DNA from: Clostridium pasteurianum DSM 525 = ATCC 6013
GTDB lineage: Bacteria; Bacillota; Clostridia; Clostridiales; Clostridiaceae
Length of the DNA: 64,000 nt
Assembly: GCF_000807255.1 (NCBI RefSeq)
Contig: NZ_CP009268.1
Span: forward strand, 1,518,384 to 1,582,383
Direction: 5' to 3'
The translations under genes were made by a program, and so were the position numbers. Shown one piece after another: positions 1-64,000 of this stretch (position 1 is the first letter of the stretch; each line of letters starts with the position of its first letter). The notes beneath the pieces are model-generated. The model was given only the letters and a program-made list of their open reading frames with translations, was not told the origin of the DNA and searched no databases.

Positions 1-2
1 CT

Positions 3-317
<315 letters not shown>

Positions 318-361
318 TCCATGATCATAAGATAGTCTATAAGTTAATAAGTTAAAACTTT

Positions 362-399
362 TGTATAGCCAAGTTTTTAAACAGAAACTTGGCTATACA
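362..399 (+). terminator. Hairpin between anfK and the nifE-like gene
   Basis: A perfect 15-bp inverted repeat (TGTATAGCCAAGTTT and its complement) with an 8-nt loop lies 45 nt after the anfK stop. The sequence after it is AT-rich but has no clean T-run. It may be a partial terminator or an mRNA stabilising or processing hairpin that separates anfK expression from the genes downstream. Confidence 0.6.
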
Positions 400-460
400 T
401 ATAAATTTTATAATTGTATGGTAAAAAATTAAAAATAAAATTTTTAAGGAGGTATATGTT

Positions 461-1993
461 ATGGCTATTACAGCAGAAAATATAGAATTTCATGGAACAC
501 TCAGTGAATTATACCAGCTTGCTAAAGAGGGTAAAATTAAAACAAGTTTGCAGGGAAGTCATACAAGAGCTTGTAAATTTTGGACTGCAACTAAGATTTT
601 AAGCGGTATCAAAAATGCTGTTATACTTACTCATGGACCTAGTGGATGTGCCTATGGGGTAAAACAAGCCTATAAACTCACAAATTGCCGTAATAGTGGA
701 GCTGCTTATGAACCTATTATAAGTACCAACATAGGAGAAAAAAATGTAATCTATGGTGGAGAAAAAGAATTAATAGGTGCACTTAAGGAAGTAGATAAAA
801 AATATAAACCAGATGTTATATTTGTTGCAACTAGTTGTGCCACAGGTATCATAGGTGATAATGTAGATGAAATTATGGATAATATGGAGCCTGAATTAAA
901 TGCAAAGTTAATGTCTATACATTGTGAAGGCTTTTCAGGGGAATATAGAAGTGGATTTGATTTAGTATTTAAGCAAATAGTTAAACTTATGGATAAACCT
1001 ACTGAGGAGAGTAAAGCTGCTATGCTTGATACTGTTAATATTGTAGGCGGAAAAATGGGTGCTGAAAGAACAGAAGTAGATACTGATGTAAAGGAACTTG
1101 TTAGACTCATAAAGGGAATGGGTGCAAAAATAAATTCTGTTATTGCTGGAAATTGCACATTGGAAGAGATAAAAAAAGCTCCTAGTGTAGCTGTTAACTG
1201 TGGACTATGTCTTGATATTGGTTATGCTATTGGTAAGTCAATGGAAGAAGAGTATGGTACACCTATTAATTCTACAATACTTCCTTATGGTATTGCGGCT
1301 ACAGAAAAATGGATTATGGGAGCAGCAAAGTACCTAAAAATGGAAGAGTCAGCTAAAGCTTTAATGGAAAGAGAATATGAAGCTATAAAAGAAGAATTTG
1401 AAGAAAGTAAAAAAGTATTAAAAGACAAAATTGCAATTGTAGAAGGTCATGATGCTGTAAAATCACTATCTATTGCACACATGTTAAAAAGTGATTTTGG
1501 AATGAGACCAATAATATTTAATTTCCATCCCTGGAGTACTGAAGCAAGACAAACTAGTATAGATTATCTATTGGAAACTGGTTTAGACCCTGAAATATTA
1601 ATAACAAAAGGTACTCTTGCCTTTGGTAAATACGAATCCATGAAGCAGACCGAAGATGAGTTGTTAGATTTTCTTGGAGGAATTGATCCAAAATCTGTAG
1701 TATATTTTGGTTCATCCTTAAGTTTTCCAAACATTCCTTTAGTGGATTTAAATGCTATATTAAACAGACCAAGATTTGGATATAGAGGAGCATTAAAAGT
1801 AGCTAAGTGTATAAACACTGCATTAAAGTATTCTTTTAGACCTAGAAGTTCTGTGTTTAAGGAAATGGTATTTCCAAAAGAAGAGGCTGGCTTGGCTTCC
1901 GGGCAGGCTTTAACCCCTAAATTAAGTCAGGATTTACCTGATTGTACTGTATATGCTCATAAAAGGAGGAGAGGACAATGTATGATGAATTAA
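461..1993 (+). CDS. NifE/NifD-like nitrogenase component 1 homologue
   Basis: A 510-residue member of the nitrogenase component 1 family, with RBS AAGGAGG just upstream. Cysteines sit at the three P-cluster positions (C38, C63 in GPSGCAYG, C126 in ATSCATG). C250 in GLCLDIGYA aligns with the cofactor-ligating cysteine of NifD: both lie the same distance before a YG[IT]P motif. No histidine matches the second NifD cofactor ligand; the region near LNRPRFGYRG has none. The sequence therefore looks more like a NifE-type scaffold or a group IV reductase than a catalytic NifD. It overlaps the next gene by 16 nt, so the two products probably form a heterotetramer. Directly after anfK, a role in maturing the alternative cofactor is plausible; another reductive activity is possible. 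No specific subfamily is claimed. Confidence 0.8.
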   Translation: MAITAENIEFHGTLSELYQLAKEGKIKTSLQGSHTRACKFWTATKILSGIKNAVILTHGPSGCAYGVKQAYKLTNCRNSGAAYEPIISTNIGEKNVIYGGEKELIGALKEVDKKYKPDVIFVATSCATGIIGDNVDEIMDNMEPELNAKLMSIHCEGFSGEYRSGFDLVFKQIVKLMDKPTEESKAAMLDTVNIVGGKMGAERTEVDTDVKELVRLIKGMGAKINSVIAGNCTLEEIKKAPSVAVNCGLCLDIGYAIGKSMEEEYGTPINSTILPYGIAATEKWIMGAAKYLKMEESAKALMEREYEAIKEEFEESKKVLKDKIAIVEGHDAVKSLSIAHMLKSDFGMRPIIFNFHPWSTEARQTSIDYLLETGLDPEILITKGTLAFGKYESMKQTEDELLDFLGGIDPKSVVYFGSSLSFPNIPLVDLNAILNRPRFGYRGALKVAKCINTALKYSFRPRSSVFKEMVFPKEEAGLASGQALTPKLSQDLPDCTVYAHKRRRGQCMMN

Positions 1994-3318
1994 CCTTTGA
2001 ACAATGTAACCATAGTAAAGATCCGATTGTAAGTTGTGCTTTAGAGGGAGTTGCAGGTGTCATTGCAGGAATAAAAGACGCAAGTATAGTGATTCACTCA
2101 CCTCAAGGATGTGCAGCAACAGTTAATGCAGCTTATGATACGCATGAAGTTGATTTTACAAGAAGAAAGATAGGATGTACTCGTCTTTTTGAATCAGATG
2201 TTATAATGGGAGCTTCTGATAAGCTAAAAAGGTTAATCAAAGAAGCAGACCAGACTTTTGGAAATAAGGTTATATTCGTAATTGGAACCTGTGCAGCAGA
2301 TATTATAGGAGAGGATTTGGAAGGAATCTGTAGAGATATGGAATCAGAAGTTAATGCCAAGCTTATACCAATTATGGCTGGTGGATTTCGTGGAAATAGC
2401 TATGATGGATTAGATTTGGGCTTTAATTCATTATTACCTTTTATCAAGAAGTCAGATGTTAAAATTGAAAAAAGTGTAAATATTATTGCACCTCAAGGTA
2501 ATATAAATCCTACTTGGTGGGCAGATTTAGATTGGGTAAAGGATATTTTAAATACTTTAGGTATTAAAGTTCAAACTGTATTGGCAAAGGATATATCTAT
2601 TGATGATTTGGAAAAGGCAGGTATGGCATCAGCTAACATTATTTTAAGTCACGATGTAGGATATCAGTTTGCAGAAGAAATGAGAGAAACTCATGGAGTA
2701 CCTCTGATACTAGATGATATACCTTTACCAGTAGGACTTAAAAATACTTCTAAATGGTTACGCAGACTCGGAGAATATTTTAGTGTTAGTGAGAAAGTTG
2801 AAGAAATAATAAAAAAAGGTGAGGAAAAAGTAATGACAATTCTTCGTAGAAGAGCTCTTATGATGATTCCTCGTTATCATAACTGTAGAATAGCATTATC
2901 CGCTGATGCTACAATGGGAATTGCTTTAGTTAGAATGGTATTTGAAGAATTAGAGATGATTCCAGAGATAATATTGATTAGATCTGATACTCCAGAGGGA
3001 AGAAAATTATTGGATCAGGAGTTAAAGGATCTTGGATTATCAAGTAAAGTAGCTTTTGGTATTGATGGATATCAAATAAAGGAAACTTTGAAAAACTCAG
3101 GAGTAGATGCAGTGCTTGGATCTGCCTGGGAAAAATATATGGCAGAAGAAGTTGGGGTTAAAATTGCATTTGATGTATTAACACCTACAAATATGGATGT
3201 TTATGTGGATAAAGCTTATTTTGGATATGATGGAATGTTGAATGTTTTAGAAGTAATAGCAAATGATTGGGAAAGAGCATACAGATCTAAAGAAATTGAT
3301 TTAGAAGGATATGTATAA
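1978..3318 (+). CDS. NifN/NifK-like nitrogenase component 1 homologue
   Basis: A 446-residue nitrogenase component 1 family protein, translationally coupled to the NifE-like gene: its RBS AGGAGGAGAGG lies inside the upstream gene. Cysteines at C20, C45 (SPQGCAAT) and C104 (IGTCAAD) match the spacing of the NifK P-cluster cysteines (C23, C48, C106 in the NifK of this window). Together with its partner it has all six potential cluster ligands. The C-terminal AYFGYDGMLNVLE motif matches the family's GYxG region. The N-terminal extension typical of catalytic NifK is missing. It is probably the beta partner of an EN-like scaffold or of a nitrogenase-like reductase; substrate unknown. Confidence 0.8.
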   Translation: MYDELTFEQCNHSKDPIVSCALEGVAGVIAGIKDASIVIHSPQGCAATVNAAYDTHEVDFTRRKIGCTRLFESDVIMGASDKLKRLIKEADQTFGNKVIFVIGTCAADIIGEDLEGICRDMESEVNAKLIPIMAGGFRGNSYDGLDLGFNSLLPFIKKSDVKIEKSVNIIAPQGNINPTWWADLDWVKDILNTLGIKVQTVLAKDISIDDLEKAGMASANIILSHDVGYQFAEEMRETHGVPLILDDIPLPVGLKNTSKWLRRLGEYFSVSEKVEEIIKKGEEKVMTILRRRALMMIPRYHNCRIALSADATMGIALVRMVFEELEMIPEIILIRSDTPEGRKLLDQELKDLGLSSKVAFGIDGYQIKETLKNSGVDAVLGSAWEKYMAEEVGVKIAFDVLTPTNMDVYVDKAYFGYDGMLNVLEVIANDWERAYRSKEIDLEGYV

Positions 3319-3476
3319 TGTTTATGAAAAAAAATATTGCTCATGCTGCAGTGTGAGCAATATATTAAATAAAATATATTAAAATTATAACTTAAACCAA
3401 CAATACAGTATCACATAGTTGTCTAATTGTCAACTAATGTATATTTATGTCTTTGCTGCGAATTGAAAATTGCAGC

Positions 3477-3501
3477 CTTTAATTTAAATTAAAGCTTTTT
3501 T
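3477..3501 (+). terminator. Intrinsic terminator of the nitrogenase-like pair
   Basis: The palindrome CTTTAATTTAAATTAAAG is followed by C and six T residues. A smaller hairpin (GCTGC/GCAGC) lies just upstream. A second hairpin at 3334-3363 (ATATTGCTCA/TGAGCAATAT) closer to the stop codon lacks a T-run. The rest of the 319-bp gap before the permease gene is AT-rich with no other clear signal. Confidence 0.7.
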
Positions 3502-3637
3502 GTTATTATAAATGTACATTTATAATAGTTATCTTAAGCTATTTATACATAATATATTAAAACTGTTAACATGTAAATTACTATAATTATATATAGATTT
3601 AACGTACAAAATAGATTTAAACTGGAAAGGTGATTTT

Positions 3638-4720
3638 ATGAAAATTGTAAATAATAGTGTTAAAGTAGAAAAAGAATTAATATCTATTGCCAGTACAGAA
3701 AGTAAAACAACAAAAAATAAAAATCTTATTATAATTATATTAAGTATAATATCTTTATCTATTTTTTTATTGTCTTTTACTATTGGCAGATATGGGATAC
3801 CCTTATCTCAATTATTTAATATTGTAATAGGAAAACTATTTAACCTGCCTGTTACTTGGTCTAAAACTGAGGAAATGGTATTATTTCAAATACGTGTTCC
3901 AAGAATTTTTGCTGCAGTATTGATAGGAACTGCTTTATCAGTATCTGGAGCTGCTTATCAGGGTTTATTCAAAAATCCTATGGTTTCACCAGATATTTTA
4001 GGAGCTTCCTCTGGAGCAGGAATGGGTGCGGTTATAGGACTACTATTATCTTTTAACAGCATAGCTGTACAAGCAATGGCGTTTATAATGGGAGTTATAG
4101 CGGTAATACTTACATATGCTATTAGTAACATTATCGGAAAAGATAAAGGATCAATTGTACTTTTGGTGTTAACAGGTGTAGTAGTTTCAAATATATTTTC
4201 AGCAATTATATCAATTACTAAGTACGTAGCAGATCCGGATAATAAGCTTCCAGCCATTACTTTTTGGCTTATGGGCGGTTTGTCATCTATTAGTAATAGC
4301 GACATTTTAATGTTTCTTATACCTTTTTCGATAGGCATTATTCCTATTATGGCAATAAGATGGAAAATAAACATACTATCTTTTGGAGATGAGGAAGCTA
4401 AATCTTTAGGAGTGGATACTAAGAAGATGAGAATAGTTACTATTATCTGTGCTACTATGCTTACTGCAGCCTCCGTAGCTATTGCAGGGATGATTTCATG
4501 GATTGGTCTTATAATTCCTCATATTGCACGTTTAATAGTTGGACCCAATTATAAAGTACTTTTACCTGTATCTATTATTGTAGGAAGCAGTTTTTTATTA
4601 TTAGTGGATAATTTTGCACGTAATATGTTCCAAATGGAGATTCCTCTTGGAATACTAACTTCCATTATAGGAGCTCCGTTATTTTTGTATTTACTATTAA
4701 AAGGTAAAAAAGCCTGGTAA
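3638..4720 (+). CDS. FecCD-family ABC transporter permease
   Basis: A 360-residue polytopic membrane protein of the FecCD/BtuC family (type II ABC importers for Fe-siderophore, haem, cobalamin, or molybdate/tungstate in MolB-like members). After a hydrophilic N-terminus of about 28 residues come roughly ten hydrophobic segments. Family signatures are RVPRIFAAVLIGTALSVSGA and GLFKNPMVSPDILGASSGAG near residues 88-130, and GMISWIGLIIPHIAR near residue 288. RBS AAAGGTG is well placed. No ATPase or binding-protein gene lies next to it in this window, so its partners must be encoded elsewhere. Its place between nitrogenase-like genes and a metal-sensor-like regulator suggests metal or cofactor supply for the alternative nitrogenase, which is an inference. 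Confidence 0.85.
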   Translation: MKIVNNSVKVEKELISIASTESKTTKNKNLIIIILSIISLSIFLLSFTIGRYGIPLSQLFNIVIGKLFNLPVTWSKTEEMVLFQIRVPRIFAAVLIGTALSVSGAAYQGLFKNPMVSPDILGASSGAGMGAVIGLLLSFNSIAVQAMAFIMGVIAVILTYAISNIIGKDKGSIVLLVLTGVVVSNIFSAIISITKYVADPDNKLPAITFWLMGGLSSISNSDILMFLIPFSIGIIPIMAIRWKINILSFGDEEAKSLGVDTKKMRIVTIICATMLTAASVAIAGMISWIGLIIPHIARLIVGPNYKVLLPVSIIVGSSFLLLVDNFARNMFQMEIPLGILTSIIGAPLFLYLLLKGKKAW

Positions 4721-4777
4721 TAGTGAGTTCGATTAATTATAAAGTATATGCATTTTAAAGGATGGGAGTATTTTGCA

Positions 4778-5098
4778 ATGAGAAGAAAAATTAAATATCA
4801 TATTCTAATTTGCAATGGTACTAAATGTAATAAAGTTCAACAGGGAGTGTGCTATAAAAAAGGTGCTGAAGATATAATTTCAAAATTTGATAAATTAATA
4901 GCTAAATATGGTATGGCAGATGAAGTATTAGTGTCAAGTTGTGGATGTTTTAGAAATGGCATAACTAATAAAGGACCTAATATGGTTATATATCCAGAGG
5001 GTATTTGGTATAGCGGAGTTACTGTGAATGATGTGGAAGAAATTGTGGAAGTTCATTTGAAAAAAGGTAATATAATAGAAAGACTCCTATCAGATTAA
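4778..5098 (+). CDS. Thioredoxin-fold [2Fe-2S] ferredoxin, variant
   Basis: From the ATG at 4778 (RBS GGGAG upstream) the product is 106 residues. This start is preferred to the ATG at 4748, which has no RBS. It resembles the C. pasteurianum [2Fe-2S] ferredoxin that is reported to interact with nitrogenase: ICNGTKC, QQGVCY, then a CGCF loop and VIYPEGIWY. Cysteines are C12, C17, C25, C55 and C57. The family normally ends with C-x3-C followed by GP. Here the pair is C-x-C and the loop to GP is longer, so one usual ligand is absent or shifted. It probably carries electrons, perhaps for the nitrogenase-like proteins upstream. It is convergent with the regulator and shares a bidirectional terminator with it. 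Confidence 0.85.
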   Translation: MRRKIKYHILICNGTKCNKVQQGVCYKKGAEDIISKFDKLIAKYGMADEVLVSSCGCFRNGITNKGPNMVIYPEGIWYSGVTVNDVEEIVEVHLKKGNIIERLLSD

Positions 5099-5105
5099 AA
5101 ATATA

Positions 5106-5137
5106 ATAACAGGACAATTTTTCAATTGTCCTGTTAT
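5106..5137. terminator. Bidirectional terminator
   Basis: A perfect 14-bp inverted repeat (ATAACAGGACAATT and complement) with a 4-nt loop lies between the convergent ferredoxin and regulator genes. The right arm overlaps the regulator stop codon. Confidence 0.8.
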
Positions 5138-6102
5138 GTTTCTGCTACAACTTTTCCCATTTCACTGACATCATATCCGCCTATGCCTGAAATTTCAATT
5201 TTAAATTCCTCTGAATTCAGAATATCTAAAATAGCTCTTGTAGTAGGATGATTTATATCTTCCTTTTTTATGACTAAATCATATTTTTCTTGTTGTATAG
5301 GTATAAAGTCAACACCTTGTACTTGAGAACATGCTTTTTCATTTCCTATACCTAGGTCGGCATTACCGCGGGCAATCACACTGGCAGTTGCTAAATGAGA
5401 GGTACATTCCTTATTGTAACCTTTTATATCTTTGCCTAAAATATTCATTAGGCGTAAATGTTCATCCAATAAAATTCGAGTTCCACTACCTTTCTCTCTA
5501 TTTACAATAACTATGTCAGATCTTGAAAGATCATTCCAATCTTTTATTCCCTTTGGATTCCCCTTTGCAACATAGAATCCCTGCATTCTTCCAACAAAAC
5601 GGACTATAACTGCAGATGTCCCAGGGAGCATTCTTTCAATATAAGGAACATTATATTCACCAGTTTTTCCATCCCAAATATGTGCTGTAGCTATTTGAAC
5701 TTTTCCACAATATAATTCATATATACCATTATAACTGCCTTCATAGGATCTCAAAACTCGCATAGAACCATGAGGGTAGGAATCGAGATAACGGCATAAA
5801 ATATCTAAAATTGTATCTTGACCAGATATAACAAAGCTATCCTCTAACACCTCTTCCTTTGGTGTCATTCCATCATATAAAGATGAAGAATTAATAACTA
5901 CTGAATTACTAGGAACAAAAATATTAGATTTTATATTTTTGGTTTTATTTTTGTAGGCTTCTACATCCTTTAAGTCAACTCGAACTTTTTTACCTACTCT
6001 GTAAGAGTTTATTTCTTTTTTCTTAATTAAATCATATACGGTACTTTTTGAAATTTTTAATATATCCGCAACCTCTTGAGGAGTGAGAGCTGTATCCATA
6101 TC
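5134..6102 (-). CDS. HTH regulator with PBP-like ligand-binding domain
   Basis: The N-terminal ~50 residues are an excisionase/MerR-like HTH (LTPQEVADILKISKSTVYDL, then the wing SYRVGKKVRV). The remaining ~230 residues are a periplasmic-binding-protein-like domain (PBP_like), with GSMRVLRSYEGSYNG early and REKGSGTRILLDEHL and ANADLGIGNEKA-type motifs later. Proteins of this build are usually found with molybdate or tungstate transport and metabolism genes and are thought to sense the oxyanion or a cofactor. The reading frame is open to 6147, but the ATG at 6102 has the better RBS (GGAAGGA about 10 nt upstream). It lies between the alternative and the Mo-nitrogenase clusters, so a metal-dependent switch between them is an attractive inference. 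There is no signal peptide, so it is cytoplasmic. Confidence 0.75.
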   Translation of the reverse strand, partial: DMDTALTPQEVADILKISKSTVYDLIKKKEINSYRVGKKVRVDLKDVEAYKNKTKNIKSNIFVPSNSVVINSSSLYDGMTPKEEVLEDSFVISGQDTILDILCRYLDSYPHGSMRVLRSYEGSYNGIYELYCGKVQIATAHIWDGKTGEYNVPYIERMLPGTSAVIVRFVGRMQGFYVAKGNPKGIKDWNDLSRSDIVIVNREKGSGTRILLDEHLRLMNILGKDIKGYNKECTSHLATASVIARGNADLGIGNEKACSQVQGVDFIPIQQEKYDLVIKKEDINHPTTRAILDILNSEEFKIEISGIGGYDVSEMGKVVAET

Positions 6103-6147
6103 CATATACCACATTTCCTTCCATGATTGATTTATATTTTTTAACAT

Positions 6148-6491
6148 TAGTAATAGTTAATTAGTATAATGCTTAAAACTTTAATATTATTCATATTGTA
6201 AGTAATATTTATTATACACATTATAGATAAATAATATCATATAAATAATTATAAATATATTATGAATAAACTACAATAAGCTATAAATAAATTATATATC
6301 TTTATTTATATTGAATTTTTATCATATACAATATTTCAGCTTTGTAAGACTTTACGATTATAAACATTATATCATATAGAACTGAATAATCTATAAAAAA
6401 TTAATGGTGTATCATAAATGGAGAAAATTTGATATATTGATATGTTATATAAATAAAAATTAATAATTTAATAGTAAATATGGTATATTTG
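6148..6491. other. AT-rich spacer between regulator and nifH2
   Basis: About 340 bp of very AT-rich DNA between divergent genes. It must hold the regulator promoter and upstream control sites for nifH2. No hairpin or strong dyad was recognised in it. Confidence 0.5.
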
Positions 6492-6520
6492 TTGACAAGT
6501 ACTAAATTAAGGAATATAAT
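6492..6520 (+). promoter_or_regulatory. Sigma-A type promoter of nifH2
   Basis: A perfect TTGACA and a perfect TATAAT are separated by 17 bp. The leader to the nifH2 ATG is about 80 nt, contains a small TGGAA/TTCCA hairpin around 6550-6567, and ends in the RBS AAGGAGGA. No -24/-12 (sigma-54) signature was seen. Confidence 0.8.
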
Positions 6521-6607
6521 GAAAAACGAAGTATAAAGCATAGAGATGTGGAAAATAATCATTCCATGTTAGACATCAAAGGGACGTAATTTAAGGAGGA
6601 ATATTAA

Positions 6608-7426
<819 letters not shown>

Positions 7427-7500
7427 GATAGTATTAAATGTAAAACTATAATTTTAAAAATAAATAATTTGGAAACTTTTATACATGAAATTTTACTATA

Positions 7501-7534
7501 GAATAAAGGATAGCTTAAAAGTTATCCTTTATTC

Positions 7535-7540
<6 letters not shown>
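7501..7540 (+). terminator. Terminator of nifH2
   Basis: A 14-bp stem (7501-7514 with 7521-7534, GAATAAAGGATA arms with one G-T pair) and a 6-nt loop, followed by a T-rich tail. It separates nifH2 transcription from nifH1. Confidence 0.85.
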
Positions 7541-8657
<1,117 letters not shown>

Positions 8658-8698
8658 GATTTAATAAAAGTATTTAATTTTGATGAGGGGTGAATTTC

Positions 8699-10303
8699 GT
8701 GAGCGAAAATTTAAAAGACGAGATTTTAGAAAAATATATACCTAAAACTAAAAAGACTAGAAGTGGTCATATAGTTATAAAAACTGAAGAAACACCAAAT
8801 CCTGAAATAGTTGCTAACACAAGAACAGTGCCAGGAATAATCACAGCTAGAGGTTGTGCTTATGCAGGATGTAAAGGTGTTGTTATGGGACCAATAAAGG
8901 ATATGGTTCACATCACACACGGACCTATAGGATGTTCATTCTATACATGGGGTGGAAGAAGATTTAAGTCTAAACCAGAAAACGGTACTGGATTAAATTT
9001 TAATGAATATGTATTCTCTACTGATATGCAGGAAAGTGACATAGTTTTTGGTGGAGTTAATAAATTAAAAGATGCTATACATGAAGCATATGAAATGTTC
9101 CATCCAGCAGCTATAGGTGTTTATGCAACATGTCCAGTTGGTCTTATCGGTGATGATATACTAGCAGTTGCTGCAACAGCAAGCAAAGAAATTGGAATTC
9201 CAGTTCATGCTTTTAGCTGTGAAGGTTATAAAGGTGTATCTCAATCTGCAGGTCACCATATAGCAAACAACACTGTTATGACTGATATCATAGGAAAAGG
9301 TAACAAGGAACAAAAGAAATATTCAATAAATGTCCTAGGAGAGTACAACATTGGTGGAGATGCTTGGGAAATGGATAGAGTACTTGAAAAAATAGGTTAC
9401 CATGTAAATGCAACTTTAACTGGTGATGCTACTTATGAAAAAGTACAAAATGCTGACAAAGCAGACTTAAACCTAGTTCAATGTCACAGATCTATCAATT
9501 ATATTGCTGAAATGATGGAAACTAAATATGGTATTCCATGGATTAAATGTAACTTCATAGGTGTTGATGGAATAGTTGAAACACTTAGAGATATGGCTAA
9601 ATGTTTTGATGATCCAGAACTTACTAAGAGAACTGAAGAAGTTATAGCAGAAGAAATAGCTGCGATTCAAGATGATTTAGACTATTTCAAAGAAAAACTT
9701 CAAGGAAAAACTGCTTGTCTATATGTTGGAGGATCAAGATCTCACACATACATGAACATGCTTAAGAGCTTTGGTGTAGACAGTTTAGTAGCTGGATTCG
9801 AATTTGCTCACCGTGACGATTATGAAGGAAGAGAAGTTATACCAACTATCAAAATTGATGCGGACAGCAAAAACATTCCTGAAATAACTGTTACTCCGGA
9901 TGAACAGAAATACCGTGTTGTAATTCCAGAAGATAAAGTAGAAGAACTTAAAAAAGCAGGCGTTCCATTATCTTCTTATGGTGGAATGATGAAAGAAATG
10001 CATGATGGTACTATATTGATTGATGATATGAATCACCATGACATGGAAGTAGTACTAGAAAAGTTAAAACCAGATATGTTCTTTGCTGGAATAAAAGAAA
10101 AATTCGTTATCCAAAAAGGCGGAGTATTGTCAAAACAACTTCATTCATATGACTATAATGGACCATATGCAGGTTTCAGAGGTGTAGTTAACTTTGGTCA
10201 TGAACTTGTTAATGGTATCTATACACCAGCATGGAAGATGATAACACCACCTTGGAAAAAAGCTTCATCAGAAAGTAAAGTAGTTGTAGGAGGGGAAGCG
10301 TAA
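8699..10303 (+). CDS. nifD: Nitrogenase MoFe protein alpha chain
   Basis: Catalytic subunit that holds the FeMo-cofactor and half of the P-cluster. The GTG at 8699 is chosen over the GTG at 8690 because GAGGGGTG (8684-8691) is then well spaced. This gives 534 residues. P-cluster ligands are C53, C79 (GPIGCSF) and C145 (ATCPVG). Cofactor ligands are C262 (VQCHRS) and H482 (KQLHSYDY). Q182 and H186 near the cofactor are kept. An extra block of about 50 residues at ~378-430, between DDYEG and SSYGG, is the insertion characteristic of clostridial NifD. The stop overlaps the nifK start (TAATG), so the two subunits are translated together. Confidence 0.96.
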   Translation: MSENLKDEILEKYIPKTKKTRSGHIVIKTEETPNPEIVANTRTVPGIITARGCAYAGCKGVVMGPIKDMVHITHGPIGCSFYTWGGRRFKSKPENGTGLNFNEYVFSTDMQESDIVFGGVNKLKDAIHEAYEMFHPAAIGVYATCPVGLIGDDILAVAATASKEIGIPVHAFSCEGYKGVSQSAGHHIANNTVMTDIIGKGNKEQKKYSINVLGEYNIGGDAWEMDRVLEKIGYHVNATLTGDATYEKVQNADKADLNLVQCHRSINYIAEMMETKYGIPWIKCNFIGVDGIVETLRDMAKCFDDPELTKRTEEVIAEEIAAIQDDLDYFKEKLQGKTACLYVGGSRSHTYMNMLKSFGVDSLVAGFEFAHRDDYEGREVIPTIKIDADSKNIPEITVTPDEQKYRVVIPEDKVEELKKAGVPLSSYGGMMKEMHDGTILIDDMNHHDMEVVLEKLKPDMFFAGIKEKFVIQKGGVLSKQLHSYDYNGPYAGFRGVVNFGHELVNGIYTPAWKMITPPWKKASSESKVVVGGEA

Positions 10304-11679
10304 TGTTAGATGCAACACCAAAAGAAATAGTAGAAAGAAAAGCTTTAAGAATTAACCCAGCTAAAACTTGTCAACCAGTAGGAGCTATGTATGCTGCATT
10401 AGGTATTCATAACTGTCTCCCTCATAGTCATGGTTCACAAGGTTGTTGTTCTTACCACAGAACAGTACTTTCAAGACACTTCAAAGAGCCAGCAATGGCT
10501 TCAACAAGTTCCTTTACTGAAGGTGCCAGCGTATTCGGTGGTGGTTCTAACATAAAGACAGCTGTTAAAAATATATTTTCATTATACAATCCTGATATAA
10601 TAGCTGTTCACACAACTTGTTTATCAGAAACATTAGGTGATGATTTGCCTACTTATATCAGCCAAATGGAAGATGCAGGCAGCATACCAGAAGGTAAATT
10701 AGTTATCCATACAAATACACCAAGTTATGTTGGTTCACATGTTACTGGATTTGCTAATATGGTACAGGGTATTGTCAACTATTTATCTGAAAATACAGGT
10801 GCAAAAAATGGAAAAATAAATGTAATCCCTGGATTTGTTGGTCCAGCTGATATGAGAGAAATAAAGAGATTATTTGAAGCTATGGATATTCCTTATATAA
10901 TGTTCCCTGATACTAGTGGGGTTTTAGATGGTCCTACTACAGGCGAATACAAAATGTATCCAGAAGGTGGAACAAAGATTGAAGATTTAAAGGACACAGG
11001 AAATTCAGATCTTACTCTTTCTCTTGGAAGTTATGCTTCTGATCTAGGTGCAAAAACTTTAGAAAAGAAATGCAAAGTTCCATTTAAAACATTAAGAACT
11101 CCTATCGGTGTTTCAGCTACAGATGAATTCATAATGGCTTTATCTGAAGCAACTGGTAAAGAAGTACCTGCTTCAATTGAAGAAGAAAGAGGTCAATTAA
11201 TTGACTTGATGATAGATGCACAGCAGTATCTTCAAGGTAAAAAAGTTGCATTACTTGGAGATCCTGATGAAATTATTGCTCTAAGCAAATTCATAATAGA
11301 ATTAGGTGCTATACCAAAGTATGTGGTTACTGGTACTCCTGGTATGAAATTCCAAAAAGAAATCGATGCTATGCTTGCAGAAGCTGGTATAGAAGGAAGC
11401 AAAGTTAAAGTTGAAGGCGATTTCTTCGATGTACACCAATGGATAAAAAATGAAGGTGTTGATTTATTAATATCAAACACTTATGGAAAATTCATTGCAA
11501 GAGAAGAAAACATTCCTTTTGTTAGATTCGGATTCCCTATAATGGACAGATATGGACATTACTATAATCCAAAGGTTGGATACAAAGGTGCAATACGTCT
11601 AGTTGAAGAAATAACTAATGTTATCCTTGACAAGATTGAAAGAGAATGTACAGAAGAAGATTTTGAAGTAGTAAGATAA
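10303..11679 (+). CDS. nifK: Nitrogenase MoFe protein beta chain
   Basis: A 458-residue beta subunit of the alpha2-beta2 MoFe protein. P-cluster cysteines are C23 (KTCQPVG), C48 (GSQGCC) and C106 (HTTCLSE); S141 (TPSYVGS) is at the position of the redox-switched serine of proteobacterial NifK. It lacks the ~50-residue N-terminal extension of the Azotobacter protein, as expected for the clostridial type, where the insertion in NifD occupies part of that surface. The C-terminal NTYGKFIA and VRFGFPIMDR motifs are intact. It is followed by two hairpins before nifE, so nifHDK is probably made in excess over the maturation genes. Confidence 0.96.
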   Translation: MLDATPKEIVERKALRINPAKTCQPVGAMYAALGIHNCLPHSHGSQGCCSYHRTVLSRHFKEPAMASTSSFTEGASVFGGGSNIKTAVKNIFSLYNPDIIAVHTTCLSETLGDDLPTYISQMEDAGSIPEGKLVIHTNTPSYVGSHVTGFANMVQGIVNYLSENTGAKNGKINVIPGFVGPADMREIKRLFEAMDIPYIMFPDTSGVLDGPTTGEYKMYPEGGTKIEDLKDTGNSDLTLSLGSYASDLGAKTLEKKCKVPFKTLRTPIGVSATDEFIMALSEATGKEVPASIEEERGQLIDLMIDAQQYLQGKKVALLGDPDEIIALSKFIIELGAIPKYVVTGTPGMKFQKEIDAMLAEAGIEGSKVKVEGDFFDVHQWIKNEGVDLLISNTYGKFIAREENIPFVRFGFPIMDRYGHYYNPKVGYKGAIRLVEEITNVILDKIERECTEEDFEVVR

Positions 11680-11710
11680 TTTATCTTATAGTTATATATA
11701 AGTATTTTGG

Positions 11711-11747
11711 TGTCAATTCTATATAGTCATTCTATATGGAATTGACA
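11711..11747 (+). terminator. Hairpin after nifK
   Basis: A 16-bp stem with one mismatch (TGTCAATTCTATATAG and near-complement) and a 5-nt loop, with no T-run after it. It probably protects the 3' end of a processed nifHDK message or causes partial termination. Confidence 0.6.
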
Positions 11748-11774
11748 ATATTATATATTGATAAATGCCCCATG

Positions 11775-11815
11775 GATTCAGGATGATACTATAGTTATCC
11801 TGAATCAAATTTTAA
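11775..11815 (+). terminator. Second hairpin between nifK and nifE
   Basis: GATTCAGGAT pairs with ATCCTGAATC (10 bp; the inner bases can extend it), followed by AAATTTTAAT. It may act as an attenuator setting read-through into nifE. The left arm overlaps ATGGATTC. Confidence 0.6.
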
Positions 11816-11870
11816 TATAGGTGATTTTATAGGGTAATGTTATAAATTAAGATTTTGGAGGTACAGTATT

Positions 11871-13328
11871 ATGGAGAATAGGAAAAAAGAATTTTGTTAT
11901 GATGATTCTATTATTGATGAGTGTTTAGAGTTAGTAGATAAAAAAGAGGAAAAAGAAAATATTGATTATAAACCTGTAGTCCAAAAGAAAAATTTAAAGG
12001 TAATAGAACAAAGAGAAGAATCCATTTATTATAACAAAAAAAGTGAAGACGGTGGATGTGGTGGGGATTTCAAGTGTGATACAGCCAGTGTATCTGGATC
12101 CGTAAGCCAAAGAGCCTGTGTTTATTGTGGAGCTAGAGTTGTTCTTAATCCAATAACAGATGCCTATCATTTAGTTCATGGACCTATTGGATGTGCTAGT
12201 TATACTTGGGACATAAGAGGAAGTCTCAGCAGTGGTGAAGAGATATATAGAAATAGTTTTTCTACAGATTTAAGAGAAAAAGATGTTATATTTGGTGGAG
12301 AAAAGAAGTTATCAGCAGCTATTGATGAAATAGTAGCAGAGAAACACCCTAAAGTAATTTTTGTTTACTCAACTTGTATAGTAGGAGTTATAGGTGATGA
12401 TACTGATGCTGTATGTAAAGCGGCAGAAGAGAAATATGGTATAAGAGTTATACCGGTTAAATCTCCTGGATTTGCAGGAAGCAAGTCTACTGGATATAAA
12501 GCAGCTTGTGATGCATTAATGAAGCTTATGGGAGATAAGACTACTGATGAAAAAATTGATGGAATAAATTTCTTAGGCGATTTTAATTTAGCAGGAGAAA
12601 TATGGATTGTAACTAATTATTTGAAAAAGTTTGGTATAGATGTGGTAGCTAAATTAACTGGAGATAGCAGTTATGATGAAATAATGAATGCGCCAAAAGC
12701 TAAGCTTAATATAGTTCAATGTGCTGGATCTATGATGTATCTGGCAAAGATGATGGAAAAGAAATTTGGAATACCTTATATCAAGGTAAGTTTTTATGGA
12801 GTTGAAGATACAAAGAATTCATTACTTAAAATTGCAGATATTTTAGGAAATGAAGAGAAAGTTAAGAAAGCAAAACAGTTCGTTTTAGAGGAAGAAAGTA
12901 AAATAGAAAATGAACTGGATTATTATAGAGATAGATTAAAAGGCAAAAAAGCTGCTATATTTGTTGGTGGTGCCTTTAAGGCAATATCACTTATAAAGCA
13001 ATTTAGAAATTTAGGAATGGAAACAGTAATGGTAGGAACTCAAACTGGTAAAAAAGATGATTATGAAATTATAGAGAGTATTACTACTGAAGGAACAGTA
13101 ATATTAGATGATGCAAATCCTTATGAACTAGAAAAGTTTATTTTGGAACAGGGAGCAGATATACTGGTAGGTGGTGTAAAGGAAAGACCCTTAGCTTATA
13201 AATTGGGTATAGCTTTCTGTGACCATAACCATGAGAGAAAACATGCATTAAGTGGTTATGTAGGTTCTTTGAATTTTGCTAAAGAAATTGACTTGACAAT
13301 AAACAGTCCAGTATGGGATTATGTTTAG
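11871..13328 (+). CDS. nifE: FeMo-cofactor scaffold protein NifE
   Basis: A 485-residue alpha-like subunit of the NifEN scaffold on which the NifB-derived cluster is converted to FeMo-cofactor. Cluster cysteines C83 (RACVYC), C108 (GPIGCAS) and C169 (YSTCIVG) are in place. A cysteine in VQCAGSMMY matches the NifD cofactor ligand. The protein has an unusual charged N-terminal extension of about 75 residues, rich in Lys/Glu, with a small Gly-Cys patch (GGCGGDFKCD, residues 61-70), which many NifE proteins lack. RBS TTGGAGG is good. The next gene, encoding its NifN partner fused to NifB, follows after about 20 nt. Confidence 0.94.
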   Translation: MENRKKEFCYDDSIIDECLELVDKKEEKENIDYKPVVQKKNLKVIEQREESIYYNKKSEDGGCGGDFKCDTASVSGSVSQRACVYCGARVVLNPITDAYHLVHGPIGCASYTWDIRGSLSSGEEIYRNSFSTDLREKDVIFGGEKKLSAAIDEIVAEKHPKVIFVYSTCIVGVIGDDTDAVCKAAEEKYGIRVIPVKSPGFAGSKSTGYKAACDALMKLMGDKTTDEKIDGINFLGDFNLAGEIWIVTNYLKKFGIDVVAKLTGDSSYDEIMNAPKAKLNIVQCAGSMMYLAKMMEKKFGIPYIKVSFYGVEDTKNSLLKIADILGNEEKVKKAKQFVLEEESKIENELDYYRDRLKGKKAAIFVGGAFKAISLIKQFRNLGMETVMVGTQTGKKDDYEIIESITTEGTVILDDANPYELEKFILEQGADILVGGVKERPLAYKLGIAFCDHNHERKHALSGYVGSLNFAKEIDLTINSPVWDYV

Positions 13329-13350
13329 AATATAAGTGGAGGTGAATATA

Positions 13351-16140
13351 TTGAATAGTCGAAATTTTGTGAATTTAAATGTTAACCCATGTAAGATGTG
13401 TATGCCTATGGGTGGCGTTATGGCATTCAAAGGTATAGAAGGGAATATGGTAATTTTACATGGATCTCAGGGGTGTAGCACATATATTAGAAGACATATG
13501 GCAACTCATTATAATGAGCCTATTGATATAGCATCATCTTCACTGACTGAAAATGGTACTGTATATGGTGGAACTAAAAACTTGAAATTAGGTTTAAAGA
13601 ATATGATTGAAATGTACAATCCTAAAACTATAGGAATAATGACAACTTGTCTTGCTGAAACTATAGGTGAAGATATACAGAGAATTTTACATGAGTTTAG
13701 AGAAGAAGAAAAAGGCAACGAAGTTTATGAAAATATAAAAATAATGACCACATCAACTCCTGGATATGGTGGTACTCAGGCAGAAGGATATTTTAGAGCT
13801 TTAAGAAGTATTGTAGAACAGATTTGTAAAAAACCAGAAAATGATGTGAAATTAAATAAAATAAATATTATTTGTGCCAATTTAAATCCTGGAGATGTAA
13901 GAAATATAAAAGAAATATTAGAAACTTTTGGGGTAGAATATACTATTTTACCGGATGTATCCAATACTTTGGATTCATCTCATAATGATCAATATACAAG
14001 ACTACCAGCAGGTGGTACTAAAATAGAAGATATTGAAAAGATGGGAAGTGCATTAGCTACTATAGAAATGGGCATGACAGTTCCATATGATTATTCTCCT
14101 GGAACATATTTAAAAGAAGAATTTGGAGTGCCGCTTTATAAATGTAATATTCCTATGGGACTTAGAAGCACTGATGAATTTATGTCAATAATTTCGAAAA
14201 TAACTGGCAAATCTATGCCAGATAAAATTAAGCTACAAAGAGGAAGATATTTGGATGCTATGATAGATAGCCATAAATATAATGCAGAAGCTAGAGCTGT
14301 TATTTATGGTGAACCAGAGCTTGTATTAGCTATTACTAAGACTTGTGCAGAAAATGGTGTCCTAGTAAAGCTTATAGCAACTGGGTCAAAAAATAAAGAA
14401 TTAAAAGCAAAATTAGAAAAAGAACTTGCAAGGCAAGTAGAAAAACCAGTAATTTTAGATGATACTGATTTTGAAACTATAGAGTCCTATGCAAAAGATT
14501 TTAATATAAATGTAATGATTGGAAATTCAGATGGAAGAAGAATGGCTGGCAGACTTGGTGTAAAAATAGTTAGAATAGGTTTCCCGGTGCATGATAGAAT
14601 TGGAGCACAGAGATTGATATTTACAGGATATAATGGATCAGCCTTTTTTATAGATTCTATTGCAAATACTATTCTTGAAGATAAAGAAGATACCTTTAGG
14701 AAAGATTCTTATGATAGGTTCTTCATTCCTAAAAAAGAAGGAGAAGATAATATGGAAATAGCAAATAAGACAAATGTAACAATTGAGGAACCCTTAGTAG
14801 AAGAAAAAGTTCTTAGTAAAAAAGAATTAAATGCAAAAAAATCTTGTACTCATCCCTGTTATGGTGATAATGCACATAAGTTTGCTAGAATGCACATACC
14901 AGTAGCACCAAGTTGTAATATAAGCTGTAACTATTGTAATAGAAAATATGATTGTACTAATGAAAGCAGACCAGGAGTTACAAGTCAAGTTCTTAGTCCG
15001 GAGGGGGCTTTAGCAAAATTTAAAGCAGTTAAGGCTAAATTTAAGAATCTAACTGTATTAGGAATAGCAGGACCTGGAGATGCATTAGCTAATTTTGATG
15101 TGGTTAAGAAATCTATAGAGCTCATAAAGAAAGAAGATCCTAATATAACTTTTTGTATATCAACTAATGGATTGATGCTTCCATTTTTCGCTAATCAGTT
15201 AATAGAGTTAGGAGTATCTCACGTTACGGTAACTATGAATTCTGTAGACAAGAAAATAGGAGCTAAGATATATAGAGAAGTTAATTATATTGGTAAAAAA
15301 TATACTGGAGAAGAAGCTGCTGACATACTTATGCATAATCAGCTTTCAGGACTTAAATATCTATCTTCAAAGGGAGTTGTCTGTAAGGTAAATATTGTAA
15401 TGATCAAAGGGGTAAATGATACTCATATTCCTGAAGTAGTTAAAAAGGCTAAAGAATGTGGAGCATTTATGACTAATATAATGAAATTAATACCAGTGGA
15501 AGGAACTGCTTTTGAAAATATGCCGGAAACTACTACTAAAGAGCTGAACGATATGAGAAAAGCTTGTGAAATAGATATGAAGCAGATGTATCATTGTAAA
15601 CAGTGCAGAGCTGATGCTATAGGTACTCTTGGAAATGATTGCTCAGCAGATTTTTCAGATATAGCTCCAGCAGGAGATTGTAAATCAGGATGCAGCAGTT
15701 CAATAGTTGATGCATATCAAGATAAAGTTGAAGTTCCAGAGGAAAATTCAACTAGAATGTCAAAATATAGATTTGCTATAGCTTCTAAATCAGGTGTAGA
15801 TATAGATCAGCATTTTGGTCAAGCTAAAGAATTTCAAATTTATGCTTATGAAGGTGGAGATATTAAATTTTTAGAGAGCAGAGATGTGGATCAGTATTGT
15901 ACTGGAACTGATGATTGCGGAGAACATGAGAATAAGATTATGAAAATAGTAAAAACTATTCATGACTGTGATGCAGTGCTTGCCTTAAGAGCAGGAATAG
16001 AACCCGTTAAGACTTTAGAATCAGAAGGAATAAAACTTATCCAAATGTATGATTCTATTAATAGAGGAATAAAGCGTGCTGTAGAAGAAATGGCAGCTCA
16101 AGGAGGAGAAGAAGTTAAGGATGGAAAAATCACTATTTAA
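13351..16140 (+). CDS. nifN-B: NifN-NifB fusion with C-terminal NifX-like domain
   Basis: About 929 residues from the TTG at 13351, chosen because GGAGGTGA lies 5 nt upstream; an in-frame GTG at 13336 overlaps that RBS. Residues ~1-455 are NifN, with cysteines in NPCKMC, GSQGC and MTTC. After a linker, residues ~500-770 are the radical SAM enzyme NifB: CNISCNYC binds the SAM cluster, and HPCYGDNAHKFAR and GPGDALAN motifs are present. NifB forms the 8Fe-9S-C core. The last ~110 residues (YRFAIASKSGVDIDQHFGQA onward) are a NifX/NafY-like cofactor-binding domain. The fusion couples precursor synthesis, binding and scaffold in one chain. The 3' end overlaps modA by 20 nt in another frame. Confidence 0.95.
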   Translation: MNSRNFVNLNVNPCKMCMPMGGVMAFKGIEGNMVILHGSQGCSTYIRRHMATHYNEPIDIASSSLTENGTVYGGTKNLKLGLKNMIEMYNPKTIGIMTTCLAETIGEDIQRILHEFREEEKGNEVYENIKIMTTSTPGYGGTQAEGYFRALRSIVEQICKKPENDVKLNKINIICANLNPGDVRNIKEILETFGVEYTILPDVSNTLDSSHNDQYTRLPAGGTKIEDIEKMGSALATIEMGMTVPYDYSPGTYLKEEFGVPLYKCNIPMGLRSTDEFMSIISKITGKSMPDKIKLQRGRYLDAMIDSHKYNAEARAVIYGEPELVLAITKTCAENGVLVKLIATGSKNKELKAKLEKELARQVEKPVILDDTDFETIESYAKDFNINVMIGNSDGRRMAGRLGVKIVRIGFPVHDRIGAQRLIFTGYNGSAFFIDSIANTILEDKEDTFRKDSYDRFFIPKKEGEDNMEIANKTNVTIEEPLVEEKVLSKKELNAKKSCTHPCYGDNAHKFARMHIPVAPSCNISCNYCNRKYDCTNESRPGVTSQVLSPEGALAKFKAVKAKFKNLTVLGIAGPGDALANFDVVKKSIELIKKEDPNITFCISTNGLMLPFFANQLIELGVSHVTVTMNSVDKKIGAKIYREVNYIGKKYTGEEAADILMHNQLSGLKYLSSKGVVCKVNIVMIKGVNDTHIPEVVKKAKECGAFMTNIMKLIPVEGTAFENMPETTTKELNDMRKACEIDMKQMYHCKQCRADAIGTLGNDCSADFSDIAPAGDCKSGCSSSIVDAYQDKVEVPEENSTRMSKYRFAIASKSGVDIDQHFGQAKEFQIYAYEGGDIKFLESRDVDQYCTGTDDCGEHENKIMKIVKTIHDCDAVLALRAGIEPVKTLESEGIKLIQMYDSINRGIKRAVEEMAAQGGEEVKDGKITI

Positions 16141-16963
16141 AAAATTCAAGGTCATAGTATTAGTTGTTAGTATTTTGATGATTTCAGTATTTAGTGCAGC
16201 TTGTGGCAGTAATGCTAGTAAGAATGACACAAATAATAATACTGCAACCAAACAGGAACCAGCTAAAAAGCTTACAGTATTTGCAGCAGCCAGCTTAAAA
16301 GAAAGCTATACTGAAATAGGTAAGCAGATCAAGAATGACAAAAATATCGATGTAGAATTTAATTTTGCAGGCAGTCAGCAGCTAGTGGCTTCTATCAATC
16401 AAGGGGTTTCTGCAGATGTATTTGCATCAGCTGATACAAAAAATATGAAAACTCTATCAGATGCTAAAAAGGTTGATAAAGATGTTATTTTTGCGCAGAA
16501 TCAGATAGTTATAGTAAAAAATAAAGATAGTAAAGCAACTATAAATTCTTTAAAAGATCTTGGTCAAGATGGTCTAAAACTTGTGGTTGGAGATAAATCT
16601 CTTCCAGCAGGAAACTACTTTTACAAGGCTTTAGATGCTGCTAAAGCTGATAACACAATAGATCAGGCTACTTATGATAAAATAATAAAAAACATTAAGA
16701 GTCAGGAATTGAATGTAAAAGATGTCGTAAGTAAAGTAAATCTTGGAGATGCAGATGCAGGTGTTGTTTACAAGACAGATGCAAATAATCAGGAAAAATT
16801 ACAAGTTATAACTGACGAAGAGTTTTCAAAATTACAAGTGGATTATCCTATAGCTGTAGTAAGTGACTCAAAAAATAAGGATACAGCTCAGCAGTTTGTT
16901 GATTATGTTACTACTGGTAAAGGAAAAGATATCTTAAAGCAATATGGCTTTTCAGTAAAATAG
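16121..16963 (+). CDS. modA: Molybdate-binding lipoprotein ModA
   Basis: A 280-residue solute-binding protein. The N-terminus is a lipoprotein signal peptide (MEKSLFKKFK, a hydrophobic stretch, then FSAAC), so the mature protein is anchored outside the membrane by Cys28. ModA motifs follow: VFAAASLKESY, FAGSQQLVASI, GVSADVFASAD, and the late DAGVVYKTDA. It captures molybdate (or tungstate) for FeMo-cofactor synthesis. The start lies inside the end of nifN-B, with AGGAGG at 16101, so it is translationally coupled to the maturation genes. A large terminator follows, so modB has its own signal or relies on read-through. Confidence 0.93.
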   Translation: MEKSLFKKFKVIVLVVSILMISVFSAACGSNASKNDTNNNTATKQEPAKKLTVFAAASLKESYTEIGKQIKNDKNIDVEFNFAGSQQLVASINQGVSADVFASADTKNMKTLSDAKKVDKDVIFAQNQIVIVKNKDSKATINSLKDLGQDGLKLVVGDKSLPAGNYFYKALDAAKADNTIDQATYDKIIKNIKSQELNVKDVVSKVNLGDADAGVVYKTDANNQEKLQVITDEEFSKLQVDYPIAVVSDSKNKDTAQQFVDYVTTGKGKDILKQYGFSVK

Positions 16964-16984
16964 TTTAGTACATCTGAAATCTGT

Positions 16985-17046
16985 AATTAAGGAGATAATA
17001 AGTCAAAGTTTAATATATTTGATTTGTTATTTCCTTAATTTTTTAT
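16985..17046 (+). terminator. Terminator after modA
   Basis: A long stem of 23 pairs including G-T wobbles (16985-17007 with 17018-17040), a 10-nt loop and a tail of T residues. It is strong enough to end the nifH1-to-modA transcript. Confidence 0.85.
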
Positions 17047-17293
17047 AAATAACTGCTATAGTATAACTGTATAAAATATGGTATAATGTCGTAGTTGATA
17101 ATAATTATATTTTTTTATATATCATTCTGTGCCTATAATAATGTATGAACTAATATTTATTGATACAATAAATTATAAAATTATATAAGAATATATAGAA
17201 TATTATATTGTTTTATATAAGTTATAGTATTTTATATTAAACAACTTAATTCTAAATATTTTTTTATGTATTTAACAGGAGGTAATATAATAC
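17047..17293 (+). promoter_or_regulatory. modB upstream region
   Basis: About 250 bp, extremely AT-rich, with repeated TATATAA/TTATATT blocks (for example ATATTGTTTTATATAAG near 17203-17222). It probably contains the modB-nifV promoter and possibly a metal-responsive operator, but no site could be defined. The RBS ACAGGAGGT at 17275 is strong. Confidence 0.35.
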
Positions 17294-18154
17294 ATGGAAA
17301 ATAATAAAAAAATATTAGAGAGTTCAAAAAAACTTTCTTCCTATGGAGATGGAGAGAGCAGGTTTTCTTTTCTTGAAAAAATATTAGCTCCTTTATTTTT
17401 AGCTCTAACGGCTATATATTTTGTAATGCTTATATTTCCAATAATTTCAATGATTCGGTATTCAGGTGGTTCTCACATTATTCAAACCCTTTATGATCAA
17501 GATAATATAAAGACTATAATTTTAAGCTTTGTAACTTCACTTATAGCACTTATATTTACTTTTATCATAGGAACTCCAACAGCTTTTTGTATCAATTTTG
17601 TTAGAAATAAAGTTTTATCTAAAATATTAGATATATTTGTAGAAATTCCTGTAGTTTTGCCTCCAGCAGTAGCTGGTATTGCTTTGCTACTAGCTTTTGG
17701 TAAAAATGGTGTAGTGGGTAATTTTTTATCTAATCATGGGATAAATGTTATATTTACCTCTACAGCTGTAATAATTGCACAATTTTTTGTATCTTCTGCT
17801 CTTTATGTAAGAGTTCTTAGAGATTCTGTTAAATCAGTACCTATTGAACTTTTTGAAGTGAGTTATGTGCTAGGGGCAGGAAAAATTGAAACAATAATTA
17901 AAATTATGATTCCAATGCTTAAAAAGTCAATCGTGTCTGGACTTATTTTGGCTTGGATAAGATCTCTTGGAGAGTTTGGAGCCACTTTGATGTTTGCAGG
18001 AAACATTATAGGAAAAACAAGAACCATACCACTTCAAATCTATACTTATATGCAGGATGATATTAAAATGGCTACTGCTTTTGCTACGATTTTGTATATA
18101 ATGACTTTTGTATTGTTATTATTAGTTAGACTTAGTATTAGGGATGATGATTAG
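17294..18154 (+). CDS. modB: Molybdate ABC transporter permease ModB
   Basis: A 286-residue inner membrane permease with about six hydrophobic segments. VEIPVVLPPAVAGIALLLAF is typical of ModB. The cytoplasmic EAA-type loop is EVSYVLGAGKIETIIKIMIP near residues 195-215. It forms the channel for molybdate delivered by ModA. The N-terminus is about 50 residues longer than in short ModB proteins. No modC ATPase is adjacent or elsewhere in the window, so the ATPase must be shared or encoded at another locus. The gene is followed after 17 nt by nifV-omega, which ties metal uptake to homocitrate synthesis in one transcript. Confidence 0.92.
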   Translation: MENNKKILESSKKLSSYGDGESRFSFLEKILAPLFLALTAIYFVMLIFPIISMIRYSGGSHIIQTLYDQDNIKTIILSFVTSLIALIFTFIIGTPTAFCINFVRNKVLSKILDIFVEIPVVLPPAVAGIALLLAFGKNGVVGNFLSNHGINVIFTSTAVIIAQFFVSSALYVRVLRDSVKSVPIELFEVSYVLGAGKIETIIKIMIPMLKKSIVSGLILAWIRSLGEFGATLMFAGNIIGKTRTIPLQIYTYMQDDIKMATAFATILYIMTFVLLLLVRLSIRDDD

Positions 18155-18171
18155 CGAGAAGGTGTTTATAT

Positions 18172-19230
18172 ATGGCTGTTGTAATGGATGGTGTCAAAAA
18201 AAATATTATAGATAGAACTATACCGAATTTGGTAAAAAAATTTCAAAATTTCAATAATGATGACATAGCATATTTCTTGAAATTATTACACGAAACAGGT
18301 ATAGATCTATTTGAAATCAATAGAGATTCTATGGACAAGATAAAAAAATTTCCCTTAAATTTAGATTATATATACAGAATTGAAAATATTGAAGATTATA
18401 ATTATTTAAATAATTATAATTTTAAATATATAATTTTAAACTATAAAACTATATATAGGTTTTTATTAGAAGATGAAAAAATTCAGAAAAATTTAAAAGA
18501 ACATAACATAATCTTAGAAATAGATATAGAAGATTTGGATGAGTTGTATTTAAGTGAAGACAATAAAATATTTTGTATTTTCAATATAGTATGCTTAAGG
18601 ATAAATAATTTAAGCAAGCTGGATTTTATTGATGAAGACTTCAGAATAAAAGATCTAAAATCTAAATTTAATGTACTTGTAGATTTCTGTGCCAGCAATA
18701 AATATTATATGGCTACAGCAATAATTATAAATGCTTTTTTAAATGGTAGTGATATTATTACCACTGAATTTAATAGCAATGATTATGCTGCTATGGAAGA
18801 AGTTATAATAGCGCTTAAGTCCATAAGAAATATTGAGATACGTGGTGATTTGAAATTGATAAGTAAACTTACTAGAATATATGAAAAAATAACCAGTGAG
18901 AGAGTATATTCAATGAAACCTATATTGGGAGAAGATATTTTTAAGTATGAATCGGGAATACATGCAGATGGTATTGCTAAAAATCCTAAGAACTATGAAC
19001 CTTTTAATCCAGAACTTATAGGTACAAATAGAAAATTATATATTGGAAAACATTCTGGAAAAGCAGCTTTAGTAGTAAAATTTAAAGAGCTTAATTTAAA
19101 TTGTAATAATATAGATATGAATTTATTTTTACAAGATATAAGAGAAAAGAGTATTCAAGAAAAAAGGAATGTTTTAGACAATGAGATAATAGAAATGTAC
19201 AAAGAATATAATAAAAGTTATCAAAGGTGA
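18172..19230 (+). CDS. nifV-omega: Homocitrate synthase omega subunit
   Basis: A 352-residue half of the split homocitrate synthase of C. pasteurianum type. The recognisable part is C-terminal: KYESGIHADGIAKNPKNYEP and IGKHSGKAALVVKF (residues ~258-310), the communication region of the isopropylmalate/homocitrate synthase family. The N-terminal ~230 residues look like a decayed TIM barrel: the usual TLRDGEQ catalytic motif is replaced by DRTIPNLVKKF and the metal-binding HxH pattern is absent. It therefore probably needs NifV-alpha for catalysis. Homocitrate is the organic ligand of FeMo-cofactor. The gene sits between modB and nifV-alpha, 9 nt before the latter. Confidence 0.9.
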   Translation: MAVVMDGVKKNIIDRTIPNLVKKFQNFNNDDIAYFLKLLHETGIDLFEINRDSMDKIKKFPLNLDYIYRIENIEDYNYLNNYNFKYIILNYKTIYRFLLEDEKIQKNLKEHNIILEIDIEDLDELYLSEDNKIFCIFNIVCLRINNLSKLDFIDEDFRIKDLKSKFNVLVDFCASNKYYMATAIIINAFLNGSDIITTEFNSNDYAAMEEVIIALKSIRNIEIRGDLKLISKLTRIYEKITSERVYSMKPILGEDIFKYESGIHADGIAKNPKNYEPFNPELIGTNRKLYIGKHSGKAALVVKFKELNLNCNNIDMNLFLQDIREKSIQEKRNVLDNEIIEMYKEYNKSYQR

Positions 19231-19239
19231 TGATATTGT

Positions 19240-20049
19240 ATGGGTATTAATATAGTTGATACTACTTTAAGAGATGGGGAACAAAAAGCAGGTATAGCTT
19301 TAAGTGTGCAAGATAAAGTAGAAATAGCTAAAATTATAAGTGAGATGGGAGTACACCAAATAGAAGCCGGTATACCTGCCATGGGGGGTGATGAGAAGAT
19401 AAGCGTATCAAAAATAGCCGCCTTAGGGCTTCCTAGTAAAATAGCCGCTTGGAACAGAATGAGTACTAAGGATATTGACACTTCTATAGAATGTGGAGTA
19501 GATATAGTTCATATATCTTCCCCGGTATCGGATCTTCAAATAAAAACTAAGTTGGAAAAAGATAGAAAATGGGTTGCGGAAAATCTAAAGAGAACAGTTA
19601 TCTATGCCTTGGAAAAAGATTGTGAAGTAACTGTAGGCTTAGAAGATTCTTCAAGGGCTGATTTGAATTTTTTAATTCAGCTATGTGAAATGATTTTTGC
19701 TTTGGGAGTTAAAAGAGTAAGATATGCAGATACAGTGGGAATTATGGAACCTAAAGAACTTTATAGTCAAATAAAAAAAATAAGAGATAAGGTTCCTATA
19801 GATATAGAAATACATGTACATAATGATTTTGGAATGGCAATATCAAATTCTTTTGCTGCCTTTAAAGCAGGAGCAAAATTTGCCGATTGTACGATTACAG
19901 GTATGGGGGAAAGGGCAGGAAATTGTGATTTTTTAAAGTTTGTTAAAGTAATACAAGAACTTACTGGTGAGAAAATATATACTGGGGACTTTGAAGATAT
20001 AATTGAAAAGGAAAATGAGATTAAGAAAATTTTAAGATTGAATTGGTAA
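19240..20049 (+). CDS. nifV-alpha: Homocitrate synthase alpha subunit
   Basis: A 269-residue catalytic TIM barrel of the split homocitrate synthase (acetyl-CoA + 2-oxoglutarate to homocitrate). VDTTLRDGEQKAG is at residues 5-17, the metal ligands are in EIHVHNDFGMA (~192-202), and GMGERAGNCDF follows near residue 222. The chain stops where single-chain NifV proteins continue into the C-terminal communication domain; that part is supplied by NifV-omega just upstream. RBS AAAGGTGATGA overlaps the end of the omega gene. It is the last gene of the Mo-nitrogenase cluster. Confidence 0.93.
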   Translation: MGINIVDTTLRDGEQKAGIALSVQDKVEIAKIISEMGVHQIEAGIPAMGGDEKISVSKIAALGLPSKIAAWNRMSTKDIDTSIECGVDIVHISSPVSDLQIKTKLEKDRKWVAENLKRTVIYALEKDCEVTVGLEDSSRADLNFLIQLCEMIFALGVKRVRYADTVGIMEPKELYSQIKKIRDKVPIDIEIHVHNDFGMAISNSFAAFKAGAKFADCTITGMGERAGNCDFLKFVKVIQELTGEKIYTGDFEDIIEKENEIKKILRLNW

Positions 20050-20162
20050 TTTTTATATTATTAATTCAATTTTTTTAATTATGTGATATAATTTTATTAT
20101 ATATGTAATCGTTATTATGGCTTTTATAAAATATATCGATTAAATTTTCGGAGGTAATAAAA

Positions 20163-21434
20163 ATGATTAAAATTCCCTATTCAACAAAAACCCTAAAGAT
20201 AAACATAGATAATAAAAACTTAAAAGGTATATTGATATCTAAAGCACACAATTATAAAGTTAATGAATCACAGGAGTATATAGTAAACAGAGCACTTGAT
20301 AATCCAATAGGAAGCGAAAGACTAGAAGATTTAGTAAAGAATAAAAATAATATGGTTATTATAACTAGTGATCATACAAGGCCCGTTCCAAGTAATATAA
20401 CTATGCCAATTTTACTTAATAGAATTAGAAAAGTAAATCCAAGTATAGATATAACTATACTTATTGCTACAGGATTTCATAGACCCACAACTAGAGAAGA
20501 AATGATAAATAAATTTGGAAGAGAAATAGTTGAAAAAGAAAAGATTATAAATCATGTATCTACAGATAAAAATGATTTAACCAATGTAGGTGTATTACCT
20601 TCTGGTGGACAGCTTATTTTAAATAAATTAGCTATTAATACAGAATTATTGATATCAGAAGGTTTTATTGAGCCTCATTTTTTTGCTGGTTTTTCTGGTG
20701 GCAGAAAAAGCATTTTACCCGGAATAGCATCAGCAGAAACTATAATGGCCAATCACTGTTCAGAGTTTATCAATAGTAACCAGGCCAGAACTGGAATTAT
20801 AGAGGATAATCCTATTCATAGAGATATGCTCTACGCTGCTGAAAAGGCAAAATTAGCATTTATTTTAAATGTAGTTATAGACGCAGATAAGAAAATCATA
20901 AATGCTTTTGCTGGAGATAGAAGACTGGCTCATGAAGAGGGCTGTAAATTTGTTATGGAGCTTTCCAGTGTAAAAAAGATAGAGGCAGATATTGCAATCA
21001 CCAGTAATGGAGGATATCCATTAGACCAAAATATATATCAAGCAGTAAAGGGAATGACTGCTGCCGAAACTACTTGCAGAAAAGGCGGAGTTATTATTAT
21101 GATAGCAGCCTGCAATGATGGTCATGGTGGTAAGTCTTTTTATGATAATGTTTCTAATGCAAAAAATCCTAGAGAGCTTCTTGAAAGAATACTAAATGTA
21201 CCAAGAAATAAAACTATACCAGATCAATGGGAAATTCAAATATTGGCAAGAATTTTAAATGATTATACTGTAATTATGGTTACTGATTTGTGTGATCCAT
21301 CTATGATTGAAAATATGCATATGAAACATGCTAAGACTTTTGAGGAGGCTTTAAAGATGGCTTATAATATAAAGGGAGAAAAGGCTGAAGTCGTAGTTAT
21401 TCCTGATGGAGTATCAGTGGTTGTCAGTGATTAA
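20163..21434 (+). CDS. larA: LarA-family nickel-pincer racemase
   Basis: A 423-residue lactate racemase/epimerase family protein. All family landmarks line up with Lactobacillus plantarum LarA two residues out of register: D70 and R73 (DHTRPVP), H106 (ATGFHRP), H172 (EPHFFAG), K182 (GGRKS, the lysine that carries the nickel-pincer cofactor) and H198 (ANHCSEF). The family interconverts D- and L-lactate or other 2-hydroxyacids. Cofactor genes larB, larC and larE are not in the window. RBS CGGAGGT is good. It stands alone after the nif cluster and before a repeat-rich non-coding block. True substrate uncertain: LarA homologues act on several hydroxyacids. Confidence 0.88.
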   Translation: MIKIPYSTKTLKINIDNKNLKGILISKAHNYKVNESQEYIVNRALDNPIGSERLEDLVKNKNNMVIITSDHTRPVPSNITMPILLNRIRKVNPSIDITILIATGFHRPTTREEMINKFGREIVEKEKIINHVSTDKNDLTNVGVLPSGGQLILNKLAINTELLISEGFIEPHFFAGFSGGRKSILPGIASAETIMANHCSEFINSNQARTGIIEDNPIHRDMLYAAEKAKLAFILNVVIDADKKIINAFAGDRRLAHEEGCKFVMELSSVKKIEADIAITSNGGYPLDQNIYQAVKGMTAAETTCRKGGVIIMIAACNDGHGGKSFYDNVSNAKNPRELLERILNVPRNKTIPDQWEIQILARILNDYTVIMVTDLCDPSMIENMHMKHAKTFEEALKMAYNIKGEKAEVVVIPDGVSVVVSD

Positions 21435-21440
21435 ATCATA

Positions 21441-22340
21441 ATAGTGGGAAAGGACGAAACAAACGTCAAAGTGCAAAGTTCAAAGAACAAATATCAGATT
21501 TAGAAAAGTGATAGGAGTAAAGTTACCTATTAAGTTAAGAGTTAAGAGTTGAAAGTTGAGAGTGATGGATATTTTTCTTCCGTTACACTACAGAAAAATT
21601 TAGAATTAATAAATACAAACTTAAAAAAGGAGATTGGTTTATAAAAGGTTTTTGGGCGGTTAGCCCGGTGGTTTAGCAGTGATATTACATTAATATGATG
21701 AATCTACGTTGACTGAGTATTAGCATTTAGATAGTTGTTTTTATAGTCCGAAGGACTATAGGATTAATACCTACAATTTTGTATAGTTAAAAATATTTAT
21801 TTGGTGGCTACTAGACTCGATTTTTCAATCATATTAAGTATAGAAAATATCGATGTTTAGATAGTTATTTGAAAGCTAAGAGCTGTAATACTTCATTTCT
21901 AACAAGGTGAAGATAACAGCTGCAACTTCTTCATGTAATTCATCTAAACTTATATTGTATATAGCTCTTGTTAAGGGGTATTTTATTAATAACATGGTCC
22001 TACGGACAGGTCAACAGAATTAACGAATGTTTAGTTATATTTTGAAAAATTTTATTACCTAAGTTAGTTAGCACAGCCGACCTACCGGTCTAAAAACCTA
22101 TATTGCCATTTAAAATGTTAAATTATTAGTTCTAAAGCTTTTTTCGCAGTACAGCGAAGAAAAAGCATCAGTAACTCTTAATTCTTAATTTTTAACTCTT
22201 AACTAATTGTGAATTTTGTTGTAAAAGACAAAATCACCTTATTTGTTTTTTGGACTTTGATATTTGAACTTTTTTAAACTCTCCACTTTCCACTATCCAC
22301 TTTCAACTGAGAAAAGGATTGTTTCGTCCTTTTCTCCAAG
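21441..22340. repeat. Nested inverted-repeat element with unique core
   Basis: This 900-bp gene-free block is bounded by inverted ends: GGGAAAGGACGAAAC at 21446-21460 and GTTTCGTCCTTTTCTCC at 22321-22337. Inside these lie further mirrored segments: AAAGTTCAAAGAACAAATAT on the left and TATTTGAACTTTTTT on the right; TTAAGAGTTAAGAGTTGAAAG on the left (21536 on) and CTCTTAATTCTTAA and TTTAACTCTTAAC on the right (near 22185-22204). The same outer ends flank only about 50 bp in the short copies near 43.1 and 55.7 kb, so this looks like the same element enlarged by a core. The core (about 21590-22180) has no good ORF. Confidence 0.65.
21646..22099 (+). ncRNA. Candidate large structured RNA
   Basis: The core folds with several exact pairings. 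A closing helix joins AGGTTTTT (21646-21653) to AAAAACCT (22092-22099), extended by CGGT/ACCG. Inside are hairpin TATAGTCC-gaa-GGACTATA (21742-21760), long-range GTTTAGAT (21855-21862) with ATCTAAAC (21942-21949), nested AGCTGT/ACAGCT and CTTCA/TGAAG (21881-21921), and GTCC-tac-GGAC (21997-22007). It is richer in GC islands than flanking spacer DNA. Strand is inferred from the direction of larA and mgsA. It is not a group II intron, since no domain V hairpin was found. It could be a large RNA such as ROOL, GOLLD or OLE, or a new class; I cannot assign it. Confidence 0.5.
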
Positions 22341-22419
22341 TACTAACTACTTATTTCTTTGAAGATGCTATAATATATGATATAATTTTATAAAAAAGAT
22401 TACATCGAGGGGGATTAAT

Positions 22420-22872
22420 ATGAGTATAGATAAATTAGAAAAACAAAAGAAAATTGCACTTGTTGCTCACGACAATAGAAAAGAGGCTTTAATAAGCTGG
22501 GCTGAGGAAAATAAAGATGTCTTATGTAAACATTTTCTATGTGGTACCGGTACTACTGCAAAACTTATTACTGAAAGGACTGGTTTACAGGTAAATGGTT
22601 TTAAAAGTGGCCCCATGGGAGGAGATCAGCAGATTGGAGCAAATATAGTTGAGGGTAACATAGATTTTATGATTTTTTTCTGGGATCCATTGACATCGCA
22701 ACCTCATGACCCAGATGTAAAAGCTCTTCTTAGAATTTCAGTTCTATATGATATTCCGATAGCTATGAGCAAATCTACAGCAGATTTTATATTGAAATCT
22801 CCTATTATGGAAGAAGAATATGAAAGACATGTGATAGATTATTACAATAAAATAAGGAAAAACAATTTTTAG
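22420..22872 (+). CDS. mgsA: Methylglyoxal synthase
   Basis: A 150-residue enzyme converting dihydroxyacetone phosphate to methylglyoxal and phosphate, a bypass of lower glycolysis under phosphate limitation. Active-site residues are present: H17 in VAHDNRK, the phosphate loop GTGTTAKL, D69 in GGDQQIGA (catalytic base), and H96 and D99 in QPHDPD. Length and layout match the family. RBS is GAGGGGGA. Two possible TATAAT -10 boxes lie near 22369 and 22380. It stands alone and is convergent with the small gene downstream. Confidence 0.94.
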   Translation: MSIDKLEKQKKIALVAHDNRKEALISWAEENKDVLCKHFLCGTGTTAKLITERTGLQVNGFKSGPMGGDQQIGANIVEGNIDFMIFFWDPLTSQPHDPDVKALLRISVLYDIPIAMSKSTADFILKSPIMEEEYERHVIDYYNKIRKNNF

Positions 22873-22889
22873 ATATAATAAATTTAAAG

Positions 22890-22929
22890 AGACTGATATT
22901 ATTGATAAAACTATCAATAATATCAGTCT
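22890..22929. terminator. Bidirectional terminator after mgsA
   Basis: A perfect 18-bp inverted repeat (arms 22890-22907 and 22912-22929) with a 4-nt loop, between convergent genes. Confidence 0.85.
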
Positions 22930-22944
22930 GTATATCATTAATGA

Positions 22945-23208
22945 TTACAAATCTTCATTATCAGATTCATCACATTTATCTGTTTTTTTACAATCTGCAT
23001 TTTTATTAATAATTATTACATGGCACAAGAAGAAATTGAATTTCAAAGAATCAGGGCAACAGCATTTTTTGCAATTCTTTGAATGTGATAAAGAAACTTT
23101 TTCCTCTTCTGTTTTAGAAGCCAATGCTGATTTCAATGCTTCAGCATTAGAAGCTATTGAGTCAATAATTTCAGGTGTTAGTAATTCGGGAATCTCTATA
23201 TTTGCCAT
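22945..23208 (-). CDS. Small Cys-rich protein, paralogue of the upstream gene
   Basis: An 87-residue protein that I do not recognise. RBS AAGAGGGAT precedes the ATG, which supports this strand over the overlapping open frame on the other strand. The N-terminus IEIPELLTPEIIDSIASNAE matches that of the larger protein encoded upstream (LEIPEFLSSEFIQHAASNAD). A second shared patch is LKFNFFLCHVIIINKNADC here and LKLVLCDVKIEINNSEC there. Between the two is a cysteine cluster (NCKKCCCPD). There is no signal peptide or membrane segment. The two genes probably form a small operon. A spore-layer or structural role would fit such short Cys-rich proteins, but that is a guess. Confidence 0.65.
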   Translation of the reverse strand: MANIEIPELLTPEIIDSIASNAEALKSALASKTEEEKVSLSHSKNCKKCCCPDSLKFNFFLCHVIIINKNADCKKTDKCDESDNEDL

Positions 23209-23295
23209 TCTTATATCCCTCTTTTCTTTTTATTTCTCTATAATATATGTTTTTTTTATCATATTAGTGATAATAATTATTCTATCTTCAATGTA

Positions 23296-24111
23296 TTAAA
23301 TATTATAGTTAAATAAATTTTCAAAGAGTTTGTGATTTTTTTTATTGATTAATTTTTTTAATGATTCTACGGTTTCTTCATTCTCATTTAGAGATTTTTG
23401 AATTTTTTTTATTTGTTTATTTTTGATATTAAGATCACTTTTCAAAGTTGTAATTTCTCTTTTATATGAGTTTATTAATTTATTTTCAAATGTTCTATGA
23501 GAATGATTTAAGATTGCGGAAATTACTTCAATTTTTGATTGAATAGCAATTGCCTTTTTTTGTTCATGTCTTAACAATTTTTCAGAGATTTTTAATGTTT
23601 TGTTTTTTTTATATAATTCTTTTTCTAAATTTTCTATTTCCATTTTTGATTTTTTTATTTGTTTTAATAATTCTTTTATTTTTCCAATTTGATTAAATGG
23701 AGTTTTGCCTTGCTTGCCGATATATATATTTTTATTGGTACCTTTTCCATCTATATCAAATAATAATTTTGGCTTTTTATCTGAACTTTTGTACTTATTA
23801 CTGTTATGATTACTATGATGATTGCTTTCTGTACAGCTATATTCACTGGATTTATTACATTGTTGTGAAGTAGTATCAGTAATTCCATATTTATTTTCCA
23901 TACATTCTGAATTATTTATTTCAATTTTTACATCACATAATACTAATTTCAGTTTTGAAAGCTTAGAAATATCATTCACTTTAAAATGACCATCTTTAAC
24001 TACTAAACCATCGTTTTCATTATCCAATACTAATTTCATTATATCTGCATTAGAAGCTGCGTGCTGAATAAATTCAGATGAAAGAAATTCGGGTATTTCC
24101 AATTCTTCCAA
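23296..24111 (-). CDS. Unknown protein with paralogous N-terminus and coiled coil
   Basis: 271 residues from a TTG with RBS AAGGAGG eight nt upstream. Residues 1-32 and ~52-70 are related to the small gene downstream, so they share a two-part module. Then comes a low-complexity Ser/His/Asn/Lys stretch (residues ~85-115), and residues ~140-262 form a Lys/Glu-rich coiled coil (heptads such as IENLEKELYKKNKTL). This looks like an anchored or assembled structural protein with a common interaction module at the N-terminus. No enzyme motif was seen. It is divergent from the RNase H gene and lies 87 nt before its paralogue. Function unknown. Confidence 0.65.
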   Translation of the reverse strand: MEELEIPEFLSSEFIQHAASNADIMKLVLDNENDGLVVKDGHFKVNDISKLSKLKLVLCDVKIEINNSECMENKYGITDTTSQQCNKSSEYSCTESNHHSNHNSNKYKSSDKKPKLLFDIDGKGTNKNIYIGKQGKTPFNQIGKIKELLKQIKKSKMEIENLEKELYKKNKTLKISEKLLRHEQKKAIAIQSKIEVISAILNHSHRTFENKLINSYKREITTLKSDLNIKNKQIKKIQKSLNENEETVESLKKLINKKNHKLFENLFNYNI

Positions 24112-24241
24112 TTAACAAGCCTCCTTATCCATTCTATTTGTAATTATAATATGAATATTTACAACTTATGTTACCTAATTTATAATATACATAAAGCAAG
24201 AAAATATTAATATCAAAAGAAAATTGGGAGATATATGTTTA

Positions 24242-25162
24242 ATGGGTAAAAAAGTTTATGCTATAAAAGAAGGATATGATTTTCAGGAAAATAGAAAAAT
24301 TGAAAATAGAATAGTGAATACCTGGTCAGAGTGCCTTAAATATGTTAAAGGTGTTAAGGGTGCCGTATATAAAAGTTTTGAAGATAGAGATAGTGCAAAA
24401 AATTACTTAAATGAAGGAAGTAAGCTGCTGAAAAAAGGAGTAGACTTCTATCCTGAGGATTGTTTGCATATTTATGTAGATGGAAGCTATAATAGAGAAA
24501 CTGAAAGATATGCTTATGGTTTGGTTGCAGTGAGAAATAATGTAATAGAATATATAGAAAGTGGAAAATCAAAGGATAATTCTCAAAAAAATATAAGACA
24601 GATAGCTGGAGAATTAGAAGCCACTATAAAATCCGTTGAGTATGCTTTAAAAAATGGAGAAAATAAAGTTGTAATATTTCATGATTATGCTGGTATTTGC
24701 CATCATGCTACAGGTTTTTGGGAGAGAAGAGAGGAATCTTCTATAGCTTATCATAAAAAAATAAATGAATTAATAAATAAAGGTATCGAGGTGATATTTG
24801 TAAAAGTGGATAGTCATACGGGAGATTTTTATAATGAGCTTGCAGATGAAAAATGTAAGGAGAAAGTTAATATTAAATCCGATAAGGTTGTGGAAAAGTG
24901 GCTCATTGATAACAAATTAAAAGTAAAGAGTGAAGATATAAAAAATGAAATACTGATTATAGCACCTAAAGCAAAGGAGAATATAGAAATTATTGATAGT
25001 AAATGCATAAATAAAGTTCAAGAAAATGAAGGGATTAAATTTGATAGTATCATTAATAAGTATAAATCTGACAAAGGAAATACCTTGAAATTTATAACTA
25101 ATTTAACAGATTCACAAAAAATAAAATTTATTACATATTTACTGGATAGCAGATTAAATTAA
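24242..25162 (+). CDS. rnhA: Ribonuclease H1 with viroplasmin domain
   Basis: About 306 residues from the ATG at 24242 (GGGAGA 10 nt upstream; the TTG at 24224 overlaps that RBS). Residues 1-55 are the viroplasmin-like RNA/DNA hybrid-binding domain (KKVYAIKEGYDF ... YKSFEDRDSAKNYL). Residues ~75-205 are RNase HI with the catalytic acids in YVDGSY, AGELEA, FHDYAGI and ELADEKCKEK. A C-terminal extension of about 100 residues has no motif I know. The enzyme removes the RNA strand of RNA-DNA hybrids such as R-loops and primers. Single gene. Confidence 0.9.
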   Translation: MGKKVYAIKEGYDFQENRKIENRIVNTWSECLKYVKGVKGAVYKSFEDRDSAKNYLNEGSKLLKKGVDFYPEDCLHIYVDGSYNRETERYAYGLVAVRNNVIEYIESGKSKDNSQKNIRQIAGELEATIKSVEYALKNGENKVVIFHDYAGICHHATGFWERREESSIAYHKKINELINKGIEVIFVKVDSHTGDFYNELADEKCKEKVNIKSDKVVEKWLIDNKLKVKSEDIKNEILIIAPKAKENIEIIDSKCINKVQENEGIKFDSIINKYKSDKGNTLKFITNLTDSQKIKFITYLLDSRLN

Positions 25163-25257
25163 TTTATTATAGCCTATACTTTATTTGAGTAATATTTTAA
25201 AAATTGCATAATATAGACTTAGAATATTAATATTATTTAATAAAGGGGTGTATATAT

Positions 25258-25434
25258 ATGCGTGGAAGATTTATAAAGGGAATAACGACAGGAGCATTAA
25301 TTGGAGCAGCAGCAGGAATGCTCATTGCACCAGATTTAAATAGGAATACTAAAAAGAAAATTAGAAAATCAAGACGTATGATTAATAATGCTGCTGGAGA
25401 TATTTTTCATAATATAAAGCATTGGATAGACTAA
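25258..25434 (+). CDS. YtxH-like small membrane-associated protein
   Basis: A 58-residue protein. The N-terminal hydrophobic Gly/Ala segment (GALIGAAAGMLIAPD, residues 12-26) and the basic NRNTKKKIRKSRR stretch after it are the signature of YtxH/gas-vesicle-like proteins, often linked to general stress in Firmicutes. RBS AAGGGGTG. A perfect palindromic terminator follows at once, so it is a monocistronic unit. Exact role unknown. Confidence 0.75.
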   Translation: MRGRFIKGITTGALIGAAAGMLIAPDLNRNTKKKIRKSRRMINNAAGDIFHNIKHWID

Positions 25435-25437
25435 TTA

Positions 25438-25467
25438 AATCGGAGTGTACACTCCGATTATTTTTTT
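25438..25467 (+). terminator. Terminator of the ytxH-like gene
   Basis: The palindrome AATCGGAGTGT/ACACTCCGATT is followed by A and a run of seven T. Confidence 0.92.
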
Positions 25468-25614
25468 ATAAAATATTTAAGGTATTACTGTGATTTATTT
25501 TGTAAATATTAAACGAATTATGATATAATATAAAATAATTAAGTATAAATAGTTAAAAAGATTTTAATATATTTAAAATTTGCAAATATATGTATAAGCA
25601 AAGGAAGATAACAT

Positions 25615-26916
25615 ATGGAGATATTGTCTTTAGGTGAAAAGATTAAAATAAGAAGAAAAAATCTTAATATGACCTTAAAGGACTTAGCTGGAGATAGAAT
25701 TACTCCAGGACAAATAAGTCTTGTGGAATCTGGAAAATCCAATCCCAGTATGGATTTGTTAGAATATTTAGCATTGGCATTAAATACTTCTGTAGAATAT
25801 TTAATGGAGTCAGAAGAAACTCAGGCAGAAAAAGTTTGTGTATATTATGAAAATATTGCAGAGGCACATATTTTAAATAATGAATTTCAATTGGGAGAAC
25901 AATTTCTTGAAAATGCTATGTATTATGCAGAAAAGTATAATCTGGATTATAGAAAGGCAAGAAATTTATATCTTCGCGCAATAATAGGCATGTCTAAGGA
26001 AGAGATGGGTTTAGCACAACAGTATTTTTTAGCTGCGAATGCTATATTTATAAAACTTAATCATCAGGAAGAAGTTGTTAAAACCTATTTAAAGTTGGGG
26101 AAAATAACTTTAAGTTTAAATGCTTATCATTCTTCCTGCAGTTATTTTCAACAGGCAGAAAAAGTATTTCAAGATAATAATATAGGAGATGATTTTTTAT
26201 TAGGACAAATTTATTATTTTACAGCATTAATATATTTTAGGTTAGATGACATGGATAAGTCTATAAATTACAGCTATCTTGCCAAAGAAAAGTTTGAAGA
26301 AATTAATAATAAGAAACAATATGCAAAAACACTTCTTCTGCTTTCTAAAGAATATATAAAGAAGGAAGATTTAAATAATGCTATAAAATACTCTAAAAAA
26401 TCTCTTGAAATATTTAGAGAAAATGATGAGAAAGAATACATAGGTGATATTGAAAATGATTTGGGAAAGCTATTCTATGAATTTGAAAATATTGAAGAAT
26501 CCTTTATTCATCTCAATAAAGCTAAAGAAATGAGAGCTGACAACGAAGATGCTGTTATTGAAACATTATCAAATATATGTGAAAATTACATAAAGTTGAA
26601 AGATTTAGAGAATTCTAAAAAAACTCTTCAGGAAATATTAAGTAAGATTTCTGATAATAATCATAGCAATATTATAAAGTATTATTTATTAAAGTATAGG
26701 GTGGATGTTTTAGAGAAAAATATGAAAGAAGCAGAAGAAACTCTTCTTATGGCTTTGCACTACGCAGAAAATATGAATTTAGTAGAACAAGCTGGAGAAA
26801 TTTCTATTATTACAGGAAAGTTTTACATAGATAATAATGAGGATACAAAAGCTGCTACGTATTTACATCATGGGGTAGAAAACTTTAAAAAACTGGGAAT
26901 AATAAAATATTTATAA
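25615..26916 (+). CDS. XRE-type HTH regulator with TPR repeats
   Basis: 433 residues. Residues ~5-65 are an XRE/Cro HTH (LGEKIKIRRKNLNMTLKDLA, then ITPGQISLVESGKSNPS). From ~75 on the chain is a string of TPR-like helical pairs (for example NEFQLGEQFLENAMYYAEKY, AKTYLKLGKITLSLNAYHS, NAIKYSKKSLEIF). This architecture is shared with the RRNPP peptide-responsive regulators and with TPR regulators of Clostridium sporulation and solvent formation. A paralogue follows 21 nt after the stop, so the two are co-transcribed. No small secreted-peptide gene was found next to them. They may sense an internal ligand or a peptide encoded elsewhere. Confidence 0.8.
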   Translation: MEILSLGEKIKIRRKNLNMTLKDLAGDRITPGQISLVESGKSNPSMDLLEYLALALNTSVEYLMESEETQAEKVCVYYENIAEAHILNNEFQLGEQFLENAMYYAEKYNLDYRKARNLYLRAIIGMSKEEMGLAQQYFLAANAIFIKLNHQEEVVKTYLKLGKITLSLNAYHSSCSYFQQAEKVFQDNNIGDDFLLGQIYYFTALIYFRLDDMDKSINYSYLAKEKFEEINNKKQYAKTLLLLSKEYIKKEDLNNAIKYSKKSLEIFRENDEKEYIGDIENDLGKLFYEFENIEESFIHLNKAKEMRADNEDAVIETLSNICENYIKLKDLENSKKTLQEILSKISDNNHSNIIKYYLLKYRVDVLEKNMKEAEETLLMALHYAENMNLVEQAGEISIITGKFYIDNNEDTKAATYLHHGVENFKKLGIIKYL

Positions 26917-26937
26917 ATTAGAGATAGGGTGTGCTGC

Positions 26938-28197
26938 ATGGAGATACTATCTATTGGAGAAAAAATTAAAAGAACTAGAATATATAAAGGATATACCCTA
27001 AAAGACATATGTGAGGAAAAAATATCCGTTTCCAAAATGAGCTGTATAGAAAATGGGAAAATAAAGCCAGAAGATTGGATTCTTGAATTAATATCTAACA
27101 AGCTTGGTATGGATATTGAATATTTGAAAAAAGATGTAAGAGAACAGTTAAAATTTAATTTGAATGAAGTTAAAGTCAATTATAATAAGACTAGTCAGGC
27201 AGAAATATTAAAATATAATTTAGATTATGCAGAAGAATATAAATACTATGATATAGCTTTTGAATTCATGCATATACTCTTTAGTTATTATTTAGAAATT
27301 AAAGATATTAAGTCTTGTCAAGATAATACAGCTAGGTATTATAAATTATGTAGAAATTCTGACAGTGAAAAAAATAAGCTTATATATTACATGGATATTG
27401 GAAAATATTTTTACGCTGGAAATGAATACTTTCAGGCTGCAAGTTATTACAATAATGTAAGAAAAACTTTGATGAAAAATGAAAGCAAAGATTATAATTT
27501 CCTTATTAGTGCCATTTATGAAGAGGCTAACTGTATTTTTATGATGGGACAATATGAAAATGCCTATGAAATTTTAAATAAGATTATAGACATAATAAAG
27601 TTTATTAATGATAGTTGTTATAAAGCTAAAATTTTTAATTTATTAGGCAGGCTATCCATTGGGATGAATAATGGAAAATTTAGAGAGTTTGAAAAAGAGT
27701 CTTATAAGCTAGTTGAAAATAATAGAGAACTTAAAGCTAAATTTATTTATAACTATGGTTGTGCTATGCTTAAAACTAATATGGATGAAAATGCCTATGA
27801 TTATATAAATGAAGCCATATCATTATATCCTGAAGAGGTTAATCGGGATTTTGTACATTTTATCCTAGATGTGATTAAAACTTTAATCCAAATAAATAAA
27901 ATTTCACAGGCTAAGGAATTATGTGACAAAATATTAAACTATTCAATAGATTTACATGAAGATGTATTTATTGAAAAATCCTATTACTTTAAAGCTCTTA
28001 TAATGCATATAGAAAACAATATTGAAATGAGTGAAATGTATATGAACCTATCTTTGGACATACTTATGAAGATAGGAGATAAAAACACAATTAAAGATAG
28101 GTACATGGAAATGGGTGTTTTATATTTTGAAATGAAGAATACTTCTGAATCATTAAAATACTTTAATTTAGCTTTAAATATGGATAAAAAAATATAG
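26938..28197 (+). CDS. XRE-type HTH regulator with TPR repeats (paralogue)
   Basis: 419 residues from the ATG at 26938 (AGGGTG 6 nt upstream); an in-frame GTG nine nt earlier is less likely. Same build as the gene before it: HTH in residues ~5-62 (IGEKIKRTRIYKGYTLKDI ... SKMSCIENGKIKPED), then TPR-like helices to the end (YFQAASYYNNVRKTL, ALKYFNLALN-type units). The two N-termini are nearly alike (MEILS[IL]GEKIK) while the TPR parts have diverged, as expected for duplicated regulators with different ligands. A terminator follows before clpB. Confidence 0.8.
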   Translation: MEILSIGEKIKRTRIYKGYTLKDICEEKISVSKMSCIENGKIKPEDWILELISNKLGMDIEYLKKDVREQLKFNLNEVKVNYNKTSQAEILKYNLDYAEEYKYYDIAFEFMHILFSYYLEIKDIKSCQDNTARYYKLCRNSDSEKNKLIYYMDIGKYFYAGNEYFQAASYYNNVRKTLMKNESKDYNFLISAIYEEANCIFMMGQYENAYEILNKIIDIIKFINDSCYKAKIFNLLGRLSIGMNNGKFREFEKESYKLVENNRELKAKFIYNYGCAMLKTNMDENAYDYINEAISLYPEEVNRDFVHFILDVIKTLIQINKISQAKELCDKILNYSIDLHEDVFIEKSYYFKALIMHIENNIEMSEMYMNLSLDILMKIGDKNTIKDRYMEMGVLYFEMKNTSESLKYFNLALNMDKKI

Positions 28198-28239
28198 TTT
28201 ATTTTAATACATATAATTATAAAATTTAATTATTATAAT

Positions 28240-28274
28240 AAAGACCATCTTTTTAATTAAGGTGGTCTTTTATT
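28240..28274 (+). terminator. Terminator after the regulator pair
   Basis: AAAGACCATC pairs with GGTGGTCTTT (one G-T) across an 11-nt loop, with a T-rich tail. Confidence 0.75.
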
Positions 28275-28393
28275 ATAAATATATAACCATAATTTTTATA
28301 AAAAGTAGTATAATATATTATATAGAATATATTAATTTTAGACATCTTTAGATGATCTATTTATTTTAAATTTTTACTAAGGAGATGAAAACT

Positions 28394-30988
28394 ATGAATA
28401 TAGAAAGGTTAACAACAAAGGTTAAGCAAGCTATAAATGATTCACAACTTGTAGCTGTAAGATTTAATCATCAGACTATTGACTCCATCCACCTTTTTAT
28501 GGCTTTAGTTTCTCAAGAGGATGGCCTTATTCCAAACATTTTTAGTAAAATGGGGGTAGATATTGAAACCCTTAAAAAGGATATAGAAAATGAATTGGAC
28601 AGAATGCCTAAAGTTTTAGGAGAATCAGCACAGAGTTCTTCTGTTTATGCAAGTAGAAGATTTGAAGAGATTTTTATAAAAGCTGAAAAGATATCTAAGG
28701 ATTTTAAGGATTCGTATATAAGTTCAGAACATGTTATGATTGCATTGATGGAGCTGGATAAAAACGATATTGTAGTTAATATATTAAAAAGAAATAATAT
28801 AGATAAGAAGGAATTTTTAAAAACTTTAGCTGAAATAAGGGGAAATCAGAGAGTTGATACAGAAGACCCTGAGGGAACCTATGATGCTCTTTCAAAATAT
28901 GGCAGAAATTTAGTTGAGGATGCAAAAAAGCATAAACTAGATCCTGTTATAGGCAGAGATGAAGAAATAAGAAGAGTCGTAAGAATACTTTCCAGAAGAA
29001 CAAAAAATAATCCGGTTTTAATTGGAGAACCCGGGGTTGGAAAGACTGCTATAGTAGAAGGACTAGCAGAGAGAATTGTAAGAGGAGACATACCAGATGG
29101 ATTAAAAAATAAGATTATTTTTTCATTGGATATGGGTGCTCTTATTGCTGGTGCAAAATATAGAGGTGAATTTGAAGAGAGACTTAAAGCAGTATTAAAG
29201 GAAGTTCAAAATAGTGAAGGGAAGATAATATTATTCATAGATGAAATACACACTATAGTAGGAGCGGGAAAGACAGAGGGGGCAATGGATGCTGGAAATC
29301 TTATAAAACCACTTCTTGCAAGAGGAGAACTTCATTGTATTGGTGCTACTACTTTTGATGAATATAGAAAATATATAGAAAAAGATAAAGCTTTGGAAAG
29401 AAGATTTCAACCAGTTATAGTTGAAGAGCCTACGGTGGAAGATTCTATTTCCATCCTTAGAGGATTGAAGGAAAGGTTTGAGATACATCACGGAGTGAGA
29501 ATACATGATTCAGCTATTATAGCTGCAGCAAAGCTCTCAGACAGATATATTACAGATAGGTATTTGCCAGATAAGGCAATTGATCTTATAGATGAAGCAG
29601 GGGCTATGATAAGAACGGAAATAGATAGTATGCCCACAGAAATGGATATGTTAAAGAGAAAAATATTCCAATTGGAAATTGAAAAAGAAGCACTGTCAAA
29701 GGAGAAGGATAGAGCTACAGAAGAAAGACTTAAGTCTTTAGAAGAAGAATTAAGCAATCTTAAAGAAAAAGATAAGGAAATGACCTCAAAGTATGAAAAA
29801 GAAAAGGGTCAGATAACAGAAGTTAAAGAATTAAAAACCAAGCTTGATGAAGTAAGAGGTCAAATAGAAAAGGCTGAAAGAGAATACGATTTGAATAGAG
29901 CAGCTGAATTAAAATATGGAATGGTACCACAGCTTGAAAAAGAGATAAATGAAAAGGAACAGCTGATTAAAGAAAAGACAGAAAATGCACTCTTAAAAGA
30001 AGAAGTTACAGAAGAAGAAATATCACAAATTATATCAAAATGGACGGGAATACCTGTTTCAAGACTTGTAGAAGGAGAGAGGCAGAAACTTTTAAAGCTG
30101 GAAGATGAGTTGAGAAAGAGGGTAATAGGTCAAGATGAAGCAATAAAGTCAGTGTCTAATGCTGTAATAAGAGCAAGAGCTGGACTTAAAGATATAAAGA
30201 GACCTATAGGATCCTTTATATTCCTTGGACCAACGGGAGTAGGTAAAACAGAGCTGGCAAAGACTCTTTCAAGAACTCTATTCGATACAGAGGAAAATAT
30301 AATAAGAATAGATATGTCAGAGTACATGGAAAAATATTCTGTATCAAGATTAATAGGAGCACCTCCTGGATATGTAGGTTATGAAGAAGGTGGACAGCTG
30401 ACAGAAGCAGTGAGAAGGAAACCATATAGTGTTATTTTGTTTGATGAGATAGAAAAAGCCCATGATGATGTATTCAATATATTTTTACAGATATTAGATG
30501 ATGGAAGGCTTACAGATAATAAGGGTAAAACTGTAGATTTTAAGAATTGTATTATAATCATGACATCAAATATAGGCAGCAGTCATCTTCTATCAAATAC
30601 CAGTGAAAGCGGTATAGATGAAAATATAAGAAAATATGTAATGGATGAGATGAAGGCAAGGTTTAAACCAGAGTTCCTCAACAGATTAGATGATATAATA
30701 ATGTTTAAACCTCTGACAACTAGTGAAATAACAAAAATTATAGATATATTTATCGAGGACATAAGAAAGAGACTTAATGAGAAGAATATTAAACTTCACA
30801 TTACAGATGAAGCAGAAAAACTTATGGCAAGAGAAGGATATGATCCTGTATATGGAGCTAGACCTTTAAAGAGATATATTGAGAATACTCTGGAAACGGA
30901 AATAGCAAGAAAAATTATTGCAGGACAAATTTATGATGGAACTACAGTAAAGGTAGATGCTAGAGGAGATAATATAGTAATTGAATAA
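28394..30988 (+). CDS. clpB: Chaperone ClpB
   Basis: 864 residues from the ATG at 28394, with AAGGAG 8-10 nt upstream; the ATG at 28385 overlaps that RBS. The order is Clp N-domain (1-145), AAA+ module 1 with GEPGVGKTA and FIDEIHT, a long middle coiled coil (about 395-520, rich in Lys/Glu) that identifies ClpB rather than ClpC, AAA+ module 2 with [11 protein letters not shown] and [10 protein letters not shown], and the C-terminal D2 small domain. It is a hexameric disaggregase that works with DnaK. No CIRCE or CtsR box was recognised upstream. An imperfect dyad (AGACATC/GATGATCT near 28340) is the only element seen. Confidence 0.94.
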
Positions 30989-31030
30989 GTGAGTATTGGT
31001 TTTCATAGATAAAGAAGAGGAAATAAGAAT

Positions 31031-31090
31031 CAAAGTATAAAGTTCAAAGAACAAATAACTAAATCTGTTCTTTGAACTTTATTTTTGAGC
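31031..31090 (+). repeat. Palindromic repeat, terminator after clpB
   Basis: AAAGTTCAAAGAACA (31039-31053) pairs perfectly with TGTTCTTTGAACTTT (31066-31080), then ATTTTTGAGCTTTTTT. The left arm is the same AAAGTTCAAAGAACAAATA string found in the elements at 21.5, 43.1 and 55.7 kb. It probably works as the clpB terminator. Confidence 0.75.
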
Positions 31091-31112
31091 TTTTTTAAAT
31101 CTCCACTGTCAA

Positions 31113-31850
31113 CTAAGAATTATTTGAATTACCTGTCTCTCTTTTTATAATAAATTCTTTTGCTTCCAATTCCAAATCATTATTTATAGGTTCAAGGGAA
31201 ACTTCTCCATATTTTAGGCCTAAGGCAGTTTTTATTAATCTATCTGCAAGCTCTGGATTTTTGGATAAGAGAGAACCGTGGAAATATGTTCCATAGGTGT
31301 TTTTATATATACAACCTTCATATCCGTCAGAACCATTATTACCATAACCCTTTATAACTTTTCCAAGAGGTTTTAAATCATTTATATATGTTCTTCCGGA
31401 ATGATTTTCAAAACCTACATATATTTCACCAGTATCCTCATTCTTTATTACTGTATTACCTATAAACCTAGTATTACCACCATCTGTATATATATCAAGA
31501 ATGCCAAGGCCATCTAATTTGTCACCTTCTGGAGTAGTATAATATTTACCAAGTAGTTGATAGCCGCCGCAAATAGATAAAAATACCTTGCCACTGTTTA
31601 TGTATTTAGATATACCTTCCTTTTTTGTATTAATCAAGTCACTGGATACTATAGATTGTTCATAATCCTGACCGCCTCCAAAGAAAACTATATCGTAATC
31701 CTCAGGATTAAAATCATCTTTTAAAGATATATTAAATACATTTACCTGTATATTTCTTTGTTCAGCTCTATATTTTAGGATCAATATATTTCCTATATCG
31801 CCATATACATTTAATAAATCAGGATACAAATGACAAATATTTAATTCCAT
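31113..31850 (-). CDS. gatD: Lipid II isoglutaminyl synthase, glutaminase subunit GatD
   Basis: A 245-residue class I glutamine amidotransferase (CobB/CobQ-like). It releases ammonia from glutamine for MurT, which amidates D-iGlu of lipid II to D-iGln. Nucleophile C94 lies in LSICGGYQLLG, H191 in YFHGSLLSKNP, and FFGGGQDYEQ near residue 57 is typical of GatD. It is downstream of murT in the same operon, as in most Firmicutes, but an 85-bp palindromic element separates them. RBS is GGTGGTG. Confidence 0.92.
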   Translation of the reverse strand: MELNICHLYPDLLNVYGDIGNILILKYRAEQRNIQVNVFNISLKDDFNPEDYDIVFFGGGQDYEQSIVSSDLINTKKEGISKYINSGKVFLSICGGYQLLGKYYTTPEGDKLDGLGILDIYTDGGNTRFIGNTVIKNEDTGEIYVGFENHSGRTYINDLKPLGKVIKGYGNNGSDGYEGCIYKNTYGTYFHGSLLSKNPELADRLIKTALGLKYGEVSLEPINNDLELEAKEFIIKRETGNSNNS

Positions 31851-31883
31851 AGAATTTCACCACCATATAATATTTATTTTCAC

Positions 31884-31968
31884 TTGACTAACTTGGCTTA
31901 AGACTCACACTTATTCAAGTGGGAGTTCGACGCCCAAGTAAGCCATGCATTTGCAGTTCTAAAATTCA
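31884..31968 (-). repeat. Palindromic intergenic repeat, family B, copy 1
   Basis: Read on the minus strand it begins TGAATTTTAGAACTGCAAAT, continues GGCTTACTTGGGCG ... CTCCCACTT, and ends GCCAAGTTAGTCA. Its two halves are inverted (TGGCTTACTTGG with CCAAGTTAGTCA), so it folds into one long hairpin. It fills the gap between murT and gatD and begins right after the murT stop codon. A longer second copy lies in the opposite orientation at 34768-34907. Confidence 0.75.
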
Positions 31969-33333
31969 TTACCACAATTTTTTAATTATGCCCTTATTAT
32001 TGAGGAATTTTCTAAAATCGATCATGGCTGTATAAGTAGCTAGTACATATACTATATCGCCTTCACATTTCTCTATAGTTTTTAATATTTTTTCGTTACT
32101 TTCGCCTATAATAAACCTATTATCATCAATACCTGAAACCTTTAAACGGACTGCTATATCATATAATCTGGTTCCGCCCACTATAGTATTTTTAATATTT
32201 AGTTCTTTTAGAATTTCAAAATTTACATCCCAAATCCATGATACATCACGACCATCTGCATAATTATCATTTAAAAGCATACAAATATTTATAGCTCTAT
32301 TGTCTAAAGAGACTGTATTTAATGCCTGGTCATAGCCAGCTGGATTCTTTACTAATATTATTTTTAATTCTTTTCCATTAATATTTATAGATTCCTGTCT
32401 TCCAAAACTGCTTTCAATATTTTCAAGACAATCAGCTATTACTGAGTTTTCAATTTCAAGAAGTTTAGCTGTAGAAAGTGAACAGAGTCCATTATATATA
32501 TTATAAATACCTGGTTGATTTATATAGTAATCTGAATCATTTATAGATACAAGGGAGCCCGAAGAAGAGAGTTCCTTTATTTCATCTACGTGATATTGAA
32601 GCTCTGGTCTTTTGTATCCACAATTGTCACAATAAAATTTCCCAAGATGGTTATATGTAATAAATTCATAAGAATAGGCATGTTTACACTTTTTGCAGAA
32701 TTTAGCATCAGCATTTATGTCTACTTTTTTATTGTTATTTAAAGATGAATTAAATCCATAATAAATTATTTTATTTGGAATATTCAAATCACCTAGCAAT
32801 GATTCATCACCATTTAATACTAAATCAGCTTCAGGAACTTTTTTTATTCCATCCATTATTTTATTTAAAGTAGTATAAACCTCACCATATCTATCAAGCT
32901 GATCTCTAAATAAATTTGTAACTATTATAATTTCTGGAATAACGTATTCGGTTATAAGTTTTACATTGGCTTCATCTACTTCTATGACAGCATAGCTGTT
33001 TTCCTTAAATTTTGTAAAACTAAAATTATCTATAAAACAAGAGGTTATACCGGATTTTAAATTAGCTCCTGTATTATTGGTAATTACTTTTTTATTACTT
33101 TTTCTTATCATATTATAAATCATATTAGTTGTAGTAGTTTTTCCGTTAGTACCTGTTATTAGTATTACGTTATAGTTTTTTGTAATTGTTTTTAAAATGT
33201 CTTTGTCTAGTTTTAAAGCAATTTTCCCGGGAAAATTTGTACCACCTTTAAATAACTTTTTAGATAATTTAATAATTAGTTTTGAAATTATAATACTAAA
33301 GAATGAATTAATTTTAATTTTAAACACCTCCAT
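31969..33333 (-). CDS. murT: Lipid II isoglutaminyl synthase, ligase subunit MurT
   Basis: A Mur-ligase-like ATPase of about 454 residues. ITGTNGKTTTTNMIY is the P-loop, VIEVDEANVK the metal/Walker B region, and VTNLFRDQLDRYGE the central motif. A four-cysteine zinc ribbon (CKKCKHAYSYEF ... CDNCGYKRP, residues ~215-245) interrupts the central domain, as is typical of MurT. It works with GatD on D-glutamate of lipid II. The start is uncertain: the frame is open to 33363 (TTG), the ATG at 33333 has no RBS, and the best RBS (GGAGGTG) lies just after that ATG and points to an ATT about seven nt beyond it. Confidence 0.9.
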   Translation of the reverse strand: MEVFKIKINSFFSIIISKLIIKLSKKLFKGGTNFPGKIALKLDKDILKTITKNYNVILITGTNGKTTTTNMIYNMIRKSNKKVITNNTGANLKSGITSCFIDNFSFTKFKENSYAVIEVDEANVKLITEYVIPEIIIVTNLFRDQLDRYGEVYTTLNKIMDGIKKVPEADLVLNGDESLLGDLNIPNKIIYYGFNSSLNNNKKVDINADAKFCKKCKHAYSYEFITYNHLGKFYCDNCGYKRPELQYHVDEIKELSSSGSLVSINDSDYYINQPGIYNIYNGLCSLSTAKLLEIENSVIADCLENIESSFGRQESININGKELKIILVKNPAGYDQALNTVSLDNRAINICMLLNDNYADGRDVSWIWDVNFEILKELNIKNTIVGGTRLYDIAVRLKVSGIDDNRFIIGESNEKILKTIEKCEGDIVYVLATYTAMIDFRKFLNNKGIIKKLW

Positions 33334-33433
33334 AAAATAAAATTCTATAATATATTTGTCCAATGACTTTCATTGATAGAATTCCCATATTATATCAATG
33401 TGGGAAGTAACAGTTGATACGTCTCTGGATAAC

Positions 33434-33482
33434 GATTTCTAAGTTTAAGATTGAAAAAAATTTCATATTAAACTTAGAAATC
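33434..33482. promoter_or_regulatory. Large hairpin in the murT-manA divergent region
   Basis: A perfect 15-bp inverted repeat (GATTTCTAAGTTTAA, arms 33434-33448 and 33468-33482) with a loop that can pair GAAA/TTTC. It lies about 100 bp upstream of murT and could be part of its leader or an operator. The rest of the 377-bp divergent gap is AT-rich without other clear signals. Confidence 0.5.
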
Positions 33483-33740
33483 TATTTATAATTATTTCAT
33501 AAAATTTGATTAGTAAACAGCAATTAATAATTATCATTGCTTATAGTATCACAATTCAATTAGCTTTACAAATTAAAGATGATCAAAGGGAGAATGTAAG
33601 AATTGCTTTAGTACAACTACGTTGAAAATTTGCATGTTTAGAGGTAATATGTAATTAATATTATTAATTTTAGAAAAGTTTATGGAATTTTTACTATTTG
33701 TGCAACAGAAGTTAATATTAGATTATTTTAGGAGGTCACT

Positions 33741-34718
33741 ATGTATCCATTAAAATTTGAAAATTTGTACTATGAAAAAATTTGGGGTGGAAGAGATCTG
33801 AAAAAATTTAGAGACAATTTGCCAGAGGGTAATATAGGGGAAAGCTGGGATATAGCTTGTCATGAGCATGGAATGAGTATAGTATCCAATGGAAAATATA
33901 AAAATTTAACTTTGGGGAAATTAATAGAGTTAGAGGGAGAAAAAATATTAGGAGATAAAATAGATAAAAATAAATTTCCACTTTTAATTAAATTAATAAA
34001 TGCCAAAGATAAATTATCTGTACAAGTTCATCCGGATGATAAATATGCTAGAAGAGTTGAGGGTGAACTTGGCAAAACAGAAATTTGGTATGTAGTAGAA
34101 GCTTTTGAGGGAGCTAATTTAGTAGTAGGAACTAAAGATTGTACCCAAGAACAGTTTAAAAGTGCCATAAGCAATGGAGATTTTGATAAATACCTAAATA
34201 AAGTAAATGTAAAAAAAGGGGAGGTCTATTTTGTTAAAAGTGGGCTGGTTCATGCCATAGGTCAGGGGGTAATAATAGCTGAAATTCAGCAAAATAGTGA
34301 TACTACTTACAGGGTGTATGATTATAATAGAGGAAGAGAATTGCATATTGATAAGGCTATGGATGTAATTAATTTTACTCTCACAGGAGAAAAAAGCAGA
34401 GGATTGAAAGTAGAAAATGAGAATTATAATAAAATTTTCTATTCTCTTTGCGATAAGTTTTCTTTAGAACTCTATGAAATTAAATGTGAACTTAAAGAGG
34501 AAAGTGATAGAAAAAGATTTTATATCTTTACCTGTGTTGAAGGTGAAGGTAAAATATATTTTAATGAGGGAGAGGAGACAATAACCTGTGGAGAGAGTAT
34601 ACTTATCCCTGCCTATATGGGAAGCTATAAAATTAAAGGTAAACTTAAAATTTTAAAATCTTATGTACCAGATGTGGAAAAAGTTGAAAAAGAAATAATT
34701 CATTTTATAGAGAGATAG
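33741..34718 (+). CDS. manA: Mannose-6-phosphate isomerase, class I
   Basis: 325 residues with the class I PMI cupin fold. It interconverts mannose 6-phosphate and fructose 6-phosphate. YEKIWGGRDL at the start, GESWDIACHE, the zinc-binding SVQVHPDD and GKTEIWYV, and GLVHAIGQGV (zinc histidine) with EIQQNSDTTYRVYDYNR are all present. Length is that of the short Firmicutes form. RBS is AGGAGGT. It is divergent from murT, and a terminator and palindromic element follow. Confidence 0.93.
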   Translation: MYPLKFENLYYEKIWGGRDLKKFRDNLPEGNIGESWDIACHEHGMSIVSNGKYKNLTLGKLIELEGEKILGDKIDKNKFPLLIKLINAKDKLSVQVHPDDKYARRVEGELGKTEIWYVVEAFEGANLVVGTKDCTQEQFKSAISNGDFDKYLNKVNVKKGEVYFVKSGLVHAIGQGVIIAEIQQNSDTTYRVYDYNRGRELHIDKAMDVINFTLTGEKSRGLKVENENYNKIFYSLCDKFSLELYEIKCELKEESDRKRFYIFTCVEGEGKIYFNEGEETITCGESILIPAYMGSYKIKGKLKILKSYVPDVEKVEKEIIHFIER

Positions 34719-34739
34719 ACTTATTGAAGCAAGTTCTTA

Positions 34740-34775
34740 ATTCAGGTGGGGATTCTTTTACCCCATCTGAATTTT
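34740..34775 (+). terminator. Terminator of manA
   Basis: A 12-bp stem (ATTCAGGTGGGG with CCCCATCTGAAT, one G-T) followed by TTTTAG. Its right arm is also the left edge of repeat family B copy 2. Confidence 0.75.
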
Positions 34776-34907
34776 AGAACTGCAAATGCATGGCTTACTT
34801 GGCGTTGAACTCCCACTTGAAGAAAAGCAGACAAAACAAAATTTATTTTGTATTTGGTATGAATCGCTGTACAGAGTGCGTGGGAGACTTACGCCAAGTT
34901 AGTCAGG
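34768..34907 (+). repeat. Palindromic intergenic repeat, family B, copy 2
   Basis: Shares with copy 1 the edge TGAATTTTAGAACTGCAAAT, the segment ATGGCTTACTTGG, GAACTCCCACTTGAA and the end GCCAAGTTAGTCA. The halves pair: TTGGCGT with ACGCCAA and CTCCCAC with GTGGGAG. The middle holds about 55 bp more than copy 1. The 319-bp gap before the next gene also contains the terminator at 34928. Confidence 0.75.
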
Positions 34908-34927
34908 TTAAATTATATAATTGAACT

Positions 34928-34957
34928 AACCTGTGAAAATAAATTCACAGGTTTTTA
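34928..34957 (+). terminator. Intrinsic terminator
   Basis: AACCTGTGAA pairs with TTCACAGGTT (6-nt loop), followed by TTTAT. Confidence 0.8.
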
Positions 34958-35037
34958 TACTTTTCAAAGAATATATTTTTGAAATAATGAAATAATACTT
35001 TTATATACTTTTATATACTTTTTATAGGAGAGATAGA

Positions 35038-35520
35038 ATGAACATTAATAATGAAGTTAAAAATACTACAAGTATGGATATAGAGTATAAAATTGAAAAA
35101 CTTATATATGAAGGTAAATGGGTAAAAAATGATATTGGAATGGGAAGAATTCAATGTGTGAAACTTGTAAAAGACTCTAAGGAATTATTAGTTATAATAG
35201 TATCTAACACCTTAAATACTCCTGTATCCTGCAGAGTAGAAAAAATTATCATAGTAAATGGAGAAATAATAGTATTTTATGATGGTGAATATATGCAAAG
35301 AGTTGAAAAAGAAGAAAAAGATATATACAAAGGCATTTTAAATGAAAGGGAATGGAATATTATTTTTAAAGATGATCCAGTGAAGAAATTATATGAAAAT
35401 AATATGATAAGTAATGAAAAAGGATTTTATATAGAAATGCATGAAACTCTAGAAAAATATATGGAAAATGGATATGATACAGAAGCTAGTAAGTTTATTT
35501 GCAAAAAATACAATATATAA
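35038..35520 (+). CDS. Hypothetical protein, 160 residues
   Basis: I do not recognise a family. RBS AGGAGAGA is well placed and the codon use fits the neighbours, so the gene is probably real. The protein is soluble, acidic-basic mixed, with a beta-rich middle (LLVIIVSNTLNTPVSCRVEKIII, about residues 57-79 in part) and helical ends. No signal peptide, membrane segment or metal motif was seen. It stands alone between manA and the rRNA operon. Confidence 0.6.
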   Translation: MNINNEVKNTTSMDIEYKIEKLIYEGKWVKNDIGMGRIQCVKLVKDSKELLVIIVSNTLNTPVSCRVEKIIIVNGEIIVFYDGEYMQRVEKEEKDIYKGILNEREWNIIFKDDPVKKLYENNMISNEKGFYIEMHETLEKYMENGYDTEASKFICKKYNI

Positions 35521-35751
35521 ATTTAAGTTATTACCATAAAAATTATATTCAGTTATATATACAATTAGCCAAGCGTATCAATATATGAAATATTAAGTAA
35601 AATAAATAAATTTAAAGCTATTTAAATTTATTTATATTTAAAAGACAATAGTATATTTATAAAATATTTTAATTTTGGTAAAATAGTCTTTGTCGTTTCA
35701 AGTTATAATATAGTCAATATGAAAATTAAATTTTAATATTGAAATAAATTG

Positions 35752-35780
35752 TTGACAATATTAAATAATGATGATAAGAT
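35752..35780 (+). promoter_or_regulatory. rrn promoter P1
   Basis: TTGACA and TAAGAT separated by 17 bp, about 240 bp upstream of 16S. The DNA just upstream (35640-35750) is AT-rich, as for UP elements. The region from 35521 holds no gene. Confidence 0.75.
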
Positions 35781-35836
35781 AGTCAATGTTGCTTGAACAA
35801 AAGTAAAAAAACAATAACTTTAAATAAAAAAAGTTG

Positions 35837-35865
35837 TTGACAAGTAATAAAAGAAATGATAAACT
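35837..35865 (+). promoter_or_regulatory. rrn promoter P2
   Basis: TTGACA and TAAACT separated by 17 bp, 85 bp after P1, giving a tandem promoter arrangement common in clostridial rrn operons. A small CTGTCA/TGACAG dyad follows at 35873-35886. Confidence 0.75.
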
Positions 35866-35890
35866 ATAAAAGCTGTCAAATGACAGTGAT

Positions 35891-35910
35891 TGATCTTTGA
35901 AAATTAAACA
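35891..35910 (+). promoter_or_regulatory. rrn leader antitermination-type box
   Basis: GATCTTTGAAAATTAAAC lies in the 16S leader. A related copy (ACTTTGAAAATTGCATAGAG, about 37621-37640) precedes 23S. This is the boxA-like leader sequence usual in clostridial rRNA operons. Confidence 0.55.
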
Positions 35911-36020
35911 GAGTATAAGAATAGTAAGTAAACCAGCAATTCTTTAGATTTTAAGAAATTAAAATTGAGAGTAACAAACTCTTCATTGAGAAGAGAAGCG
36001 ATGAGCTAACATCAAACTTA

Positions 36021-37535
<1,515 letters not shown>

Positions 37536-37753
37536 TAATTGCAGCAGGATAACTGTTGTATACATTGGTTTCTTACTCTTGTCTCTGTTTAATTTTGAGA
37601 GATCAATTCTCTTAAAATGTACTTTGAAAATTGCATAGAGAAACAAAGTAAAGTAAAAAATAATCCTTTGTATAATATGGTTTTAATCGAAAGATTGAAA
37701 TTAAACAAATAAAGACTAAACTCTAAAAGGGCTAACGCCTAAAAGAGTAACAA

Positions 37754-40651
<2,898 letters not shown>

Positions 40652-40824
40652 AAATAAAATGAAGAAATAAAATTACTTTACCAGTTACTATGCAATTTTG
40701 AGAGTACAATTTTTTAGTTAAAAATTAAGAGTTAAGAATTTAGGAAAAAACTCCTAAGGAGTTTTAAAAGATTAAATTAAAGGAATTCCATAGGAATTTC
40801 ATCAATAACTCTCAACTTAATATA
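40652..40824 (+). repeat. 23S-5S spacer with palindromic AT-rich repeat
   Basis: The spacer of about 170 bp contains AGTTAAAAATTAAGAGTTAAG (40718 on) and ends near AATAACTCTCAACTTAA; the two edges are roughly inverted. Inside are AACTCCTAAGGAGTT and GGAATTCCATAGGAATTTC. The AGTTAAGAGTT vocabulary is the same as in the element at 21.5-22.3 kb. Confidence 0.6.
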
Positions 40825-40941
40825 TCCAGTGTCTATGACTTAGAGGTAACACTCCTTCCCATTCCGAACAGGCAGGTTAAGCTCTAATGTGCTGATGGTA
40901 CTGCAGGGGAAGCCCTGTGGAAGAGTAGGTCGACGCTGGGT
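40825..40941 (+). rRNA. rrf: 5S ribosomal RNA
   Basis: About 117 nt. The ends pair (CCAGTGTC with GACGCTGG) and the core CCCATTCCGAACAGG and GGTTAAGCTC are typical of 5S. It is the third gene of the operon. Confidence 0.93.
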
Positions 40942-40949
40942 CACAATGA

Positions 40950-41024
40950 TCCGCGATAGCTCAACGGTGGAGCACTCGGCTGTTAACCGATAGGTTGAAG
41001 GTTCGAATCCTTTTCGCGGAGCCA
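40950..41024 (+). tRNA. tRNA-Asn (GTT)
   Basis: 75 nt including an encoded CCA. The acceptor stem is TCCGCGA/TCGCGGA, the anticodon loop CTGTTAA gives anticodon GTT, and the T-loop is TTCGAAT. It lies eight nt after 5S and is part of the rrn transcript. Confidence 0.96.
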
Positions 41025-41043
41025 TTTTATTTTTTGAATACAA

Positions 41044-41078
41044 TAACGCTAATTACAGATGTAGTTAGCGTTTTTTTA
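41044..41078 (+). terminator. Terminator of the rrn operon
   Basis: AACGCTAATTA pairs imperfectly with TAGTTAGCGTT, followed by a run of seven T. Confidence 0.88.
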
Positions 41079-41223
41079 TATTTAATAAATTGTTTTGAAA
41101 GTTATCTAAATATAGCCTTATATAAAATATTAAAAATTTTAAAAAAGTCTTATGGGATTTTAGTGACTTATATCGTCAATATATATGAATAAGAGCAAAC
41201 AAAGCTATATGGGGGGTAAGACT

Positions 41224-41703
41224 ATGAAAAAAACGGGGACATTGACACTAGCATTAAGCCTGATATATTATGGGATTTGGTTGGCATTTACAAATATAAA
41301 TAATGATATGGCAAAGAAATTATTTATATTTTGGCCAGCAGTATTTATATTATTAGGAATGGAGGTATTGGTAAATTTTAGAGAAATAAATAGTGCAAAA
41401 AAGGTAGGCTTTAATGTAGGAATAATATTTATGATATTATTATTTTTTATAACTAGTCTAATATATCAGAAATATAATAATCCATTTGATTCAATTATAA
41501 TTGATAATAATCCATTTAAAAATATTAATATAAATACTTGGGATAAAAATACTGATGCAAATTTAATCTGTAATATAGGACAATGTAGCTTCAATGAAGA
41601 AATTATAAATAGAGGAAATTTGATAAAAACTATAGGGAATGGAAGTAATAAAATTAAAGTTAATTTAAATATGGGTTCTATAAAAGTTAATAGTCAGGAG
41701 TGA
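41224..41703 (+). CDS. LiaF/LiaI-like membrane protein
   Basis: 159 residues from the ATG at 41224, with a GGGGGG-rich RBS before it; the ATG at 41185 has none. Three or four hydrophobic segments fill residues ~5-90 (LALSLIYYGIWLAF, LFIFWPAVFILLG, NVGIIFMILLFFIT) in the pattern of the LiaI/LiaF transmembrane region. The external tail ends NKIKVNLNMGSIKVNSQE, like the start of a LiaF beta-solenoid cut short. It is the first gene of a four-gene envelope-stress-like operon with an ECF sigma factor. It may sense the envelope state; this is inferred. Confidence 0.65.
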   Translation: MKKTGTLTLALSLIYYGIWLAFTNINNDMAKKLFIFWPAVFILLGMEVLVNFREINSAKKVGFNVGIIFMILLFFITSLIYQKYNNPFDSIIIDNNPFKNININTWDKNTDANLICNIGQCSFNEEIINRGNLIKTIGNGSNKIKVNLNMGSIKVNSQE

Positions 41704-41709
41704 TAAATT

Positions 41710-42255
41710 TTGAGTGAAAATGAGGATGATGTAATTAATGGAATAAGAGCAGGAGACGAAGATTGTTTCATAAGATTAGTGGATATGTACAAGAAAAGAA
41801 TTATAGCTCTCTGCTATTCCTACACAGAAGACAGTCATGAAGCTGAAGATTTATCTCAAGAAGTATTTATAAGTTTTTATAAGAGTATAAATGATTTCAG
41901 AGGTGATTGCTCAATTTCTACTTATATATATAAAATAGCAGTGAGAAAATGTTTGGATTTTAAAAAAAAGAGAAGTATGAAAGATATGTTAAGAGGAGTA
42001 TTTAGGGATAAAGGCAAAGAGGATGAATTAGATGAAAAAATTTTTATTAGGCAATGTATAGATGAACTGCCTAAAGACATAAAAATTCCTGTGGTGTTAT
42101 TTTATTATGTAGGTCTTAATCAAAAGGAAATAGGAAATATATTAAATATAACTCAAAAAGCTGTAGAAGGAAGAATATATAGAGGAAAACAAAAACTAAA
42201 GAATAAGATTCTAAAAGGAGGGGATACAGTATGCAGCAAAAGCCAGATTATTTAG
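41710..42255 (+). CDS. ECF-type sigma factor
   Basis: 181 residues from a TTG start (RBS GGAGTGA). Region 2 is present (YKKRIIALCYSYTEDSHEAEDLSQEVFISFYKSI, residues ~28-62, including the DLSQEVF core), and region 4 (IDELPKDIKIPVVLFYYVGL, then ITQKAVEGRIYRGKQKL). There is no region 1.1 or region 3, so it is an ECF family sigma. It overlaps the next gene, a likely anti-sigma factor, by 25 nt. It should direct transcription of an envelope or stress regulon, possibly this operon itself; no target promoter was identified. Confidence 0.88.
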   Translation: MSENEDDVINGIRAGDEDCFIRLVDMYKKRIIALCYSYTEDSHEAEDLSQEVFISFYKSINDFRGDCSISTYIYKIAVRKCLDFKKKRSMKDMLRGVFRDKGKEDELDEKIFIRQCIDELPKDIKIPVVLFYYVGLNQKEIGNILNITQKAVEGRIYRGKQKLKNKILKGGDTVCSKSQII

Positions 42256-42563
42256 ATGATCTCATAAAAAAATCCGCAAGGCAATTTAATATTTCACAGA
42301 ATTATAATGATAATTTAATGAGTAAATTAAAAGATGAAGATAGAGTAAATAAACCTATAGGATATAATTTCTTTTATAAAAATCGCATAGCTGCATTAAG
42401 TTTTATTTTAAGTGGAATTATTATGGCAACAATAGCCACAACTAATATTGATAATAAAATTGTAGATTTTCAAGGAAAAGTTAAGTCACAAGCTTTAATC
42501 TTTCAATATGAATATAATTATAAATTTGATTCAGTAAAAAACATTATAGGAGAGTGGTTTTAA
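42231..42563 (+). CDS. Probable anti-sigma factor, single-pass membrane protein
   Basis: 110 residues, RBS AAAGGAGGGG inside the sigma gene. The N-terminal ~55 residues are cytoplasmic and charged (YLDDLIKKSARQFN), followed by one membrane helix (AALSFILSGIIMATIA, residues ~60-76) and a short outer domain. The position directly after an ECF sigma and the topology fit a membrane-bound anti-sigma factor. No zinc (HxxxCxxC) motif is present, so it is not a ZAS type. The stop overlaps the start of the next gene. Confidence 0.7.
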   Translation: MQQKPDYLDDLIKKSARQFNISQNYNDNLMSKLKDEDRVNKPIGYNFFYKNRIAALSFILSGIIMATIATTNIDNKIVDFQGKVKSQALIFQYEYNYKFDSVKNIIGEWF

Positions 42564-43030
42564 TGGAAAAAAGAAGTGGTTTTATTACTTTTGTAGTATC
42601 GCTTATTCCTGGAGCAGGATATATGTATTTTGGAATGTTAAAAAAGGGTTTAGAGACTATGGTATTGTTTTTTTTAATTCCCACAATACTAAGTTATGTA
42701 GGAATTAGTTTTATCATACCAGTATTTTTTATTCCCTTTTGGTTGTATACCTTCTTTAACACATATCAATTAGCACATAAATTTGATAGAGGAGAGATAT
42801 TAAAGGATGAAAGTATATTTACTAATAGCAATATTGGATTTGGATTAGGAAAAGATAATGATAATGGATTTTTTAAGATTATAGCTTGGGCATTAATAAT
42901 AGTAGGAATTTTAGCTATAATAAACAAGATATTTGTTAATTTCCAAATACTTTACGTATTAAGGTCATATATAGCACCAGTGTTATTTATTATAATAGGA
43001 TTATATCTATTATTAAGAAGAAAAAAATAA
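42563..43030 (+). CDS. Small polytopic membrane protein
   Basis: 155 residues from the ATG at 42563, which overlaps the upstream stop (TAATG); the frame is open from 42554. Hydrophobic segments lie at ~8-25, 30-58, 100-120 and 130-150, and it ends in basic RRKK. The motif SLIPGAGYMYFGMLKKGLE is that of the TM2-like family of small membrane proteins. Last gene of the sigma operon. Function unknown. Confidence 0.7.
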   Translation: MEKRSGFITFVVSLIPGAGYMYFGMLKKGLETMVLFFLIPTILSYVGISFIIPVFFIPFWLYTFFNTYQLAHKFDRGEILKDESIFTNSNIGFGLGKDNDNGFFKIIAWALIIVGILAIINKIFVNFQILYVLRSYIAPVLFIIIGLYLLLRRKK

Positions 43031-43037
43031 TATTGTA

Positions 43038-43123
43038 ATAGTGGGAAAAGACGAAGGTCAAGACAAAGTATAAAGTTCAAAGAACAAATATCAAATGAGG
43101 AAAAGCTTCGTCCTTTTCTCCTA
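43038..43123. repeat. Palindromic repeat, family A, copy 2
   Basis: About 86 bp. Ends are inverted: GTGGGAAAAGACGAAG and CTTCGTCCTTTTCTCC. Between them is CAAAGTATAAAGTTCAAAG followed by AACAAATATCAAAT. Almost identical to copy 3 near 55.7 kb. It lies between two convergent genes and may serve as their terminator. Confidence 0.85.
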
Positions 43124-43145
43124 TTATTAGCTAAATAACTATAAA

Positions 43146-44048
43146 TTATTCTAATTTTCTTATATTATTCCCATCACTTGTAATTACTATATCTCCATTT
43201 AGGTCTGTTCTATATATTTTACAATTAATACTTTTGAGTCTATCTAAGATGGTTTTATTGGGGTGACCATAATCGTTATTTTTTCCACAGCTTATAACTG
43301 CTATTTTAGGAGAAGCTTCTTTTAGAAAATCCTCACTAGAAGAAGTTTTACTACCATGATGAGCTATTTTTAGTACATCACAGGAGATATCAAAACCAGC
43401 ATTTAGAATCTTTTTTTCATCATCTTCTTCTGTATCTCCAGTAAATATGAATTTTGAATTTTTATAGGTTATTTTTGATACTATGGAATAATTATTTAAA
43501 TTTTCATAGTAAGTTTTTGAAGGAGATAATATTTGAAAGTTTATATTTTCACCTAAATTTATATAAGATCCTGGCTCCAAAACAGTGATTTTCATATTTT
43601 TACTTTTTAACGTAGTTATAAGATCTTTAAATATGGAATCTGTAGGAGGATTATATATTTTTGGACCTATAAATTTACCTATTTTAAAATTCTCAATTAC
43701 GGCTTCCATACCTCCAATATGATCTTCATGAGGATGAGTTCCTATGAGGTAATCTATTTTAGTTATTCCCTGTGTCTTTAAATAAGATACTACTTTATCT
43801 TCAGAAAATTTTGGACCAGCATCAATAAGAATATTTTTGTCATTGATTTGAATTAATTCACTATCTCCTTGCCCTACGTTAATATAGTGGACGGTCAATA
43901 TATTAGGATTAGAATTTATTTTTACTATGGAAGGAGAGACGGATAGTTTACTTGTAATGGAGTCTAGTGGGAAATTACAGCTGCTAAGTAAAATTATATA
44001 AATAAATAAAATAATTATAGATATAATTTTTTTTACTTTTAAGTTCAT
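43146..44048 (-). CDS. Secreted metallo-beta-lactamase-fold lipoprotein (ComEC-like domain)
   Basis: 300 residues. The N-terminus is a lipoprotein signal (KKIISIIILFIYI, then LLSSC), so the enzyme is tethered outside the membrane. The MBL domain has THPHEDHIGG (metal ligands), FTGDTEEDD, and a late AHHGSKTSSS histidine. HYINVGQGDSELIQ and ISCGKNNDYGHPN are typical of the hydrolase domain found at the C-terminus of ComEC and in stand-alone relatives. It probably acts on extracellular nucleic acid or another phosphodiester; substrate unproven. RBS is AGGAGA. Confidence 0.85.
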   Translation of the reverse strand: MNLKVKKIISIIILFIYIILLSSCNFPLDSITSKLSVSPSIVKINSNPNILTVHYINVGQGDSELIQINDKNILIDAGPKFSEDKVVSYLKTQGITKIDYLIGTHPHEDHIGGMEAVIENFKIGKFIGPKIYNPPTDSIFKDLITTLKSKNMKITVLEPGSYINLGENINFQILSPSKTYYENLNNYSIVSKITYKNSKFIFTGDTEEDDEKKILNAGFDISCDVLKIAHHGSKTSSSEDFLKEASPKIAVISCGKNNDYGHPNKTILDRLKSINCKIYRTDLNGDIVITSDGNNIRKLE

Positions 44049-44424
44049 TAGTTAGTTCTCCTAAATGACATTTATATATTATTTAATAAAAATTTTAAAT
44101 TAGAATAAAAAGTTATTATTAAGTATTAACAATATGGTAAATAATAATCAATAATACAGCAGTATTTTTGCATTATATTTCAATAATTTTAATTAAATAT
44201 TTAATAATATAAAATAATTGTAAAGATTGTTTTACAAATATAGTATAAATTGAAGTTTAAGTGTAAGTTAAGAAAGTTAAATTATAGTTTACTTGAAAAA
44301 TATACGACAAATTAGTATAATTAAACTACACAGTACAAATTTTTATCTGATAAATTTATAAGATAATGCTCTTATGTTTTTTAGATATAGTGCATATACA
44401 ATAAGAGAAGAGGTAAAGATCATT
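44049..44424. other. Divergent AT-rich spacer
   Basis: About 370 bp between the divergent lipoprotein and plsC genes. It should hold both promoters. No hairpin, repeat or gene was recognised. Confidence 0.5.
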
Positions 44425-45153
44425 ATGTTTTTTTTCAAATACATCTATATTTTAGTACTAATGTTTTTAACCATATTTTTAAGGTTATATTTTTTTGTCC
44501 TAAAGAGGATAAAGTCTCGTGAGAAATATGATACAGCCTTATATAAAGTAGTAAATGGTTGGGCTGCTCATATATTAAAAGTTATAGGTATAAGTGTCAG
44601 TGTAAAGGGAATGGAAAATTTACCAGAGGGTAATTGTTTAGTGGTATCAAATCATCAAAGTAATGCAGATTTTCTAATACTCATGGCAAAGTTAGATAAG
44701 CAGATGGGATTTATGGCGAAAAAGGAGATACTTAAGCTTCATATAGTAGGTACTTGGATGAAAGCCATGCATTGTGTGTTTATAGACAGGGAGGACATAA
44801 GAGAATCTTTAAGAGCCATTAATCATGGAATAGATAATTTAGAAAATGGCTATAGCATGGTGATTTTTCCAGAAGGAACTAGAAGTAAAAGTCACAATTT
44901 AGGTGAATTTAAAAAGGGAAGTATGAAAATGGCTACTAAATCTACAGTACCTATAGTACCAGTAGTTTTAGATAATACATTTAAGGTTTTTGAAGAGAGT
45001 AAGGGACAGTTAAAATCTGCAAAAGTAAGTATGTCTATATTAAAACCTATAAATGTGAAAGAATTGACTAAAGAAGAGAAAGTTAATTTAGCGGAAATAG
45101 TAAGAGAAAAAATACAAGCAGAATTAAATATTTTAGAAGAAAAATATGATTAA
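44425..45153 (+). CDS. plsC: 1-acyl-sn-glycerol-3-phosphate acyltransferase
   Basis: 242 residues from the ATG at 44425 (AGAGG upstream); the ATG at 44374 has no RBS. An N-terminal hydrophobic anchor (YIYILVLMFLTIFLRLYFFV) is followed by the acyltransferase motifs: NHQSNADF (NHx4D, catalytic), FIDRED, FPEGTRSKS (substrate glycerol phosphate) and VPIVPVVL. It makes phosphatidic acid for membrane lipids. Single gene with its own terminator. Confidence 0.92.
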   Translation: MFFFKYIYILVLMFLTIFLRLYFFVLKRIKSREKYDTALYKVVNGWAAHILKVIGISVSVKGMENLPEGNCLVVSNHQSNADFLILMAKLDKQMGFMAKKEILKLHIVGTWMKAMHCVFIDREDIRESLRAINHGIDNLENGYSMVIFPEGTRSKSHNLGEFKKGSMKMATKSTVPIVPVVLDNTFKVFEESKGQLKSAKVSMSILKPINVKELTKEEKVNLAEIVREKIQAELNILEEKYD

Positions 45154-45228
45154 ATTATACATTAATCTATGAATTAAATTTTGCAGCAAAGATTTTTTTA
45201 TAATTATAAATATAAAATAGTAATAAAA

Positions 45229-45275
45229 AAACATCACTATATTTAGCACATTGTTAAATATAGTGATGTTTTTAT
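45229..45275 (+). terminator. Terminator after plsC
   Basis: A perfect 17-bp stem (AAACATCACTATATTTA and complement) with a 9-nt loop, then a T-rich tail. Confidence 0.85.
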
Positions 45276-45713
45276 AAAATTCATTAATTTTTATGAAATT
45301 CATAATTGCAACAAATGAATTTTAAGTTTCATTATTCAAAGCTAATTTGCTAAAATCGAAGGAAAAAAATCTTATGTATAAGTATTCAGTATTTAACTAT
45401 TAGGATAAAATTTAAGGAACAATATTCTTAAGAATTAATATTATAGATATAACATATGAAATATTTAAGGTCCATATCTGCAAATAATGAAATATTTAGG
45501 GTTACAATTATAAAAAAACTGTGGTAAAATATTTTAGTAAATATTAAAAAAGATTATATTTTTATAATATTTATTCATAAAGCTTCACAAAATTCAGTAA
45601 AAGTAGTAAAATAATTATTAAAATATAATTTGTATAGACAAATTACTGTTATTACTTAAGTGAATTGAGGAGTGTCTTTACTTGCAATTTTACAATAAAT
45701 GAGGAGTGATAGT
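45276..45713 (+). promoter_or_regulatory. Upstream region of the Re-citrate synthase gene
   Basis: About 440 bp AT-rich. The only marked element is the dyad AATTTGTATAGACAAATT at 45627-45644, about 70 bp before the start codon, a possible operator for a citrate or carbon-status regulator. No T-box or other leader structure was recognised. Confidence 0.4.
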
Positions 45714-47111
45714 GTGAAAGGTTTTGAATCTAATTTTAATAAAAATGATAACAGTATTGATTTCCATATAAAAGAAGTGGAAGAACCTAATTTATATAGA
45801 GATTTATTTCCATATTCAGAAATACCAAAGGTAAAATTTGATGGAAAAGCAGTTGAAATGGATTTGCCAGAGGATATTTGGATTACGGATACAACTTTTA
45901 GAGATGGTCAACAGTCTATGACTCCATTTAAAGTAGAACAAATAGTAAGACTTTTTAACTACTTACATGAACTTGATAATAACTCGGGAATAATAAGACA
46001 AACAGAATTTTTTACTTATACTAATAGAGATATAAAAGCTCTTGAAGAATGTATGGCTTTAGGATATAAGTTTCCGGAAATCACCACTTGGATTAGAGCT
46101 AATAAGGATGAACTTGCAAGGGTAAAAGAATTAGGCGTAAAGGAAACTGGTATGCTTATGTCCTGTTCTGATTATCATATTTTTAAAAAGCTTAAATTAA
46201 ATAGACAAGGAGCTTTTAATAAATATGTTTCTGTAGTGGAAAAAGCATTAGAATATGGAATTGTTCCAAGAATACATTTAGAGGATATAACAAGAGCGGA
46301 TTTCTTTGGATTTGTGGTTCCATTTGTAAATAAGCTTATGGATTTATCAAGACAATCTGGAATACAGGTAAAAATAAGAGCTTGTGATACTCTTGGAATG
46401 GGAATATCCTATGCATGTACAGCGGTTCCTAGAAGTATACAGAAGATAATAAGCGGACTTAAGAAATATTGTAATGTCCCATCTTCAGCTTTAGAATGGC
46501 ATGGACATAATGACTTTTATAATGTAGTATCTGGTTCTTCTACAGCTTGGCTTTATGGTTGTTCCAGTGTAAATACTACGTTACTTGGAATTGGCGAGAG
46601 AACAGGAAATTGCCCACTAGAAGCCATGGTTATGGAATATGGTCAGATTAAAGGTAATACTAAAAATATGAATCTTCATGTAATTACAGAAGTAGCAAAT
46701 TATTTTTGCTCAACTATGGGTTATGATATACCTGTAAGAACACCTTTTGTTGGAAGTGATTTTAATGTTACAAGAGCAGGTATCCATGCGGATGGAATAC
46801 TAAAAGATGAAGAAATATATAATATATTTGATACTAATAAAATACTTGATAGACCAGTAGTAGTAGCAGTTAATGAATATTCTGGTCTTGCAGGAATTAC
46901 AGCTTGGATAAATACTTATTTCAAATTAAGCGGTAGCGATAAAATAAGTAAAAGAGATGAAAGAGTAGCAGAGCTTAAGGAATGGGTAGATTCTCAATAT
47001 GAAAATGGAAGAAGTACTGCTATAAGTAATAAGGAACTTGAACTAGTAGTAAAGCGAACTTTTCCAGAACTTATGTATGTAGAAGGCAGCTGTGTAGGAT
47101 ATAATAAATAG
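45714..47111 (+). CDS. Re-citrate synthase (homocitrate/isopropylmalate synthase family)
   Basis: 465 residues from the GTG at 45714 (AGGAGTGAT upstream); an ATG five codons earlier overlaps that RBS. A DRE-TIM barrel: ITDTTFRDGQQSMTPF, metal site EWHGHNDFYNVV, GIGERTGNCPLEAMV, and AGIHADGILKDEE in the C-terminal part. It strongly resembles the Re-face citrate synthase described from C. kluyveri and its C. acetobutylicum counterpart: length, the FRDGQQ motif, and pairing with isocitrate dehydrogenase. It condenses acetyl-CoA and oxaloacetate for glutamate synthesis in organisms without ordinary citrate synthase. A second homocitrate synthase is less likely because nifV is present and this neighbourhood is glutamate/arginine related. 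Confidence 0.82.
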   Translation: MKGFESNFNKNDNSIDFHIKEVEEPNLYRDLFPYSEIPKVKFDGKAVEMDLPEDIWITDTTFRDGQQSMTPFKVEQIVRLFNYLHELDNNSGIIRQTEFFTYTNRDIKALEECMALGYKFPEITTWIRANKDELARVKELGVKETGMLMSCSDYHIFKKLKLNRQGAFNKYVSVVEKALEYGIVPRIHLEDITRADFFGFVVPFVNKLMDLSRQSGIQVKIRACDTLGMGISYACTAVPRSIQKIISGLKKYCNVPSSALEWHGHNDFYNVVSGSSTAWLYGCSSVNTTLLGIGERTGNCPLEAMVMEYGQIKGNTKNMNLHVITEVANYFCSTMGYDIPVRTPFVGSDFNVTRAGIHADGILKDEEIYNIFDTNKILDRPVVVAVNEYSGLAGITAWINTYFKLSGSDKISKRDERVAELKEWVDSQYENGRSTAISNKELELVVKRTFPELMYVEGSCVGYNK

Positions 47112-47186
47112 GAAATATAAATTAATCATAGATATTGAATATATACTTAATAATAAAGAATAGATTATAGAAATGAGGCTGTGCAA

Positions 47187-48191
47187 ATGAGTAAAGAATA
47201 TCAAATAACACTTATACCTGGAGATGGAATAGGGCCAGAGGTTACTGATGCGGCAAGACGTGTTATCGAAGCTTCTGGGGTAAAAATAAATTGGGATATA
47301 GTTGAAGCTGGAGAAAAAGTTATGGAAGAATATAATACACCTCTTCCAGACTATGTACTTGAAAGCATCAGTAAAAATAAAATTGCTCTTAAAGGACCAA
47401 TAACTACGCCTGTAGGCAAGGGTTTTAGAAGTGTTAATGTAGCCTTAAGACAAAAGTTTAATCTATATGCTAACGTTAGACCAGTTAAGACTTATCCTGG
47501 TATAAAATCCAGATATACAGATGTGGATTTTGTGATTATTCGTGAAAACACAGAAGATTTATATGCTGGTATTGAGCATAAAATAGGTGATTATGCAGCA
47601 GAAAGTATAAAATTAATTACAAGACCAGCTAGTGAAAGAATAGCTAAATTTGCTTTTGAACTGGCTAAAAATGAAGGAAGAAAAAAGGTTACAGCAGTTC
47701 ATAAGGCTAATATAATGAAATTTTCAGATGGATTGTTTTTAGAATCTGCAAGAAAGGTATCAGAAAGTTATAAGGATGTAGAATTTGAGGATGTAATTGT
47801 AGATGCCATGAGTATGAAGCTGGTACAGAATCCTGAGAGATACGACGTTTTAGTTCTTCCAAATCTTTATGGAGATATAATTTCTGATATGGGTGCAGGG
47901 CTTGTAGGGGGTCTTGGAGTAGTACCAGGAGCAAATATTGGTGAAGATATAGCTGTATTTGAGTCAGTACACGGTTCAGCACCAGATATAGCAGGAAAAG
48001 GACTTGCCAATCCTTTAGCTACTATACTATCAGGGGTTATGATGTTAAAACATATTGGAGAAATGGATGCAGCTAGTAGAATAGATGCAGCGGTAGAAAA
48101 AGTACTTCAGGAAGGAAACAAATTAACTTCTGATTTAGGTGGAAGCGTCAGCACTAGTGATTTTGCAGATGAAATAATCAAGAATTTATAG
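47187..48191 (+). CDS. icd: NAD-type isocitrate dehydrogenase
   Basis: 334 residues from the ATG at 47187 (GAGG nine nt upstream). Member of the isocitrate/isopropylmalate dehydrogenase family: [10 protein letters not shown], the substrate loop [19 protein letters not shown] (short NAD-IDH type), [16 protein letters not shown], and the metal site [13 protein letters not shown]. The neighbouring Re-citrate synthase supports isocitrate as substrate, giving 2-oxoglutarate. The aconitase gene that lies between the two in C. acetobutylicum is missing here and must be elsewhere. Isopropylmalate dehydrogenase is the alternative, but the loop does not fit LeuB. Confidence 0.87.
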
Positions 48192-48201
48192 GATTCCTAA
48201 A

Positions 48202-48232
48202 AAAGAGTAGTGAATGGGCACTACTCTTTTGT
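48202..48232 (+). terminator. Terminator after icd
   Basis: AAAGAGTAGTG pairs perfectly with CACTACTCTTT (6-nt loop), followed by a short T-run. Confidence 0.85.
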
Positions 48233-48350
48233 ATTATTTAAATACTCTTTTGAAGGTTCTATTATTCATTAATCTTGTATATATGCATAAGTTCATTATA
48301 GCTAAAGTTAATATTATCAATGCTTTTAAGGGTACAGATTAAAAAATAAG

Positions 48351-48403
48351 AGTATAATTATAAAAAACATTGCATATTTATAGAAAAATATTGCATAATT
48401 ATA
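48351..48403 (+). promoter_or_regulatory. Candidate ArgR operator array upstream of argG
   Basis: Three phased repeats of ATAATTATA/ATATTTATA: AGTATAATTATA ending at 48362, ATTGCATATTTATA at 48369-48382 and ATTGCATAATTATA at 48390-48403. The spacing of 20-21 bp is two helical turns, as in ARG-box arrays bound by ArgR hexamers. The match to a clostridial ARG box is from memory. The rest of the 378-bp gap shows nothing else. Confidence 0.4.
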
Positions 48404-48569
48404 AAAAAGGATATATAATATCACTTGTAAAGTGTGAAGAGATTAACTGAATTATATATTGTGATTATAAAAATACATTGTATTTTAAGAAAATCTATTA
48501 ATCATAATATATAATGTAAAAATGAGAAAAATTATATATTTTTATATAATGCGAAAGGATGATTTCATT

Positions 48570-49775
48570 ATGAAAGATAAAGTTGTTTTAGCCTATTCAG
48601 GAGGATTGGATACTTCTATAATAATTCCATGGCTTAAGGAAAATTACGATTTAGATGTAATTGCAGTATGTGTAGATGTAGGGCAAAATGAAGACATGGA
48701 GGCTGTAAGAGTAAAAGCTGTAGCTTCTGGTGCTTTTAAAATATATGTAGAAAATGTTCAGGAAGAATTCGTAACAGATTATCTGTTTAAAGCAGTAAAA
48801 TCTGGAGCAGTATATGAAGGAAAATATCTTTTAGGAACATCTTTTGCAAGACCATTAATAGCAAAAAAACTTGTAGAAATAGCACATAAAGAAGGCGCTA
48901 AGTATATATGTCATGGCTGTACAGGAAAGGGAAATGATCAGGTAAGATTTGAAACAAGTATTGCTGCTTTAGATCCTTACATTAAAATTATAGCTCCTTG
49001 GAGAATGTGGGATATAAAATCAAGAGAAGATGCTATAGATTATGCAGCAAAAATGGGAGTAGAGGTTCCTGTTACAAAGGAAAAAATCTATTCAATGGAT
49101 AGAAACATATGGCATGCAAGCCATGAAGGCGGAGATTTAGAAGACCCAAGAAATGAACACAAAAGAGATATGTATGTAATGACAACACCACCAGAAAAAG
49201 CTAAAGATGAATCCACTTATGTAAGTATTTATTTTGAACAGGGAATACCTAAAAAAATTGATGGAAAAGAACTTCCACCAGTTGAAATGATGGAGCTTTT
49301 AAATAAATTAGGGGGAGAAAATGGTATAGGTGTTGTAGACTTAATAGAAAACAGACTTGTGGGAATGAAATCAAGAGGAGTATATGAAACTCCAGGTGGA
49401 ACTATACTATATGCAGCTCACAATGAACTTGAATATTTAACAGTACAGAAAAACACTTATCATTATAAGCAACTTATAGCACAAAAATATGCAGAACTTG
49501 TTTATGATGGACTTTGGTTTACAGATTTAAAAGATGCTCTTGATGCATTTATCGATAAAACTCAGGAACATGTAACTGGAACTGTTAAACTTAAGTTATA
49601 TAAGGGAAATATTATGGTAGCTGGAACAGATACACCTTACGCTCTTTATGATGAAGGTATATCTTCCTTTGGAGCTAGTGAATTATATGATCATAAAGAT
49701 GCAGAAGGTTTCATAAAATTATTCAGCTTACCTTGCAAGATAAAGGCTATGAAGGAATTAAAGGAAGGTAAATAA
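48570..49775 (+). CDS. argG: Argininosuccinate synthase
   Basis: 401 residues from the ATG at 48570 (AAAGGATGA upstream); upstream in-frame ATGs lack an RBS. N-type ATP pyrophosphatase loop AYSGGLDTS at residues 9-17. [15 protein letters not shown], the citrulline/aspartate site GTSFARP, and SREDAIDYA are all conserved. It joins citrulline and aspartate, the penultimate step of arginine synthesis. Two nt separate it from argH. Confidence 0.96.
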
Positions 49776-49777
49776 TT

Positions 49778-51094
49778 ATGAAACTCTGGGGCGGAAGATT
49801 TAAAAATGCTGAAAGTGAGCTGATGGAGGACTTTAATAGTTCTCTCAGCTTTGATAAAACTTTATACTATGAAGATATAATCGGCAGCATTGCACACGTA
49901 AAAATGCTGGTTAAATGTGATATTATTTCTGAAGAAGACGGAAATAAAATTATCTCCGGTTTAGATTCAATTTTAAAGGATATAGAAAGCGGAAGTCTTA
50001 AAATTGAAGGAGACTATGAAGACATACATAGTTTTATGGAGGTAAATTTAATTGAGAGAATAGGTGATGCAGGTAAAAAGATGCACACTGCTAGAAGTAG
50101 AAACGATCAAGTTGCCTTAGATATGCGTTTATATTCAAAGAAAAAGGCCAAAGAAGTTGTGGAAAATCTAAAAGATCTTTTAGAAACTATAAAGATTTTG
50201 GCAGAGAAAAATAATTATATAATGCCTGGATATACCCATATGCAAAGAGCACAGGTAGTTACTTTTAAACATCATATGATGGCCTACTTCAACATGTTTT
50301 CAAGAGATAAAAAGAGAATTGAAAATGCCATAGATATATTGGATGAAAGCCCACTGGGCTGCTGTGCATTGGCAGGAACTACCTATAGCACAGATAGAGA
50401 GTTTACGGCTAAGGAGCTTGGCTTTAAAGGAGTAGTAAATAATTTTCTTGATGGTGTTAGTGACAGAGATTATATTATAGAACTTACTTCTGATTTTTCA
50501 ATGGTTATGATGCATTTAAGCAGATTAAGTGAAGAAATAATAATGTGGAGCACAAAAGAATTTGATTTTATTCAATTGAGTGATGAATTCTCTACAGGAA
50601 GTAGTATTATGCCTCAAAAGAAAAATCCTGATGCTGCAGAGCTTATAAGGGGTAAATCCGGCAGGGTTTATGGCGATTTAGTATCAATATTGACTACAAT
50701 GAAAGGACTTCCACTGGCATATAATAAAGATATGCAGGAAGATAAAGAGGGATTCTTTGATGCACTGGATACAGTGTTAAGCTGTATTAAGGTTATGAAT
50801 GGTATGCTTTCAACTGTGAAGATAAAAGAGGGGTCTATGTTGAAGGCTGTAAAACGTGGATTTTTAAATGCTACAGAAGCAGCAGACTATTTGGTTAATA
50901 AGGGCATGGCCTTTAGAGATGCACATAGAGTCATAGGCGAAATTGTAATTTACTGCGAAGATAATAATATGCCTATAGAGGATTTGAATATTGAACAGCT
51001 AAAGAAATTCAGTCAGTTGTTCAGTGAAGACATATATGAATTTATAGACTATAAAAATACTTTGAATAAAGGTATAAAGAAATATATGAAATAA
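49778..51094 (+). CDS. argH: Argininosuccinate lyase
   Basis: 438 residues of the fumarase/aspartase superfamily. MKLWGGRF at the start, TARSRNDQVALD, the His-bearing GYTHMQRAQ, and the signature GSSIMPQKKNPD with the catalytic serine are present. It splits argininosuccinate to arginine and fumarate. The gene is co-transcribed with argG and followed by two terminators. Confidence 0.96.
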   Translation: MKLWGGRFKNAESELMEDFNSSLSFDKTLYYEDIIGSIAHVKMLVKCDIISEEDGNKIISGLDSILKDIESGSLKIEGDYEDIHSFMEVNLIERIGDAGKKMHTARSRNDQVALDMRLYSKKKAKEVVENLKDLLETIKILAEKNNYIMPGYTHMQRAQVVTFKHHMMAYFNMFSRDKKRIENAIDILDESPLGCCALAGTTYSTDREFTAKELGFKGVVNNFLDGVSDRDYIIELTSDFSMVMMHLSRLSEEIIMWSTKEFDFIQLSDEFSTGSSIMPQKKNPDAAELIRGKSGRVYGDLVSILTTMKGLPLAYNKDMQEDKEGFFDALDTVLSCIKVMNGMLSTVKIKEGSMLKAVKRGFLNATEAADYLVNKGMAFRDAHRVIGEIVIYCEDNNMPIEDLNIEQLKKFSQLFSEDIYEFIDYKNTLNKGIKKYMK

Positions 51095-51099
51095 TAACA

Positions 51100-51143
51100 A
51101 AATAAACTTAATGAAGTTTTATGATTTTATTAAGTTTATTTTT
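51100..51143 (+). terminator. First terminator after argH
   Basis: AAATAAACTTAAT pairs with ATTAAGTTTATTT, followed by T residues. Confidence 0.75.
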
Positions 51144-51154
51144 GTAGTAAAGGG

Positions 51155-51192
51155 AGAGTTTAGAACTATATTTATAGTTTTAAGCTCTTTTT
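51155..51192 (+). terminator. Second terminator after argH
   Basis: A 16-bp stem with two G-T pairs (AGAGTTTAGAACTATA with TATAGTTTTAAGCTCT), 2-nt loop, then TTTTTG. It lies 12 nt after the first terminator. Confidence 0.75.
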
Positions 51193-51334
51193 GTGTTTTT
51201 TTATTTATGCCTATAGGGGAATAATTAACATATAATAAATAATACTTACATAAAATTATTATATGTTAAAATAAAAAGCCAATAAATGCAAAAAAATAAA
51301 ATGCAATTTCTATAGTGCAAAAATTTCATTTTTA

Positions 51335-51343
51335 TGTTATAAT
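51335..51343 (+). promoter_or_regulatory. Extended -10 promoter
   Basis: TGTTATAAT fits the TGn-TATAAT extended -10 element. The -35 position is poor. The leader to the next gene is about 65 nt and ends in the RBS AAGGGGGA. Confidence 0.55.
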
Positions 51344-51415
51344 TAGAGCTGACGGTTGGAAAAATGAAAGAAATAACTATTCCATCTTGCGTTAAATTTA
51401 AAAGGGGGAGATTTT

Positions 51416-53158
51416 ATGCGTAAAGATTTTTCACTTAGCAATGATAAAGCCATGGTGAATTTTACTTCAAAATACTGTGCTACTCATGAACAGTTGTTAA
51501 CAAGTAACGGATTTAAAAGGGTTTTAAAGTCATACCTAAGCAGTATTGAAAAAAGAAATTCTAATGTTTATAAATACATAAGGAAAAGTACTGGTGAAAT
51601 TGAAAAAGAAAAATTAGTAGATAATATAGTAAGTGTCTTTAAATTACTAATTGTTATGGACAGAGAATCTATATTGAAATTAAATAGTGAATATACAGTA
51701 CTTTTGAAAGATAAAAATATAATTATAAGTTTTATAGAAGGGTTATACGGTTTTTGGAGAAGGTTAGAAAGATATACAATTGTTCAAAATACTAGAATAA
51801 ACTATGGATTTGAAAGTGTAAATTTTATTGATGCTAACACTCAATTTTCAAAACTCATATTAGTTACTTATAGAAGAATTGAAGAAAATGTAATAGGAGC
51901 TAAGCCGAAGGTTTACAGACAGCTTCCTGCTGGAGGAAATGTAGGATTAATAATGAACTATGTAAAATGGGATATTCCAGAAGAATATGCCTGTTTAAAG
52001 AATGTACCTTTTATAGATTCAGTTCTAGTAGATCCTCCATTCATAATATATCCTAAAAAGAATACCAGATCAGGAATATTCAATGAATGCTTTGAAAACC
52101 CTATTGAAGGCTGCAAAATCAATTCAGATCATTGGTTCTGTTATCCTGCAAAGGTAGGGGAACTTTTAGCCTATGTATATTTCCATAGAGATTTTATGAG
52201 TCACGGTATTTCACTATGTAATCTCTTTGAAATGGCTTCTAGAGAAGAGTATGAAAATTCTAGACCAGATATAATATATGTGTTTGGCGGAAAAGATGAT
52301 AGTGATGAGATTAAAACAGTGTTCTACGAAGATAAGAAAAATGATGTTATGGTAGGTTTTGTAAGCTACGGAGATGCTATTGATTATTTCGGATACATGA
52401 AAAAAATGACATTAACACTTCATAATTTAATAATGATTAAAAGAGGGTATCTGCCAATTCATGGAGCTATGGTGAACATTGTAACTAAAGATGATAAGGT
52501 AGCAAATGTCATAATCATGGGAGACAGTGGTGCTGGAAAATCAGAGAGTCTTGAGGCTTTTAGAGAGCTTAGTGAAGATTATATAAGTGATATGACTATT
52601 ATCTTTGATGATATGGGTGTAGTAAAATTGGATGGAGATAATAGACCAAAAGGTTATGGTACAGAGATAGGAGCTTTTGTAAGATTGGATGATCTTGATC
52701 CTGGTTATGCCTTTAGAGAAATAGACAGAAGTATATTTATGAATCCCGATAAAATAAATGCAAGACTAGTTATGCCTGTAGCTACTTATAATGATATAAC
52801 TAAAGGATATCCAATAGATTTATTCCTATATGCAAATAACTATGATGATGACGGTGAAAAGTTGGAATTCTTCAATAGTCTTGAAGATGCACTTCCAGTA
52901 TTTAGAAATGGAGCTAGAATGGCAAAGGGAACTACTTCAGAAAAAGGACTTGTTAAAACTTATTTTGCTAATCCTTTTGGTCCTGTACAAAAACAGGAAG
53001 ATACAGAAAAGCTGCTTGTTAGTTATTTTGATAAGTTCTTTAAATCTGGAATAAAAGTTGGACAAATAAGAACTTGTCTTGGAATTAAAGGGAAGGAAAA
53101 AGATGGGCCTAAAAATGCAGCAATAAAACTTTTTGAAACTATAAAAGCCATGCTTTAA
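51416..53158 (+). CDS. PEPCK/HPr-kinase-like P-loop protein
   Basis: 580 residues. The N-terminal ~300 residues have no motif I can name. Near residue 368 is the P-loop IIMGDSGAGKSESLEAF, whose GDSGxGKSE form is that of HPr kinase and its PEP carboxykinase relatives. IIFDDMGVV (~400) is a likely metal-binding acid pair, and GYGTEIGAFVRLDDLDPG follows. Such proteins in clostridia are often annotated as phosphoenolpyruvate carboxykinase, but the full PEPCK substrate motifs were not seen, so catalysis of that reaction is doubtful. It may be a protein or metabolite kinase. It stands alone with its own promoter. Confidence 0.65.
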   Translation: MRKDFSLSNDKAMVNFTSKYCATHEQLLTSNGFKRVLKSYLSSIEKRNSNVYKYIRKSTGEIEKEKLVDNIVSVFKLLIVMDRESILKLNSEYTVLLKDKNIIISFIEGLYGFWRRLERYTIVQNTRINYGFESVNFIDANTQFSKLILVTYRRIEENVIGAKPKVYRQLPAGGNVGLIMNYVKWDIPEEYACLKNVPFIDSVLVDPPFIIYPKKNTRSGIFNECFENPIEGCKINSDHWFCYPAKVGELLAYVYFHRDFMSHGISLCNLFEMASREEYENSRPDIIYVFGGKDDSDEIKTVFYEDKKNDVMVGFVSYGDAIDYFGYMKKMTLTLHNLIMIKRGYLPIHGAMVNIVTKDDKVANVIIMGDSGAGKSESLEAFRELSEDYISDMTIIFDDMGVVKLDGDNRPKGYGTEIGAFVRLDDLDPGYAFREIDRSIFMNPDKINARLVMPVATYNDITKGYPIDLFLYANNYDDDGEKLEFFNSLEDALPVFRNGARMAKGTTSEKGLVKTYFANPFGPVQKQEDTEKLLVSYFDKFFKSGIKVGQIRTCLGIKGKEKDGPKNAAIKLFETIKAML

Positions 53159-53240
53159 TAAGGTTATATATAAAATAGTATAAATTTTAAATCTATATAT
53201 AATATCTATTAAAAGTTAGACTTTAATAAGTATGTTTATG

Positions 53241-53301
53241 ATAAGGTATTTAAAATCTGTCTTACAATACATATATATGTATTGTAAGACAGAAACCTTA
53301 T
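53241..53301. terminator. Bidirectional terminator
   Basis: A 36-bp perfect palindrome at 53257-53292 (CTGTCTTACAATACATAT and complement), flanked by outer AAGGT/ACCTT pairs, between convergent genes. Confidence 0.88.
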
Positions 53302-53310
53302 TTGTGAGTA

Positions 53311-53520
53311 TTATCTATCTATACTTCTATCAGTATCCCTTCCTAGAAAAGATATTGCATATAATCCTGCTATACCAACTAGAGCATATATGATTCTTGT
53401 AAAAGTAGACATATCACCAAATAAAGTGGCAACTAAATCAAATCTGAAGAATCCTATTAAGCCCCAATTTATGGCTCCTATTATAACTAGTACCAATGAA
53501 ATGATATCTAAACCTTTCAT
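53311..53520 (-). CDS. DUF378 small membrane protein
   Basis: 69 residues with two membrane segments (LDIISLVLVIIGAINWGLIGFF is split by charged residues elsewhere; the second is IYALVGIAGLYAISFL). The INWGLIGFFRFDLV motif is diagnostic of DUF378 proteins, widespread and of unknown function. RBS is AAAGGAGAT. Monocistronic. Confidence 0.88.
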   Translation of the reverse strand: MKGLDIISLVLVIIGAINWGLIGFFRFDLVATLFGDMSTFTRIIYALVGIAGLYAISFLGRDTDRSIDR

Positions 53521-53623
53521 AATAAAGTTACATCTCCTTTATAGAAATTTATAATTTTATTATGTACAATTTTTATTAAATTATAACTTTTAGAGAAAAC
53601 TTAATTCAGGATTATATGCACTG

Positions 53624-54088
53624 TTAAAATTGTATATTTCTGTCTATTGGCTGAGACAGTGATATAAAAGTACTTGTTCTTTGAACTCCATCTATAATTT
53701 GTATTTTTGTCATAAGCAATTCTTGTAAATGACTTATACTTTTACATATGACTTTGGAGAAAATGGAATATTCTCCTGTGGTGTAATGAAGTTCTACTAT
53801 TTCGTTAATTTTCTTCAATTCTTCTAGTACATTTAAATATGCAGTTGCCTTATCAAGATATATTCCTATAAAGCAACATACATCATAACCTAATTTGGAA
53901 TTATCAATGATAAGCTTTGTACCTTTTATAATCCCCAGGTCCTCCATTTTTTTCATTCTTACATGTATGGTTCCTCCACTTACATGACATTGTCTTGCTA
54001 TTTCAAGATATGGTGTTCTTGAGTCCTTGACTAAAATGTCTAATATTTGAATATCAAGTTCATCTAAACCACTAATATTAAAATTCAT
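53624..54088 (-). CDS. Lrp/AsnC-family regulator
   Basis: 154 residues. Residues ~8-58 are the AsnC-type HTH (LDELDIQILDILVKDSRTPY, then HVSGGTIHVRMKKMEDLGII). Residues ~65-150 are the RAM/ligand-binding ferredoxin-like domain (YDVCCFIGIYL, VELHYTTGEYSIFSKV). It binds DNA as dimers and octamers and responds to an amino acid. RBS AGGAGTTGA. It is divergent from the exonuclease gene. Its target is not evident from context. Confidence 0.9.
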   Translation of the reverse strand: MNFNISGLDELDIQILDILVKDSRTPYLEIARQCHVSGGTIHVRMKKMEDLGIIKGTKLIIDNSKLGYDVCCFIGIYLDKATAYLNVLEELKKINEIVELHYTTGEYSIFSKVICKSISHLQELLMTKIQIIDGVQRTSTFISLSQPIDRNIQF

Positions 54089-54250
54089 CTAAATCAACTC
54101 CTACATTTAACAATCAATAATATTATAACAAATATATTGATAATTTATCAAAACAAAATTGAATAATTTTTAATAAGTTTCGTATTTTATAAATATATCA
54201 GCTAAAATTTATTAAAATAATAAAAAATAATCAATATACATATTATTATT

Positions 54251-54291
54251 GCACTTTTTATGGTAATTTTATACATAAAAAGTGCCTTATT
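54251..54291 (+). terminator. Terminator-like hairpin upstream of yprB-like gene
   Basis: GCACTTTTTATG pairs perfectly with CATAAAAAGTGC, followed by CTTATTTTTG. It lies between divergent genes, so it would end a short plus-strand leader or an untracked small transcript. The TATAAT at 54335 could be the downstream promoter. Confidence 0.55.
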
Positions 54292-54368
54292 TTTGTAATA
54301 GTTTTAATTAATAATGAAATGTTGTATAATTATTTTATAAAATTCATAAATTTTTCTGGAGGATTATA

Positions 54369-55172
54369 ATGTTTTTAAAGGAAAAAAACTCTAAAATAGA
54401 TATTGACTCAAATATACTAAATAAATACAAAATGGATAAAATAGCGTATTTTGACATTGAAACTACTGGTTTTGATAAATATGAAGATGTAATAATGCTT
54501 ATATCCTTAGGGTGGTTTTTAGATAGAAAATCTTTTTATATAAAGCAGTATTATGCTGAAAATCCTAAGGAGGAAAAAAATATTCTTTCAGCCTTTAAGA
54601 AAGATATTAAAAAATATAATGCCTGGTGCTCATATAATGGAAAGGCTTTTGATGAACCTTTTATAGAAAATAGAATGTTAATAAACCATATAGATGATTT
54701 TGCAGCACCTTTAGAGCATATAGACCTGTATAGGCTTATAAGGCCCTATTATAAGCAGCTTGGTCTTGAAAGGTGTAATTTAAAAAGTGTAGAAAAATAC
54801 ATAGGCATAAATAGATTGGATCAAATAGATGGAGGAATAAGTGTAGAGCTCTATAATAAATATTTAAAGACCAATGATGGAAGATTACAAGAAATAATAA
54901 TGCTTCATAATTATGAAGATGTACTAAATCTACCTAAAATATTTAAAGTAGTATTTGATATCGATAATTCTACAAAAATCGTAAGAGATAACAGTATAAC
55001 AGAAAAGCAGTTGAAATATCTTAAATTTTTATTGCAGAAGAACAATATAAATATAGACACTCATCTTGATAGAATTTCTAAAAGAGCAGCTTCCAAAGTT
55101 ATAGATGGTCTAATAAAGGGTAATTATGGCTCGGAAGAGGATGTTTTAGATATTATTAATAATAGTTATTAG
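54369..55172 (+). CDS. YprB-like RNase H-fold exonuclease
   Basis: 267 residues. DEDD-type 3'-5' exonuclease fold of the YprB family: YFDIETTGFDKYED (first acids, residue ~27), SYNGKAFDEPFI (second), and LHNYEDVLNLP (last). It probably trims DNA or RNA ends; the family has few characterised members. RBS TGGAGGA. A related gene lies at 59947-60591. It is followed by a CBS-domain gene 68 nt downstream. Confidence 0.82.
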   Translation: MFLKEKNSKIDIDSNILNKYKMDKIAYFDIETTGFDKYEDVIMLISLGWFLDRKSFYIKQYYAENPKEEKNILSAFKKDIKKYNAWCSYNGKAFDEPFIENRMLINHIDDFAAPLEHIDLYRLIRPYYKQLGLERCNLKSVEKYIGINRLDQIDGGISVELYNKYLKTNDGRLQEIIMLHNYEDVLNLPKIFKVVFDIDNSTKIVRDNSITEKQLKYLKFLLQKNNINIDTHLDRISKRAASKVIDGLIKGNYGSEEDVLDIINNSY

Positions 55173-55240
55173 TAAATATATTAATAATTCATTTATTATC
55201 TTTGAGATAAAAAATTAATCTGTAGGGGGTTTAGTTTAAT

Positions 55241-55621
55241 ATGAAAGTTAAAGAAATTATGAACAAAGAGTTTTTATATGTTAAAGAGGAGGATACTGTA
55301 AAAAAAGTATTGGATTTAATGACGGATAAAAAAGTAAATGGAACTCCAGTAATGAATAATAACATGGAAATTTCAGGTATAGTGGTAAAGGCAGATATAT
55401 TTAGATTTTTAATGGAGCCAGGTCACTATGACAGCTATCCTATAAGTGCTGTTATGACTACAAATTTAATAACTGCAGAAGAAGAGGAAGAAGTAGAAGA
55501 AGCGGCTTTAAGACTTAGAAAAAATAATATAATAGCTTTGCCGGTAATAAATGACAAGAAGGCTTTAGGTTTAATAAGCCTAGAGAATATAGTGGATTAT
55601 TTTCTAAAAGGAATTAACTAA
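55241..55621 (+). CDS. CBS-domain protein
   Basis: 126 residues made of one pair of CBS domains (MKVKEIMNKEFLYVKEEDTV and MTTNLITAEEEEEVEEAAL begin the repeats). CBS pairs bind adenine nucleotides and sense energy state. No attached enzyme or transporter domain. RBS AGGGGGT. A family A palindromic repeat follows. Confidence 0.9.
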   Translation: MKVKEIMNKEFLYVKEEDTVKKVLDLMTDKKVNGTPVMNNNMEISGIVVKADIFRFLMEPGHYDSYPISAVMTTNLITAEEEEEVEEAALRLRKNNIIALPVINDKKALGLISLENIVDYFLKGIN

Positions 55622-55660
55622 AAAATAATTTTGGACAAGTATTTAAATTAAGTTTAGAAC

Positions 55661-55744
55661 TAGTGGGAAGAGACGAAGCTCAAGGCAAAGTATAAAGTTC
55701 AAAGAACAAATATCAAATGGGGAAAAGCTTCGTCCTTTTTTCCA
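55661..55744. repeat. Palindromic repeat, family A, copy 3
   Basis: About 84 bp. Ends are inverted: GTGGGAAGAGACGAAGCT and AGCTTCGTCCTTTTTTCCA. The middle holds AAAGTATAAAGTTCAAAG followed by AACAAATATCAAAT, nearly identical to copy 2 near 43.1 kb. It is placed between convergent genes. Confidence 0.85.
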
Positions 55745-55797
55745 TAGACGCATATATCGTGATTTAAGTTTATATGTTATCAAAAAAATTATACAAA

Positions 55798-55829
55798 CAA
55801 AACCTCTAGAAAAACTCCTAGAGGTTTTG
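55798..55829 (-). terminator. Terminator overlapping the fbp 3' end
   Basis: CAAAACCTCTAG pairs with CTAGAGGTTTTG. One arm includes the last codons and stop of fbp. Confidence 0.7.
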
Positions 55830-57818
55830 TTTATTTCTTTCTTTTATAATTCCCTTTCTATAGGCAAATAGAAGCATTTTTAGATCTTCTATTTGTTTTT
55901 GAAGCTCTATGCCTATGTCTGTATCTGCTACTCTCTTTCTTGCAGTAGAATGTTCAAGAACTACTAAGGAGGATAGTATATCAGTTTCTTCCTTTATAGC
56001 TTTTTCTGTGGATTCAAAGGGCTGATGAGATATTAATTGAAGGCCGAAAGAATTATAAATTAAAGTGTATCCGGCCATTCCTGTTTTATATTGATAGGCC
56101 TTTGAAAAGCCTCCGTCTATTACCATCAATTTTCCATTAGCTTTTATTGGACTTTCACCATTCTTTTTTTCTACAGGTACATGTCCATTGATTATATGGG
56201 ATTCATTGGGGTTAAGTCCAAATTCTAAAAGTATTTTGTTGCATATATCTTCATTATCCCTAAATTCATAATAGGGATCTTTTTTTTCATAATGAGTCTC
56301 TTTTTCTGAAACAAAGTATCTTTCAAAGGTTGCCATCTTCTCTTTACCAAAAAGAGGAGATGAAGGTCCTGACCATAAATACCACATTATATCCGTATCA
56401 TATTGCTTTTGTCTTGAGCCGTCTCTATGGAAAAAGCCCTCTCTTGTGATCATTTCCAAAACATCTAAAAGAGCCTTACCGCTGTATTCTTTTCCCTCTA
56501 ATTTAACTTTTTTAAAATCTCCATTCTTGTCCATGGGAATGCATCCATGATATAAAAGGTTTGAATTAAATTTCAGATACAAACTTCCATTGGAAAATAA
56601 AAAACGAACATGTTTGTTTAATTTTTCACTGCTTAAAAAGGAAAATCTAAGCTTTTCTATAAGATCTTTTTCCTCAGGAGTGAGTTTATAGGGATCTTTA
56701 GGATCTATAGTTGGAAAATTTGTATCCGTTAGCTTATAGACTTTTCCATCAAGGTGAATACAGCCTTCTCTATAGTCTATCTTGTCCAGTAGCAGCCTGT
56801 TGTCCATATTGAATTCAGGATGTCTTGATATAATTTCTTTCTCCAGTTTAAATTGAATTATGGATATGGCCTTATGCATTTGAGACGTAAGTTCAATTTC
56901 TTTTAAAGTATAGGTAGTTTCACCATCAAACTTTGGAAGAAAATTTTTACAAGGATCATCTTTGTAAAATTCCATTGCAAAAGTAGCAAGCGGAAGAAGA
57001 TTTATTCCATAGCCATTTTCTATGGTATCTAAATTGGCATATCTTGTACATATCCTTATTACATTGGCGATACACACCCTTGATCCAGAGGCTGCACCCA
57101 TCCATAGTATATCGTGATTTCCCCATTGGATATCTACAGAATGATAGTTAACTAAAGTATCCATAATTATATCTGCTCCAGGGCCTCTGTCAAATATGTC
57201 TCCAATTATGTGAAGCCTATCTATAACCAATCTCTGTATCAATTTAGACAGGGCAATTATAAATTCCCGGGCTCTGTCAATATCTATTATGGTTTTTATT
57301 ATTTCACCGTAGTACTCATGTTTATCAACTCTGTCTGGTTCTTCGTGTAAAAGCTCTTCAATTATATAGGAAAAATCCTTTGGAAGGGCCTTCCTTACTT
57401 TTGAACGAGTATATTTAGAGGAAACGTATCTGCATATTTCAATTAATCTGTACAGAGATATTTTATACCAGTCATTGATATTTTTTTCCTGCTTCAAAAC
57501 TATATCTAATTTCTGCTCAGGGTAGTATATAAGAGTGGCAAGGCTTTTTTTCTCTTTTTCTGCCAGGGTATTACCAAACACATCCTCAATTTTTCTTTTA
57601 ATTACACCAGAAGCATTTTTTAGTACATGAATAAAAGGTTCGTATTCTCCGTGTATATCTGTAAGAAAATGTTCAGTACCCTTAGGCAGATTTAAAATTG
57701 CCTGTAAATTAATTATTTCAGTAGAGGCCTCATTTATAGTACCATATTGTTGCGATAATAGATTTAAATATTTTAAATTATTTTCAGTTTTTAAATTCAA
57801 TATAGATTTGTTTATCAT
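55818..57818 (-). CDS. fbp: Fructose-1,6-bisphosphatase, class III
   Basis: About 666 residues from the ATG at 57818 (GGGGTGGGA upstream; an ATG nine nt earlier overlaps it, and the frame is open to 57872). The metallophosphatase motifs of the Bacillus-type class III enzyme are present: [40 protein letters not shown] and a late [15 protein letters not shown]. Length matches the ~670-residue family. It hydrolyses fructose 1,6-bisphosphate to fructose 6-phosphate in gluconeogenesis. Single gene. Confidence 0.94.
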
Positions 57819-57872
57819 AAATAACATTCCCACCCCTTTTAGCCAATATGATTGTTGATATATCGTTTTCAA

Positions 57873-58319
57873 TATACTATTTTAACACAATAATTAATTA
57901 AAAAAAAGGATATAATTATAATATTTAGTAAATATATTGTTATTAGAATATCATAATTGATGATTAGTATATCACAATAAGGAATAAATATTAATAATAT
58001 GACAAGTAATATAGAAATTTAGTATAAATTGATACCTTTAAAATATCAATTTTGAAATGTGTTTATGATTTGCAATATTTAATTACAGATTAGATATCAT
58101 CAGATAAGTAGTAGGTCTATAAATAATATATTTATATGTTATACACATATGTAAAAATATGGTACAATATACCTGTATTAAAAAAGTTTATATAAAATTT
58201 ATATATTAAATTCAATTTATAAAATATAATAAAATTAGTTATAGTCTATATAATAAATATTCACTTTAACAATTTAACTCTATTTTATATAGCAAGTTCT
58301 ACAAGAGAGGAAGTAATTT
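57873..58319. other. Divergent AT-rich spacer
   Basis: About 450 bp between fbp and a divergent membrane protein gene. A possible -10 TACAAT lies at 58163 with a weak -35. No hairpin, repeat or gene was recognised. Confidence 0.45.
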
Positions 58320-59837
58320 ATGAAAATTATAAATAGAATATCAGCTTTTGCAGCACTTAAGAACTTTATAGAGGATTATAAGGAATATATATTCAATTTA
58401 TTTTTCTTTGGATGTCTTTTTATAGCCTTTATATATGGAATAAGCTTTAATGTAATGAATGATGGATTTTGGCATATTAAAGTGGGAGAATACATAGTGA
58501 AAAATAAAACCATTCCCTATCATGATGTTTTTTCGTGGTATGGTATGTCTAAAAATCTTGAGTGGACTAGCCATGAATGGCTGTTTGGAATACTTGCCTA
58601 TTTAGTATATTCCATTAAGGGATTTATATCTGCAGCTATATTTATGGGGATAATAAATGTGTTAATTGTTTTTTCCTTATATAAGCTTTTGAGAATAAGG
58701 AGTAAAAACCGGTGGATAGCACTTATCTGCATGAGTTCCTATATAGTCATGTTTGGAAGTGAAACTTCTTTAGCCTATAGACCTATAATAGTGTCTATGC
58801 TGCTGATAATTGTTACCTGTATACTGCTGGAAAAAAATAAATATATAGCGGCTCTTTTGGTGGTTATTTTAGGGATAAACTTTCACGGAGGTGTTTATCC
58901 TATATATATAATTATATTTGCCTATTATACTCTGTTTAAAAATTATAAATACTTTATAGCAGCACTTTTAGGTATTTTGGTTAATCCCTATATATATGGT
59001 ATATATTTATATACTATTAGGTCCATGAATGAAATGGATCTTCAAAAAAGGTATATAAATGAGTGGAGAGTTACCCAGTTATATGATTTAAAGGTATCTC
59101 TTACAATAATAATATTCATTGTGTTTGTATACATATTTGGAAGAGTAAAGCTAAAGGATATTTTATTTTCTGGAAGTTTTATAATACTGGCTATTTCTTC
59201 AGTAAGGCAAATCCCATTTTTGCCTATTCTGGCATTGCCATTAGTATGTCCTTATATAGAAAGAGCGCTAAATGAATTTATAAGAAGCTATGTATTTAAA
59301 AATAAGTTTGTAAGGTATACCAGACTGAAAATAAAAATTTTCAGAGGAAATCTTGTAAAATACGTAATAATTATAGGATTGGAGCTTGTGTTCATTATAC
59401 CAAGTGTGATGTATAGCTATGATTTTTTCAAAGATGGAATGAAAATATTCAGTGTAAATGATTCGGATTGCCCAGTGCACGCAGTTGAATATATAAATAG
59501 ACATCCAGAAATAAAAAGCAGTCATCTTTTAAGTCACTATAACGATAGTCAATATTTGATTTTTAGAGGCATACCAACCTTTGTAGACAGCAGAGCAGAC
59601 TTGTTTCTTCCAAGTTTTAATAAGGATACTAATGCCTTTTATGATTTCATGCATACTTGTATAGACTTAAATAATCCACAGGATCTCATAAATAAATATG
59701 ATATAAAATATATATTGATAGGCAAATCTTACTCCTTTTATAATATGATAAAATCCTATGAAAACCTGTCTGTAGTCTATGAAGATCCTGACTATTGTAT
59801 TTTTAAAGTAAATTATTATATTGGTAATATCTATTGA
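58320..59837 (+). CDS. Polytopic membrane protein, possible GT-C-like
   Basis: 505 residues with about ten or eleven hydrophobic segments between residues ~25 and ~365, followed by a soluble C-terminal domain of ~130 residues. The first outer loop has DGFWHIKVGEYIVKNKTIPY and WTSHEWLFGILAY, a pattern of membrane glycosyltransferase-like (GT-C fold) proteins in which an acidic residue near the first loop is catalytic. Substrate and role unknown; it could act in cell-surface glycan or lipid modification. RBS is GAGAGGAAG. Confidence 0.6.
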   Translation: MKIINRISAFAALKNFIEDYKEYIFNLFFFGCLFIAFIYGISFNVMNDGFWHIKVGEYIVKNKTIPYHDVFSWYGMSKNLEWTSHEWLFGILAYLVYSIKGFISAAIFMGIINVLIVFSLYKLLRIRSKNRWIALICMSSYIVMFGSETSLAYRPIIVSMLLIIVTCILLEKNKYIAALLVVILGINFHGGVYPIYIIIFAYYTLFKNYKYFIAALLGILVNPYIYGIYLYTIRSMNEMDLQKRYINEWRVTQLYDLKVSLTIIIFIVFVYIFGRVKLKDILFSGSFIILAISSVRQIPFLPILALPLVCPYIERALNEFIRSYVFKNKFVRYTRLKIKIFRGNLVKYVIIIGLELVFIIPSVMYSYDFFKDGMKIFSVNDSDCPVHAVEYINRHPEIKSSHLLSHYNDSQYLIFRGIPTFVDSRADLFLPSFNKDTNAFYDFMHTCIDLNNPQDLINKYDIKYILIGKSYSFYNMIKSYENLSVVYEDPDYCIFKVNYYIGNIY

Positions 59838-59946
59838 TCTATAAAGTTTTTTAGTTATATATTTTGTATTAGTTCTATATTGATATATAATTATAATAGA
59901 AATAATAAGAGATTATAAAGTTTTGCTTCAGAAAGAGTGATATATT

Positions 59947-60591
59947 GTGATTATAAGAAACAACACCATAGGAATTGAAAAAATTAATAAAACCTTAGTA
60001 TTGAGCTTCGAAAATAATAGTGAGTTATATAAAAATGCACTATTTTTCGATTTGGAACACTATGTATATAAAAAACCCATATGCATAGGAGTTTTTGGAT
60101 GCTGTTATTATGATGAAGGGGAAAAATCCTTATTTGTAACTCAATACATGATAGAAAATAAATGTGATGCTGAAAATATTCTACCTATGGTAAAAGAATA
60201 TTTTAATAAATATAAAAATAATTTTGGAAAAAGATATATTGTCACATTTTCTGGCAATAACGATTTTACTGTTTTAAGATATCTGTTTAAAGAGAATAAC
60301 ATAGATTTTGATATAGATTCAGAATTCATTCATATAGACCTGCAAAAACAATATGAGAAGGAAAAGAAAGAATGCATAGGTCTTAAAAATCTAGAGAAGA
60401 TATTTGAAATTGAGAGAGAAAGTGCGGTTATAAGTGGTTCTAATCTGGCTAAGACCATAAGTAAAATTGTAAAGGATAGAGAATATTTCTCAAGAATGCC
60501 AGAGGAGAAGAAAGAAAATATACTTTTGTATAATGAACAGGATGTAACTAGTTTGTTCTATATAATGACGGAATGGAAGAAATATGTTTAG
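59947..60591 (+). CDS. RNase H-fold exonuclease-like protein
   Basis: 214 residues from a GTG (AGAGTGA upstream). FFDLEHYVY near residue 35 gives the first acid pair, FSGNNDFTVLRYLF (~100-113) the second, and YNEQDVTSLFYIM (~195) the last, so it has the YprB-like RNase H fold, as does the gene at 54369. It is shorter and more diverged. It may be an accessory nuclease; activity unproven. The gene stands alone before the pilus operon. Confidence 0.7.
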   Translation: MIIRNNTIGIEKINKTLVLSFENNSELYKNALFFDLEHYVYKKPICIGVFGCCYYDEGEKSLFVTQYMIENKCDAENILPMVKEYFNKYKNNFGKRYIVTFSGNNDFTVLRYLFKENNIDFDIDSEFIHIDLQKQYEKEKKECIGLKNLEKIFEIERESAVISGSNLAKTISKIVKDREYFSRMPEEKKENILLYNEQDVTSLFYIMTEWKKYV

Positions 60592-60931
60592 GGGTTTTTA
60601 CATATGAAGATTGAAAGTTAAAAAATATAGTTTTTAATTCTAAAATGAAAAATATGAACAGTATATGTTAATTTTATATTATTAAATAGAATTACAAAAT
60701 ATATTATGCTATAATTGGATTATAAAGGTTGTATATTATAAATATATTTGTAGAATATTGTCTAATTTTAAGCGTAGATATTATAATTTGAGCTTGGTGA
60801 AATTATTTACACTGAATTGTAGCATGTATTCACAGATATATTTCACATATTAAAACTAAAAAATTTAATTAAGAATTTAGTTATGAAAGGTAAACTGAAA
60901 AGTATACTCTAAAAAATGAAGGTGCATATAT
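60592..60931. other. Spacer upstream of pilB
   Basis: About 340 bp AT-rich. It presumably contains the pilus operon promoter, but no clear promoter, hairpin or small gene was seen. The pilB RBS is GAAGGTG. Confidence 0.45.
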
Positions 60932-62620
60932 ATGGCAGCATTTAACAGGAAAAGAATCGGCGATTTATTAGTGGATTCAGGCAAAATTACACAGGAGCAG
61001 CTTCAAGAAGTGTTAAAGAAGCAGAGAGCAACTGGAAAGCGAATTGGAGAACTTTTAATTGAGGAGAAACTTTTAAGTCAGGATGATGTTATAGATATTC
61101 TTGAAATACAAAATGGTATCCCTAGAGTATATATGGAAATGACTACTGTAGATAAAGAAGCTATACAAGCTGTACCGGAAAGTTTGGCAAATAAATATAT
61201 CTTAATTCCAATCAAGATAAAAGACAATACAATTCATGTGGCTATGGCTGATCCTTTGAATATGTTTGCACTGGACGATGTTAAAATTGCCTCTGGTTAT
61301 GAAGTGGAACCTTTACTTGCAGGGAAAGATGAGATACTGAAAGCCATAGATAAATACTATTCTGGTCAGTATATTCAAAAGGCTGCAGAGGATCTTACAA
61401 AAGAACACATGGCTGCTTCTACCCAGCAGGTATCAGAGGACATAGAAGAGGATGTTAAAAATGCACCAGTAGTAAGACTTATTGATTCCATTATAAAGAA
61501 TGCCTCCAAGGCAGGGGCCAGTGATATTCACATAGAACCCTTTGAAAAATATGTGAGAATAAGATATAGGATTGACGGAGAACTTAAGGAAGTATTAAAA
61601 TCCCCAAAGGAAACTCTTGGAGCCTTAATAGCTAGAATAAAGATACTTGCAAATCTTAATATAGCTGAAAGAAGAGTGCCTCAGGACGGAAGAATAGTTA
61701 CTGAATTTGAGGGCAGTAAAATAGACCTTAGAGTTTCAACTATTCCAACTATATTTGGAGAAAAGGCAGTTATAAGAATTCTAAGCAGAGAAAACTTTAT
61801 AATTGGCAAGGAAAAATTGGGATTAAATGCTTTGGAACTGGAGCAGATTGACAGTATGTTAAAAGTTCCCTACGGAATAATTCTTGTAAGCGGTCCTACG
61901 GGAAGCGGAAAATCTACTACTTTATATTCTATGCTCAATGATTTGAATTCAGATACCAAAAATATAATTACAGTAGAAGATCCTGTAGAGTATATGATGG
62001 AAGGAATAAATCAGGTTAATGTAAATGCAAAGGCGGGACTCACCTTTGCATCAGGTTTAAGATCTATATTAAGACAAGACCCGGATATTGTAATGATTGG
62101 AGAAATAAGAGACAACGAAACTGCAGAAATTGCCATAAGGGCAGCTATAACAGGACATCTTGTTTTAAGTACCATACACACCAATGATGCTCCTTCTTCT
62201 GTTATAAGACTTATGGATATGGGAATAGAACCTTATCTAGTAGCATCGGCAGTGGCGGGAATAGTATCTCAAAGACTTGTAAGAAAAGTCTGTTCTCATT
62301 GCAATGAAGAATATGAGGCTACAGAATATGAAAAGAAACTCTTAAATGTGGATGTAAACAAACCTTTAAAGTTAAATAGGGGAAAGGGCTGTGACTACTG
62401 CGGCGGTTCAGGATATCTGGGAAGGACAGGCGTCTATGAAATAATGGAAATAGAAAGAGAACATCGAGAGTATATTATGAACAATAAAAATACCGATGAA
62501 CTTAGGGATTTGTGCATAAAAAAGGGCATGAAAACCTTGAGAAATTCCTGTATAGATCTAGTTCAAAAGGGTATAACCACCACAGAAGAATTAGCTAGAA
62601 TAGCCTATTTAAAAGAGTAA
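60932..62620 (+). CDS. pilB: Type IV pilus assembly ATPase PilB
   Basis: 562 residues. N-terminal MshEN/GspE_N domain (IGDLLVDSGKITQEQLQEVL, residues ~8-27), then the secretion ATPase core: Walker A GPTGSGKSTTLYS near residue 320, Asp box VEDPVEYM, Walker B RQDPDIVMIGEIRD, His box GHLVLSTIHTND, and the zinc tetracysteine CSHCNEEYE ... CDYCGGSG (~450-487). The hexameric ATPase powers pilus extension in the cytoplasm. First gene of the operon, with pilC 37 nt downstream. GspE of type II secretion is the alternative, but this is a Gram-positive genome. Confidence 0.94.
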   Translation: MAAFNRKRIGDLLVDSGKITQEQLQEVLKKQRATGKRIGELLIEEKLLSQDDVIDILEIQNGIPRVYMEMTTVDKEAIQAVPESLANKYILIPIKIKDNTIHVAMADPLNMFALDDVKIASGYEVEPLLAGKDEILKAIDKYYSGQYIQKAAEDLTKEHMAASTQQVSEDIEEDVKNAPVVRLIDSIIKNASKAGASDIHIEPFEKYVRIRYRIDGELKEVLKSPKETLGALIARIKILANLNIAERRVPQDGRIVTEFEGSKIDLRVSTIPTIFGEKAVIRILSRENFIIGKEKLGLNALELEQIDSMLKVPYGIILVSGPTGSGKSTTLYSMLNDLNSDTKNIITVEDPVEYMMEGINQVNVNAKAGLTFASGLRSILRQDPDIVMIGEIRDNETAEIAIRAAITGHLVLSTIHTNDAPSSVIRLMDMGIEPYLVASAVAGIVSQRLVRKVCSHCNEEYEATEYEKKLLNVDVNKPLKLNRGKGCDYCGGSGYLGRTGVYEIMEIEREHREYIMNNKNTDELRDLCIKKGMKTLRNSCIDLVQKGITTTEELARIAYLKE

Positions 62621-62656
62621 ACAAAAATCTATTCACAAAAAGGGGGTGGATAGTTA

Positions 62657-63862
62657 ATGCCTACATTTCAATATGAGGCAAAGACACTTAGGGGAAACAT
62701 AGTAAAGGGGAAAATTGATGCACCAGATGAAGAGACAATAGTTGAAATACTAAGACGTAAAGACCACTATCCCATAAAAATTGTGGAATACAAGGAAGGT
62801 TTCAATGTAAATTTATCTGAATATCAAAGAATTCCAATGAAGGATATATCCATATTTGCCAGACAGTTTGCAGTGGTGCTGGAAGCTGGTATCACTATAC
62901 TAAAAGCTATAGAAATACTAAAAGAGCAATCGGAAAATAGGAAGCTGAAGAGAATACTATCAGAGGTTTTTGAAGAAATTCAAAAGGGAAATAGTCTCTC
63001 GGAATCCATGGGTAAACATAAGGACTTTCCAAAGATGTTTATAAGTATGATTGCTGTAGGAGAAGCCAGTGGAACCCTGGACAGTATAATGAACAGAATG
63101 GCAGGTTACTATGATAAGGAGTACAGGCTAAGGCAGAAAATAAAAAGTGCTGTAACCTATCCCATTATAGTAAGTGTATTTGCAGTTTTGGTAATAGCAA
63201 TGCTGGTGACCTTTGTACTTCCAAGATTTGTGGTAATGCTTGACAGCCTGGGAGTTAAGGAATTACCCTTGCCAACAAGAATAGTAATGGGTATCAGCAG
63301 TATACTTCAGCATTATTATATAATAATTGTTCTAATTATTATAGCAATTATAGTTCTAGTAAACAGGGCAATAAAGACTGAAAATGGAACCAAGGCACTG
63401 GATACATTTAAAATGAAAGTACCCATGTTTGGAAGCATCTATCAGAAGATAGTTACAGCCAGATTTGCCAGGACCTTTGGAATACTTGTAACCAGCGGTC
63501 TTTCAGTGATAGACAGTATTGCCATAAGTAAAGAAGTTGTAGGCAATGTGGTAATAAAAAATGTACTGGATGCACTGGAAGAGGACATAAAAAAAGGTGA
63601 AAGCCTGGGAGAAAGCTTAAAAACCAGTAATGTATTCCCTCTTATGTTATCTCAGATGATTAAAATAGGAGAAGAATCTGGAACTCTTGACTACGTTTTG
63701 GACAAGACTGCCGAATTCTATGACGGAGAAGTAGACTCTGCTACAGCACAGATTGCTGTAATGGTAGAGCCGCTTATAATAATAGTTCTTTCGGTGGTGG
63801 TTGGTTTTATAATAATATCCGTAATATTACCTATATTCAATATCTACAATGCTATGGGATAA
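62657..63862 (+). CDS. pilC: Type IV pilus inner-membrane platform protein PilC
   Basis: 401 residues of the GspF/PilC family with two homologous halves (FARQFAVVLEAGITILKAIE and FARTFGILVTSGLSVIDSIA) and three membrane helices (~170-195, ~218-240, ~372-395). GEASGTLDSIMNRMA and GEESGTLDYVLDKTA are the repeated family signatures. It couples PilB rotation to pilin assembly. RBS is AGGGGGTGG. Confidence 0.94.
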   Translation: MPTFQYEAKTLRGNIVKGKIDAPDEETIVEILRRKDHYPIKIVEYKEGFNVNLSEYQRIPMKDISIFARQFAVVLEAGITILKAIEILKEQSENRKLKRILSEVFEEIQKGNSLSESMGKHKDFPKMFISMIAVGEASGTLDSIMNRMAGYYDKEYRLRQKIKSAVTYPIIVSVFAVLVIAMLVTFVLPRFVVMLDSLGVKELPLPTRIVMGISSILQHYYIIIVLIIIAIIVLVNRAIKTENGTKALDTFKMKVPMFGSIYQKIVTARFARTFGILVTSGLSVIDSIAISKEVVGNVVIKNVLDALEEDIKKGESLGESLKTSNVFPLMLSQMIKIGEESGTLDYVLDKTAEFYDGEVDSATAQIAVMVEPLIIIVLSVVVGFIIISVILPIFNIYNAMG

Positions 63863-63937
63863 GGTGATTTTTATTATCAAACTAAACTTATATATTTTGT
63901 ATATATAAAATAAAAAATATTTTAGGAGGCGATTTTT

Positions 63938-64000
63938 ATGAGAAATGCATTAGCATTAAATTCAAACAACATAGAAGTAAACAGAACAAAGAAATCATTA
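63938..64000 (+). CDS. Start of a gene after pilC, possibly a prepilin
   Basis: Only 21 codons are present (MRNALALNSNNIEVNRTKKS and one more). A strong RBS (TAGGAGGCG) and the place after pilC suggest a pilin. The hydrophilic, basic-ended leader would be long for a type IV prepilin, and the GFTLIE processing site, if any, lies beyond the window. Confidence 0.5.
   Translation, partial: MRNALALNSNNIEVNRTKKSL

Follow-up and report, generated by a model that had tools for sequence, protein, structure and literature searches.

The gene-free block of about 900 bp between larA and mgsA in Clostridium pasteurianum is very probably a nest of transposase-less mobile repeats—a foldback MITE of a kind mostly flanked by TA, whose core contains a second, structured element, here called R1, the whole being copied as a unit. 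In the window—the entire 64,000-nucleotide stretch of DNA that was analysed—larA (PF09861, PF21113) and an MGS-domain gene (PF02142) flank the block, which holds no ORF of at least 40 aa with an ATG, GTG or TTG start and no stop-to-stop frame longer than 53 aa, so that the gene-free spacer described in an earlier note is borne out. The composite element spans 894 bp (21444–22337, forward strand), with TA on its left (21442–21443) and AA on its right side (22338–22339). Three further copies are found in the same genome (G000; 4.35 Mb, one contig) at 1465583, 1677861 and 1766301, sharing 97–100% identity over 871–899 bp in unrelated flanks. The core, which the earlier note had called unique, is thus unique inside the window only, the whole element being present as four near-identical genome copies; diverged or partial copies also exist. 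That the block represents a decayed protein-coding gene or transposase is hardly conceivable: it does act like a transposable element, with its copies in unrelated flanks, but no frame exceeds 53 aa, and the changes that are seen preserve a fold instead. All four near-identical composites (1465583, 1539823, 1677861 and 1766301) lie on the forward strand, within about 300 kb.

The composite is built from modular arms around a core. The left outer terminal inverted repeat GTGGGAAAGGACGAAACAAA (21444–21463, forward strand) pairs with its right counterpart (22319–22337, reverse strand)—a 14-bp perfect pair inside longer imperfect arms. Further inwards, a simple AGTTAAGAGTT-type repeat forms the middle part of the left arm (21532–21561, forward strand) and makes the inverted pairs I2 and I4 with the middle part of the right arm (22173–22204, reverse strand). 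The left inner arm GGATATTTTTCTTCCG... (21567–21620, forward strand) recurs in other loci. L012, L022 and L030 have this arm but lack the core, and L005 combines it with no more of the core than its left end. The right inner arm ...CGAAGAAAAAGCATC (22116–22172, reverse strand) recurs in related copies; ends similar to the inner arms are also present in other genomes of the same family. These loci provide intermediates: L012 consists of inner arms without a core, L005 bears a different palindrome in its loop, and L006, L008 and L011 hold the core (21616–22125, forward strand) wholly or partly as diverged or partial copies. L006 is without about 130 nt of it, and large parts are missing in L008 and L011. 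The right third of the core (21991–22116) is conserved in these three loci and could be matched to no source element; a blastn search of the core against plasmid and phage collections gave no match.

The outer layer has simpler relatives within the window. Two minimal outer MITEs of 81 bp lie at 43041–43121 (forward strand, TA on both sides) and 55663–55743 (forward strand, TA on the left side only), and the composite ends share 80–81% identity with them over the first 67–69 nt. The ends common to the block and the two palindromic repeats had been noticed before and are confirmed, with a repeat length of 81 bp, and not 85, by the boundaries drawn here. A truncated member of the same outer family is seen at 31017–31115. 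Duplication of TA is a mark of IS630/Tc1-mariner-type transposases. Of 34 ends supported by BLAST, 23 have TA immediately outside and 11 do not; copies with TA on both sides include L002, L003, L006 and the window copy at 43041–43121. With MITEs of the IS630/Tc1-mariner type, the outer element shares terminal inverted repeats, TA at most ends, many copies and a short minimal form; it differs by long, modular arms that are variable in the middle and by a filled loop. Judged from these flanks and ends, the outer layer would be a foldback MITE of this type, with the TA flank as observed and a presumed enzyme of that class. The proposal of a non-autonomous mobile repeat with captured content is hence supported: there are four copies with different flanks, TA at the said proportion of ends, and nested intermediates.

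The same block had been suggested to encode a large non-coding RNA, of the ROOL, GOLLD or OLE kind or new, as cargo of the repeat. At gathering thresholds, a scan of the window against Rfam found nothing in the block, neither ROOL, GOLLD, OLE, raiA or HEARO nor group I or II introns; at E ≤ 10, the region 21200–22600 returned just eight sub-threshold matches to eukaryotic microRNAs and snoRNAs, and at E ≤ 5 seven related loci showed nothing bearing on the element. Among the two candidates scored in each of the other 205 same-family genomes, none matched the core over its full length. The earlier claim of much more structure than expected stands in part. The whole 900-nt block folds at a z-score of −11.4 (20 shuffles), an excess that is attributed mostly to the inverted arms. 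For the core alone (21616–22125), folded as RNA, the forward strand reaches a z-score of −2.66, with none of 100 dinucleotide shuffles as good, against −1.69 and 6 of 100 for the reverse strand. 

The complementary pairs listed for the core are all found (21646/22092, 21855/21942, 21881/21916, 21891/21908, 21742/21753 and 21997–22007). In A4—an alignment of five copies, two of which are nearly identical and two of which, L008 and L011, cover only part—93.1% of 130 cells in these helices form standard pairs versus a shuffle mean of 90.1, and five pairs show double changes versus a mean of 2.0, values that 4 of 500 shuffles equalled or exceeded for either measure. Four of these five pairs belong to the stems AGCTGT/ACAGCT and CTTCA/TGAAG, and the fifth to the hairpin GTCC-TAC-GGAC (21997–22007, forward strand), which is paired in 18 of 20 cells across the five copies. 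The perfect hairpin TATAGTCC-gaa-GGACTATA (21742–21760, forward strand) occurs only in the two near-identical rows. The helix closing the core over 440 nt (21646/22092) shows no compensatory change across the A4 copies, and two of its eight pairs are broken in L006. A large structured RNA is therefore quite improbable: the folding of the forward core and the pairing of the listed helices speak for it, but Rfam gives no match, the core is never full-length elsewhere in the family among the candidates scored, its closing helix is without double changes and has two broken pairs in L006, the double changes that exist are confined to the stems of R1 and a single short hairpin, and related cores do without about 130 nt or more. 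The block gives no evidence for a giant functional RNA.

The covarying stems lead to the inner repeat. When the core was searched in five genomes of the same genus, that of the window included, 29 matches were obtained in one of them (G003), nearly all to a single part of about 90 nt, and these extend to a unit of about 125 nt with fixed ends: R1. A covariance model was derived from 18 G003 and G000 units, the window copy excluded, on an alignment (A2) in whose computed structure helix 3 is missing; covariation was judged on a separate alignment, A5. This model matches the block at 21864–21990 (forward strand; model positions 1–125, 46.1 bits, E 1.2e-7), a decayed copy that contains the stems AGCTGT/ACAGCT and CTTCA/TGAAG; this conserved repeat does not include the left strand of helix 21855/21942. 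The window contains a second R1 at 33355–33489 (forward strand; 31.3 bits, E 0.0003), of a subtype ending CTATTTAT. The roughly 130 nt by which the core exceeds that of L006 (21741–21870, forward strand) lie between the direct repeats TTTAGATAGTTGTTT (21726) and TTTAGATAGTTATTT (21856). Here, 21826–21854 is similar to the right-hand portion of a different R1 subtype: with one of six references it scores 33, where 300 shuffles reach 28 at most, and with the remaining five it does not surpass the respective shuffles. This extra stretch may hold a second R1 remnant, as the similarity suggests.

R1 consists of two hairpin domains within about 125 nt, a three-helix domain plus one hairpin. A5 comprises 48 of 56 copies; L045, L124, L049 and L008 were excluded, as were L048:2534, L067, L068 and L063, which bear loop inserts or cut ends. 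In total, the model gave 91 matches, many of which represent the opposite strand of a copy, and weaker ones were left unused. In A5, 94.2% of 1248 cells are paired versus 81.0% in shuffles, and double changes are seen in 18 of 26 pairs, amounting to 217 cells versus a shuffle mean of 75.7, a value reached in none of 500 shuffles; structures slid by one to three columns are only 35–45% paired. The 48 copies measure about 125–135 nt, and copies with loop inserts up to about 180 nt. Their ends are not inverted—R1 is without terminal inverted repeats—and the unit is too short for a transposase gene. Given further palindromic inserts of about 50 nt inside the loops of R1 (L048:2534–2712, L067:1506–1687, L068, L182 and L183; for example ...GTGAAAGCGA...CTGCTTTTCT), nesting continues within R1. 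The right ends of R1 (L121–L142) also vary together, as CAAG...CTTGAT versus AAAG...CTTTAT, which suggests that changes in the terminal pentamer go along with changes in a complementary stretch further inside.

R1 is widespread. With the model, matches were found in 81 of 206 genomes of the same family, presumably the Clostridiaceae (E ≤ 0.01), often with at least about 17 scored per genome, and in 23 of 391 genomes across the class (E ≤ 1e-4), 13 of the same family and the other 10 spread over six further families. Scanning named genomes by sequence pattern yielded at least 120 stretches; among the 80 matches listed, most are from Clostridium—C. ljungdahlii, C. ragsdalei, C. beijerinckii, C. 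chromiireducens and C. puniceum, for instance—and Haloimpatiens; Niameybacter, Mobilisporobacter and an Acholeplasmataceae MAG contig occur once each.

How R1 enters DNA can be read from empty sites. In a 19.9-kb stretch of G133 compared with two relatives, G136 and G134, two R1 copies have an empty counterpart, one in G136 and another in both relatives; a third copy lies in a rearranged part, and the result concerns the two copies only. The empty site carries TTTAT once; the filled site reads TTTAT, the element from CTGATG to ATTCATTGAT, and the right flank, without any duplication, and the right end after insertion is TTGAT for both copies. In three R1-rich genomes (G018, G012 and G026), all 20 copies inspected begin with TTTAT, and their right ends are TTGAT or TTTAT in 18 and CTTAT in 2, the model used for finding them spanning both ends. 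The best pairs within these genomes share 94.6%, 93.0% and 87.7% identity, with medians of 84.0%, 78.4% and 81.7%, respectively; because identities are of this size, the copies may be fossils. Haloimpatiens lingqiaonensis bears head-to-tail arrays of two or three R1 copies with a spacing of about 130 nt and one TTTAT per junction (L366:2650–3040, L308:7416–7675, L313:4328–4590 and L358:274–533). Either the right end of one copy became the next target, or the arrays arose by tandem duplication, which is possible because copies within an array are nearly identical.

Insertion of this type resembles that of IS200/IS605 elements, and one R1 hairpin equals IS605-type end hairpins over 16–20 identical nucleotides, namely those of tnpA+tnpB elements in G003, G009 and G179, the terminal sites of which differ from R1. 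In 80 transposase loci, no autonomous element was seen that bears R1-like sequence at its two ends; what is shared with R1 is the hairpin. A match to a Y1 transposase is absent in 4 of 14 R1-rich genomes and a TnpB match in 7 of 15; in G018, G012 and G026, neither was found. Of 39 Y1 loci, which mix IS200-type and REP-type genes, 36 were searched for R1, and one of them, L157, has it next to the Y1 gene. Two loci were excluded as copies of L091 (L092 and L094), as was L098, which holds the L006 copy about 1.2 kb from a Y1 fragment. With that single locus, and with units that do not flank a TnpA-REP gene, the idea of R1 as a REPIN was rejected. Likewise rejected was the idea that R1 is the right end of a TnpB element, acting as guide RNA: 40 of 41 TnpB loci—L111 fell below the cut-off—gave six matches in five loci (L257, L104, L251, L106 and L265), in two of which (L104 and L106) R1 lies more than 1 kb from the tnpB domain. 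The copy at L257:1777–1909 is situated 76 nt upstream of a tnpB domain whose open frame is short, as would be seen had R1 inserted into tnpB.

A strongly covarying repeat could also represent cis-regulatory or small RNAs whose repetition is incidental, and several R1 copies (L041, L043, L046, L051, L061, L067 and L130) end just before a same-strand start codon, as judged by eye. Against this stands the precise insertion seen from the empty sites. In addition, two R1 copies interrupt the remnant of a Mg-chelatase gene in L157, identified by Pfam before the first copy and by eye in its continuation. The mismatches of R1 are, moreover, less rich in wobbles than those of a 5S rRNA control: in mostly Watson–Crick pairs, the ratio of G-T to A-C mismatches is 26:19 for R1 and 12:2 for the control, both small counts, and over all predicted pairs 74:24 and 156:3. 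These mismatch types lean weakly towards a DNA fold, and a regulatory or small RNA is highly improbable as an explanation for R1. In L157 (1450–2800), a Y1 transposase domain is fused to the gene remnant that bears the two copies.

For the composite as nested mobile repeats, the following course is proposed. An outer foldback MITE would have acquired a core holding at least one R1 element, probably a palindrome-associated transposable element (PATE) of the IS200/IS605 type. R1 itself inserts 3′ of TTTAT without target duplication; it would do so via single-stranded DNA, in an IS200/IS605-like manner and presumably by TnpA action, and the conserved folds would be DNA hairpins used for transposition. 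The filled MITE, observed today in four places, would later have been copied there as one unit, presumably by transposition, and the R1 copy in the block is decayed and has probably lost its own mobility. Several points speak against the nested-repeat reading: no element with complete R1 ends was found, R1 adjoins a Y1 gene in one of the 36 loci searched, some R1-rich genomes show no Y1 or no TnpB match, the window copy is flanked by TA and AA, 11 of 34 ends are without TA, and the right third of the core has no source assigned to it. Because the fold of R1 is kept in genomes without known IS200/IS605 machinery, R1 might instead be a very widespread, undescribed clostridial mobile element that is moved by an unrecognised enzyme or has a functional transcribed fold—guide-RNA-like, for example—and such folded elements would be collected and spread by foldback MITE vehicles; we consider this unlikely.

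No description of the R1 family was found in the open-access literature; known systems close to it are the following. PATEs and IS200/IS605 elements have palindromes near their ends, make no target duplication and use a targeting sequence of 4–6 bp; PATEs are described in Haloquadratum walsbyi, where mobile repeats are also inserted into other mobile repeats (PMC3119063), and one PATE-like copy is reported for Halanaerobium (PMC7290912). R1 is similar in being gene-less by its length, in its palindromes near the ends, short target and lack of target duplication, in one hairpin resembling IS605-type end hairpins, and in the nesting of repeat in repeat. R1 differs by its occurrence in Clostridia and its compact form of about 125 nt with a three-helix domain and one hairpin, and no cognate IS was found for it. 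Group A IStrons insert 3′ of TTGAT, ATTAT or TTTAT (PMC4227781), and R1 insertion 3′ of TTTAT uses one of these pentanucleotides; the IStrons end with TCAG, whereas R1 ends with TTGAT or TTTAT and is without an Rfam group I intron match and without ORFs. The REP and REPIN sequences of TnpA-REP (PMC6006769) are likewise dispersed hairpin repeats linked to Y1 enzymes; R1, on the contrary, does not consist of two inverted copies of one REP, and its Y1 neighbour in a single one of the 36 loci searched sets it further apart.

The nested-repeat reading clears away a false trail towards a giant RNA. New is the R1 family itself, a structured mobile repeat that now has an aligned model and that has no Rfam match in the loci scanned. 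Strong covariation and, for some copies, a position before genes can lead to repeats of this kind being taken for riboswitches or non-coding RNAs. The R1 model makes the question of its transposase directly testable.
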